45,079 nt of DNA from positions 1-45,079 of the forward strand of contig NZ_LGCM01000048.1 in NCBI RefSeq assembly GCF_001306035.1, in the 5' to 3' direction. Position numbers and translations under genes: made by a program. Position 1 is the stretch's first letter; every line of letters begins with the position of its first letter. This DNA comes from Levilinea saccharolytica (GTDB taxonomy: Bacteria > Chloroflexota > Anaerolineae > Anaerolineales > Anaerolineaceae). A model generated the notes under the pieces. The model did not search any database and was not told where the DNA came from. It was given only the letters and a program-made list of their open reading frames with translations. Shown here in pieces: positions 1-45,079 of the stretch.

Positions 1-83
1 AATGAGGCTTGGTGCATCACGTAGGGTTTGAATACGGGCGCTGTTGGTCTTCTTTTCATCCCCCTATTGAATCACGCTTGCTT

Positions 84-128
84 TATTTTGGGAAGGGGCT
101 GCCCATTGTTACTTTTTGGACAGCCCCT
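84..128 (-). terminator. possible rplY terminator
   Basis: A 7-bp inverted repeat (GGGGCTG at 95-101 with CAGCCCC at 121-127) lies just beyond the rplY stop codon. The loop is about 19 nt and the following tract is only moderately T-rich, so this is a weak intrinsic terminator at best. Confidence 0.3.
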
Positions 129-149
129 GTCTGCTTGAAAACCAAGAGA

Positions 150-791
150 TTAGTCTTCGACTTCTTCTTCTTTCTTGCCTTTTTCGATCACTTCGGGTTC
201 GGCCATGGTGGCTTCGCCTTCAACGATCGTTTCTTCGGTAGTACCGCCAGTCACAACGACGATCATTTCGTCCTTGTCGGTGTGCACGATCACATTGGAG
301 GCCAATTTGAGATCGCGGACATAAATCCCGTCGCCGATATTCTTGAGCTCGGAGATATCCACAACGACACGTTCGGGCAGATCCTGGGGCAAGCTTTCCA
401 CCTCGATCGACTCGAGGCCGTTGATGACCACACCGTTGTAGTCTTTAACCGCGGGGGCGACGCCGTGAATTTCAATGGCGACGGAGGCGCGGATTTTTTC
501 GGTGAGGGACACAGCCAGGAAATCCACATGCAGAAGAGTGCCGCGGATATAGTTTTTCTGCTTTTCGCGAACCAGGGCGGCGTGCATCTGACCGTCCAGC
601 TCAATGTTGACCAGGGAGGACGAGGTCAGCGTGGCGAGGGTGCGGCTGGCTTCGCGTTGATCCATGGTGATGGCGATGGGTTCCAGATGATGGCCGTAGA
701 TCACGCCAGGGAGCTTACCTTCGCGGCGCATAGCGCCCACTTTTTTGCCCGTCACGGTGCGGCGGGTGGCTTTGATAACTGCTTTTTCCAT
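150..791 (-). CDS. rplY: 50S ribosomal protein L25, long TL5/CTC form
   Basis: Binds 5S rRNA in the central protuberance of the 50S subunit. The product is about 213 residues, the length of the two-domain TL5/CTC class rather than the short E. coli type. The N-terminal part holds the L25 core (RREGKLPGVIYG, then LVNIELDGQ and HVDFL). The C-terminal beta domain follows (VESLPQDLPERVVVDIS) and ends in an acidic tail, common in this family. An upstream in-frame ATG at 818 is possible, but the ATG at 791 has AAGGA 8 nt ahead, while the ATG at 800 directly abuts that purine run. A TTGACG/TAAAAT promoter lies about 135 bp upstream, so the gene appears to be transcribed alone with a leader of roughly 125 nt. 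That leader includes a small CCGGC/GCCGG hairpin near 853-865. The assignment is secure; the start is fairly secure. Confidence 0.95.
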   Translation of the reverse strand: MEKAVIKATRRTVTGKKVGAMRREGKLPGVIYGHHLEPIAITMDQREASRTLATLTSSSLVNIELDGQMHAALVREKQKNYIRGTLLHVDFLAVSLTEKIRASVAIEIHGVAPAVKDYNGVVINGLESIEVESLPQDLPERVVVDISELKNIGDGIYVRDLKLASNVIVHTDKDEMIVVVTGGTTEETIVEGEATMAEPEVIEKGKKEEEVED

Positions 792-923
792 TTCATCCAT
801 CCTTCGAGCGCCTCTCACCTCGCATTGAGGTTACCTTCGCTCTCGTGAGAAAATTCCGGCAAAGCCGGGTGGTTTGGGTTGAGCGGCTGAGCCTGAACCG
901 GCAGGAGGTCAGCACAAGGGTTG

Positions 924-952
924 ATTTTATCCTGAAAGGGGGAGAACGTCAA
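924..952 (-). promoter_or_regulatory. putative sigma-70-type promoter of rplY
   Basis: On the minus strand TTGACG (947-952) and TAAAAT (924-929) are separated by 17 bp, directed at rplY. It lies between rplY and the yqeC-mocA fusion stop codon, suggesting rplY does not depend on transcription from the fusion gene. Confidence 0.55.
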
Positions 953-962
953 CGGCCGGCGG

Positions 963-2318
963 TCAAATTTCACTGGAAGAACCGGCGATTAACTGCGCAT
1001 AGTCATCCGGTGTGTCGATATCTTGAAATACCTGAGGGTCAGGCCAGGGAATTTTGCGGGGTGGGAAGTGGGTAAATAATTGGCGGCCGCCAGAATCACC
1101 TGTGAGGGCCATCAGGGCGGCAAATGTAGAGCGGTCAAAGAGGGTGGGATTACCTGGGCGGCCTTGAGCTTCGGGAAGCAGGATGGGATGGGGTGAGGCG
1201 GCCTGTTCCAGGAGAAGCAGATCAATCAATTCGACAGGAGTGCGCGGCTGGTCGCCCAGCAGAAAGACAGCGGCAGAGACATGGGCGGGCAGGGCCTGAA
1301 CTGCGGCGCGGATGGAGGTTGCCTGCCCGGAAGCCCAATCGGGATTGGAGACAATTTGCACCGGGTAAGCGCACGCAGCCTGTTGAATTTGATGGGCATT
1401 AGCGCCCACCACAAGGAGAAGGGGACTGAGCCCGGCTTGGAGGGCGGTCTCGATGACATGATGCAGGATGGGTTTGCCTTGCCACGTTTGCAGCAGCTTG
1501 GGCGCACCGAAGCGGGAGGCTGCACCCGCGGCCAGGATGATGCCAGCGGTGGGCTTCCAGGATTCGATGACTTCCGTGCGGCCGCAAGGGAGGATGGGCG
1601 ACGGCTGAAGGTGGGAGAGGTGGACGGCCTGATAGGTGGGGAGCAGTTGGCGGGCGATGCTGCGGCCGGCGTTCTGTTGGGAGGGTATTACGGCATGCGT
1701 CAGGACGGCCTGAGGGGTGATGTGGGCGGGGATATTCTTCAGGCCGCCAAAAGGGTGGAGGAAGGCATCGGCGATGTGCTCAGAGGCGATGGGGGCATTT
1801 TCCGGTAGGTGGGTGATCTGGGAGAAGCCCGTGGGGTTGTAGACAGATTCTTCGGATAAGGGTTTCCCAAGAGCCTTCAGGTTGGCAACGACGATGACGG
1901 CGTTGACGAAATTTGGAATGGGGGGCTCGTGCTCTTTAGGAGCTTTAAGCAGGCGTGTGCGCGCTCCGTCAGCTTCGATGAGCAGGGGAATGTGATTTTG
2001 TGCGGCAGATTCAGCCAAGCGCAACAGGAAGCTTTCGGGGACGCTCGCGACGCGCTCGCTCTGGGTGAGAGGGCCGGAAAACAGGGTGAGACGGCTTGAA
2101 AATTCACCAGCGTCAAGGTTCTGGGCAGGGTCGGTGACGATGACGTGCCTGTCGGACCAACTGCACTGTTCTTGGGAGAGATGAGCTGTGGTGGCTAGCC
2201 AAACGGGAGGCGAAAAGGAGCGAGCGAGGGAAAACAGCAGGGTTGTTTTGCCCCCTGCGCCGACGATTGCGGCGCAGGTTTCGCGAGTGAAATTCAAGGC
2301 GGTGAGGAGATTGGGCAA
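963..2318 (-). CDS. YqeC-MocA fusion: selenium-dependent hydroxylase accessory and cofactor nucleotidyltransferase
   Basis: Two domains in one chain of 451 residues. Residues 1 to about 240 match the YqeC family, a putative accessory factor of selenium-dependent molybdenum hydroxylases, with the P-loop GAGGKTT at about 20-26 and an EADGAR segment. From about residue 257 a MobA-like nucleotidyltransferase of the MocA family begins: LAAGAASRFGAPK nucleotide-binding loop, GDQPRTP with the metal-binding aspartate, GNPTLF, then GDSGGRQL and DIDTPDDY. MocA enzymes transfer CMP to molybdopterin to make molybdopterin cytosine dinucleotide. In many genomes these are separate neighbouring genes. The start is TTG with only a weak AGGT upstream, so the first residues are uncertain. 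No molybdenum hydroxylase gene is in the window. Domain assignments are strong; the selenium link is family knowledge. Confidence 0.85.
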   Translation of the reverse strand: MPNLLTALNFTRETCAAIVGAGGKTTLLFSLARSFSPPVWLATTAHLSQEQCSWSDRHVIVTDPAQNLDAGEFSSRLTLFSGPLTQSERVASVPESFLLRLAESAAQNHIPLLIEADGARTRLLKAPKEHEPPIPNFVNAVIVVANLKALGKPLSEESVYNPTGFSQITHLPENAPIASEHIADAFLHPFGGLKNIPAHITPQAVLTHAVIPSQQNAGRSIARQLLPTYQAVHLSHLQPSPILPCGRTEVIESWKPTAGIILAAGAASRFGAPKLLQTWQGKPILHHVIETALQAGLSPLLLVVGANAHQIQQAACAYPVQIVSNPDWASGQATSIRAAVQALPAHVSAAVFLLGDQPRTPVELIDLLLLEQAASPHPILLPEAQGRPGNPTLFDRSTFAALMALTGDSGGRQLFTHFPPRKIPWPDPQVFQDIDTPDDYAQLIAGSSSEI

Positions 2319-2378
2319 TTGGATGACCTGGGTCTAAAAGATATGACTAATATACCATTGATTCCATGCGTTTTTCAT

Positions 2379-2408
2379 TTGTCGGATTCAATCAATCACA
2401 GCTATAAT
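2379..2408 (+). promoter_or_regulatory. putative ferredoxin promoter
   Basis: TTGTCG (2379-2384) and a perfect TATAAT (2403-2408) are 18 bp apart, about 90 bp ahead of the ferredoxin start codon. Confidence 0.5.
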
Positions 2409-2496
2409 GATAATGCGAGCAGTTGTATTCACACTGGGATTGGGCGTCTCTAGCGCGTAAGTGCCAGTAAACGACATGCCATAGAAGGAGAATAAA

Positions 2497-2685
2497 ATGA
2501 AAGTCTTTGTAGACCCCGATATCTGCATGGGTTGCGGCGTGTGTGAGACCATCGCGCCTCTGGTTTTTGAATTGGGTGAGGATGGGATTGCAAAAGTGCT
2601 GGTGGACATCGTCCCGGTTGAATTGGAAGCGGACGTTCGCCAGGCGGTTGAAGAATGCCCCGAAGAGGCCATTTCGATTAAGTAA
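2497..2685 (+). CDS. ferredoxin, single [4Fe-4S] cluster
   Basis: A 62-residue electron carrier of the small monocluster ferredoxin type. The cluster ligands are visible as CMGCGVC near residues 10-16 (three cysteines) and the fourth cysteine in EECPEEAI near the C-terminus. The central region is acidic, as usual for a cytosolic ferredoxin. The ATG at 2497 follows AGAAGGAGAATAAA, a strong ribosome-binding site. It has its own promoter and a terminator-like hairpin, so it is monocistronic. The redox partner cannot be told from the neighbourhood. Confidence 0.92.
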   Translation: MKVFVDPDICMGCGVCETIAPLVFELGEDGIAKVLVDIVPVELEADVRQAVEECPEEAISIK

Positions 2686-2707
2686 CTGCTTGAAGTTTTT
2701 AAGGTTG

Positions 2708-2740
2708 AATCGCCCTGGGTGATCTGGGGCGATTTTGCTT
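2708..2740 (+). terminator. intrinsic terminator of the ferredoxin gene
   Basis: AATCGCCC (2708-2715) pairs with GGGCGATT (2727-2734), followed by TTTGCTTT. It separates the ferredoxin gene from the tRNA promoter. Confidence 0.6.
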
Positions 2741-2766
2741 TCTGCAAGTTGAATGGCTGCCAGGTC

Positions 2767-2795
2767 TGGACAGATCGGGCGCTGGGTGGTAAAAT
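2767..2795 (+). promoter_or_regulatory. putative tRNA-Gln promoter
   Basis: TGGACA (2767-2772) and TAAAAT (2790-2795) with a 17-bp spacer end 11 bp before the mature tRNA 5' end. Confidence 0.55.
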
Positions 2796-2806
2796 TTTGT
2801 CGTTGT

Positions 2807-2877
2807 TGGGGGTTCGTCTAACGGCAGGACAGCAGACTCTGGATCTGTTTGTGGAGGTTCGAATCCTTCACCCCCAG
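2807..2877 (+). tRNA. tRNA-Gln (CUG anticodon)
   Basis: A full cloverleaf can be folded by eye. The acceptor stem is TGGGGGT with ACCCCCA. The anticodon stem GCAGA/TCTGT encloses the loop CTCTGGA, with anticodon CTG. The T-arm GGAGG-TTCGAAT-CCTTC contains one G-T pair, and the discriminator base is G. The 3' CCA is not encoded; the sequence after the discriminator is CCT. The D-arm (GTCTAACGGCAGGAC) is typical of bacterial tRNA-Gln. The first terminator lies 3 nt downstream and the tRNA 3' end is then repeated in tandem. Confidence 0.95.
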
Positions 2878-3480
2878 CCTAAAAAGCTCCTCTCTAGGGA
2901 GCTTTTTTTATTGGCTCGAATTGTCGGTTCGAACGCCATCGAGGCGCACGTCACTTCACCCCCAGCCTAAAAAGCTCCTCTCTAGGGAGCTTTTTTTATT
3001 GGCTCGAATTGTCGGTTCGAACGCCATCGAGGCGCACGTCCTTCACCCCCAGCCTAAAAAGCTCCTCTCTAGGGAGCTTTTTTTATTGGCTCGAATTGTC
3101 GGTTCGAACGCCATCGAGGCGCACGTCCTTCACCCCCAGCCTAAAAAGCTCCTCTCTAGGGAGCTTTTTTTATTGGCTCGAATTGTCGGTTCGAACGCCA
3201 TCGAGGCGCACGTCCTTCACCCCCAGCCTAAAAAGCTCCTCTCTAGGGAGCTTTTTTTATTGGCTCGAATTGTCGGTTCGAACGCCATCGAGGCGCACGT
3301 CCTTCACCCCCAGCCTAAAAAGCTCCTCTCTAGGGAGCTTTTTTTTATTGGCTCGAATTGTCGGTTCGAACGCCATCGAGGCGCACGTCACTTCACCCCC
3401 AGCCTAAAAAGCTCCTCTCCAGGGAGCTTTTTTCTTTTTTTGGTTCGAACGCCATCGAGGCGCACGTCACTTCACCCCGA
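2866..3480 (+). repeat. tandem array of tRNA-Gln 3' end plus terminator units
   Basis: The 3' end of tRNA-Gln (TCACCCCCAGCCT) and the terminator after it recur with the CCCCC element at 2871, 2959, 3046, 3133, 3220, 3307 and 3396. A degenerate last copy is at 3475. Spacing is 87-89 bp, then 79 bp. Each unit holds the tRNA tail, a complete intrinsic terminator, TATTGGCTCGAATTGTC, the T-loop-like GGTTCGAA, and about 17 nt (CGCCATCGAGGCGCACG) before the next tail. The central units look identical and the outermost differ by small changes, as in arrays maintained by unequal crossing-over. No unit contains a 5' half of a tRNA. The open reading frame across the array exists only because 87 is a multiple of 3. 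Confidence 0.95.
2881..2909 (+). terminator. intrinsic terminator after tRNA-Gln, first of seven copies
   Basis: AAAAAGCTCC and GGAGCTTTTT pair around a 7-nt loop, followed by a run of seven T. The same hairpin is copied at about 2969, 3056, 3143, 3230, 3317 and 3406, the last with one changed base in the loop. Confidence 0.9.
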
Positions 3481-3489
3481 GTGGGTAGA

Positions 3490-3527
3490 TTATTAAAACG
3501 GGCGTTGGCTGACTGCACCAACGCCCG
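3490..3527 (-). terminator. intrinsic terminator of the plsC-like gene
   Basis: On the minus strand CGGGCGTTGG and CCAACGCCCG form a perfect 10-bp stem (3518-3527 with 3499-3508), followed by TTTTAATAAT. It lies 21 bp past the acyltransferase stop codon and separates that gene from the tRNA-tail array. Confidence 0.85.
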
Positions 3528-3547
3528 AATGGCATTTGTTGAGAAGA

Positions 3548-4246
3548 TCAGGGAGTCTGTGGCAGGCTGGTGAGTGGGGTGGGGAAGCGGGTGAAGCGGG
3601 TCTCGCTCTCATGGGCCAATTCAATGATGTGGTGCATGACGTTGTCTGCCACACTGCGCACATAGGGGCGGTTTTCCACATCGCCGCCGAAGAAAAGCGG
3701 CTTGCCGCAAGTGACATTGTAAGCGCCGCGCAAATACCAGCGTCCATACTCCACACGGCCGCGTACGGTGGACTTGATGGTATGAATCCGTTCGCGCTGC
3801 AGATGGATACCGACGGGCACAACGGGAGCTCCACTCATCACCGCCAGACGGGCGACACCGGTGCGGGCTTTTTGGAACCCGCCTTGCTCTGGGCTGAGGT
3901 CGCCTTCAGGAAAAATGATGATGGTGTGGCCCAGCTTGAGATGCTCCAGGGCAGCATCCAGAGCGGCTGGGCCGTTGCCAGCCTGAACGGGAATGTGGCC
4001 TGACCGGCGAAGATATTCCCCTAAGATAGGAACCTGAAATAATAGCTCATTGATTAAGATATAGGCCTGCTGACGAACCATGGCAGCCACAAAAAAGGGG
4101 TCGGTGGTGGTGGGATGATTGGCAGCGATTATCTTCGCGCCTGTGGGGAAAACTTCGTGCCGGCGAACATCCATCTTCAGCATGGTGCCTGCATAGGTTC
4201 CCACCACGGGGCGAGAGGCTAAATACAGTAATTTGGAAGTTATCAT
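3548..4246 (-). CDS. plsC: 1-acyl-sn-glycerol-3-phosphate acyltransferase family protein (PlsC-like)
   Basis: A membrane-associated acyltransferase that transfers a fatty acyl chain to lysophosphatidate or a related acceptor in phospholipid synthesis. Motif I is HPTTTD (residues 44-49, His and Asp of HX4D) and motif III is FPEG (about 112-115), with the expected spacing. APVVPVGI is the usual motif IV region. From the chosen start it is about 232 residues, normal for the family. I chose the ATG at 4246 because AGG lies 6 nt ahead; the ATG at 4252 is too close to it, and the GTG at 4291 has no ribosome-binding site. It has its own terminator and sits apart from the polysaccharide operon. The precise acceptor cannot be told. 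Confidence 0.85.
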   Translation of the reverse strand: MITSKLLYLASRPVVGTYAGTMLKMDVRRHEVFPTGAKIIAANHPTTTDPFFVAAMVRQQAYILINELLFQVPILGEYLRRSGHIPVQAGNGPAALDAALEHLKLGHTIIIFPEGDLSPEQGGFQKARTGVARLAVMSGAPVVPVGIHLQRERIHTIKSTVRGRVEYGRWYLRGAYNVTCGKPLFFGGDVENRPYVRSVADNVMHHIIELAHESETRFTRFPTPLTSLPQTP

Positions 4247-4411
4247 CGTCATCCTAACTCTATGGGTTGATTCGGTTTTTTGATCTACCACACAGCAACT
4301 ATATCGGTTTTATCTTTTGCACGTACCTGCGCTCAGGCATACTGTGGGGTGAAATGGGGCATAGATTTTTGTGCCCAGGGGGGACAAGTCACAGTGCCAG
4401 TATGACTGATA

Positions 4412-4448
4412 AAACCCCGAATCCCCAACAGAAGTTACGCTGCTGGGG
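4412..4448 (-). terminator. possible terminator of the polysaccharide operon
   Basis: On the minus strand CCCCAGCAG (4448-4440) pairs with CTGTTGGGG (4431-4423), then ATTCGGGGTTTTATC follows. The stem is good, but the T tract is short and displaced. Confidence 0.4.
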
Positions 4449-4485
4449 ACATTTGCATTTCTGTAATCTTGGAGGGAAAGCTGGT

Positions 4486-5778
4486 TCAGGAAACAAGGCG
4501 CGCGGCGTAATCCATCAAAGACAGCGCATCCAGATCACCGGTGACGGCAAAAGCGCTTCTGGCCTGGTCGGGCCAAAGGCTAAAGCGAATCAGGGGTGAA
4601 CCAGAAGCCTCAATCTCAGCGGCAATGGATTCCAACTCAGGGGCGGTAACGGAAGCCTGCGGCGCGAGGTAGTAGACATAGGCGTTGGGGTCGAGGGAGT
4701 TCTCGGTGATGAAACCGCGCTCGTGCAGCCAGCGAAGCGCCTCTGGGGAAAAATCGGGGTGAACCCCAAGCCAGGGACGTTTTTCGATTGAGGCGGGCAG
4801 GGTAAGGCTGCGAGATTCCAGCAGGTGATCGGGCCCGTACCAGGGGCGGGCATGGATTGTGGGGATGCCGCGGATGAGGACGGCAGCGCGGGGGGAAGCC
4901 TGAAACGAAATAGTGATGTTGCCCTGGGGGGCGGCGGTAATTTGCGCGGAGAATCCGTCTTTTTCTCGCCACCAAGCGCTGATGTCACACAGGCGGGCCA
5001 GCCAGACTTTGGGGGTGAGATTGGAGACGGACTGCAATAGATTCTCCAATGCGGGCGCAAATTGATCCGCCAGTTCAGGGTGTGTGAGCAGGGTGAAAAG
5101 CTCGCCGCTGCGGTGGGTGCGCTGGAGGGTTTCCACCCAAAATTGGGCGATCTGCTCTTGACTGAATTTTAGGCCGTCCTGCAATTGGAGATCGTCAGGG
5201 ACAAAGAGGGGGATTTCGATTAGATTCTCGAGCCGATAGGGAATAGACATCATGGTATCGGCAGAAGCCGGTGCGTAAAACTGGTTTATGGTATTGAAGA
5301 CGCCGCTGTCCTGCTCGGATATGGTCGGTAAGAACGGCGCGAGAGAGACAGCCTGGTTGCTGGAATATTCAAACCACTGCGGCGGCAGAGCAGCGAGCAA
5401 TTCCGGCCGCCAGCTGAGATAGGGGCAGCGAAAGCCGCTGGATTGGATGCCGTGGCGTTCGAAAGCTTTCAGGGCGGCGTCCAACTCATCCAAAGCTGTT
5501 TCCAGGGGGCAGGTGCGCAGATCAATGTGGTGGTAGCTGTGCACGCAGATTTCGGCCCCCAGGGATTGGAGTTTTTGGATAAACCGCGGGTAGCGGTCCA
5601 CCACCTGGCCGGGAGTGGGATAGGAGGGCGCACAGCCGTAGCGCTGCATGAGGCGGACACTTTCCTCGATCCTTCTTTGGGCAAGCCCAGGGGTCAGGCC
5701 GTACCTTTGAAGCAAATGCAGGCCGCGTTTGAGGACGAAACCGCCGCCGCGTTTGGCATACCACTTTTTCCAATCCAT
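4486..5778 (-). CDS. polysaccharide deacetylase-like protein (NodB fold)
   Basis: Last gene of the polysaccharide operon, about 430 residues. Features that recall carbohydrate esterase family 4 deacetylases are HSYHH (residues 94-98), close to the metal-binding HxxxH motif, and FRCPYLSW, close to the RxPY substrate-groove motif. The chain is much longer than a bare NodB domain. The roughly 200 C-terminal residues (ending FAVTGDLDALSLMDY) are unassigned. I see no signal peptide, so it may act on a cytoplasmic precursor. The ATG at 5778 follows GAGG at 5 nt; an earlier start would run 91 bp into the ATP-grasp gene. It probably removes an acyl group from a sugar or related intermediate; the substrate is unknown. 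Confidence 0.7.
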   Translation of the reverse strand: MDWKKWYAKRGGGFVLKRGLHLLQRYGLTPGLAQRRIEESVRLMQRYGCAPSYPTPGQVVDRYPRFIQKLQSLGAEICVHSYHHIDLRTCPLETALDELDAALKAFERHGIQSSGFRCPYLSWRPELLAALPPQWFEYSSNQAVSLAPFLPTISEQDSGVFNTINQFYAPASADTMMSIPYRLENLIEIPLFVPDDLQLQDGLKFSQEQIAQFWVETLQRTHRSGELFTLLTHPELADQFAPALENLLQSVSNLTPKVWLARLCDISAWWREKDGFSAQITAAPQGNITISFQASPRAAVLIRGIPTIHARPWYGPDHLLESRSLTLPASIEKRPWLGVHPDFSPEALRWLHERGFITENSLDPNAYVYYLAPQASVTAPELESIAAEIEASGSPLIRFSLWPDQARSAFAVTGDLDALSLMDYAARLVS

Positions 5779-5794
5779 GAGAGCCTCACAGGGG

Positions 5795-7033
5795 TTAATG
5801 CCGCGTTGAGCGGGAATTTGTATTGAGACGATCAAAGGCTTTTTGCGCCAAACCCAGCGTGAAGCGAAAGCCCGGGCGCCAATCATCGCGGTCGTAGATG
5901 GCGGACATTTTCTTGCCGCGGATGGAACGCAGCCAGGCCGCAGCGGTCAGCTTGTGCTGCTTGCGGTAATCCCAGGCGGCGCGCAGATCACGCTGCCAGT
6001 CAATCCAGATGAGGCCGTCCTGGTATTCGAAACGGGGAGGAACGGGCTGCCCGGTGGCGTCGCAGTAGGACAGATAGGGGAGATCCACACCGCAGAGCAC
6101 GCTCAGGCCGTCCCACATGCCAAAGCGGGTATTCACCTCGATGAGCTTATAGAGGCCATCGCGCGGGTCTTTCTTAAATTCTATGCCGCCGTGACCTTGA
6201 TAACGCGCCTTCTGCAGAAAAGAAATTCCCAGGTCAATCAGTTCGGGATCGTGAATGGTGCGGACATAACTGGCGGAACCAAATCCGGTGGGGATGATGC
6301 GGTGCTTGCGTCCAGCGATGTAGCCGAGGGGCTGTGATTGACGGTTGAAGTACACGGCGAGATAGACCAAAGCCTCGTCCTCTCCGGGGATGACCTCCTG
6401 GACGATCATGCGGTCATCGTGAGCGGCGATGGTCTGGTAGGCTTCAATCAGGGATTTTTCATCCGGGCAGTAGATCACTTTGGCGCGCCCAGCAAAAAAG
6501 CCGCGGCGGAGCAGGCGTGTGATGGCTTCGGTGTGCCAGTAGGTGCTTTCTGTGGGCTTGAGGATGGCTGGGAACTGAAGCTGACGGCATAGGCTGTGCA
6601 GATGCTCCAGATTTTCAATAAAATAAGAGGCCGGGGCGGGGACATTAAACTGGCGCGCCAAGCGCAGCAGACCATCTTTGGTGGCAAAGTCCTCCATGGT
6701 TTGATGATCGGGCATGACGAAATCGAAATAAGGCTGCAGATCGCTGCGGTATTGGGAAGCGACCAGGGCATGACGGTCGCTGAGCGGATAAAGAACGGTA
6801 CGAGCAGATTGCTGCTGACCAAATTGAATCAGGGATTGGACAAAGAGGTGCTCATCTTCGACTTCTGGATCGGCTCCGGGGACAAAATGGATATATTTGG
6901 AATAACAGCCCGGAGATTTGGCGTTGGCGTCCATCCCATACACAGTGACGCCTTTGCGGCCTAAGGAGCGGGCGATATCTAACCCCATGTGTTCGTCGAC
7001 AGGGGTAATGAGAACCGGCTGCTGCGGATTCAT
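5795..7033 (-). CDS. ATP-grasp family carboxylate-amine/thiol ligase
   Basis: A 412-residue ATP-grasp protein: N-terminal Rossmann-like pre-ATP-grasp segment (VLITPVDEHMGLDIARSLG), lysine-containing ATP-binding strand FPAILKP (about 155-161), VQEVIPG, and the metal-binding EVNTRFGMWDG region (about 299-309). Such enzymes activate a carboxylate as acyl phosphate and join it to an amine or thiol. The start has AAGGAGG 4 nt ahead, and its ATG overlaps the stop of the upstream FemAB-like gene (ATGA). Between a FemAB-like gene and a deacetylase, it plausibly makes or attaches an amide substituent of the polysaccharide. That role is inference; similar proteins appear as D-aspartate-ligase-like or carbamoyl-phosphate-synthase-like. 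Confidence 0.75.
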   Translation of the reverse strand: MNPQQPVLITPVDEHMGLDIARSLGRKGVTVYGMDANAKSPGCYSKYIHFVPGADPEVEDEHLFVQSLIQFGQQQSARTVLYPLSDRHALVASQYRSDLQPYFDFVMPDHQTMEDFATKDGLLRLARQFNVPAPASYFIENLEHLHSLCRQLQFPAILKPTESTYWHTEAITRLLRRGFFAGRAKVIYCPDEKSLIEAYQTIAAHDDRMIVQEVIPGEDEALVYLAVYFNRQSQPLGYIAGRKHRIIPTGFGSASYVRTIHDPELIDLGISFLQKARYQGHGGIEFKKDPRDGLYKLIEVNTRFGMWDGLSVLCGVDLPYLSYCDATGQPVPPRFEYQDGLIWIDWQRDLRAAWDYRKQHKLTAAAWLRSIRGKKMSAIYDRDDWRPGFRFTLGLAQKAFDRLNTNSRSTRH

Positions 7034-8133
7034 GCGGCCTCCTTTTCATGGGCGGAACTTTGCGGTGAGGATGACTGCGGGGGGTGCGGCGCGCTCGAGC
7101 CAGGGCGGGCTGAATAGAGCCAGCGGCGAAGAAATTCGTAGGCGGTCTGACTGAGGGCCAGGCGCACAGGATGGTTCTTGTACACGTAGCGCCCAAAATC
7201 CACCAGTTGGCCGCCAAACTTGGCTTTGAAATCGCGCACGCCGTAGGGTTCACCGGGTTTGCCTGCACCGCCGAAGTCGTAGAGAGCGTAGCCGTTTTCT
7301 GCCCCCCATTTCAGGATGTTCCAGGTGAGAATTTCATTGGGAATGTAGGCGCTGAATTCGCGCTGGGTACCGCCGTACCAGCCAAAGACCCTGTCTTTGT
7401 ACAGTAATTCAACGGACACGGCCGCAACGGTGTGATTCACAAGGGCCTGAGTAAACCGAACCATCTTCAGGGGGGCGAGAATGTCGAAGGCGGCGTAGAA
7501 CAGGGAGATATCGGCCAGGGGAACACTGCGAGCCTGGTAGGTCAGTTTTAACACCCGATACCATTCGGGAATTTGATCGCGCCTGTGTAATTCCTCTATG
7601 CTGACGCGGTTCTTCTTCATTTCCTGGCGCAGGTTTTTTTGGGTACGTTTGCCAATCTGGCTGAAGATCTCCTCCGGCGGACGGTTTAGATCTACGAGAT
7701 AGTCGAGATGATCTTCATACATAAAACCGTTGGACTCCAGAACGGAGCGTTGGCCGGTTTGCTGGCGTAAGTTGCGCAATTCGGTGTAGAGGACGGCCGG
7801 GGACGCGTTTCTACGATAATGGCGCAGAAGTTCATCCAGGGCGGCGTACCCCTGGGGATCGGGCTGGCACAGGGCGCTGCCGTAAACGACGGCGCGGGTG
7901 GTGAAGTGGCGCGCGGGACCTGGATACAGACTCAGCTCCACGGGGAGGAATAAGGCCAGAATCTGGGCGTCCTGCTGCGCGGCCCACAGACGCGGGGTGT
8001 GGTTTTTGGCAGCAGCGTACACCTGAAACATCTGCGGGGTGTGAAAGATATTGCCCTGCGGATGCTGCAAGACAAAATCCTGCCACAGGCCCTGGGGGAG
8101 CGACTGCCGGATTTGGAGAGACGCTGCGGGCAT
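7030..8133 (-). CDS. FemAB-like GNAT-fold aminoacyl/acyl transferase
   Basis: About 367 residues. The C-terminal half has the GNAT-fold pattern of the FemAB/BioF2-like group: KRTQKNLRQEMKKNRVSIEE basic helix (about 153-172), then FGWYGGTQREFSAYIPNEILTW and GYALYDFGGAGKPGEPYGVRDFKAKFGG. The last segment closely matches the conserved end of FemAB-related proteins in polysaccharide and peptidoglycan loci (FK..FGG). FemAB enzymes attach amino acids from aminoacyl-tRNA to lipid-linked peptidoglycan; relatives act on other glycans. The ATG at 8133 is preferred over the GTG at 8148 because GAGG lies 9 nt upstream and the GTG overlaps the preceding stop. It overlaps the ATP-grasp gene by 4 bp. Substrate unknown. 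Confidence 0.75.
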   Translation of the reverse strand: MPAASLQIRQSLPQGLWQDFVLQHPQGNIFHTPQMFQVYAAAKNHTPRLWAAQQDAQILALFLPVELSLYPGPARHFTTRAVVYGSALCQPDPQGYAALDELLRHYRRNASPAVLYTELRNLRQQTGQRSVLESNGFMYEDHLDYLVDLNRPPEEIFSQIGKRTQKNLRQEMKKNRVSIEELHRRDQIPEWYRVLKLTYQARSVPLADISLFYAAFDILAPLKMVRFTQALVNHTVAAVSVELLYKDRVFGWYGGTQREFSAYIPNEILTWNILKWGAENGYALYDFGGAGKPGEPYGVRDFKAKFGGQLVDFGRYVYKNHPVRLALSQTAYEFLRRWLYSARPGSSAPHPPQSSSPQSSAHEKEAA

Positions 8134-8144
8134 AAGCCTAGACC

Positions 8145-9050
8145 TCACAAGCGGAAATCATAGATCCCGTCCACGATTGGGTACGCACGTTGACAGCTCG
8201 GACAAACGAGGCTCTGATCAGCCTCATCGAGGGAGGAGTGACACTGCGGGCAGGCAAAGATCGCGGATGAGACCGCCGGGGAGGGTGAAGAACCGGCGGT
8301 GGGGTTTTTGTGTGCGCTGCAGAACATCCAGGGGGCCAGGTGGGTCCAGCCAAAGAAGGGTGCCCAAAAGAGGCCCATAGGTACCAGGCGCCAAAACCGG
8401 CCAGTGTAATTGGCGAGCTTATCCATCACGCCTGCGCCTAATTCGGTGTGGTATTTGAAGTTGGCCTTGCGCAGCGAGCGGCGGATGAATTGGGGATGAT
8501 GGGCGAGCAAATGGATATTGGCAACCGAGGGGGCGGTATCGAAGGGGCAGAATTTCACACGGCCGGTGAGCCATTTCCAAATGATCATGGGGCTGAGCTT
8601 GTTGTTATAAGTGAACAAGAACAGACTGTTGTCCTGCTGCACGCGGTTGAATTCGGCGAAGCTGGCGTCCACATCGCTGAGATGGTGGAGCACGCGGATG
8701 AGAAGGACGGCATCGAACGCTGCGGGCATAAATGGGAGCTTCATAGCATCCGCAGCCACATAGACGGCGCGGTTTTGGGTGTGCTCCTGCGCCTGTTTCA
8801 GCAGCGAAACTGAGCCGTCTAGAAGGACGACCTGTTCAAAGCGGTCTATGTAGCAGGGGGCCAGGCGCGCATACCCGCAGCCGATGTCTAAGATGCGCTG
8901 CCCGCGGGCGGGCAAGAGGCGGGTGACCAGGGCATGTTCCAGTTCGTCCAGCTTGATTTTCTGCTGGCCTTTCCAGTAGTCCTGATATTCAATGTTTTCG
9001 TAGATCGCATACTCTTTTTTGTTAGGATCCACTTCAAGCGGCAGGCCCAT
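8145..9050 (-). CDS. class I SAM methyltransferase with C-terminal zinc ribbon
   Basis: 301 residues. The SAM-binding motif I DIGCGYARLAP is near residues 56-66, with VYVAADAMKLPF and DAVLLIRVLHHLSD (motifs II and post-II) after it, typical of methyltransferase type 11. The end carries CPQCHSSLDEADQSLVCPSCQ, two CxxC pairs resembling a Trm112-type zinc ribbon with the family's usual YPIVDGI ending. The start is well supported (AAGGAG 5 nt before ATG at 9050). It follows a second methyltransferase by 21 bp in the polysaccharide operon, so a role in methylating a sugar or lipid-linked glycan is likely but unproven. Confidence 0.82.
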   Translation of the reverse strand: MGLPLEVDPNKKEYAIYENIEYQDYWKGQQKIKLDELEHALVTRLLPARGQRILDIGCGYARLAPCYIDRFEQVVLLDGSVSLLKQAQEHTQNRAVYVAADAMKLPFMPAAFDAVLLIRVLHHLSDVDASFAEFNRVQQDNSLFLFTYNNKLSPMIIWKWLTGRVKFCPFDTAPSVANIHLLAHHPQFIRRSLRKANFKYHTELGAGVMDKLANYTGRFWRLVPMGLFWAPFFGWTHLAPWMFCSAHKNPTAGSSPSPAVSSAIFACPQCHSSLDEADQSLVCPSCQRAYPIVDGIYDFRL

Positions 9051-9071
9051 AAGATCTCCTTAGGGGAAGCG

Positions 9072-9863
9072 TTAGAGGACAACTTTTCGGAATTTTTCTC
9101 GCCCAGCGGGCGCTGGCCCTTTGCGGAAGCAAATGATGGGTTCAGAGGCATAGGTGGGTGGGAAAATGTTGTAATAGAGGCTCATCACGGATTGGATGCC
9201 CAGCGCGGCGAGGCGGTTCTTCTGCGACAGTTCGCGGAAACGGGCGCTGCCGGCTGGTTTGGCGATGTACGCGGCAATGGGGGTAAAGCCAAAGGAGGCC
9301 ACGAAGGACAGCAGGGTTTTATAGGTGAAATAGCGCACGTGAGCATAAAACTCATAACGCGTGTCGGGATCACCCAGGGGATCGTGGTAACTTTGACCGG
9401 TGAACAGCACCCTGCCGACGTACTCTGGGGCGGCGTAGTTGGGGGTGGAGATGTACAGGTAACCGTTAGGCTCCAGCAAGCGGTATATTTGTTGGATGAA
9501 GTAATCTACATGTATGAGATGCTCGATCGTGACCAGGGAGACGATAGCGTCAAAGGATGCGTCGGGGAAAGGATAGGGTTGGGTGTCGTCATCCAGGTCA
9601 AATGAGACCGTCTCCAGGCCGATTTTGCGCAGCGCATTCACGCAGGTGGGGGTGATGTCGTTGCAGATAATGTTCGCGGGATAAAGATCGCGGATGCGCT
9701 GAGCCGCGCAGCCCATTCCGGCTGAGATGTCCATGACACGCTTGTGTTGGCGGTCTTCGAACACGGCTGGGAACACACGGTGGCGCTCTTTGAACCAGGG
9801 ATAATCCTCGATACCGGTCATGCCTTCGAGACGTTTTTCTTCAATTGCAACCGCTGTTTTCAT
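9072..9863 (-). CDS. class I SAM-dependent methyltransferase
   Basis: 263 residues. Motif I appears as MDISAGMGCAAQRI (about 43-56), followed by IICNDITPT and the acidic FDLDDDTQPYPFPDASFDAIVSLVTIEHL, typical of type 11/23 methyltransferases. A YLYISTPNY strand follows. AGGAG stands 7 nt ahead of the ATG. It sits between the glycosyltransferases and the zinc-ribbon methyltransferase, so O- or N-methylation of a repeat-unit sugar is the likely role; the target cannot be told from sequence. Confidence 0.82.
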   Translation of the reverse strand: MKTAVAIEEKRLEGMTGIEDYPWFKERHRVFPAVFEDRQHKRVMDISAGMGCAAQRIRDLYPANIICNDITPTCVNALRKIGLETVSFDLDDDTQPYPFPDASFDAIVSLVTIEHLIHVDYFIQQIYRLLEPNGYLYISTPNYAAPEYVGRVLFTGQSYHDPLGDPDTRYEFYAHVRYFTYKTLLSFVASFGFTPIAAYIAKPAGSARFRELSQKNRLAALGIQSVMSLYYNIFPPTYASEPIICFRKGPAPAGREKFRKVVL

Positions 9864-9929
9864 AGGTCATCTCCTGTCATTAAAAAGGTGTCATTCCTAT
9901 CTTAAGACCGCACGATCTTCGTGCCGAGG

Positions 9930-11141
9930 TTAAGGCAGGGTTTGGGTTTGTTTGGACAGCCAGAGCTGGAGGTAAAAATCCTCCAACTGCTCCGTGAGCA
10001 GCTGCCAATCCAGTTTTTCTTCCGCCAGCTTGCGCGCTGCCTGACCCATTTGGGCGGCAAGGTCTGGGTTTTGATAGATTTGCAGAATTTTGGCCGCAAA
10101 ATCCGCTGGATCCCAGGCGGCCAGGCTGCCGATGGAGTGTTCTTCCAGCAAGGTTTTGACATCTCCCACGGGGTTCGCCACGATGGGGCGGCCAGCACAG
10201 AGGTAATCACCGATTTTGTTGGGCCAGCGACCTACGTTATAGACTTTGTCGGGGAAGGGCAGGATAAATAGATCGGCACAGCCCAGATAAACGGGCAGGT
10301 CTTCAAAAGAAACATAACCAGTGAGGAAGACGTTTTCGGAAACGCCGTACTCCTGGGCCAAGCCTTGAACCAGGGTGCCGGGCTTACCCGTGATCATGAG
10401 TTTGGCATCGGGGAGGGTTTTCTTGATCTCGGCGATCACTTTGATGATCATCTCCAATTCGTAATGGGCAACGATGCTGGAAAAGCCTACGATGAGTGAT
10501 GAGGAGGTCACCCCAACGCGTTGACGGCACTCTTGAACCGGCCAGCAGGGATAATCCTGGGGGGTGGCTCCGCCGGAGATAACCCGTATGCGGTCGGGGG
10601 GCATGCCGAGCTGCACGGCGCGCTGTTTTAGGGCGGTGGAGATGACGGTGAGCCCGTCCGCGCGGCAGCGAAAGGCTTCTTCGTAATGGGTTTCCAGGCC
10701 CTCAAAGAGCCAGCGGTACCAACGCGGGCGGTTCTCTGAGATGATGCCGCCGCGGCCCCACCAGTCATTCCAATCGGTGAGAAAGAGGGCTGGGCGGCGG
10801 CGAAGCTGCCGCAAGGCGGGGTAGATGGACACGGGGCGGGTTTCAAAGGTGTGGACAATGTCGTACTGGCCGGAGTCGCGGTCCATAAAGCGCAGGCGAT
10901 TGAACAGGTTCCAGAGATCCCAGCCCGTGCGCATTTTTCCGGTGAACAAATCCGGCGATTCGATCATGCGCACGCCGTCTTCACTATCCACGGACATGCC
11001 CGTTTTGCGCTCTTCGGCGGTGGACAGAAGGGTGACTTTGTGGCCGCGCTTCACCAGGTTCTTGGCCATAATCAACGAGCGGGCGTAGGTGCGCGACCGG
11101 CGGAGGTGGGAGATCATGAGGACTTTGAAGGGTGAGATCAT
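9930..11141 (-). CDS. family 4 glycosyltransferase (GT-B)
   Basis: 403 residues with the two Rossmann lobes of GT-B enzymes. The N-lobe starts VLMISHLRRSRTYARSLIMAKNL, an acceptor-binding lobe with RGHKVTLLS. The C-lobe has VIAEIKKTLPDAKLMITGKPG and the nucleotide-sugar region VFLTGYVSFEDLPVYLGCADLFILPFPD. The usual EGFG-like loop is replaced by YNVGRWPNKIGDYLCAGRPIVAN, as in some GT4 proteins. Its ATG overlaps the stop of the upstream glycosyltransferase by 4 bp. It adds one sugar of the repeat unit at the cytoplasmic face; donor and linkage unknown. Confidence 0.85.
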   Translation of the reverse strand: MISPFKVLMISHLRRSRTYARSLIMAKNLVKRGHKVTLLSTAEERKTGMSVDSEDGVRMIESPDLFTGKMRTGWDLWNLFNRLRFMDRDSGQYDIVHTFETRPVSIYPALRQLRRRPALFLTDWNDWWGRGGIISENRPRWYRWLFEGLETHYEEAFRCRADGLTVISTALKQRAVQLGMPPDRIRVISGGATPQDYPCWPVQECRQRVGVTSSSLIVGFSSIVAHYELEMIIKVIAEIKKTLPDAKLMITGKPGTLVQGLAQEYGVSENVFLTGYVSFEDLPVYLGCADLFILPFPDKVYNVGRWPNKIGDYLCAGRPIVANPVGDVKTLLEEHSIGSLAAWDPADFAAKILQIYQNPDLAAQMGQAARKLAEEKLDWQLLTEQLEDFYLQLWLSKQTQTLP

Positions 11142-12310
11142 CGGGTTGTCCTGGGCGGAAATTGGGCGGCAGGTTGGGATGAGCCGCTTGGAGAGGCTGC
11201 GGCGCGATAGAGCCGGTCGTAGCTGCTGAGCATCTGCTGCAAGTTGAAGTGTTGTTCGACATAAGCGCGCCCACTGTGAGCAAAACCAGCGGCTTGATCA
11301 GGCTGGTCGGCCATTTGGATCAGGGCGGCGGTAAGGGCCTGGGGCGACCCGGCAGGGATGAGAAGTCCGTTGCGATTCTGATCGAGGACTTCGGCTGTGC
11401 CGCCAACATCGGTGGCGATGACGGTTTTTCCGGCAGCCAGGGCTTCGAGCAGGCTGAGGGAGAGGCCTTCGTTTACAGAAGGCTGAACGAATATATCCAG
11501 ACCGGCGAGCATGCGGGGGATATCCTGGATAAAGCCCAACCAGAGGACGGAATTGGCGATTTGCAGGGATTGGGCCAGGGCTTGCAGCGTGGGACGCTGA
11601 TCGCCATCGCCCGCCAGAATCAGAACAGAATCGGGGTGGGCTTGATGGAAGGCGGCAAAGCTGGTGAGCAGGATATCCAAGCGTTTGGCCTGCACGATGC
11701 GGCCCATGAAACCGACGGCCAGGGTTGTGGGAGCGATACCCCAGGCGGCGCGGCAGTCGGCACGCACATGGGGGCAGAAGTAATCCTGAGTGCGGATGGC
11801 GTTGCGGATGGTAGTGACTTTGGTCTCTTGAATACCGGGGAGGGCCAGAATCTGCGCACGCATAAAGTCGCTGACCGCAACCAGATGGTTGGGCAGGTAG
11901 AGCGCCAGCCGATCTGCGGCGGCATAGAAGAGGCCGTGACGTCTTTCAGAGGGGCGGGTCAAAATATGTTTGGTGGCGATGTGGAAGGGAGGTTCTTTTT
12001 GGCCGGCACAGGCGCGCGCCCCCAGTAGGATGGATTTGATGGTGTGGGTATGGAGGATATCTGCGGGGTGCTGCTGGAGGTAGCGGCGAATGAAGGCAGT
12101 GGGAGACAAGACGGCATTTTCGGGCAAGGAAAGGTCCACGGCGACCGCCCCGGCTTTTTTAAACTCTGGCAGCAGCGTGCCGCCGGTGAGGCCCAAAACG
12201 TGCCAATGGTATTCCTGTGTGCCCAGGTGGGTGACAAAGTTTAAGATAATGCGCTCGATGCTGGCATCGGCGAAACCGTTGATGAGGTGAAGTACGGTGA
12301 TGGGCTGCAT
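11138..12310 (-). CDS. family 4 glycosyltransferase (GT-B)
   Basis: About 390 residues from the ATG at 12310. N-lobe: VLHLINGF with a following GG-T loop. C-lobe: VGFMGRIVQAKRLDILL, the standard GT4 linker motif, then VLILAGDGDQRPTL, VLWLGF, and the donor-binding FVQPSVNEGLSLSLLEALAAGKTVIATDVGGTAEV with the conserved E-x7-E arrangement. The ORF is open further upstream, but the extra 63 codons overlap the preceding GT2 gene in another frame and lack family similarity. The TAG of the GT2 gene ends one base before this ATG. Donor and acceptor are unknown. Confidence 0.9.
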   Translation of the reverse strand: MQPITVLHLINGFADASIERIILNFVTHLGTQEYHWHVLGLTGGTLLPEFKKAGAVAVDLSLPENAVLSPTAFIRRYLQQHPADILHTHTIKSILLGARACAGQKEPPFHIATKHILTRPSERRHGLFYAAADRLALYLPNHLVAVSDFMRAQILALPGIQETKVTTIRNAIRTQDYFCPHVRADCRAAWGIAPTTLAVGFMGRIVQAKRLDILLTSFAAFHQAHPDSVLILAGDGDQRPTLQALAQSLQIANSVLWLGFIQDIPRMLAGLDIFVQPSVNEGLSLSLLEALAAGKTVIATDVGGTAEVLDQNRNGLLIPAGSPQALTAALIQMADQPDQAAGFAHSGRAYVEQHFNLQQMLSSYDRLYRAAASPSGSSQPAAQFPPRTTR

Positions 12311-12311
12311 G

Positions 12312-13328
12312 CTAACTGTCTTTGTCCGCCGTGGGCGAGGCTTGTTGGATGACTTCGTACTGCATGGGAAAGTCCTCTGGCCTCTGAGGAGTGATAAAGA
12401 AACCGCGTACGGTCCCCGCCGTGACAAGGGTGCGCTGCACCAGGCTGTAGACCATGCGGTAGAGGCTTTTCTTGCGGAGAGCGTCGGCGATGAGCACAAG
12501 GATTACAAGCCCCAGCCAGGCTAGAAACCAGCCTGCCTGGCGGGTGATGAGTGATGTGGCGAAGGTGGCTGCGCCGAGGGCAAGCACCAGCAAGGGGGCG
12601 CAGCCGTAGCCGCGTTCCCAAAAATACGGCCAAAAGTATTCTGTACCAAGCTTGTTCCGTAAATTTTGTCCGAAACCCATGTATAGACGGCGGCGCCAGC
12701 GCCCGATCATGGTGGAAATTTTGTCGGTGGGATCGCTGAAGTGGTACACCATTGGACGATCCAGCATGATGACCTGGTAACCTTTTTGACGAATACGGAT
12801 GCAAAGCTCGGGCTCGCCTTCGCTTTTCAGCCAGGGGTTAAAGGTGCCGATTTTGTCTAAAACAGCTCGGCGGTACATGCCGGCGCCACCGATGAAGGGA
12901 AGAGGGATTTGGGCGGGGTCGGTGGGCAGCAAAGATTCATCTTCCACGACGGTATCCGAATTTTTGGGGACGTCCACCGTGGCGCCAGTGATGACGGCGA
13001 CCTGCGGTTGGGCAGCGAAGACGGCCAGGGCTTGCTCCACCCAACCACGAGAGAGCTGCATATCACCATCCAGGAACAATAAATAATCCCCCTGGCTGAC
13101 GGAGTGACCGATGTAGCGGCCAATATTGGGTGTGAGTCGAGCACCAGGGAGAAAACGCAGGATGTTAATGGGGTACCGTCTGGCAATTTCCACGGTGGAA
13201 TCGGTGGAGAGGGAATCCAGCAGGGTGATTTGCGTGTTGGGAAAGCCGGCCGTCTCTTGGAGAACTGATTCGATCAGACGAGCAATATTCCAACTTTGGT
13301 TGCGACATATCATGATGACGGAAATCAT
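12312..13328 (-). CDS. family 2 glycosyltransferase (GT-A) with C-terminal membrane segments
   Basis: About 338 residues starting at the ATG at 13328, which has GGAGG 7 nt upstream and overlaps the Wzy-like stop codon (ATGA). GT-A hallmarks: ISVIMICRNQSWNIARLIESVL, LLDSLSTDSTVEIARRYP, and the metal-binding LLFLDGDMQL. The acceptor region follows, with PFIGGAGMYRRAVLDKIGTFNP and EPELCIRIRQKGYQV. Beyond about residue 215 are hydrophobic segments (PLLVLALGAATFATSLI and GWFLAWLGLVILVLIADAL), so it is probably anchored at the inner face of the membrane. It contributes a sugar to the repeat unit; donor unknown. Confidence 0.9.
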   Translation of the reverse strand: MISVIMICRNQSWNIARLIESVLQETAGFPNTQITLLDSLSTDSTVEIARRYPINILRFLPGARLTPNIGRYIGHSVSQGDYLLFLDGDMQLSRGWVEQALAVFAAQPQVAVITGATVDVPKNSDTVVEDESLLPTDPAQIPLPFIGGAGMYRRAVLDKIGTFNPWLKSEGEPELCIRIRQKGYQVIMLDRPMVYHFSDPTDKISTMIGRWRRRLYMGFGQNLRNKLGTEYFWPYFWERGYGCAPLLVLALGAATFATSLITRQAGWFLAWLGLVILVLIADALRKKSLYRMVYSLVQRTLVTAGTVRGFFITPQRPEDFPMQYEVIQQASPTADKDS

Positions 13329-14836
13329 GGGGCTGCCTCCGATGAATCCAGGTGGGTGCGGTTTTGGTAACTGACTGCAGTGATGATTCCAGCGATGAGC
13401 CAATACAATTCCATCAAAACGCGTCCGTGGAAACTTTCAACCAGCATATGGGCGGTGTGGCCGATGAGGGCAACCATGAGGCCAAGAGCAACCGCGCCGA
13501 ACAAGACGTCTTTGTGGCGCCAGGCAGCCCACCCTCGCTGGATGAGGTAGATGTGAAAGGCGATGAAGGTGAGCAGACCGCCTGGTCCGATCTCCGCCCA
13601 GACGCGTACGAAGTCATTGTGTACCACGGTGAGATACACCGAGCGGTTGTAATTGGCATAGTACGAGAGCATGACCAGGGCGTAATTGTTGAGACCGACT
13701 CCTAAGATAGGGTGATCACGGATCATGCGAAAGGCAATATCCATCAGGTACAGGCGCGTTTCAGCAGAGCCAGCATCGAAACCGGTGATGCGGCTGGTGA
13801 TGAGGTCTTGAAACAGCAGGAGCAAAGCCAGGATAAACATGCCCAAGAGCAAAATTTTTGCAGAAACCCGCCGGAAATACAAAATGATGAACAAGAATAG
13901 GAACATGGCGATGGCGAAAGACACCCAACCCCCGCGGGAAAGGGTGAGGAAAAGAGCAACCACGCCAAAGACGAAGCCGGTCAGGGAGAGCGTGATCAGG
14001 ATGGGCTTATGCTGGCGGACGAGAAGGAAATAACTGGAGCAAAGCGGCAGGAGCATACTGAGGTAGGTGGAGGCGGTGTTTGGCCCACCTAAGGTGCCGC
14101 CGACCCGCAGGTCAGGATCCACACGGGCGTTAAAGCCCGCAAATGAGAAGCTTTGGCCGTAGATTCGCAAGCCAATCATGAGCAGACTTTCCAGGGTGAT
14201 GCCCAGAAAGAGGAAGAAGAGGATGTAGTTGAGATCAGCGGATGTTTTGATATTCGCGACGAGGTAGATGTAAAGGAGCAGAGATTGGATGAGCAGGAAG
14301 AGCGAGTAGACGCTCATCATAGGCGATTCGGCGGCCAGGATGGAGAGGAGGTTGAACACGATCCACAGAATGGGAAGCCATAAGGCAGATTTGGGAAAAA
14401 GGGGCAAGGCAGGTGCTGAGTTGGCTTTGGAAGCGGACTTCATCAGCCAAATGAGGTACAGCACCGGCAGACAGAGGGTGGTGAGGGAAATGTTGTAGCC
14501 GGTGATGGCACCCACACTGGCGAAAAATGGATCGTAGAGGGGGTTGAAATCCAGGGCAAAAGGTACGTCTAACAGGATGATAGCCAGGAGAACGCGTTCG
14601 GCCTGACCGGTGATGGCGATCAGCGCGGCGAGACCTACCATGCCAACCGAATAAACGGCATAATCCATGGAGATATATCCCAGGAGGGCAGATGCGGTGC
14701 CTGCGGCTAACCCCGCTGCCAGACTGAGCAGGAAGATGGTCTTAAAATTCCAGGTGAGCGCGCGCCGCAGACCCCAGGTGGGTTTAACTGGGGTTGGAGC
14801 GGGAGGGATGGCGGGGACTTTCACCGGGGCGCGCAC
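13325..14836 (-). CDS. O-antigen ligase/polymerase-like membrane protein (Wzy_C type)
   Basis: 503 residues with about 11-12 hydrophobic segments. The large loop after FQDLITSRITGFDAGSAETRLYLMDIAFRMIRDHPILGVGLNNYAL carries the signature of the Wzy_C/WaaL family, including H, G-x-G and the later NDFVRVWAEIGPGGL motif. In this operon it is the likely repeat-unit polymerase, since a flippase and a chain-length regulator are encoded nearby; a ligase role is the alternative. The start is GTG at 14836 with AAGGA 9 nt ahead. The first 25 residues are proline-rich and cytoplasmic. Family assignment is strong; the polymerase role is inferred from context. Confidence 0.85.
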   Translation of the reverse strand: MRAPVKVPAIPPAPTPVKPTWGLRRALTWNFKTIFLLSLAAGLAAGTASALLGYISMDYAVYSVGMVGLAALIAITGQAERVLLAIILLDVPFALDFNPLYDPFFASVGAITGYNISLTTLCLPVLYLIWLMKSASKANSAPALPLFPKSALWLPILWIVFNLLSILAAESPMMSVYSLFLLIQSLLLYIYLVANIKTSADLNYILFFLFLGITLESLLMIGLRIYGQSFSFAGFNARVDPDLRVGGTLGGPNTASTYLSMLLPLCSSYFLLVRQHKPILITLSLTGFVFGVVALFLTLSRGGWVSFAIAMFLFLFIILYFRRVSAKILLLGMFILALLLLFQDLITSRITGFDAGSAETRLYLMDIAFRMIRDHPILGVGLNNYALVMLSYYANYNRSVYLTVVHNDFVRVWAEIGPGGLLTFIAFHIYLIQRGWAAWRHKDVLFGAVALGLMVALIGHTAHMLVESFHGRVLMELYWLIAGIITAVSYQNRTHLDSSEAAP

Positions 14837-14848
14837 AAGAATCTATCC

Positions 14849-16075
14849 TTATGAACCGGTTTGTTGGGTGAGTAGATCGAGAAAGGCATCGGCCAGGGGG
14901 TACTGCGGTTGGCGGAATTCATTGGCCACCTGCCAGGCGTTCTGCTGCATGGTTTGGCGAAGGGATGCATCCTCGAGTAAATCATTCACGCGCCGAGCGA
15001 AGAGGACCGTATCAAAACGAGGGATGAGAAAGCCGTTGTGCTGGTCGCGCAAATAATCACGCACCCCGCCGCAGTCAAAGGCTACCAGGGGCAGGCTGGC
15101 GAATACGGCTTCGAGGCCCACTTTGGCCAGACCCTCATGGCGAGAGGGGATAACCATCAGGTGGGCGGCCTGCATGTGGGTGAGAAGCTGATCCTGGGGG
15201 CGGTAGCCCAGAATTTGGAAATTGGCTTGCAGGTGGTTTTGGGAAATCAGATCTTCCAGGGCCTGGCGGTCGGAGCCTTCACCGATAATTTCAAAGACAA
15301 CTTCGGGATGTGCGGAAACCACCGAGCGGGCAATCTCGATGAGAAAATCAAGACCCTTTTGCTGAAGGTCGAGCCGGCCCACAAACAAAATTTTCGGTGA
15401 GGAGACAGTGCGGCTGGGTTCGGATTCCGAAGGTGGGCAGAAGAAGCGATCCTCATAGACCTGCGAGAAGACCAGGGTTTTCTCCTTTGAAATGCCTTCT
15501 TGCTCAATTTCGGACTTGATGTAGTGAGAGTAAGAGAGAATGCGTTGGGTTTTGGCGCTGCGCAAAACCAGGCGGGTGATGGCATGGTGTAGGCGGGCGG
15601 CAAAGCCTTTCTTATAGGTGATAGAAAACGAGTCGACCATGAGGGGAACGAAAGTGGATCCTGAAATAATTGCGTATAGCCACGGAATCAACAACAGGTA
15701 ACCCGGGCCGATACAAACCATGAGGTGCGGTTGGAAGGCGGACAGACGCGGCAGGATGCGCAGTTCAGCCCAAAACTTCAAAAAGCGCTGGGCCAGCAGA
15801 CTTATGGAGGGGGCAAAGGCCAAAATTTCGATAAAACGCATGCCGGCGATGGTTTCTTCGGCGTTCTGCAAGGCACGGCTGATGACATGCAGCCGAGCGC
15901 CCGCGGCCTGGCTGGCTTTGATGGCTGCGCCGGTCACCGATTCGCCGCTGTCATAAAGATATCCTTCCACAGGCAAGTGGAGGCTTAGCCGGGCTTCGCG
16001 GATGCAGTTCCCGGGCTTGATCAAAGCGAAACGCAAGGGTGAATTGACGTTTACTGCAGACTCTGGTGTCATCAT
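14849..16075 (-). CDS. family 4 glycosyltransferase (GT-B)
   Basis: 408 residues. The C-lobe is classic GT4: KILFVGRLDLQQKGLDFLIEIAR, VVFEIIGEGSDRQALEDLI, FQILGYRPQDQLLTHMQAAHLMVIPSRHEGLAKVGLEAVFASLPLVAFDCGGVRDYL, with the E-x7-E donor motif. The N-lobe lacks the usual glycine-rich loop and begins with a short, poorly conserved region. A hydrophobic patch (GYLLLIPWLYAIISGSTFVPLMV) suggests membrane association. Paired ATG codons at 16075 and 16072 follow AGAGG by about 10 nt. It lies 13 bp ahead of the Wzy-like gene. Confidence 0.87.
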   Translation of the reverse strand: MMTPESAVNVNSPLRFALIKPGNCIREARLSLHLPVEGYLYDSGESVTGAAIKASQAAGARLHVISRALQNAEETIAGMRFIEILAFAPSISLLAQRFLKFWAELRILPRLSAFQPHLMVCIGPGYLLLIPWLYAIISGSTFVPLMVDSFSITYKKGFAARLHHAITRLVLRSAKTQRILSYSHYIKSEIEQEGISKEKTLVFSQVYEDRFFCPPSESEPSRTVSSPKILFVGRLDLQQKGLDFLIEIARSVVSAHPEVVFEIIGEGSDRQALEDLISQNHLQANFQILGYRPQDQLLTHMQAAHLMVIPSRHEGLAKVGLEAVFASLPLVAFDCGGVRDYLRDQHNGFLIPRFDTVLFARRVNDLLEDASLRQTMQQNAWQVANEFRQPQYPLADAFLDLLTQQTGS

Positions 16076-16111
16076 TAAACATAGCCTCTGTTCAAAGTCA
16101 TTTGGGTACGG

Positions 16112-17710
16112 TTAAGGTTTAGGTGAAGGCGCATTGACGGGTTGGGGAGCCGGCGGTGCATTTTTTCGCCTTTTTTCGCGAATTCGCGGAAGCAGCAAGT
16201 CCAGAAAGGCCTGGGTGATGATGGGATCCAACAGCAAAACCGTTCCGAGGTAAAGCAGACCCGAAAACGCGGCGGTGATCAAGAGCACGAAAATCGGATG
16301 CAGCACGGCGGAGAAGGCGTTAGTGAACAGGTACACCGCCAGGTAAACCACGACCGCCAGGCCGGCGTAAATACCAAATTGACGGGCAACCGCTTTTACC
16401 TGGAGCTCGGGGAACCGGCGTGTTACCAGGAGAAAGGTGATGATGAAGGTGCCAGCAGCCTGAAGGGGAAAGGCCATCGCCAAGCCGATGTAGCCCAGGT
16501 TCCGGGAAAGGAACCAGGCCAAGAAAGCGTAGGGCAGGATCATGAACGAGTTGACGATGGAAAATGTGCGCGTGTCTTTGACGGAATAGAATGCGCGGCT
16601 GTTGATATTGTTCAACATGCGAAAAAGCACGTCCCCTAAGAGAACCAACCAGACCACCCGCGAGACGGAAAGGGTGACAGCGCGGGTAAATTCGCCTCGC
16701 TCAAATAAGAGAGAAAGGAGCGGCGTGGCGGCGGCGCTGAGATAAGCCACGGCGGGCAGGGCGGTGGCCAGGGTGAGGTGGAAGCCAAACTCAATTTGAC
16801 GGGTTAGCCCAGTTTCACCCTGAGAGGCGAGGGCGCGCGACATGGCTGGTAGGATGGCCGAGGCGATGCCGGAGGCCAGGATGGCAACCAGCAGGGAAGA
16901 TAATTTGGAGGCGTACCCGATGTAGGATAGGTCGCCGTCGGGAAGCCAGGAGGCGAAAAAGCGTTCGATGACCTGCCAGCTTTGGATGACCAGGCCAAAA
17001 AGCACCAGAGGAAGCATGAGCTGAAACAGCTCGCGAACGCGGGCATCGCTAAGGGGGATGATTTTCTTCCAGCGGTGCTTGAGGACAGGCAGAAGGGGGA
17101 CGGCTGCCGTCAGCGCTGCGGAGAGGAGGTTGCCCCAGGCCAAAGCCAGGCTTCCTAAGGATGGGTAGAAGAGGAGCAGAACAGCGACGTTCCCCAGCGA
17201 GCCAGCGGCTGTGGCGGCGGCTGGCCAGAAGAAGCGGTTGCGGGCATTTTGGACGCCCTCAGCCAGGAGGCGAAGACCACCCAAAGGGAGGGTGAAGATG
17301 GTGATGGAAAGGATCTGTGCCGCTGTGTGCATTTTTTCGGGAGGCAGGCTAGGAGCAGTAATGGAGAGGATGGGGTCAGCAAAGACCGCCACCAAAAAGG
17401 CCAGCCCGCCCAGCCCCAGGGTGGTGACCCAGAAAAAGGTGCCCACCAGCCCCCAGGCATCTTCACTGCGGCCGGCGGCATCTTCATGAATGAAAGCGGG
17501 GACTACCACAAAAGAGAGGCCGTTCACCAAAACGAACAGCAGGTAAGCTGGGATAACCAGGGCAGTCAGGAATGCATCCATTTCTGCGCCCGCGCCAAAG
17601 TAGGCGGCAATAACCACCTGGCTGAGCAGATTGGCTGCCAGCGAGACGGAGCCGCCTAGCATCACTTTTAGCACGGATTTGGATACTGCGCTGCCCTGGT
17701 TTTTCATCAT
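16112..17710 (-). CDS. MurJ/MviN-like lipid-linked oligosaccharide flippase
   Basis: 532 residues with roughly 14 hydrophobic segments, the topology of the MOP-superfamily MurJ/MviN group. N-terminal VSLAANLLSQVVIAAYFGAGAEMDAFLTALVIPAYLLFVLVNGLSF is highly typical (G-x-G-x-E-x-DAF). In peptidoglycan synthesis MurJ flips lipid II. Embedded here between an aminotransferase and glycosyltransferases, it more probably exports the undecaprenyl-linked repeat unit (a Wzx role). The last 30 residues are basic and proline-rich. No good ribosome-binding site is visible before the paired ATG codons, so it may depend on translational coupling with the gene 13 bp upstream. Murein versus exopolysaccharide substrate is not decidable from sequence. 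Confidence 0.85.
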   Translation of the reverse strand: MMKNQGSAVSKSVLKVMLGGSVSLAANLLSQVVIAAYFGAGAEMDAFLTALVIPAYLLFVLVNGLSFVVVPAFIHEDAAGRSEDAWGLVGTFFWVTTLGLGGLAFLVAVFADPILSITAPSLPPEKMHTAAQILSITIFTLPLGGLRLLAEGVQNARNRFFWPAAATAAGSLGNVAVLLLFYPSLGSLALAWGNLLSAALTAAVPLLPVLKHRWKKIIPLSDARVRELFQLMLPLVLFGLVIQSWQVIERFFASWLPDGDLSYIGYASKLSSLLVAILASGIASAILPAMSRALASQGETGLTRQIEFGFHLTLATALPAVAYLSAAATPLLSLLFERGEFTRAVTLSVSRVVWLVLLGDVLFRMLNNINSRAFYSVKDTRTFSIVNSFMILPYAFLAWFLSRNLGYIGLAMAFPLQAAGTFIITFLLVTRRFPELQVKAVARQFGIYAGLAVVVYLAVYLFTNAFSAVLHPIFVLLITAAFSGLLYLGTVLLLDPIITQAFLDLLLPRIREKRRKNAPPAPQPVNAPSPKP

Positions 17711-17723
17711 CAGATACCGGCTG

Positions 17724-18845
17724 CTATGTGCTGGAAGCGGGGCCGTTCTTCACGAAGGCCTTGATCGTGTCGCACACATAGGCAACCGCTTCAGGGCTGA
17801 TTTCGGGGTACATAGGAAGCGACAATATCTGACTGGCATAGCTTTCAGAGACCGGGAAGCTGCCGACGGGGTATCCTAAATCCTGGAAAGCGGGCTGCAT
17901 GTGGATGGGGGTGGGATAGTGAATCCCAGTTCCAATTCCAGCTTCGTTCAGCACCTGAATGAGGGCCTCGCGGTGGTGAACGCGCACGACGTACAAGTGG
18001 AAGACGTGTTCCACCTGAGGGGCAGTTTGGGGTGTGACCACGGCTGCGCCAGCTAATAACTGATTGTACAGGGCGGCGCTCTGGCGGCGGGCAGCGTTCC
18101 ATTGATCCAGGTGGGGGAGCTTCACCAGCAGGATCGAGGCTTGCAGGGTATCCAGACGGTGGTTAAAGCCTTTCAGGGTGTGAAGGTTCTTGGCCGATTG
18201 GCCCACGTTCCGCAGCCAGATAATTTTTTCTGCCAGGTCGGCGCGGCGGGTGACGGCCATGCCACCATCCCCGTATGCGCCGAGATTTTTAGCCGGATAG
18301 AAGCTGAATGCGGCGGCATCCCCCAGGCTACCGGTGCGCTTGCCTTTGTAACGCGCGCCGTGAGCCTGGCAGGCATCTTCGACGACCAAAAGGTTGTGGC
18401 GGCGAGCAATTTCCAGAATGGGATCCATATCTGCAGGCTGGCCAAAGAGGTGAACAGGGATGACCGCGCGCGTGGCGGGGGTGATGGCGGCTTCCAGCAA
18501 GGCCGGGTTAAGAGTGTAGGTGGCCGGGTCGGCATCTACCAACACGGGGCGCGCGCCACAGCTCCAAATGGCCAAGGCGGTAGCCATGAAGGTGTTGGCA
18601 GCGGTGATAACTTCATCGCCGGGGCCGATATCCGTTGCGCGGAGGATCAATTCCAGAGCTGAATATCCCGAATCCAAGCCGACGGCATAAGGGGCTTCAC
18701 AGTATGCGGCGAAGTTATCTTCCAAATCCTTGACCGCCTGTCCCAAAATGTAGTCGCATTTATTCAGCACACGGTGCACGGCTGCATCTACGTCTTCCTG
18801 AATGGAATGATAGTTGGCTGAAAGATCAACGAATGGGACTTTCAT
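17724..18845 (-). CDS. DegT/DnrJ/EryC1 sugar aminotransferase (WbpE-like)
   Basis: 373 residues, a PLP-dependent enzyme that converts a nucleotide-linked keto sugar into an amino sugar. Visible motifs: FVDLSANYHSIQ, the PLP-phosphate region GLDSGYSALELILRA, the cofactor aspartate in VVEDACQAHGA, and the Schiff-base lysine in FYPAKNLGAYGDGG. Its ATG overlaps the stop codon of the upstream BY-kinase by 4 bp. With the Gfo/Idh oxidoreductase and hexapeptide acetyltransferase nearby, it forms a set like WbpB-WbpE-WbpD, which makes a diacetamido uronic acid (UDP-GlcNAc(3NAc)A) in Pseudomonas. Whether the product is that sugar or a related 3-amino sugar cannot be fixed. Confidence 0.9.
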   Translation of the reverse strand: MKVPFVDLSANYHSIQEDVDAAVHRVLNKCDYILGQAVKDLEDNFAAYCEAPYAVGLDSGYSALELILRATDIGPGDEVITAANTFMATALAIWSCGARPVLVDADPATYTLNPALLEAAITPATRAVIPVHLFGQPADMDPILEIARRHNLLVVEDACQAHGARYKGKRTGSLGDAAAFSFYPAKNLGAYGDGGMAVTRRADLAEKIIWLRNVGQSAKNLHTLKGFNHRLDTLQASILLVKLPHLDQWNAARRQSAALYNQLLAGAAVVTPQTAPQVEHVFHLYVVRVHHREALIQVLNEAGIGTGIHYPTPIHMQPAFQDLGYPVGSFPVSESYASQILSLPMYPEISPEAVAYVCDTIKAFVKNGPASST

Positions 18846-20716
18846 GGTTCGGAACTCCTTTCTACGTGATTGGGCTTTTTGATTATGAGTTTTTTAAGCT
18901 TGCCAACATTCAGCCACGCCGGAAGGGTGGGCCAATGCACCAGAAGGCGACGGGATGGTTTCTTGTGGTAATAACCATGAGCGCGATCTACGGGGACGTA
19001 AGTGGCGATGCTGCCGATGATTTTGGCGTCCACGTTCTCCAGCTGAGTAAAAGACGTGCGTAAGGCGGGGGAAGTGGTTTCACCGAGTTTAGCGAGGATG
19101 ACCACGCCGTCGGCCAACTGGGCCAGGATGCTGGTTTCGGCTACCGCCAGCGAAGGCGTGTCGATTAGGATGAAGTCGTAACGTTTTTTGAGCTGAATTA
19201 AGATGCGCTCAAGATTTGGGTCTTGAAAAACATCCAATGGATCGGACTGGAGCAGGCCGGCGGGAATAAAATCCATTCCTGGGCGCGCATCTTTCTGTAT
19301 GACGTGATCCAGATTGGCTTCTTCCGAGAGGAGGTTGACCAAACCCGGGTAGAGGGGGCTTTTGAACAAATCATGCTGTTTGGGCAAGCGCACATCGGAA
19401 TCGATTACAAGTATTTTCTGTTTGAGTTTGGCCAGGCTGGTAGCGGTGGCAAAAACGGTGGTGGACTTGCCTTCGCCGGTGCTGGCGCTGGTGAACAGGA
19501 TGGTTTTGATATTTCTTGAACGGGCGTCGGTGACCAGGTGCCCGCGGAGAGTCCAGAAGGCTTTCTGCACAGCGGTGTCGCTGCTGGCCAAGGGGTCTGA
19601 TTTGTCCGCAGTCCGAAGGGCAGGGATTTGGCCAATCATTCGACAGCCGCAGAGATTCTGGACCTGCTCTACGGTTTGAATGCGGGTGTCTAGAGATTCC
19701 ACCAGAAATGCCAGGATGATGCCGACCAGCAGGCCGATAGCAGCGCCGAGGGCCAAGACCAGCAATTTACCGGGGCCTGTGGGTTCGGTGGGGGTAACGG
19801 CAGGGTTCACGACCAACAAATCCTGCGAATTCTGCAGCAGGGCGCTGGAGGTTCGGGCTGCATCGTATTCTGCCAGGAGGTTGTTGTATGCCTGCTCTTT
19901 GGTTTGGATGGTTTGTCGGGTGATGGAAAGCCGTTCAGCGGTTTCTACCGATTTCGGCATCCATTCCTGATACTGCGCGCTGAGGTCGGCAAGCTCAGTT
20001 TCAAGGGTCGAAATTTCCGCAGAAAGCAATTCTTTGGTTTGCCGAGCCTGATCTTTTTGATAGGCGAGCAGTCCCGTGATTTCGTTGATAGACGCTTGGT
20101 CAAATTGCTGCTTCAGAGTTTGGTAGGCATCCTCTTTCATCTTAATAGAACGATCGAGGACTGCGATTTGGGCAGAAATTTTGGTGGATTCTTCCAACAG
20201 GGTTTCGTAATCGGTATTGGCCTGAGCGATCTCGCTTTTGTAATCTGCCAGGCGGTCGGTCAGGATGGTGAGGTTGTTTGCGGCGGCAGATTCGTTGACC
20301 TGAGTGCGGGTGTTGGTGGAAACGATGATCTCGGCCAGCAAATTGGCGGCTTTCGCGGCCAACGCCGGATCCTGATCTTTGACCGTGATTTGGATGAGCT
20401 CAGAATCCGGGACGATCAGCACTTCAACATCGAGAAGCTTGCTGACGCCTAGCTGGGCTTTGAGCTCATCCAGGACTTTTTCACTGGTGGAAATGCGCGC
20501 GTAGGTGTTCATCAGGCGGTTGGCATAGTAGGTTTCATACTGTACATAGCTGAGGTTACCGCTGAGAGGCGTTTTGACCCGCAAGCTGACATTGGCCTGA
20601 TAGGTGGGCGGGATGAGGGTGCTGACAAAGTAAGCCGTGACAGTAGTGATGACAAACACGACCAGCACAACCCACAAGCGTCGGGTGAGAATGTTGAGGT
20701 AGCCGCGCAGTTCCAT
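18842..20716 (-). CDS. Wzz-type chain-length regulator fused to BY-kinase
   Basis: 624 residues, a polysaccharide co-polymerase with its own tyrosine kinase domain. The N-terminal Wzz domain has a first transmembrane segment at about 14-36. A long extracytoplasmic coiled coil follows (about 140-300, rich in E, Q, A, L), then a second membrane helix after PTGPGKLLVLALGAAIG. The cytoplasmic kinase has Walker A STGEGKST with the lysine at 417, Walker A' ILVIDSDVR, and Walker B ILIDTPS. The C-terminal tail has only a few tyrosines (YVP and GYYH), fewer than the tyrosine clusters of Wzc or EpsB pairs. The BY-kinase likely cycles autophosphorylation to control chain length and export. Confidence 0.9.
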   Translation of the reverse strand: MELRGYLNILTRRLWVVLVVFVITTVTAYFVSTLIPPTYQANVSLRVKTPLSGNLSYVQYETYYANRLMNTYARISTSEKVLDELKAQLGVSKLLDVEVLIVPDSELIQITVKDQDPALAAKAANLLAEIIVSTNTRTQVNESAAANNLTILTDRLADYKSEIAQANTDYETLLEESTKISAQIAVLDRSIKMKEDAYQTLKQQFDQASINEITGLLAYQKDQARQTKELLSAEISTLETELADLSAQYQEWMPKSVETAERLSITRQTIQTKEQAYNNLLAEYDAARTSSALLQNSQDLLVVNPAVTPTEPTGPGKLLVLALGAAIGLLVGIILAFLVESLDTRIQTVEQVQNLCGCRMIGQIPALRTADKSDPLASSDTAVQKAFWTLRGHLVTDARSRNIKTILFTSASTGEGKSTTVFATATSLAKLKQKILVIDSDVRLPKQHDLFKSPLYPGLVNLLSEEANLDHVIQKDARPGMDFIPAGLLQSDPLDVFQDPNLERILIQLKKRYDFILIDTPSLAVAETSILAQLADGVVILAKLGETTSPALRTSFTQLENVDAKIIGSIATYVPVDRAHGYYHKKPSRRLLVHWPTLPAWLNVGKLKKLIIKKPNHVERSSEP

Positions 20717-20733
20717 GAGGTATCCTTCCTAGA

Positions 20734-21240
20734 TTACGGCTGTGAATCGACAACCGGCCGAGGAATTTTTCGCAAAACGCGAGCGGGAACACCAGCGGCA
20801 ACCGTCCAGGGGGGGACGTCTTTGGTGACCACGCTGCCTGCGCCAATGACGGCGCCTTCACCGACGGTGACGCCGCACAGGATGGTGGCGTTGCTGCCGA
20901 TGGAGGCGCCTTGACGAATGGTGGTGGGAATGCAGACCCAATCTTGTTCCGTTTGGGGTGAGCCGTCCTCGGTGGTGGCGCGGGGGTATTTGTCATTAAT
21001 AAACATGACCCCGTGGCCGATGAAGACGTTATCTTCGACGGTGACGCCTTCACAGATGAAGGTGTGGCTGGAAACTTTCACGCGTTTTCCAATGACGACC
21101 CCTTTTTGAATCTCCACAAAGGTGCCAATGCGGCTTTCATCGCCGATTCTGCAGCCGTAGAGGTTGACGAAGGCGTAAATTCGCACGTTCTGCCCCAACT
21201 GAACGTCGGCGCTGATGCGTGAAAATTCGGGGGCTACCAT
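20734..21240 (-). CDS. left-handed beta-helix N-acetyltransferase (WbpD-like)
   Basis: About 168 residues of hexapeptide repeats ([LIV]-G-x4), for example IGDESRIGTFVEIQKGVVIGKRVKV, VTVEDNVFIGHGVMFIND, then GASIGSNATILCGVTVGEGAVIGAGSVVTKDVPPWTVAAGVPARVL, which is diagnostic of the family. The catalytic-type histidine occurs in SSHTFICEG or GHGVMF. Related WbpD enzymes acetylate the 3-amino group of a UDP-sugar using acetyl-CoA. The ATG at 21240 overlaps the stop of the oxidoreductase by 7 bp; the open frame upstream is only overlap with that gene. Adjacent oxidoreductase and later aminotransferase support a diacetamido sugar pathway. Confidence 0.87.
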   Translation of the reverse strand: MVAPEFSRISADVQLGQNVRIYAFVNLYGCRIGDESRIGTFVEIQKGVVIGKRVKVSSHTFICEGVTVEDNVFIGHGVMFINDKYPRATTEDGSPQTEQDWVCIPTTIRQGASIGSNATILCGVTVGEGAVIGAGSVVTKDVPPWTVAAGVPARVLRKIPRPVVDSQP

Positions 21241-22250
21241 ACAATCGTCTCCTGGTGGGCGCCGTTCATCAGAGATCGCTCCGCGGCTTCCAATATCTTG
21301 ATCACGCGAAGGCCGTCTTCGCCGCTGGTCCAGGGGTCGTTCCCTTCGCGGACGCATTCCAGGAAGTGGGTACATTCCTGTCGAAGCGGTTCGGTAAGGC
21401 GGATGTTCGGAATGATGAGGTCACCATAACGGTAGGAGCATTGAAAATCCGCGTAGGTATTGGGGTAAGGATGGACATCAACACCTTTATCGTAGATGCG
21501 GATTTTTTCGTTGGCTTCGATGTCGTTGTAAACCACCATTTTCTTGCTGCCGACCACGGTGACGCGGCGAACCTTGCAGGGGTCAATCCAGCTGGTGTGA
21601 ATGTGGGCGACCAGGCCGTTGGGGAAGAGCAGATTCATGTAGACCACGTCGTACAGGTTCTGGAAAATGCACTTGATGCCGTAAGCAGAAACCGAGATGG
21701 GCACCATATCCAGAATGTACATGAGGATGGAGACGTCGTGGGGAGCCAGGTCCCACATGACATTCAGCTCGGGGCGGAAGAGACCCAAATTGAGGCGAGC
21801 AGTATCGATGTAATACACATCGCCGATATCCCCGCTTTTGATCATGGTCTTCAGGGCGTGGACGGCGCTGTTGTATTCAAAAGTGTGGCCCACCATGAGG
21901 ATTTTTTGATGCTTTTTGGCAATCTGCATCAGTTCTTCGGCTTCGCGGCTGGTGCGAGTCATGGGCTTTTCGACCAGAACATGCAGGCCGTTTTCAAAGC
22001 ACTCCTTGGCGATAGCAAAATGGGTTTCAGGGGGTGTAGCGATGACCACAGCGTCGAGACCTTGAGAGAACAAGTCGTGATAATCCGCAGTGGTTTGCAC
22101 GCCCGGATAACTTTTATGGACAAAATCAAGGCGGTCCTGTTTAATGTCGGCGACCATCTTGACATTTGAGGACGGGATTTCCATAAAGTTCCTGAGCAAA
22201 TTGGGACCCCAATAGCCACAGCCAATCACACCGATCTGTGTTACGTCCAT
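21234..22250 (-). CDS. Gfo/Idh/MocA NAD(P)-dependent oxidoreductase (WbpB-like)
   Basis: 338 residues. Dinucleotide-binding motif VIGCGYWGPNLLRNF at the N-terminus, then the family EKPMTRTSREAEEL motif (about 95-108) with the catalytic lysine, and a C-terminal alpha/beta domain. It probably oxidises or reduces a nucleotide-linked sugar, in particular C3 oxidation of a UDP-sugar if it acts like WbpB. The ATG is preceded by GGAGGG at 5 nt. It is the second gene of the operon, directly after the initiating sugar transferase. Confidence 0.9.
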   Translation of the reverse strand: MDVTQIGVIGCGYWGPNLLRNFMEIPSSNVKMVADIKQDRLDFVHKSYPGVQTTADYHDLFSQGLDAVVIATPPETHFAIAKECFENGLHVLVEKPMTRTSREAEELMQIAKKHQKILMVGHTFEYNSAVHALKTMIKSGDIGDVYYIDTARLNLGLFRPELNVMWDLAPHDVSILMYILDMVPISVSAYGIKCIFQNLYDVVYMNLLFPNGLVAHIHTSWIDPCKVRRVTVVGSKKMVVYNDIEANEKIRIYDKGVDVHPYPNTYADFQCSYRYGDLIIPNIRLTEPLRQECTHFLECVREGNDPWTSGEDGLRVIKILEAAERSLMNGAHQETIVW

Positions 22251-22264
22251 TTTTCCCTCCTTAG

Positions 22265-23026
22265 CTAATATGCGCCGGATCGTTTGAGCACTTCTAAAGG
22301 CGTTTTGAATAGAATTTTTAAATCCATGGATAGATTCTGGTTCTGGATGTAAGCGATATCCAGGCGAACCATGTCGTCAAAGTCAGCTGAGCTTCTGGCG
22401 GTGACCTGCCATAGCCCTGTCAGCCCAGGCTTGGTCAAGAGTCTCTGCATGTGCCATGGCTGGTAAAGTTCCACTTCGTAAGGAATGGCGGGGCGAGGCC
22501 CCACCAGGCTCATATCCCCCAGCAAGACGTTGAAGAACTGAGGGAGTTCGTCCATGCTCCACATGCGCAGATATTTTCCGACACGAGTAACGCGCGGGTC
22601 ATGGACCAGTTTTTTTGCGGTTGTTTTTTCACCCTGGATTTGGTCTATTTGCTGTTGGTCATTTTGGATGAGAGCAGCCACATAGGCCTGATGAAGGGCG
22701 GGATCCGCTTTGTGAATCATGGTGCGGAATTTGTAGCAGTTGAAGCGAGTGGGCGCCCAAAGCCAACGGCCCTGGCATCGGATTCTTTTTGCACCTACGC
22801 GTGGTTGAACAAAAAACACTGGACCTTTTGAGTCAATTACAACCCAAAGGGCGATAATGGCCAGAAGTGGAGAGCTAAAGATCAACGCCAATGCAGCCCC
22901 TACGACGTCGATCACCCGTTTGAGAGCCCAATACGTAAGTGGCAATTGCGCGGAAGCGGTTTCGTGTGGAAGCGCGGTGATGATTTCAGCCTCTGCGCAT
23001 TGTTTATCGAGATATGTCGTGCCCAT
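22265..23026 (-). CDS. initiating undecaprenyl-phosphate sugar-1-phosphate transferase
   Basis: 253 residues, short monotopic phosphoglycosyltransferase of the bacterial sugar transferase family. It loads the first sugar phosphate onto undecaprenyl phosphate. N-terminal re-entrant helix LKRVIDVVGAALALIFSSPLLAIIAL (R then helix-break-helix), the catalytic DE pair in MWSMDELPQFFNVLLGDMSLVGPRP, and the C-terminal KPGLTGLWQVTARS, all diagnostic. It lacks the WbaP four-helix N-domain. It is the first gene of the operon after an unusually long leader. GGGAGGGG stands shortly before the ATG at 23026. Confidence 0.92.
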   Translation of the reverse strand: MGTTYLDKQCAEAEIITALPHETASAQLPLTYWALKRVIDVVGAALALIFSSPLLAIIALWVVIDSKGPVFFVQPRVGAKRIRCQGRWLWAPTRFNCYKFRTMIHKADPALHQAYVAALIQNDQQQIDQIQGEKTTAKKLVHDPRVTRVGKYLRMWSMDELPQFFNVLLGDMSLVGPRPAIPYEVELYQPWHMQRLLTKPGLTGLWQVTARSSADFDDMVRLDIAYIQNQNLSMDLKILFKTPLEVLKRSGAY

Positions 23027-23275
23027 GAACCCCTCCCAGGATTGCTATGGTTAGCCAATCTCTCATAGATTCATTAATTAATTGACTTTCTGCAGGCCGC
23101 ATTGAAATGGGCGCTGATGTGCAGAAATAAACAGGCGATACTGAGGTGAGCCTCCTTTCTCGGCTAATTGGTTGCGCGATGCGTGAAAGCACGTCCACTG
23201 CAAGGTGATGGGGAGTGAAGCGGGTCAATGAAACGGCATGATGATTTCCCCTTTCTTTGGGTGCGGCAAAAATAT

Positions 23276-23317
23276 GAAAGAAAAATCAACCGGCGGCGAT
23301 GAGTTCTCTTCGCCGCC
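23276..23317 (-). terminator. terminator-like hairpin in the operon leader (second)
   Basis: On the minus strand GGCGGCGA (23317-23310) pairs with TCGCCGCC (23299-23292), then GGTTGATTTTTCTTT. A perfect 8-bp GC-rich stem with a T-rich tail, positioned before the first structural gene. Confidence 0.65.
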
Positions 23318-23324
23318 CAAAGCG

Positions 23325-23355
23325 ATTAAACAAAAATCGGCCACAAACGTGGCCG
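23325..23355 (-). terminator. terminator-like hairpin in the operon leader (first)
   Basis: On the minus strand CGGCCAC and GTGGCCG form a perfect 7-bp stem around a 4-nt loop (23355-23349 with 23344-23338), followed by ATTTTTGTTTAAT. It is the canonical shape of an intrinsic terminator in a 5' leader. Confidence 0.7.
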
Positions 23356-23492
23356 GTTTCGCATTTTGCTCGTCGAAGGGGTTCATGCGCTCAGGCGCAT
23401 TCTGCGACCAATTTATTCCTTCGAGTCAACACATCCACAGGTTAACAGACTATGTAATTTTTTAGTATTAAAGTCAACTATATTCTGTTCTC

Positions 23493-23521
23493 TTTATAGC
23501 ATAAAGAATCTGACTAGTCAA
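23493..23521 (-). promoter_or_regulatory. putative promoter of the polysaccharide operon
   Basis: Minus strand TTGACT (23516-23521) and TATAAA (23493-23498) with a 17-bp spacer, in the AT-rich divergent control region. Transcription would start near 23486. Confidence 0.6.
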
Positions 23522-23621
23522 TAAGGGGAATCCTAATTTTCCTTGTTTTAAGGCAGAATAGGTGATAATTAAGATCAAAATAAGGTAAAAACAATATTAC
23601 CAAATTGAAACCCCCCCAGAC

Positions 23622-23651
23622 TTGACACCCCCACGATGGGGGATTTATAAT
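23622..23651 (+). promoter_or_regulatory. promoter of the giant surface protein with palindromic spacer
   Basis: Perfect TTGACA (23622-23627) and perfect TATAAT (23646-23651), 18 bp apart. The spacer is mostly an inverted repeat, CCCCCA-CGA-TGGGGG (23628-23642), so a DNA-binding protein could occupy it between the -35 and -10 elements. Confidence 0.75.
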
Positions 23652-23706
23652 ATATCAAGCACATTAATTGGTCTTAATCTAAGAAATTGTAGTTCGGGAG
23701 GGTGGG

Positions 23707-26700
23707 ATGCGCCGTGTCAATCGCCGTGATCAGTATTACCGATTCTTATCAACTCATTTGCGGTTAATCATCATCGGGCTTTTCGTACTAATGACATTGA
23801 GCTTGGGGGGGAAGCCGGCAGCGGCAAAAGATTTTCAAGACCCCATCCCAGAAGCGATCATCAATCTTCAGGCAGAGACCTTTTTAGGAACCACGTTCAC
23901 CTTTGATGTGGTGTTTGATAACACCTCATCCGATTTGGTAACGGGGGTTGGTTTCGGCCCATACCTGGATGTGTTCCTTCCAACGGGCGGTGTGGACGGG
24001 ATGTCTGCTGGTGGGCCGGAGGACGGCATCTCTTTTAACAGCGCCCAATATCAGGGCTTCCCGGTGCAAGTCTTTCCGGTGATTGACTGTTTTTCGGGCA
24101 CCCAGGTGACTCACCCGTTGACCAATCAATTGATCAACTGCCCGGCTGCACCCGGCGGGATGTATGCCCCATTCCATTGGCAGATGGTGGTGGTGGAACT
24201 GCCTTTCGGCAGCTTTTCGATTGACCAGCCTCCGGCGCCAATCACCTTCAGTGCAACTTTAAGCGACTATGCAGATCTGTCTGTGCCGCTGCCGGTGGTG
24301 GCGCGCGCCGGTTTTCGTTTTGGGCAAGACCCCCTGGATAACCCCGTGAGCGACCCGGTTGTGGTCAGCGGTGACTTTACGCAGTATACCGAACCGGTCT
24401 TGTTGCGGCTGATCAAGCAATACAACTGGCGCGAGGATGAGACTTCGACCGGGCCGAATTTCACGCGCAGCTACACGGTCAACCTGGATATCGCCGAAGG
24501 TCAGGTGCTGAACAACGTGACCCTCAGCGATCTTTTACCCGCTGAAATGCAGTATGTTGCCCTGACCGCGGTGAACCCTGGGGCCGTGAGCTGCTCGTAC
24601 CCCGATACCGCGATTCCGGGGGGAACTTTGAGCTGCTCGTTCAGTTCGGTGACCGGCGGGGCCGGGGCAGCGGATGGATCGCTGACTTTCTCCTTTTATG
24701 TGCCGCTGCTGGATGCTGGCGGGAACCGCGTGATTGACCCCAATTCGGGCGGATGCGTGGACCTGGACAACGCCATTTCTGCCCAAGGAACCTGGGATCC
24801 GATCGATGACCGCGACAGCGAGGCTTTGACGGACATTCTGACCGATCCCGCGCATACGCTGGAGGCATGTTCGCACACGGTGCAGAAAAGCAATGGAATC
24901 GTGACAGACATTACCCCCGCGGGGTTAAGCCCGTACGATACCCTGGAATACACGTTGGATTTTCAGGTATCGGACTTCTTCGCGGAAAACGGAATTGTAC
25001 TGACGGATGTGATTTCGGATGGCCTGCGGTTTGACTCTGGGTTTACGCCGACCTTATCTATCAATGGGCATACCTTTACGCTGGCGACCACCACGTTCGA
25101 CTCGTCGAATTACAGCGTAATTCCGAATTACACCCCAGCTTCACCGGCCCCGAACGACGGCAGTACACAAATTATTTTCCGTGTATCGGATGAATTGAAC
25201 GATCAGCTCGGCTCGGATATGCTGCGGGGCGGGTGTGTGCCGGCTGTGGGGGTGACTGACCCGGACTGTACTTCGCCGGATAATGACGGGCCTACTACGG
25301 GTGTAATCCGCTACCGCGCGCAGGTTCAAAAAGAATTTTCTGACACTTATCCGTCCGGTGACCCCAGTGTGGATCAAGGCGACGTCCTGAGTAATTCAGT
25401 GGTCATGGTCGGCAACGTTTTGGATACGCTGAGTCTGCTTCCGACCGGCGGAACCCCGGTAGAAGACAGCCAATCGAGCGTATCCATCCAGCGCGGCAGT
25501 CTGACGAAAAGCATCTATGCCATCAATGGCAACACAGGTTATACCAGCCCCGTCTTGGTGTCGCCAGGAGATACGGTTACCTATCGGCTGCAATATGCAT
25601 TGTTCACGTCGGATGTTGAAAAACTGCGCCTGGTGGACTACCTGCCGCTACCTGTTTTTTCAGCGGGTGAGGTAACCACCTTCAACGATTTAATTGGGGC
25701 GGTTCCCGCGGCCGGAACGGCCAACTTTGGCCCGGCAGACACTTTCCGACAGTGGTACGGAACCACACCGGCGCTGAGCGTCGACGCAGCCAACAACAGC
25801 GTGAGCTTCTATTACGGCGATTTTGATATTGACCCCTCGCGCGCTTCGTTGGTGGATATCCTCTTCACGGTGACGGTCTCAGACCGCCCCTTCGCGGATG
25901 GCTTGTATCTGACGAACCAGGTGCAGGCTACAGAAGGGGCTACCAACGCGGATCCGCAGCAATCGACGGATTTGGTCCAAATTCAACTGGCAGAGCCGGT
26001 CGTTTCGGTGGCTAAGGGTGTGGTGTGGACAGACCGATCATCCGCAGTATTTTCACCCGATCCGGCTGCGCCGGTGACGTTTAATGCGCCAGGTGCCTGC
26101 CCGCGGTTCAGCGGCAGTATCGATTCGCTCAGCCTGGCGGGCACGCCCATTGACAGCGATGTATCCGGTCTGGACGCGGGGGATCTGGTCACTTTTGCAA
26201 TTGTGCTGGAAAATACCGGCCGCAGCAGCGCATTTGATGTGACTGTGGAGGACAGTTTGCCTGCGGGTCTAGCGATTCCGTCAGGGGGACTCAACCTGTG
26301 TGTAACGGACGGAAACGGCACGGCATTGGCCTACTCCGATTTAGGCGGCGGGTTGTTTGGCAGCGGCATTCGCCTGAATGATGGAACCACGGGTGCGCTG
26401 ACGCGGGGAAAGGACTCTTCTGGCGATCTGGTGGACACGGGGACGAATATTGCCGTGGTCACATTCGATTTACAGTTGGAAATTTCAATTGAACCGCCCA
26501 ACGCCATCACCAACACAGCGATCCTGACCAATTATGCAGGAACTGAAGGCGGTGAGGATCATACGGCATCCGATTTAGATGACGATGCGATTGTGGACTT
26601 GCTGCCCCCCACGGTGCTTAAGACAATGACTGGCACCAATCAGGCGCATACGGCTGACCCAAATGTGACCATTGGCGAGTTGGTGGATTACTCTATCGCG

Positions 26701-29700
26701 GTGACCGTCCCGGAAGGGACGCTGCCGAACGCACGCGTGACCGACACCCTGCCGAGTGGGCTGGCATTTGTGGACTGCCTGGAGGTTACGGCTCCCGCGA
26801 GTGTTTTCGCGCCGGCTCAGCTGGCAGCGCTGTGTAATGATCCAACGAACCCCACTGTGGCGGCAGGCGGGGTTTCGGCGACCTGGGATTTGGGAACGAT
26901 TGTGAACACCGACACGGATAACTCCGTGGCTGAGGTGATCACGATTAAGTATCGGGTGGCTGTAACGAATGTCGCGGCCAATGCGCAAGGTGCGACGCGG
27001 GTGAACCAGGCCCGGTTTGAATGGGACGGCGGGTCTGTGACGGATGCGGCCGATCCGATCCGGATCGTTGAGCCGCAGCTGCAAATCGGCAAAACTGTCC
27101 TTCCGACCACCGGTGACGCAGGCAACTCCGTCGAGTTCACCATTGTTTTACAGCATGCGGCTGGAAGCGGGGCGGATGCCTTTAACGTCAACTTCACGGA
27201 TGCTGTTCCTACAGGGCTGACCTTCTCCCCAGGTACTTTTTCGATCACGGGATATGCACCCACGTCTTCTGTGAATACGCCGCCGTTTTCTGCCACATGG
27301 GACAGCTTCCCGTTGGGAAGCGTGGCAACGATTAAGTTCAGCGCCACCCTGGATTCGAATGTGTCGCCGGGACAGGTGATTACCAACACGGCGTATACGA
27401 ACTGGAGCAGTTTACCGGGGAATGTGACGGCCACGCAGTCGCCGTATTCGGCGTTGGCTGTGGAACGAACTGGTTTTCCGGCAGATCCGGGCGGCAGCGA
27501 AAATGATTACACCCGGCAGTCAGCAGCGAACGTGACGGTGAATGTGCCTACACCGGTGAAATCCCTGGTGAGCACTTCTGAGGCGCACACGACAGGCAGC
27601 GCGGTGACGGTCGGTGAGGTGGTGCGTTACCGATTGGCGGTGCAAATTCCCGAAGGTGAGGCGACCCTGGTTACCCTTCAGGATTTGCTGCCGGTAAACG
27701 GCCTTTACATGGACGGCACGGCGCGCTTTACGTTTGTTTCCAATGGCGCGGGGATCACTTCTTCTTTGAAGGCCTGCACCAATGATGCCGGTGCGAGCGC
27801 GACGCTTGCAAATTTGGCCTCCAATTTGGTGGACTGCACGTTTGACGCCGGCATGATCACCGGCGGGCCGTTCGTCAGCGGCACAGATCCGACATTCGCC
27901 TTTGGCAATTTAGTCAATCTGGATCGGGATGATGACGGTGAATTCTTGGTGGTTGAGTTTAATATGCTGCTGATGAACACCACCGCTAATCAGCTCACTT
28001 CTCCTGCCACAACACGGGCCAATCAATTTAGGCTCTATGTGAACAGCGTACTGCGCGGGACTTCGAACAGTGTATCCATCTCGGTTACGGAACCCGTGCT
28101 GACGGTTGCCAAAGCGCTGGTGAGCACGCCCTTGGATGCCAAGGATCCGTTTAGCTACAGCGTGACGGTGCGCAACCCTGGGCCGATCACAGCGTTTGAC
28201 ATTCGGATGGTGGACGCGATCCCCCTGCAGCTGAACCTTCTGGGCTATTCGGATACGCGCCCAGCCACATCGGCGATTACCGCGGACACGAGCACAGCCA
28301 CGCAGGTGGACTTGATGCTGAACCAACTGCAGCCGGGTGAGGAATGGGTGATCACGCTGCAGGTGGAGGTTAAAGAGGGCACCCTGGTTGGGTTGACGAT
28401 TGCCAATTCAGCGAACATCCGGTGGACCAGCCTGCCGGGAGACAACGGCACCGTGGGCAACCCCACCGGCTCGACCGCCCCGGGGACTCCGGGATCGGCA
28501 ACGGGCGAACGCGACGGGAGCGGCGGCACGGGTACGCTGAACGATTACACGGCGTCTGACCCGGAAAACCTGACCCTGGTTTCGCCAGCCGTTCAAAAAT
28601 TTGACCCCATTCCGGCCGTTGCAACGATCGGAGATCTGGTCAATTATCTCATTGAGGTGAGCGTTCCAGAGGGCACGGTGCAGGACCTGGTGGTCACGGA
28701 TCTGCTGCCCGCAGGCCTTCGATATGAAAATTACGCTGTTTTAGTGAACGCCGGAGATGGGGGAGGCGTGCTGACTGAGACTTACGGCGGGACGGTGACT
28801 TTGACCCCGACGGTGGTGAACAGCGGCGCCAGTGGGGATGATGTGCGCTTTGAGTTTGGAGATGTGGTGACGACTGGAGATAACAACCCCGGTAATAACC
28901 GCTTCCTGATTCAAGTGGCGGTGCGGGTATTAAACGAGATTGGCAATGTGCAAGGAACCGTTCTGGCGAACACGGCCCGGATGGAATACACCAATCCTAA
29001 CGACGGCAGTACCACTCAACTGAACACGGGGCCGCGGAATTTGTCATTGGTGGAACCGCAGATTACCCTGCTTAAGAGTGTGGTGCCGACCAGCGGAATT
29101 GAGGCAGGGGATACCCTGACCTACACGCTGCAAATCAGCAATACGGGGGCGAGCACGGCGTATGATGTGTTTGTGGAAGACCAGATCCCGGCTGGCCTGG
29201 GGTTTGACACGGGTTCACAAATCTGCAACCTCTACAACGCGGGCGTTTTGGCCGGGCCCATCGGCGCTCAGACCAGCCTGATAGGTTCTGTGCTGCGGCT
29301 GGAAGGCAGCCCGACTGACTCGTGGGACCTGGCGTCCACCGATCCGGACACCTACATTGAGTGCACCTATACTGCCACGGTGCTGCCAGAGCTGTTCCTG
29401 TCGGGCACGCATATAAACGTGGCGGATGCAGATTGGGGGACTCAGGACGGCAGCGCTAACCCAGATGAGCGCAATTATGTGGATGCTGTTCCGTACCCTG
29501 TAGATCAAAATCAAGATCAAGACAGCGCATCGGTGAGCGGGGATGGGCCCATCATTGAAAAAAGCGTGGACAGGACTGTTGTCACGATTGGAGACACCGT
29601 CACCTATACATTGACGGTGACCTCCCCCTTGGGTACGGCGCGCAACCTGGTGATTGAAGATGTGCTACCTGCGGGGATGCTGTTTAACGCGGCGCCTGTG

Positions 29701-32700
29701 ACGATTGATGGAATTGACGACGCAGGACTGGCTTTTACCAGCAGCGACCCTGCCGGCGGCACTGTGCCGGTGACGCTGACCTGGAATTTCGGGAACGCCG
29801 AAATCACCAAATCGCCTGCAACGATCACCTACACGGCGACCGTTGCCAACGTGACGACCAACCAATCGGGGACGACCTTAACCAACCAGGCGACTCTGAA
29901 TTATGACCTGGCGGATGGAACGCCTGCGCCTGAGCAATTGGACGATACCACGGTGACCATCGTGGAGCCGCAAATCACACTCGTGAAAAGTGTGTCATTA
30001 AGCTCTGGGGTTGAAGCGGGCGATATATTGACGTACACCCTGCAAATCAGCAGCAGCGGAGCCAGCACGGCTTATGATGTGTTCGTTGAAGATCAAATTC
30101 CTGCCGGTCTGGAGTTTAACACCAACTCGCAGATTTGCGAACTGTATGATGCAGGCGTTTTGACCGGCCCGATTGGCGCGCAAAGCAGCCTGACGGGCAG
30201 CCTGCTGCGATTGGAAGGGAATCCGACTGGCTCTTGGGATCTGGCGGCTACCGATCCTGATACGTATATTTTGTGCACCTACACCGTCACCGTACTGCCG
30301 GATCTGTTCTTATCTGGAACGCATATCAACCTGGCGGATGCGGATTGGGGGACGCAAGACGGCAGCAGCAACCCGCAGGAACGGAATTACGAAGATGCAC
30401 CTGGACCGTTGTACCCGGTAGATCAGGATCAAGATCAGGACAGCGCGCCGGTCAGCGGAGATGGGCCGTTGATTGAAAAGGGCGTGGACAAGACGGTTGT
30501 GACCATTGGAGAAACGGTCACCTACACACTGACGATCACTTCGCCTTTAGGTACAGCGCGTAACCTGGTGATTGAGGATGTGCTGCCCGCGGGGATGTTG
30601 TTTAACGCAGCACCCGTGACGATTGACGGCATTGATACCGGTGCGCTGGTGTTCAGCAGCACAGACCCGGCGGGCGGGACGGTTCCGGTGACTTTGACGT
30701 GGGATTTTGGAGATGCAGCCATCAGCAAATCTCCGGCGACCATCACCTACACAGCGACGGCTGCCAATGTGGCTGCCAATCAAGCCGGGACGACTTTGAG
30801 CAACGCCGTCAGCTTGAACTATGATCTGGCGGACGGCACACCCGCGACGGAACAGACGGACGCTACCACAGTAACCGTGGTGGAACCGACTTTGACGATC
30901 GACAAGCAGATCACGACATTGCCCGACCCGCTGGATGCGGGTGGGGTGGTGAGTTACAGCCTGCTGGTCAGCAATCCAGCCGGGATCAACACCGCTACCG
31001 CTTACAACGTGACCCTGGAAGATACCCTGCCGGCGGCGTTGAGCCTGCAGCCTGCGACGGTCGTAGTAACGCCCAGCGCGGGGGTGGTAAACGCGGCAGT
31101 CAGCATCAGCGGGAATGTGATCACGGTGACGGCGGACGCTGTGCCGGTGGGCGACAGTATTCAGGTCGTTTTCTCGGCAGCGATCAATGACGGCGCTCCG
31201 GCGGGGTCAACCATTACCAATGCTGCAACTGTGGAATGGTCCAGCATGCCTGGGACCCCGGCGGAAGAGCGAAATGGAGACGACGGCCCGGGCGGAACCC
31301 TGGATGATTATGCAGCTGCTGATTCTGACGCATTTACCCTGCTGGATACGCCGGAAATTGCCAAGTCCATTGCTGGCACCAGCCTGAGCGACACGACCTT
31401 GCCAGTGGTGACGATTGGCGAGATTGTTCGCTACCGGTTGGTGGTCACCTTACCAGAAGGCTTGGCCTCCAGCGTGGTGGTGAGCGACGTGCTGCCGCTT
31501 GGACTGCGTTATGTCAGCGGTTCGGCAGTTGTCGATCGCACGGGCTTTGCTGGCACAGTTCCCGATCCCACGGTTACCGGGGGGACAACAGATGGGGAAG
31601 ACGTGATCTTCACCTTCGGTTCGACAGTGGTGAACGGCGACAATGATCCCAACAATGACAGCTTCGCGATTGAATTTGAAGCGGTGGTTTTGGATGTTGC
31701 CGGGAATGTGGGGCTGCCGCCTGCGGCGACGGTGCTCACCAATCAGGCCAATGTCGTTTTGAACGGCGGGACCGCAGTTGACAGCAACCCGGTGGATGTG
31801 ACGGTAGGCGAGCCGCGGCTGGTGATCTCGAAGGTGTTTACCCCGGATCAGGCGGCAGCCAACGATAATGTGACGGTGACTCTGACCGTGCAAAACGTGG
31901 GGACCACGCCAGCCTATGACGTGCTGGTTGAGGATTCGTTCCCCAAGTTGCGGTTCCCGGTGATTGGGGAAGGGATAACTCCCAGCGATTTTACGTATGC
32001 GCTGGTGGATGCTGACCCGAACTGGACTGTCACCTACACCGGCGGGCCGATTCCGGCGGGAGGCACACGCGATTTCGACTTTGTTGTCACGCTGGCGAAC
32101 GATTTTGCGTCGGGTGAAACCTATCTCAACACAGCCTATGTGAACGAGTACAGCACACTGCCGGGAGATGACCCCAATGAGCGGGATGAACCGATCGCCC
32201 AAGGTGAAGACACCTTAACGGGGATTAGCCCGGAACTGAACATCACGAAAACAGACTATGTGGACACGGCCGCTCCTGGCGACACCCTCATCTATGACCT
32301 AACCATTTCCAACATCGGCGAGCGCGATGCGACAGGCGTGGTAGTGACGGAAACCGTGCCGCAAGGGACCACCTTTAACAGCGCAAGCTCTTCGGCGGGC
32401 TGGTCTTGCACGACGACCGCCGGGGTTACAACCTGCGAGTACACCATTGGCGCTCTGGCGGCGAGTGCGTCGGTTACCATTCAGTTTGCTGTGACTGTGA
32501 ATGATCCTTTAGGGGCGACGATCACATCCATTCTTAACACAGCGACGGTAGCAGATGACGGTACACACGGGGCTGACCCGAATTTGGATGACAACACCAC
32601 CAGCGATGAAGACGCGATTGGTGGAGCGCTTCCTGACCTGACGGCAACCAAAGCCGTCATTCTGGCAGTGGATGCGAATGACAATGACACCGTATCCGCG

Positions 32701-34533
32701 GGAGACACGCTGCGCTACACGGTGACCCTGGTGAACAGCGGCAACCAAGACGCCGGGAATGTGGTTTTCACGGATACGCCGGACGCAAACACCGCTTTAG
32801 TGGTCGGCAGTGTAACGACCACCCAGGGCACGGTGGTGGTTGGGAACACTGCTGGAGATACGACGGTGGAAGTGCAGGTGGGCGATCTGGCGGGCAAGGG
32901 CGGGAGCGTGACGATTGTGTTTGACGTGCTCTTCGCCGATCCGTTGCCAGAGGATGTGGTGGCTGTGGCGAACCAGGGGTTGTTCGCTGGTGACAATTTT
33001 GAGGATACCCCCACGGATGACCCGGCCAGTACACCTGAGGATGATCCCACGATCACTGTGTTGGATACGGCATTCTCCAAGCGGGTGGTCTCGTCGAATC
33101 AGGAATTTACGCCGGATGGGAATGTGGCGATTGGTGAAATCGTCACGTATGAAGTGCGTATGATGATCCCCCCCACCGCACTGCAAAATGTGCGGCTGGT
33201 GGATGAATTGAGCGCGGGGCTGTCCTTCGTGCGCTGCGTGAGCATTACCCCAGGCGACCCAGCGCTGGCGACCAACGTTGTTGGCGGCTTTGACGCTGTG
33301 TGCGCTGCGCCGGTTTTGGAACCGATTCCAGCCACGAGTACGGCGCCGGAAGATATGGACCGTAAGGTGACCTTTGCGTTGGGGACGCTGACCAACGGCA
33401 GTGCTGATAATGTGCCGCTGACCTTCACGTACGAAGCGGTGGTGCTGAACAGTGCGGCCAATCAAGACGGCGTGCAGGTGGACAACGCGGCGACATGGAC
33501 CTGGGACGGCGGTTCTTTGACAACCTCGGCCCAGGATCAGACCATCGTGGAGCCTGACCTGGCAGTTTTGAAGAGCGTGGATGCCGAAACTGTGCTGCCG
33601 GGAACGATTGTAAAATTTACCCTGAAAGTTTGGCATACCAAAGATAGCCGTACCGATGCGTTCAATGTCGTTTTGACCGATAAGGTGCCGTCTGGATTGT
33701 CGTATGTGACCGGTTCTTTGAAACCGGTAAAGGGGCCGGTGCCCACTGTGTTGGATGAGGCCGGCGCGCCGACCCTGACGGTGACCTGGGACAGCTTCCC
33801 GTTAGGGAGCGAACCCTCCGTTGTAGAGTTCAAAGCGCGGGTGGGTAATCTGGGGCCGGGGACGGAGGTGGTCAACAACGCCAATGTGGCCTGGACCAGC
33901 CTGCCTGGGAACGTTTTTGACCCGCAGACGCGCAACCCGCTTTCGACCGAACGTTTTTATGACCCGGCGTCCACAGTAAACATCTACGGCGCGCGCAGCT
34001 CGGCAGCCATCCGGATCCCAACGCTGCCCAAGACCGGTTTTGCACCTGGGAAGGTGACCCCATTGGGGGCTCAGCCTGTTGGGTATTATCAAGACTTGGG
34101 CGATCTCTGGTTGGAGATTCCCGCTTTGAATGTGAAGGAACCCATTTTGGGCGTGCCAGGCTCGAAGGACGGCTGGGATTTGACCTGGCTGGGCGAATCG
34201 GTCGGCTACCTGAACGGGACGGCTTTCCCGACCTGGGAGGGCAACACAGGCCTGACGGCGCACGTATACAACGCTGACGGCTCGCCTGGACCTTTCCAGC
34301 GGCTGCATGAACTGCGCTGGGGCGATGTGGTGATCTTACACGGTTACGGTCAGCGGTATGTGTATGAGGTGCGGGAGAACGTGAAGACCTGGGAAGGCGA
34401 TCTTTCGCCGCTGCGGACAGAATCGATGGATTGGGTAACGCTGATCACCTGCCAGGGGTACGATGAGACGATCAACGAGTATATCTGGCGCGTGGCGGTG
34501 CGGGCAGTGCTGGTGAGGGTTGAGCCAGAATAG
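23707..34533 (+). CDS. giant DUF11-repeat surface protein with LPKTG motif and C-terminal sortase domain
   Basis: 3608 residues. A signal peptide (basic start, hydrophobic core LIIIGLFVLMTLSLGG, likely cleavage after PAAA at about residue 40) sends it out of the cell. Next come about 20 beta-sandwich units of DUF11/fimbrial isopeptide-like type. Many alternate between TIGE-VxY-...PEGT-...D-LPxGL and EPxLxxxK...AGDxxxYTLxxxNxG-...AYDVxVED. Near the end is LPKTGF (3440-3445), then a sortase fold with His3519 in TAHVYN, Cys3582 in TLITCQG and Arg3595 in IWRVAV. The Cys-Arg spacing of 13 matches SrtA. No membrane anchor follows. The start has GGGAGGGTGGG before ATG. It probably forms a stalk or cell-surface fibre, with the domain acting on itself or other proteins; that part is inference. 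No frameshift seen. Confidence 0.9.
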   Translation: MRRVNRRDQYYRFLSTHLRLIIIGLFVLMTLSLGGKPAAAKDFQDPIPEAIINLQAETFLGTTFTFDVVFDNTSSDLVTGVGFGPYLDVFLPTGGVDGMSAGGPEDGISFNSAQYQGFPVQVFPVIDCFSGTQVTHPLTNQLINCPAAPGGMYAPFHWQMVVVELPFGSFSIDQPPAPITFSATLSDYADLSVPLPVVARAGFRFGQDPLDNPVSDPVVVSGDFTQYTEPVLLRLIKQYNWREDETSTGPNFTRSYTVNLDIAEGQVLNNVTLSDLLPAEMQYVALTAVNPGAVSCSYPDTAIPGGTLSCSFSSVTGGAGAADGSLTFSFYVPLLDAGGNRVIDPNSGGCVDLDNAISAQGTWDPIDDRDSEALTDILTDPAHTLEACSHTVQKSNGIVTDITPAGLSPYDTLEYTLDFQVSDFFAENGIVLTDVISDGLRFDSGFTPTLSINGHTFTLATTTFDSSNYSVIPNYTPASPAPNDGSTQIIFRVSDELNDQLGSDMLRGGCVPAVGVTDPDCTSPDNDGPTTGVIRYRAQVQKEFSDTYPSGDPSVDQGDVLSNSVVMVGNVLDTLSLLPTGGTPVEDSQSSVSIQRGSLTKSIYAINGNTGYTSPVLVSPGDTVTYRLQYALFTSDVEKLRLVDYLPLPVFSAGEVTTFNDLIGAVPAAGTANFGPADTFRQWYGTTPALSVDAANNSVSFYYGDFDIDPSRASLVDILFTVTVSDRPFADGLYLTNQVQATEGATNADPQQSTDLVQIQLAEPVVSVAKGVVWTDRSSAVFSPDPAAPVTFNAPGACPRFSGSIDSLSLAGTPIDSDVSGLDAGDLVTFAIVLENTGRSSAFDVTVEDSLPAGLAIPSGGLNLCVTDGNGTALAYSDLGGGLFGSGIRLNDGTTGALTRGKDSSGDLVDTGTNIAVVTFDLQLEISIEPPNAITNTAILTNYAGTEGGEDHTASDLDDDAIVDLLPPTVLKTMTGTNQAHTADPNVTIGELVDYSIAVTVPEGTLPNARVTDTLPSGLAFVDCLEVTAPASVFAPAQLAALCNDPTNPTVAAGGVSATWDLGTIVNTDTDNSVAEVITIKYRVAVTNVAANAQGATRVNQARFEWDGGSVTDAADPIRIVEPQLQIGKTVLPTTGDAGNSVEFTIVLQHAAGSGADAFNVNFTDAVPTGLTFSPGTFSITGYAPTSSVNTPPFSATWDSFPLGSVATIKFSATLDSNVSPGQVITNTAYTNWSSLPGNVTATQSPYSALAVERTGFPADPGGSENDYTRQSAANVTVNVPTPVKSLVSTSEAHTTGSAVTVGEVVRYRLAVQIPEGEATLVTLQDLLPVNGLYMDGTARFTFVSNGAGITSSLKACTNDAGASATLANLASNLVDCTFDAGMITGGPFVSGTDPTFAFGNLVNLDRDDDGEFLVVEFNMLLMNTTANQLTSPATTRANQFRLYVNSVLRGTSNSVSISVTEPVLTVAKALVSTPLDAKDPFSYSVTVRNPGPITAFDIRMVDAIPLQLNLLGYSDTRPATSAITADTSTATQVDLMLNQLQPGEEWVITLQVEVKEGTLVGLTIANSANIRWTSLPGDNGTVGNPTGSTAPGTPGSATGERDGSGGTGTLNDYTASDPENLTLVSPAVQKFDPIPAVATIGDLVNYLIEVSVPEGTVQDLVVTDLLPAGLRYENYAVLVNAGDGGGVLTETYGGTVTLTPTVVNSGASGDDVRFEFGDVVTTGDNNPGNNRFLIQVAVRVLNEIGNVQGTVLANTARMEYTNPNDGSTTQLNTGPRNLSLVEPQITLLKSVVPTSGIEAGDTLTYTLQISNTGASTAYDVFVEDQIPAGLGFDTGSQICNLYNAGVLAGPIGAQTSLIGSVLRLEGSPTDSWDLASTDPDTYIECTYTATVLPELFLSGTHINVADADWGTQDGSANPDERNYVDAVPYPVDQNQDQDSASVSGDGPIIEKSVDRTVVTIGDTVTYTLTVTSPLGTARNLVIEDVLPAGMLFNAAPVTIDGIDDAGLAFTSSDPAGGTVPVTLTWNFGNAEITKSPATITYTATVANVTTNQSGTTLTNQATLNYDLADGTPAPEQLDDTTVTIVEPQITLVKSVSLSSGVEAGDILTYTLQISSSGASTAYDVFVEDQIPAGLEFNTNSQICELYDAGVLTGPIGAQSSLTGSLLRLEGNPTGSWDLAATDPDTYILCTYTVTVLPDLFLSGTHINLADADWGTQDGSSNPQERNYEDAPGPLYPVDQDQDQDSAPVSGDGPLIEKGVDKTVVTIGETVTYTLTITSPLGTARNLVIEDVLPAGMLFNAAPVTIDGIDTGALVFSSTDPAGGTVPVTLTWDFGDAAISKSPATITYTATAANVAANQAGTTLSNAVSLNYDLADGTPATEQTDATTVTVVEPTLTIDKQITTLPDPLDAGGVVSYSLLVSNPAGINTATAYNVTLEDTLPAALSLQPATVVVTPSAGVVNAAVSISGNVITVTADAVPVGDSIQVVFSAAINDGAPAGSTITNAATVEWSSMPGTPAEERNGDDGPGGTLDDYAAADSDAFTLLDTPEIAKSIAGTSLSDTTLPVVTIGEIVRYRLVVTLPEGLASSVVVSDVLPLGLRYVSGSAVVDRTGFAGTVPDPTVTGGTTDGEDVIFTFGSTVVNGDNDPNNDSFAIEFEAVVLDVAGNVGLPPAATVLTNQANVVLNGGTAVDSNPVDVTVGEPRLVISKVFTPDQAAANDNVTVTLTVQNVGTTPAYDVLVEDSFPKLRFPVIGEGITPSDFTYALVDADPNWTVTYTGGPIPAGGTRDFDFVVTLANDFASGETYLNTAYVNEYSTLPGDDPNERDEPIAQGEDTLTGISPELNITKTDYVDTAAPGDTLIYDLTISNIGERDATGVVVTETVPQGTTFNSASSSAGWSCTTTAGVTTCEYTIGALAASASVTIQFAVTVNDPLGATITSILNTATVADDGTHGADPNLDDNTTSDEDAIGGALPDLTATKAVILAVDANDNDTVSAGDTLRYTVTLVNSGNQDAGNVVFTDTPDANTALVVGSVTTTQGTVVVGNTAGDTTVEVQVGDLAGKGGSVTIVFDVLFADPLPEDVVAVANQGLFAGDNFEDTPTDDPASTPEDDPTITVLDTAFSKRVVSSNQEFTPDGNVAIGEIVTYEVRMMIPPTALQNVRLVDELSAGLSFVRCVSITPGDPALATNVVGGFDAVCAAPVLEPIPATSTAPEDMDRKVTFALGTLTNGSADNVPLTFTYEAVVLNSAANQDGVQVDNAATWTWDGGSLTTSAQDQTIVEPDLAVLKSVDAETVLPGTIVKFTLKVWHTKDSRTDAFNVVLTDKVPSGLSYVTGSLKPVKGPVPTVLDEAGAPTLTVTWDSFPLGSEPSVVEFKARVGNLGPGTEVVNNANVAWTSLPGNVFDPQTRNPLSTERFYDPASTVNIYGARSSAAIRIPTLPKTGFAPGKVTPLGAQPVGYYQDLGDLWLEIPALNVKEPILGVPGSKDGWDLTWLGESVGYLNGTAFPTWEGNTGLTAHVYNADGSPGPFQRLHELRWGDVVILHGYGQRYVYEVRENVKTWEGDLSPLRTESMDWVTLITCQGYDETINEYIWRVAVRAVLVRVEPE
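29050..30879 (+). repeat. two near-identical 304/306-residue modules in the giant protein
   Basis: Codons 1782-2085 (29050-29961) and 2086-2391 (29962-30879) encode very similar modules. Each starts VEPQITL-KSV, contains a cysteine pair (QIC and CTYT), an Asp/Gln-rich stretch (DQNQDQDS or DQDQDQDS), and a second unit with VLPAGMLFNAAPVTIDGID. The tandem duplication appears the most recent in the gene; other units are far more diverged. Confidence 0.9.
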
Positions 34534-34553
34534 CCATTGAAATTTGAACCAGA

Positions 34554-34592
34554 AGCCTTGCTCTGTGATGCTGCGGAGCAAGGCTTTTTTTT
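34554..34592 (+). terminator. intrinsic terminator of the giant surface protein gene
   Basis: GCCTTGCTC (34555-34563) pairs with GAGCAAGGC (34576-34584), then eight T. It lies 21 bp past the stop codon and before the convergent ABC-F gene. Confidence 0.9.
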
Positions 34593-34606
34593 CGGCCGTC
34601 TTTTTG

Positions 34607-36274
34607 CTACCGAGATGAAGAGGAATTCAAAAAGGTGTACGGCTGGCTAAGAGGAGAGGCGAGGAAATCGGAGAATGCCCCTGGGAATTCCAGCCGCCCT
34701 TGTTTGGATAGCACCAGGAGCTGATCGACGGTTTGATCCAGGAAATAGCGGTCGTGTGAGACGATGAGCACCGTGCCTTCAAAATCGTTGAGGGCGGTTT
34801 CGAGTACCTCCGCTGAGGGGATATCTAAATTATTGGTAGGCTCATCTAGGATAAGGAAATTACAGCCAGTTAACACAATCTGCGCGAGCTGAAGACGGCT
34901 GCGTTCGCCGCCAGAAAGCTGGCTGATTTTTTGATGTACCTGACGGTAGGGAAACAGGTGATGGTTGAGAAAAGCGACCGCAGAGGATTCGCTCATATTT
35001 CCAGTGAGACGGATGGAATCCAGAACGGTTTGATTGAAGTCGAGGGTTTCGTGTTCCTGGGCGTAGTAACCGATTTTAACGCTGGGACCGATGAGAACCT
35101 CACCGCGCGAAGGCTGGAGGTTGCCAAGGATAAGTTGGAGCAAAACAGACTTCCCTGCGCCGTTTTCGCCGACGATTCCCAGGCGCTGACCATGGTAGAG
35201 GAGCAAGTTCAGGTCGTTGAACACCGGCTGCGAATCGAAAGCCATGGAGACGTGTTGAAGCTCAAGCACTTTGGATGAGCCGCGCCAACCGTTCAGGCGG
35301 AGGTCCATGCGGCGGCGCTCCAGGATGGGGCGCTCGATGCGATCCATTTTATCCAGACGGTTTTGAATGGCATGGGCGCGCTTGGCGAATTTTTCGCTGT
35401 CGTAGGTCTTGGCCCAAATGGCATAACGTTGGATAGCTTTTTCGATACGGGAGATCTCGCGCTGTTGAATGTTGTACAGCTCATCTTGGCGGGCGAGGCG
35501 CTCTTGTTTCTCCATGTAATAGGTGGAGTAATCTGTGTTGAACAAGGAGATGCGTCCGTCTTCCAGATCGGCGATGTGAGTGACCACGGCGTCCAGCAGG
35601 TAGCGGTCATGGGAGATGAGGACGACCGCACCCGGGTAGACGCGGATGAGCTGTTCCAGATAAGCCTTACCGGCCAGATCCAGGTGGTTATCAGGTTCAT
35701 CCAGCAGCAGGACATTGGGGTTGGCCAGAAGGGTGCGAGTGAGAGCGACTAGCTTTTTCTTGCCGCCGGATAGATATTTGATTTGGAGCTCCAACTCGTG
35801 AGGGGATAAGCCTAAACCCAACAAAGTGGCTTTCACCCTTTCAGGGAATTGATCCCCGCCCAGTTGTTGAAATTCCTCAAGTAAGGCCGCCTGCTTTTCC
35901 AGTGCAGATGCCAGGCGGTTTTCATTGGTGTACACCTTGGGATCCCCGAGACTATCTTCGATACGCGCCAGTTGCGAGGATATCTCAAGGATGCGTTGGT
36001 TGCCGCCCAGGGCCGCTTGCAGGGAAGTGAGGTGAGGGTCAAGCTCAGGGTGTTGGGGCAAATAACCGATAGAGGTGTTTTTGAGGCGGGTGATGGTTCC
36101 GCCGCTTTCGGGTTGGTATTCACCCATGATGAGGCGGAATAAAGAAGATTTGCCCGCACCGTTAGGGCCAATGAGGCCGATGCGCTGACCATCCTGGATT
36201 TCCAGCGAGATGGCGTTTAGAATTTGTTTGGCGCCCAGCATGAGGGTGATGTTATTGAGGCTGAGGAAAACCAT
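34607..36274 (-). CDS. ABC-F family ATPase (ribosome-associated type)
   Basis: 555 residues, two ABC domains and no membrane segments. Domain 1: Walker A GPNGAGKSS (36-44), signature LSGGKKKL, Walker B LLLDEPDNHLDL. Domain 2: GENGAGKSV, signature LSGGERSRLQLA, LILDEPTNNLDI and the H-loop VSHDRYFLD. Between them lies the ABC-F linker, rich in charged residues (QRYAIWAKTYDSEKFAKRAHAIQNRL). ABC-F proteins bind the ribosomal E site to relieve stalled translation or protect from antibiotics. The linker and lack of a long C-terminal tail do not identify the subfamily. It is transcribed toward the giant gene's terminator. Confidence 0.9.
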   Translation of the reverse strand: MVFLSLNNITLMLGAKQILNAISLEIQDGQRIGLIGPNGAGKSSLFRLIMGEYQPESGGTITRLKNTSIGYLPQHPELDPHLTSLQAALGGNQRILEISSQLARIEDSLGDPKVYTNENRLASALEKQAALLEEFQQLGGDQFPERVKATLLGLGLSPHELELQIKYLSGGKKKLVALTRTLLANPNVLLLDEPDNHLDLAGKAYLEQLIRVYPGAVVLISHDRYLLDAVVTHIADLEDGRISLFNTDYSTYYMEKQERLARQDELYNIQQREISRIEKAIQRYAIWAKTYDSEKFAKRAHAIQNRLDKMDRIERPILERRRMDLRLNGWRGSSKVLELQHVSMAFDSQPVFNDLNLLLYHGQRLGIVGENGAGKSVLLQLILGNLQPSRGEVLIGPSVKIGYYAQEHETLDFNQTVLDSIRLTGNMSESSAVAFLNHHLFPYRQVHQKISQLSGGERSRLQLAQIVLTGCNFLILDEPTNNLDIPSAEVLETALNDFEGTVLIVSHDRYFLDQTVDQLLVLSKQGRLEFPGAFSDFLASPLSQPYTFLNSSSSR

Positions 36275-36388
36275 GAGCAGCGGCCCTGTGGATGTGAAAT
36301 GAATGAGAGCGTATTATACTGGATTAATCTCTCATGCTGAGATGAGCAAGAGGGAACGAAGCGACCACCAAGAATCAGGAGGAGAAGT

Positions 36389-36952
36389 ATGGGGTATTGC
36401 ATTGAATCACAAAAGGATCCCTGGCACCGGCGTTACCATGACGAAGAATACGGTTTTCCAATAACGGATGACAATCGGCTGTTTGAACGCTTTGTGCTGG
36501 AAATCAATCAGGCGGGGCTTTCATGGTCTACGATTTTGCGCAAGCAAGAGGCTTTTCGCGAGGCTTATGCTGGGTTTGATATCCACAAGGTGGCCCATTT
36601 TGACGAAGCAGATCGAGCCCGACTATTGAGCGATGCTGGTATTATCCGGAACCGGTTAAAAGTGAACGCAGCTATCACCAACGCGCAGAAAATTTTACAA
36701 TTGCGTCAGGAATTTGGAAGCTTCAAGGCCTGGCTGGATGTGCATCACCCGCGCAGCAAAGCGGCGTGGGTGCAGTTGTTTAAGGCACAGTTCGTGTTCG
36801 TGGGGGGAGAAATTGTGGGGGAGTTTTTGATGAGCACAGGGTATCTGCCGGGGGCGCACGAGGAGATCTGCCCGGTGTACGCCCAGATTATGGCATTGAA
36901 CCCACCCTGGACTTTGGTTGAGGGCAGCGGCATGGAGGGGACGAAGATCTAG
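36389..36952 (+). CDS. tag: DNA-3-methyladenine glycosylase I
   Basis: 187 residues, base-excision repair enzyme that removes 3-methyladenine from alkylated DNA. Family motifs: RRYHDEEYGFP, FERFVLEINQAGLSWSTILRKQEAFREAYAGFD (with the catalytic-pocket glutamate), and YLPGAHEEICPVY. The zinc-site residues can be placed: Cys4, His18, and the H and C of GAHEEIC. AGGAGG stands shortly before the ATG. It is a single gene with no recognised partner. Assignment is strong. Confidence 0.93.
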   Translation: MGYCIESQKDPWHRRYHDEEYGFPITDDNRLFERFVLEINQAGLSWSTILRKQEAFREAYAGFDIHKVAHFDEADRARLLSDAGIIRNRLKVNAAITNAQKILQLRQEFGSFKAWLDVHHPRSKAAWVQLFKAQFVFVGGEIVGEFLMSTGYLPGAHEEICPVYAQIMALNPPWTLVEGSGMEGTKI

Positions 36953-37061
36953 ATAGGGTGCGACGTTCATCATCCTGAAGGTGTTAGGAAGGGCACTTGT
37001 ATTTGTCAGACAATTAAACGATGATCATCATGGCATTCTTTATCATAAAATTGGAGGCAAC

Positions 37062-38324
37062 ATGAAACACGGAAAACCGATATCCTGGATTGAAAACCCA
37101 AAAGCTGCTGGAATTGCGCATAGTAAAGCGGTAGAGCGCTACTTCCCGCAGGGAACCGCACGGGAGGCGATGGAGTTTCACCGGCAAATTCCAGCTTTTC
37201 GCATGACCCCTTTGAAGAATTTGAGCCGTCTGGCCAAATTCTTGGGGGTGGGCGGCATTTGGGTGAAAGATGAGGCGGAGCGTTTGAACCTGGGGTCTTT
37301 TAAGGTGTTGGGCGGCTCTTTTGCCATTTACAGGTACATTCAATCCCGCTTGGGAACCCATGAGCCGCTGCGCTTTGATGATTTGATGAATCCGGAGATC
37401 CGAACAAAACTGGGGAACATCGTCTTTGCGGCAGCGACCGACGGCAATCACGGCCGGGGTGTGGCCTGGGCAGCGAAGACTTTGGGATTTGAATCGGTCA
37501 TTTATGTTCATAAGTTAACTTCCGAAGCCCGGATTGCGGCGATTCAGCGCAACGGCGCCAAGGTAGTGGTGGTAGACGGCACGTATGATGATGCGGTGCG
37601 GCTGATCAATGAGGATGCACAGAAGAACGGCTGGCAGGTTATCTCCGATACGGCCTGGGAAGGGTACACTGAAATCCCGACGTGGGTGATGCAGGGCTAT
37701 ACTACCCTGTACGCAGAAACGCAGCAGCAATTAGCGGCGCAGGGGGCGATTAAACCCACCCACATCTTTATGCAGGCAGGGGTAGGCTCTTTGGCGGCTT
37801 CTGCGTTTGGTTTTTATGCGGGGCTTTTTGGAGCTGACCGCCCGAAGATGGTGGTGGTGGAGCCGGACCGGGCTGCGTGTTTGTTCCGTTCGATGGAAAT
37901 TGGGGACGGCAAGCCGCACGGTTTCCCTGGAAATTTGGATACGATTATGGCTGGGCTGGCGTGCGGTGACCCGAACCCGATCGCCTGGGAAGTGTTGGCA
38001 GATTGCGCCGATGCCTTCTTCTCCTGCCCAGATTACGTGGCGGCCAAGGGCATGCGGGTGTACGGCGTACCGTTAAGCGGCGACCCCATGGTGGTTTCAG
38101 GTGAGTCGGGAGCTGTGACGCTGGGCGCTTTAACCTTCTTGATGGAACAGAATGAATATGCGCCTTTGCGGGAGCGATTGGGGATCAACGAAAACTCGTA
38201 TATCCTGTTGGTGAACTCGGAACGCAACACAGATCCGGATGAATTCAGGCAGGTGGTTTGGGAGGGGGGACACGCGGTTCCTGGGGAATACCGGAAATAC
38301 GGCAACCCATTCCAGCGCGGTTAA
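37062..38324 (+). CDS. dpaL: diaminopropionate ammonia-lyase
   Basis: 420 residues, a PLP enzyme of the tryptophan-synthase-beta fold that converts 2,3-diaminopropionate to pyruvate and ammonia. The N-terminal pattern FHRQIPAFRMTPLKNLSRLAKFLGVGGIWVKDE closely follows YgeX. The Schiff-base lysine lies in NLGSFKVLGGSFA, the PLP-phosphate loop in TDGNHGRGVAWAAKTLG, and QAGVGSLAAS later. The ATG at 37062 has GGAGG 5 nt upstream and is preferred to the open frame from 36981. A 10-bp palindrome GATGATCATC (37019-37028) lies in its upstream region. A terminator follows. The presence suggests use of diaminopropionate or a related amino acid. Confidence 0.88.
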   Translation: MKHGKPISWIENPKAAGIAHSKAVERYFPQGTAREAMEFHRQIPAFRMTPLKNLSRLAKFLGVGGIWVKDEAERLNLGSFKVLGGSFAIYRYIQSRLGTHEPLRFDDLMNPEIRTKLGNIVFAAATDGNHGRGVAWAAKTLGFESVIYVHKLTSEARIAAIQRNGAKVVVVDGTYDDAVRLINEDAQKNGWQVISDTAWEGYTEIPTWVMQGYTTLYAETQQQLAAQGAIKPTHIFMQAGVGSLAASAFGFYAGLFGADRPKMVVVEPDRAACLFRSMEIGDGKPHGFPGNLDTIMAGLACGDPNPIAWEVLADCADAFFSCPDYVAAKGMRVYGVPLSGDPMVVSGESGAVTLGALTFLMEQNEYAPLRERLGINENSYILLVNSERNTDPDEFRQVVWEGGHAVPGEYRKYGNPFQRG

Positions 38325-38344
38325 ACCGAATACTCAATTCTGAG

Positions 38345-38380
38345 AACTGCCCGGCAGCAGTCATACGCCGGGCAGTTTTT
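38345..38380 (+). terminator. intrinsic terminator of dpaL
   Basis: AACTGCCCGGC (38345-38355) pairs with GCCGGGCAGTT (38367-38377) around an 11-nt loop, ending in TTTTT. Confidence 0.9.
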
Positions 38381-38409
38381 CTGTTCCTGACCTGATCAGA
38401 AATGATTAC

Positions 38410-38437
38410 TTGAAATTGTTCCGATCTGTGCTATAAT
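38410..38437 (+). promoter_or_regulatory. promoter of the selenoperoxiredoxin-ohrR unit
   Basis: TTGAAA (38410-38415) and perfect TATAAT (38432-38437), 16 bp apart, about 60 bp ahead of the peroxiredoxin start codon. Confidence 0.7.
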
Positions 38438-38454
38438 ATATCGCAGGCGATATA
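38437..38454 (+). promoter_or_regulatory. palindromic operator candidate (OhrR/MarR type)
   Basis: TATATCGC-AG-GCGATATA is a perfect 8-bp inverted repeat with a 2-bp centre. It begins on the last base of the -10 element and covers the transcription start. A MarR/OhrR dimer typically binds a palindrome of this size, and an OhrR-like gene is two positions downstream. Confidence 0.6.
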
Positions 38455-38495
38455 ATCGTGAGTGAATAAAAATGATATTAAGAAAAGGAGCCGAT

Positions 38496-38978
38496 ATGGC
38501 ACGCGTTTCCATCCAACAAACCGCCCCTGATTTCCAATTGGCGGATTTCAAAGGCAAAACCTTTACTTTGTCCGCGCTGCGCGGCGAGAAGAACGTACTT
38601 TTGGTTTTCAACCGCACCTTTACCTGACCGTTTTGCCAAAAGCATATGGCGCAGTTGCGCCAAGACTACAGTAAATTTGTGGATCGACAGGTGGAGGTGG
38701 TGGTGGTGGGGCCGGAAGATGCTGCCGGATTTGCTAAATACTGGGAGAAGGAAAATCTGCCTTTTATTGGCTTGCCTGACCCTAAAGCCAGTGTCTTAAA
38801 ACTGTACGGCCAGGAAGTGAACCTGTTCAAACTGGGACGGATGCCGGCGCAGGTGTTGATTGACCGGGCTGGCGTGGCGCGCTTTGTGCATTACGGTCAC
38901 AGCATGAGCGATATTCCCAGCAACGACGAGATCCTGACTCTGGCGGAACTCTTGAATACTGAAGTAAGCCCTGCCTGA
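38496..38978 (+). CDS. peroxiredoxin-like selenoprotein (AhpC/TSA fold), Sec at codon 44
   Basis: 160 residues with an in-frame TGA at 38625-38627 (codon 44). Upstream is ARVSIQQTAPDFQLADFKG and VLLVFNRTFT; downstream, in the same frame, is PFCQKHMAQLRQDY. Related thioredoxin-fold peroxiredoxins read R-x-F-x-C-PFC-x-x-HMxQL, so the TGA replaces the catalytic cysteine and leaves a UxxC motif. The SECIS-like hairpin at 38647-38662 fits bacterial selenocysteine insertion. The remainder (LIDRAGVARFVHYGHSMSDIP) is intact, arguing against decay. It probably reduces hydroperoxides. AAGGAG precedes the ATG. Together with OhrR it forms a peroxide-response unit. The alternative is a Cys-to-stop mutation or sequence error. 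Confidence 0.85.
38647..38662 (+). promoter_or_regulatory. putative bacterial SECIS element
   Basis: A 6-bp stem TGGCGC/GCGCCA with loop AGTT begins 19 nt after the TGA, and the loop 25 nt after it. This is within the usual bacterial SECIS distance, and G is the second loop base, as in SelB-recognised loops. Confidence 0.6.
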
Positions 38979-39008
38979 TCTTTTCAGGGCAAAAGAGCCG
39001 GAAGGTGT

Positions 39009-39485
39009 ATGATGACCTACGAGCAGTTAAAACTTGAAAACCAGTTGTGCTTCCCTGTATACGCCGCCTCACGGCTGATCATTCGTGAATATCAGCCGCA
39101 TTTGGAAAAGCTGGGAATCACATACCCGCAATATTTGGTGCTGATGCTGCTCTGGGAGACGGACGGCAGAACGGTGAACGAGATTGCGCAGGCGCTGATC
39201 CTGAACACCAATACGGTCACGCCGATCTTAAAGCGTATGGAAGCCCTGGGGTTCATTGAGCGGAAGCGATCTAATGAGGATGAGCGGCGGGTGATCATTT
39301 CGTTGACAGCAAAGGGGGATCATCTCCGGGAAGAGGCAGTGAAAATTCCGGAGCGACTGGTGGAAGGGTTGCTAACGGATGATATGAAATTGGAAGACCT
39401 GCACCGCTTGAAAGAACAGCTGTATGCGATGATCCACTTTCTCACGGAGAAAGGCGGCGGGGAACCTGGAGACGAAAGAACCTGA
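39009..39485 (+). CDS. ohrR: OhrR-type MarR family peroxide-sensing repressor
   Basis: 158 residues, MarR winged-helix fold. The segment LENQLCFPVYAASRLI carries Cys14 at the position of the peroxide-sensing cysteine of Bacillus OhrR (Cys15), followed by LGITYPQYLVLMLLWE as in OhrR. DNA-binding helices and wing: VNEIAQALILNTNTVTPILKRMEALGFIERKRSNEDERRVII. OhrR represses until organic hydroperoxides oxidise that cysteine. It starts 30 bp after the selenoperoxiredoxin stop, so the pair is probably co-transcribed and autoregulated from the palindromic operator upstream. No classical ohr gene is in the window. Confidence 0.88.
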   Translation: MMTYEQLKLENQLCFPVYAASRLIIREYQPHLEKLGITYPQYLVLMLLWETDGRTVNEIAQALILNTNTVTPILKRMEALGFIERKRSNEDERRVIISLTAKGDHLREEAVKIPERLVEGLLTDDMKLEDLHRLKEQLYAMIHFLTEKGGGEPGDERT

Positions 39486-39513
39486 ACGAAATTAATGCGT
39501 TGTGTGGCCATCC

Positions 39514-39544
39514 AGAGGCCGCCCGATCAGTGGCGGCCTTCTTC
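39514..39544 (+). terminator. possible terminator after ohrR
   Basis: AGGCCGCC (39516-39523) pairs with GGCGGCCT (39532-39539), then TCTTC. The stem is strong but the T tract is interrupted by C. Confidence 0.45.
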
Positions 39545-39593
39545 AGGCAAACCATTCTTTTAACTGTAAATCCATACCTGCAAGGATACGCTA

Positions 39594-40070
39594 ATGAAAG
39601 CAGACCCAGACAACTATCAGCTTCAAAAATCCAGCATCATCCAAACCACTTTCCGAATCTTGCTGGGGGTATTCTTAACCTTTGCTGGGGTGAATCACCT
39701 GACCGTGGCGCGGGTGGAATTCCTGGCGCAGGTGCCGTCATGGGTTCCGCTGGACGGAGACCTGGTGGTGGTTATCTCTGGTGTTATCGAAATCGCCTTG
39801 GGACTGGGGCTGATGTTTCTGAGCCGGCAGCGCGCATTGATGGGTTTGGCCGCGGCGCTGTTTTTTATTCTCATCTTCCCTGGCAATATCTCACAATATG
39901 TCAACCGCATTGACGCTTTTGGGTTAAATACGGACCAGGCCCGTTTCATTCGGTTGTTTTTTCAGCCGCTGTTGGTGATTTGGGCTTTATGGGCTACCGG
40001 TGCTTGGCGCGCCCTGCGTGCTGCGAAATTTGATGTCCGGGCATTTTTGGCTGCCGCATTTAGACTCTAG
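39594..40070 (+). CDS. DoxX-like integral membrane protein
   Basis: 158 residues with about four hydrophobic segments: FRILLGVFLTFAGVNHL, LVVVISGVIEIALGLGLMF, ALMGLAAALFFILIFPGNI and FFQPLLVIWALWATGAW. The GVIEIALGLGL core and PGNISQYVNRIDAFGLNTDQARFIRLFFQPLL pattern match the DoxX family of small membrane proteins. DoxX proteins have been linked to quinone or thiosulfate redox in archaea and to redox homeostasis in bacteria, but the role here is unknown. Its position after the peroxide-response genes is suggestive only. Ribosome-binding site AAGGA lies about 8 nt upstream. Confidence 0.75.
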   Translation: MKADPDNYQLQKSSIIQTTFRILLGVFLTFAGVNHLTVARVEFLAQVPSWVPLDGDLVVVISGVIEIALGLGLMFLSRQRALMGLAAALFFILIFPGNISQYVNRIDAFGLNTDQARFIRLFFQPLLVIWALWATGAWRALRAAKFDVRAFLAAAFRL

Positions 40071-40086
40071 GGGATACTCTATCTAG

Positions 40087-40257
40087 ATGGTGGTGCGGTT
40101 CTGCGTGCTGAGCAATCGTGCAGCGGAATTCACTTTTCACATCAAGCTGTTGGAACAAGACGACGAACGGACAGCGTTGATTTATTCCGCGTGTATTTTG
40201 AGGGAAATTCCGGAAAACACAGCGGTACTTGTTGATCAAGAAGAGCAACAATTGTAA
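40087..40257 (+). CDS. possible small protein of 56 residues, unrecognised
   Basis: An ORF of 56 codons from ATG at 40087 to TAA at 40257 fills most of the gap between the DoxX-like gene and the convergent ABC transporter. The end is acidic (DQEEQQL) and the middle reads like a normal soluble protein, but I recognise no family. No ribosome-binding site is apparent; the preceding bases are TACTCTATCTAG. It could equally be noncoding. Confidence 0.25.
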   Translation: MVVRFCVLSNRAAEFTFHIKLLEQDDERTALIYSACILREIPENTAVLVDQEEQQL

Positions 40258-40300
40258 ATGCAGCGCTGAGATCGGTTAGCATAATTCACCACAATCCATT

Positions 40301-40344
40301 CAATAAAAGACAAGTGGCTGCTCCATCCAAAGAGGCAGCCACTT
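40301..40344 (-). terminator. terminator of the ABC permease operon, possibly bidirectional
   Basis: AAGTGGCTGC (40312-40321) and GCAGCCACTT (40335-40344) form a perfect 10-bp stem. The minus strand then reads GTCTTTTATTG; the plus side reads TAGTTTC, so it may serve both directions. Confidence 0.75.
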
Positions 40345-40366
40345 TAGTTTCTGGACTGCCCTTCGA

Positions 40367-42919
40367 TCACTCGTAGCGTAAGGCCTGGATGATATCCATG
40401 CGGGCAGCCTTGCGGGCAGGGATGATTGCTGCCGCCCCCCCAAAGAGTAAGGCGATTACGACAGCGGCCACGATCCCCAGGAATGGGAAGGAATATCCCA
40501 TCGGAAAAACGACTTCAATGGCGGTCACCAGCATGTACCCGAGGTAAACGCCACCCAGGATGCCAAAGACCGCGCCGATGGCCGCCAACAGGAGGGCTTC
40601 GGTCACAACCATGCTGCGGATTTGCCAGCGAGTTCCGCCTACGGCTCGAACCATTCCAATTTCTCGCGTGCGCTCCATGACACTAATAGTCATAGTGTTG
40701 AGCATGGCGATCAAAGAGGGAAAGGCTAAGACAGCAAACAAAATGTAGACAGCGCTGAATGCGGCTTCGAACTGAGATTCGATGGTGTTGAAATAATCTT
40801 TCCCAGAGATAACCTTGAATTGAGGGTAGTCCTTGCCGATGGCCTTTATCTGAGCACCAATGACTTCTTGGTCTGCATCGGGCCGCAGATCCAGCTGAAT
40901 AAATACATCTTGATCGCTGGCGAAATCCTTCTGCAGGTTGGCCTGGGAGATATAGATTGTACTGATTTTCGCGTTGAGCAAGTCGGACGCAACGGCGGCT
41001 ATGCGGTACTGTATTGGTCCATTGGGGGTGGTGAGTTCCACTGAGTCATTCACACCCAGACCGGTGCTGACCATGAAAATGCTGTTCGCGATCAAGGTTC
41101 GTTCTGTGGTTAGTTCCTGGTACGCTGCCGAACTTCCTTCGGTGAAGTTCAACCCACTCACCTTTTGGAAATCCTGAGGCTGAATGCCCAGGACGGACAC
41201 AACTTGCCCTTTGGCCTGGCTGGAGGCGAAACGGAAAGTGCTGACTGTGTCCACGCCATCCACCTTTCGAAGCGTTTCGGCGAGGAGTGGGGAGGCACCC
41301 AGGTTGCTGCCCCACAAGCCAACGGACGGCGGCAGAAAGATGAAATCGCTGCCGAGGCTGTTATCCACCATGGTTAACAAAGTGCCTTTCATGCTAAAGA
41401 CAATGCCGCCTGCGGCTACGATCGTTGCCAGGGCCAACAGACTGGTTGAGGATGTCACAGCTATACGTGAAGGCTGTCGGGTGAGGTTCTTTTCTGCCAA
41501 TCCGCCAATACCTTGTCGGACGGTAAGGCGTGCTATGATCCGGCCAAAAAAGGCGGCAAAGGGGCGTACCAGGGCTGGAGCAACCAGCATCAATCCAACC
41601 AGAAAGATGACCCCCCCTGGCAGGATGAATGCGGATTGTCCTGAAAGAAGGGCAAGCAGCGAGAGTGTAATCGTAGCCACGCCTACCCAGAAACCGCGGC
41701 CGGTTTGGTTTTTGAACTCAACTTCGGCTGCGGTTGGGCGCAGAGCTTCGAGCGGCGTGACACGGCTGGCGTTCCAGGCAGGAATCAAACCGGCCAGCAT
41801 GGTGACACTAACGCCGATCATCACTGAGCCAACGGCCAGAGGAATTTGAATAATCGGCCACCCCAGTTTTATATTGATGAACGCACTGAGAGGCCCCTGA
41901 GCAACAGCAAGCACCGCCACGGCCATGAGATACCCAACCACAAGGCCGATAAGTGAACCTAACAGGCCCAACAGAAAGCCTTCGACAAGGATTGCTCCAA
42001 TGATCATGCGTCGGGTGGCACCCAATGTGCGAAGCATGCCGATATCGCGGCGGCGTTCTGCGACGATTGTGCGAAAGGTATTGAATATGATGAATCCACC
42101 CATAAAAAGAGCCAGTGCACCAAACGCGTTTAGAGCAATTTTGGCCATTTCCATGGTGGCAAACATCTCGTCATCCGCGATCATTGCGCCGACTTTATAA
42201 TTTGCGCCAATCGCTGATGTGATGTTGGTTTGAATTTCGGCACGGCGTTCCTTACTGGCAAAGGCTTCGATATTCACCTTGATTGTGTTGACTTTGCCTA
42301 CTTCTCCAGTCATTTTTTGAGCTTGAGTCAGGGGTACGAAAATCTGCTCGTTCTCTGTGCCAATCGCTGCGGGCAAGAGACCTACCACAGTCAATTCGGT
42401 TAGGCCGGAAACCGACGGCAAATGAATGAGACTGCCGACTCTTACCGAAAATGCGTCTGCAAGCGTTTGTGAGATGACGGCAGAGGATGTATCCGTATCC
42501 TTGAGATAGCGGCCTTCTACGGTTGGGAAAGCGCGCACTGTGCGGGCTTCTTCGGGATTCAATCCAACCAGGTTGACCGCGATGATTTGATCGGGCCTGG
42601 ATGGATCCTGGTCCACAAAATCCGCCGGCAGATTGATCGTACGTTCCAAGGAAGAAGCGACAGCTCGGACACCTTTGATTTCTATAAGCGACTTAGCTGT
42701 ATCCTTGGGGAAAGAGGAACCCGTTTTGCTGACGATGGTGAAATCGGTTTCTCCTTCTGCGCCCTGGACATTCGCCTGCAGGGCGGAGATCATGGTTGGC
42801 AGGATGGTATTCATCCCAAAAATGATCATGACCCCAAAAATAACTGCCAGGGTTGTCAATAATGAGCGTAATTTTCGCCCTAACAGGTATCGTGAAGCTA
42901 GAGTAAATTGGAGGTTCAT
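40367..42919 (-). CDS. FtsX/MacB-family ABC transporter permease
   Basis: 850 residues with two FtsX-type permease blocks. Membrane segments are at about 20-42, near 260-390 (four) and near 430-460, a large extracytoplasmic region lies between, and three segments close the C-terminus (LFAVLAFPSLIAMLN... and AIGAVFGILGGVYLGYML). The motifs RRRDIGMLRTLGATRRMI and MERTREIGMVRAVGGTRWQI are the typical coupling helices of the family. It probably exports or extracts a lipid, peptide or antimicrobial, as LolCE/MacB-like systems do; substrate unknown. The ATG has AAGGAG at 5 nt, and it lies 9 bp after the ATPase gene. Confidence 0.88.
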   Translation of the reverse strand: MNLQFTLASRYLLGRKLRSLLTTLAVIFGVMIIFGMNTILPTMISALQANVQGAEGETDFTIVSKTGSSFPKDTAKSLIEIKGVRAVASSLERTINLPADFVDQDPSRPDQIIAVNLVGLNPEEARTVRAFPTVEGRYLKDTDTSSAVISQTLADAFSVRVGSLIHLPSVSGLTELTVVGLLPAAIGTENEQIFVPLTQAQKMTGEVGKVNTIKVNIEAFASKERRAEIQTNITSAIGANYKVGAMIADDEMFATMEMAKIALNAFGALALFMGGFIIFNTFRTIVAERRRDIGMLRTLGATRRMIIGAILVEGFLLGLLGSLIGLVVGYLMAVAVLAVAQGPLSAFINIKLGWPIIQIPLAVGSVMIGVSVTMLAGLIPAWNASRVTPLEALRPTAAEVEFKNQTGRGFWVGVATITLSLLALLSGQSAFILPGGVIFLVGLMLVAPALVRPFAAFFGRIIARLTVRQGIGGLAEKNLTRQPSRIAVTSSTSLLALATIVAAGGIVFSMKGTLLTMVDNSLGSDFIFLPPSVGLWGSNLGASPLLAETLRKVDGVDTVSTFRFASSQAKGQVVSVLGIQPQDFQKVSGLNFTEGSSAAYQELTTERTLIANSIFMVSTGLGVNDSVELTTPNGPIQYRIAAVASDLLNAKISTIYISQANLQKDFASDQDVFIQLDLRPDADQEVIGAQIKAIGKDYPQFKVISGKDYFNTIESQFEAAFSAVYILFAVLAFPSLIAMLNTMTISVMERTREIGMVRAVGGTRWQIRSMVVTEALLLAAIGAVFGILGGVYLGYMLVTAIEVVFPMGYSFPFLGIVAAVVIALLFGGAAAIIPARKAARMDIIQALRYE

Positions 42920-42928
42920 GGGAACTCC

Positions 42929-43672
42929 TTAGTCCCCGATCGAGTGAATTTTTTGTGCAACTGCCGCAGCATTTTCGCTGTTTGGCCGAGAAAGTGTGGT
43001 TTCATCGACAATTTTGCCGTCTTTGAGGAATACAATTCGATCTGAGTAGGCGGCGATCCGCGGGTCATGGGTGACCATTACGACTGTGCGGCCGTACTTT
43101 TTGGCCACTTCACGCATGAGGCGAGCAATTTCCTCACCAGAGCGTGTGTCCAAATTTCCAGTGGGTTCATCTGCCAATATCAAGGTAGGCTCTGCTGCCA
43201 ATGCACGGGCAATGGCAACGCGCTGCTGCTGCCCGCCGGAAAGCTGGTCGGGGCGGCTGGATGAACGGTCTGCCAGTCCAAAGCGGGCCAGCCATTGGGA
43301 TGCTTGCTTTTGTGCCGAAAGCGGCTTTACACCGTCCAGGGTGATAGGCAGGGCGGCATTTTCGACAGCGGTAAGAACTGGGATTAGATTAAAGAATTGA
43401 AAAACAAACCCAATTTTGCGGCGGCGTAGTTCTGTGAGGCGGTCGTCATTCATGTTGGCTATGGAAATTCCATCTAAGGTGATAGAACCGCTGGTTGGGC
43501 GGTCTAGTCCTCCGATCAAGTGCAGCAGGGTAGATTTGCCGCAGCCGCTTGGTCCCATGATGCTAACGAATTCACCAGCATTAACTGTAAGGTTTACATG
43601 ATCCAATGCAGTAACTGCTGTTGGACCAGAACCGAAGATTTTTGTTAGGTTTTGAGTTGAAATGATTGACAT
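42929..43672 (-). CDS. LolD/MacB-type ABC transporter ATPase
   Basis: 247 residues, single ABC domain that energises the downstream FtsX-type permease. Walker A GPSGCGKST, Q-loop, signature LSGGQQQRVAIARALAAEP, Walker B LILADEPTGNLDTRSGEE, H-loop VTHDPRIAAYSDRI, as in LolD/MacB/FtsE. The ATG at 43672 (MSIIST) has AGGAG 6 nt upstream and is preferred to the ATG at 43711. The gene belongs to a three-gene PadR-ATPase-permease operon. Confidence 0.93.
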   Translation of the reverse strand: MSIISTQNLTKIFGSGPTAVTALDHVNLTVNAGEFVSIMGPSGCGKSTLLHLIGGLDRPTSGSITLDGISIANMNDDRLTELRRRKIGFVFQFFNLIPVLTAVENAALPITLDGVKPLSAQKQASQWLARFGLADRSSSRPDQLSGGQQQRVAIARALAAEPTLILADEPTGNLDTRSGEEIARLMREVAKKYGRTVVMVTHDPRIAAYSDRIVFLKDGKIVDETTLSRPNSENAAAVAQKIHSIGD

Positions 43673-43761
43673 GGTACACTCCTGTGAATATGAATCACTT
43701 AACGCGTGCAAGCGTATGTATCGCCAGCAAGGATGATATCGATTGCCTTATAGGGGATCAG

Positions 43762-44382
43762 CTAATCTCGCGATGGAGGTGGGTAGGTTGATCCTTTTTC
43801 GCCCTTTCGCGGGCGGCCTCGACGATTGAGCACTGGCGTGGGCAAAGGCTGTTCCAGAATTGAAGGGAGGCGGCTTTCGATCATGTCCAACCACCGTAAA
43901 TCTGCCTCCAGGTGCATGGTCACTTTATCCAGCAATAAAATTTGTGCCACCTCGGCCGTACCGTCGCATGCCTCACGCTGGTCAGTTATGTTGTGCATTT
44001 CTTGAAAAAGAAGCGCTCGCTGCTTTTGGATCAGACGCTGTGGATTGCCTTGTTTGCAGGCAATGCCGATCATCAATTTGATAAAGAAATCATCCCGCTG
44101 ATGGTCCGATGGGGTGGGGGTTGAAAACCATTCTTGCAAAGTTTCTTCACCGTGCGGTGTGATTCGATACACGCGGCGGGAGGGTTCTTCTCCTTCACCC
44201 AAATCGGAGGTGCGCTGAATCATGCCGGCCTCTTCAAGACGCTCCAGGGTGGTGTAAATTTGAGCGGGCTTGACCTCCCAGTTCTTATCGCCCCCAACCA
44301 AAGCTTCGAAAGCGGCGCGGGCTTCATACCCGTGACGCGGTTTTTGTGCGATCAACCCAAGAATTGCAAAGCGAACGGTCAT
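43762..44382 (-). CDS. PadR family transcriptional regulator
   Basis: 206 residues. The N-terminal winged helix (FAILGLIAQKPRHGYEARAAFEALVGG, then VKPAQIYTTLERLEEAGMIQR) is clearly PadR, followed by a Vir-type helical dimerisation domain. A basic C-terminal tail (RRGRPRKGEKG) resembles an AT-hook. PadR proteins repress neighbouring transporters and are released by a small molecule. AGGA lies 6 nt before the ATG. It is divergent from nothing, being first in the PadR-ATPase-permease run, so it probably regulates its own operon. Confidence 0.9.
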   Translation of the reverse strand: MTVRFAILGLIAQKPRHGYEARAAFEALVGGDKNWEVKPAQIYTTLERLEEAGMIQRTSDLGEGEEPSRRVYRITPHGEETLQEWFSTPTPSDHQRDDFFIKLMIGIACKQGNPQRLIQKQRALLFQEMHNITDQREACDGTAEVAQILLLDKVTMHLEADLRWLDMIESRLPSILEQPLPTPVLNRRGRPRKGEKGSTYPPPSRD

Positions 44383-44421
44383 CTGTCGTCCTAAAAATAG
44401 TCTACGAGTTACTTAATAATA

Positions 44422-44450
44422 ATACTAAACGAATTTCTATTTTTAAGCAA
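44422..44450 (-). promoter_or_regulatory. putative promoter of the padR-ABC operon
   Basis: Minus strand TTGCTT (44445-44450) and TAGTAT (44422-44427) with a 17-bp spacer. A TAACTCG/CGAGTTA half-site pair flanks the region about 45 bp apart, possibly for PadR binding. Confidence 0.5.
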
Positions 44451-44487
44451 GTGTTAACTCGAAAATTGGTGCATTTCCTACCTCGAG

Positions 44488-44755
44488 AACCCAGGTCTCG
44501 ATTGTGATTAAACAACCCAGAAGCCGTTTTCACGACTTCTTGATTGAGTGGCGGGAGTGATGGGGTCCGAATGCATCCCCTGCTGGGGGGACCCCGGTCT
44601 CGAAAGGGATTAAACAAAAAAGAAGCCGTTTTCACGACTTCTTGATTGAGTGGCGGGAGTGATGGGGTGCGAATGCATCCCCTCCTGGGGGGACCCCGGT
44701 CTCGAAGGGGATTAAACAAAAAAGAAGCCGTTTGCACGACTTCTTGATTGAGTGG
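44488..44755 (-). repeat. tandem array of tRNA-Asp 3' end plus terminator units
   Basis: Going downstream from tRNA-Asp, the tRNA 3' tail (CTCCCGCCACTC, including CCA) plus the terminator GAAGTCGT/ACGGCTTC recur with a 102-bp period. The GCC of the terminator lies at 44727, 44625 and 44523. Each distal unit begins with CGAGACC-GGGG, a match to the tRNA variable loop and T-stem. It then has an altered T-arm, about 19 nt longer than the real one, before the tRNA 3' tail. The third unit ends in a degenerate copy. The pattern parallels that after tRNA-Gln. Confidence 0.92.
44714..44743 (-). terminator. intrinsic terminator after tRNA-Asp, first of three copies
   Basis: Minus strand GAAGTCGT (44743-44736) pairs with ACGGCTTC (44731-44724), then TTTTTTGTTT. 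It is copied at about 44622 and 44520, the latter with a broken T tract. Confidence 0.85.
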
Positions 44756-44828
44756 CGGGAGCGACGGGGTTCGAACCCGCGGTCTCGGCCTTGACAGGGC
44801 CGCATGTTAGCCACTACACCACGCCCCC
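44753..44828 (-). tRNA. tRNA-Asp (GUC anticodon), CCA encoded
   Basis: Full cloverleaf on the minus strand, 76 nt. The acceptor stem GGGGGCG pairs with CGCTCCC (one G-T). The anticodon stem CGGCC/GGCCG encloses loop CTGTCAA, anticodon GTC. The T-arm is GCGGG-TTCGAAC-CCCGT, the discriminator G, and CCA is encoded. A promoter lies 11 bp upstream. Confidence 0.95.
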
Positions 44829-44839
44829 GAACGAATGAT

Positions 44840-44868
44840 AGTTTATCATGAGAGCCTGCATTCGTCAA
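44840..44868 (-). promoter_or_regulatory. putative tRNA-Asp promoter
   Basis: Minus strand TTGACG (44863-44868) and TAAACT (44840-44845) with a 17-bp spacer, ending 11 bp before the tRNA. Beyond it, to 45079, no gene is visible. Confidence 0.6.
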
Positions 44869-45079
44869 GATATTTTAAAGTCCTCCGGGTGAATTTATAT
44901 CAGGTTTAATTACCTCCGGAATTTTTAAGTATTTTGTAACTTGATCTATTTGCTAGCCACCTGACAGTTTGAAAAATCAACAGTAAGAACATAGCAAAAT
45001 CCGAAATGGAAGCGAGTTGAGAAGTTGACGATCAATATAACGCAATCCAATTTGAAAGATACTCAGATCACGACGATCC

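Follow-up and report, generated by a model that had tools for sequence, protein, structure and literature searches.

It was asked whether the reading frame at positions 38496-38978 of a Levilinea saccharolytica contig, which is interrupted by an in-frame TGA, is a broken gene or an intact gene for a selenoprotein. The contig (45,079 nt, analyzed at full length and called the window below) belongs to an assembly of 4.23 Mb in 65 contigs. The frame begins at ATG 38496, is interrupted solely at codon 44 and stays open to a terminal TGA at 38976-38978, exactly as placed by an initial annotation made from the sequence, which had read codon 44 as selenocysteine (Sec). The probability that the gene encodes a selenoprotein is put here at about 0.96. 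The apparently broken gene is very probably intact, it recurs in relatives, and it can be missed by automatic annotation. The features of the gene are listed below by window position.

38483..38490, plus strand: ribosome-binding site AAAAGGAG, read from the sequence, 5 nt upstream of the ATG
38496..38978, plus strand: predicted coding sequence of a selenoprotein of peroxiredoxin (Prx) fold (AhpC-TSA/Redoxin), 160 residues, with Sec codon 44 and a terminal stop that is also TGA
38625..38627, plus strand: in-frame TGA, the putative Sec codon 44
38634..38636, plus strand: TGC, Cys47 of the UPFC motif, the presumed partner of Sec44, aligned with the peroxidatic Cys of Bcp-type Prx
38646..38978, plus strand: spurious C-terminal ORF of 110 residues, reportable by a standard gene caller and present where the initial annotation had expected a short ORF
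38647..38662, plus strand: bacterial SECIS-like hairpin with a 6-bp stem and an AGUU tetraloop (loop 38653-38656)

Relatives were collected in two ways. Genome contigs were scanned, giving 161 relatives, and the best 80 of the 161 were kept; the codon read-out of these 80 loci gave 81 rows, the additional row being a Cys paralogue in L045. Alignment A1 (80 rows) comprised the window and 79 of the 80 loci, L035 being left out for its N bases. Profile searches were run over genomes of the class (103 of 298 matched at E 1e-20, lower-scoring paralogues included) and of the phylum (44 of 400 matched at E 1e-35). From these, 119 loci were assembled: 93 class matches of at least 119 bits covering codon 44 (96 were listed, and three fragments without codon 44 were dropped) and 26 of 29 further phylum matches, the three left out being second copies in G562, G637 and G651. 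Eleven lower-scoring or paralogous loci (L140-L145, L149, L152-L154 and L157) lie outside the 119. The sets of 80 and 119 overlap in species and are not additive.

TGA at the aligned codon, with TGC three codons on, was found in 80/80 kept loci. Among the 119 profile-search loci codon 44 was TGA in 118 and TGC in one (genome G289), and codon 47 encoded Cys in 117, the exceptions being L213, which looks decayed, and L214, which keeps TGA44 and has Ala at 47. Identity to the window protein ranged from 92% down to 59% in A1, and conservation of the protein persisted past the TGA. Ten of the 119 loci had a further stop within the match, nine of them terminal and one internal (L221, position 105). 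The TGA form was also present in Thermomicrobium roseum DSM 5159, whose record is complete (NC_011961.1, L159:1501-1968), with the frame continuing and the same hairpin following the TGA.

Seen in one genome only, an in-frame stop would suggest a pseudogene, or a sequencing or assembly error producing a premature stop; many loci come from metagenome assemblies, and both L213 and L221 appear decayed. Decay or error is contradicted by the recurrence of the same TGA throughout both sets and in a complete genome record, and by protein conservation that goes on beyond it to later stops which, where any exist, stand at the very end of the match in 117 of 118 TGA loci. This explanation was rejected on the conservation of TGA at the same codon and is regarded as having practically no chance of being correct.

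By record title, 69 of the 80 kept loci belong to Chloroflexota groups, two are named only as 'bacterium' and nine carry other groups (Actinomycetota and its classes, Smithella or Deltaproteobacteria, Clostridia, Spirochaetales). The contigs with other-phylum titles are L032, L036, L044, L077, L081, L089, L091, L094 and L099, and for these transfer and misbinning are indistinguishable because most of the 80 loci are metagenome bins. Plasmid and phage collections held only relatives of less than 60% identity (34 and 4 records, respectively). A distant paralogous redoxin subfamily was seen in both forms in related genomes: L153 and L154 have TGA followed by CCCAGTTGGGG, and L140-L142 have Cys (FFIRET-CPQC) without CCCAGTTGGGG. 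In L045, L110 and L128 the Sec gene has a Cys paralogue (TRHFGCPQC) about 600 nt away.

RNA folding placed the hairpin stem at 38647-38652/38657-38662, formed by ATGGCGCAGTTGCGCCA after the TGA, with 19 nt from TGA to stem and 25 nt from TGA to loop. The hairpin with G in a 4-nt loop that had been proposed beforehand is therefore present, its '25 nt' being the distance to the loop. The distance from the TGA to the start of GGCGCAGTTGCGYC is exactly 20 nt in 72 of the 80 sequences, GGCGCAGTTGCGYC lying inside the longer stem that starts at 19 nt. Synonymous codon use was scored in 115 columns of the 80 sequences (same-codon excess: mean 0.087, sd 0.191), and codons 54, 53 and 52 were the three most constrained. 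Leu54 was written TTG in 80/80, Gln53 CAG in 79/79 and Ala52 GCG in 75/77; in the rest of the gene, hairpin columns removed, TTG made up 278 of 1226 Leu codons and GCG 198 of 884 Ala codons. Selection at the RNA level acts on this hairpin.

Pairing was examined in alignment A2 (89 ungapped sequences: 80 of A1 and nine of 18 candidates). The 18 candidates had been pre-filtered for CAGTTG, so the loop is present by selection in the added nine; this does not apply to the 80. Stem positions paired in 98.9% of 534 cells, compared with 16.9-66.7% when the partner was slid. Two stem pairs had changed on both sides, a number reached by 4 of 500 shuffles, and the covariation score was reached by 27 of 500; covariation is thin, and weak when taken alone, since the hairpin shows so little variation. 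When synonymous shuffles served as the reference, free-energy z-scores were modest (mean -1.28; 13/80 below -2).

The element was not at one distance throughout the 118 TGA loci. In 100 of them CAGTTG is found 24 nt downstream of the TGA. Another 15, which all belong to family f2 and have LRGF preceding the TGA, carry the hairpin 9 nt closer (15 nt after the TGA), mostly set within GCGCGC-loop-GCGCGC-like sequence; ten of these closer loops are CAGTTG, three are TCGTTG, and those of L189 and L235 are CAGTTA. The remaining three loci (L163, L206 and L225) have other loops. The Cys form (L139 in G289) has CTGACTCAACTTCGG at the place of the hairpin and no CAGTTG, with residues that are still similar. 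A constrained hairpin whose motif is lost in the Cys form is predicted by a SECIS and not by protein selection alone. A scan for intrinsic terminators also flagged the hairpin on the minus strand (1 found, 1.6 in shuffles), a reading that was not followed because the would-be T-tail bases vary among the A2 relatives.

The Sec apparatus was searched for in the window's own genome. A tRNA-Sec was found at 75.7 bits (gathering cut-off 47), with anticodon TCA and type tRNA-SeC by ARAGORN, together with SelB (334.3 bits, joined; cut-off 242.25), SelA (532.7 bits; cut-off 267.9) and SelD (356.7 bits; cut-off 125). The initial annotation had pointed to selA, selB, selD and tRNA-Sec as the genes to look for, and had made its reading depend on selB and tRNA-Sec and on a TGA that is not a sequencing error; all four are present above their cut-offs, and the TGA is shared by both sets of relatives. 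SelD of this genome (L106, C10:81857-82789) has an in-frame TGA of its own in SSCAG-U-ASK, so the selenophosphate synthetase is itself likely a selenoprotein. The genome also encodes a second redoxin (L021, C34:77664-78089), whose in-frame TGA, in WTPI-U-TSQ, makes it a candidate Sec peroxiredoxin of the TxxU form.

Taken together, UGA at a redox position with a Cys homologue, a downstream hairpin with G in the loop, and SelA, SelB, SelD and tRNA-Sec are the marks by which bacterial selenoproteins are recognized, and the selenoprotein reading of the initial annotation is borne out by them. We infer that SelB with Sec-tRNA(Sec) would bind the hairpin beginning 19 nt after the UGA, at the apical loop AGUU, that Sec would be inserted at codon 44, and that the last UGA, at 38976, would terminate translation.

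A genome-wide reassignment of TGA, or its reading as Trp or another standard residue without selenium, would equally leave the frame open, since it is open whichever residue TGA encodes. The gene's own terminator is nevertheless TGA, as are the terminators of 34 of the 80 loci (32 end in TAA, 13 in TAG and one runs off its contig), and the nearest Cys form, L139, has Cys and not Trp at position 44. The synonymous constraint on the hairpin codons and the full Sec apparatus speak against it as well. Reassignment was therefore rejected as very improbable, and codon 44 is read as Sec in what follows.

Co-occurrence of the gene with the Sec machinery was not taken as proof. The trait is common across the class anyway (selB in 239 and tRNA-Sec in 225 of 298 genomes), which makes co-occurrence weak. 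At strict limits, the 103 matched class genomes (lower-scoring paralogues included) had selB in 93, tRNA-Sec in 88, both in 81 and neither in three; 15 were without tRNA-Sec and 10 without selB. The three with neither were G126 and G128, which have the TGA form, and G238, whose match is not of the TGA form. With laxer limits, five of the 15 were rechecked for tRNA-Sec and scored 53.2 (G030), 49.0 (G126), 47.9 (G289), 45.1 (G152) and 43.2 bits (G128) against the cut-off of 47. These five scores are doubtful, as clear tRNA-Sec matches lie at about 70-80 bits and non-Sec matches in the window's own genome reach 44; near its cut-off the model is not clean, with 5 of 14 control genomes passing (3 of 14 with E 1e-9). 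G126, G128 and G152 are draft genomes with the TGA form. G289, which has the Cys form, still has a selB match, so that loss of the trait does not neatly accompany the change to Cys.

A further selenium-related gene of the window had been offered as a pointer to selenium use:

963..2318, minus strand: YqeC-MocA-like fusion, a separate selenium trait, assigned to selenium cofactor biosynthesis by model name

Its YqeC part scored 130.9 (cut-off 73.05), and its MocA equivalog match, at 153.7, fell below the cut-off of 186.45, so that the YqeC half of the proposed YqeC-MocA fusion holds and the MocA half is short of its model. As a pointer, YqeC leads by its model name to a selenium cofactor pathway and not to Sec itself.

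The window protein matched AhpC-TSA (PF00578; 79.4 bits, cut-off 26) and Redoxin (PF08534; 68.2 bits, cut-off 26.6). The AlphaFold2 model had a mean pLDDT of 92 and a helix starting at residue 45, which would place Sec44 at its N-terminal edge. The best fold matches of the model were Bcp1 (3drn; Z 20.9, rmsd 2.6 over 151 residues), Bcp4 and AhpE (Z about 20). Foldseek also returned ResA at a query TM-score of about 0.7, unlike VIA-align, among whose 50 listed matches there was no ResA-type chain. PxxxTxxC is the motif that holds the peroxidatic Cys of Bcp-type Prx. In a profile alignment with Bcp1 and in an alignment with the Bcp-type loci L143-L145, residue 44 faced the Thr and residue 47 the peroxidatic Cys of this motif; residue 40 is an Arg, invariant in A1, where the Prx motif has Pro, so that the window protein reads R40-x-x-x-U44-x-x-C47. 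As to the active-site Arg of canonical peroxiredoxins, an Arg of Bcp1 aligned with invariant Gln119, near a gap, with invariant Arg115 close by.

The initial annotation had named the protein a peroxiredoxin with TGA at the catalytic cysteine of its relatives. The predicted fold stands (Bcp1, Z 20.9) and the PxxxTxxC motif does not, and a canonical peroxiredoxin was rejected for this reason; likewise, the TGA falls at the first Cys of CxxC-type relatives (L139), not at the canonical peroxidatic Cys, which aligns with Cys47. Since Sec44 faces the Thr, Cys47 faces the peroxidatic Cys and the motif is a thioredoxin/ResA-like U-P-F-C, 'Prx-like thiol oxidoreductase' describes the protein better. 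A UPFC motif of the thioredoxin/ResA type is thus set in a predicted peroxiredoxin fold. ResA/TlpA oxidoreductases, which the protein resembles through the Foldseek match, have Cys at the first motif position, and the CxxC of ResA is at the same place as UPFC; the window protein differs from ResA in scoring 52.4 against a model cut-off of 170.

Probably the protein uses Sec44 as its nucleophile and works as a thiol-dependent peroxidase or disulfide reductase. Like the corresponding motifs of thioredoxin and ResA, Sec44-Pro-Phe-Cys47 would open the first active-site helix, and Sec44 would most likely attack peroxide or disulfide substrates; Cys47 would then resolve Sec44 by forming a Sec-S bond, after which the enzyme would be recycled by a thioredoxin-type reductant. 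The roles might be reversed, with Cys47 attacking peroxide and Sec44, at the Thr position, resolving or activating. Such chemistry would fit the alignment of Cys47 with the Bcp-type peroxidatic Cys and the best fold matches, all of which are Prx (Bcp1, Bcp4 and AhpE), but Sec replaces the first Cys of the CxxC seen in L139, and L214 keeps TGA44 while having Ala at 47. Moreover, Sec is a stronger nucleophile than Cys, and in thioredoxins the first Cys of CxxC is the attacking residue. Reversed roles are accordingly considered unlikely, and attack by Sec44 is preferred.

Regulation was considered from the sequence around the gene, where the following features were found.

38410..38437, plus strand: sigma-70-like promoter TTGAAA-16-TATAAT, 11 of 12 consensus positions (scan of 1.4 kb: 2 sites of this kind, compared with 1.4 in shuffled sequence)
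38437..38454, no strand: perfect palindrome TATATCGC-AG-GCGATATA, a candidate operator, starting on the last base of the -10 box
39009..39485, plus strand: MarR-family, OhrR-like regulator, 30 nt downstream (144.2 bits, below the OhrR cut-off of 200)
39594..40070, plus strand: 158-residue protein with weak DoxX-like matches below cut-off, a possible third gene of the unit

The palindrome is the only perfect one in the 45-kb window with arms of at least 8 and a gap of at most 4. The selenoprotein gene is apparently the first of a small unit, and the OhrR-like MarR gene is probably in the same operon; a MarR gene also follows the selenoprotein gene in L025 and L042. The regulator may bind the promoter palindrome, and autoregulation by a MarR repressor is hypothesized. 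L025, the nearest relative, has an imperfect counterpart, TATATCGTAAGCGATATA, whose spacing to the ATG is almost identical. In L042, no palindrome of the sought size was found in the 160 nt before the gene, which argues against a general MarR-operator link. Across the neighborhoods of the 80 loci there was no universal partner gene. A DUF4345-like small ORF (the fragment's Pfam score is below cut-off) directly follows in 19 of the 80, and in L061, L074 and L075 it overlaps the selenoprotein stop codon by 4 nt, an arrangement that would suit ribosomes reaching the true stop.

The family was compared with known selenoproteins. Published tables of predicted families list a 'Prx-like thiol:disulfide oxidoreductase' (PF00578, UxxC/UxxU) and a 'Redoxin family protein' (PF08534, UxxC) (PMC13188914 Table 1; PMC9312934), and the Sargasso study includes UXXC Prx-like proteins (PMC1088965); the kind is therefore known. 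The window clade was set against the PF00578 kind by domain, motif and table description (published representative WP_010940744.1). The two share the AhpC-TSA domain, UxxC and a hairpin downstream of the TGA. The GOS study, in its Table 2, gives 225 Sec and 2,740 Cys sequences for 'Prx-like 1', and most selenoprotein families described there have many more Cys homologues than Sec forms (PMC2398784); the window clade, with 118 Sec of 119, differs from that description. With the Redoxin family selenoprotein (PF08534), as tabulated, the window protein has the Redoxin domain and UxxC in common, and it may or may not be of the same clade. For the Chloroflexi, a 2006 survey reported three selenoproteins of three families (PMC1794560).

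Among models, the SelL-related redox protein NF040769 was the best NCBIfam match, and all 80 A1 members matched it at E 0.001; the window protein scored 74.9 bits over residues 8-105 only, against a curated cut-off of 120, and membership was rejected. No NCBIfam model reached its cut-off for the window protein. The protein is of the same fold class as the Bcp-type Sec peroxiredoxin (PxxxTxxU). As the published descriptions give it, that protein has Sec at the peroxidatic position (TxxU), whereas the window protein has it three residues earlier, at the Thr position. The nearly always-Sec clade appears to be new within the known UxxC Prx-like kind, the known kind being compared here by description; a literature search (titles and abstract openings, few subscription journals covered) returned no description of it.

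The retention of Sec in 118 of 119 loci suggests that Sec is hard to replace in this clade. In the gene table of the T. roseum record, the relative is entered as a 42-residue hypothetical protein, WP_012643006.1, that stops at the TGA. This table is declared incomplete, and the original record may therefore also have an entry for the C-terminal part. Given the 42-residue entry and the lack of an NCBIfam model at cut-off, annotation of other genomes may overlook the gene as well. For Anaerolinea thermophila UNI-1, a Sec elongation factor is described but no dehydrogenase annotated with Sec (PMC4959059). Since a metagenome-assembled genome named Anaerolinea thermophila (L102) carries the gene with TGA, the UNI-1 elongation factor may serve this family. 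On balance we lean toward a broader proposal, namely a Chloroflexota-wide redoxin family, almost always with Sec and liable to be truncated at the UGA by standard annotation, which would be a main reason for retaining the Sec machinery in Anaerolineae without Sec dehydrogenases, and whose SECIS would keep one apical element, CAGUUG, in two registers that differ by 9 nt. If so, the two registers are a natural experiment on SelB-SECIS spacing, by which SelB spacing rules become testable.

Elsewhere in the window, a tandem array at 2864-3433 (87-bp unit, 6.5 copies, 98% matches) starts within tRNA-Gln (2807-2879), and another at 44489-44775 (102-bp unit, 2.8 copies) runs into tRNA-Asp (44753-44828). 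Positions 23707-34533 hold a single ORF of 3608 residues.
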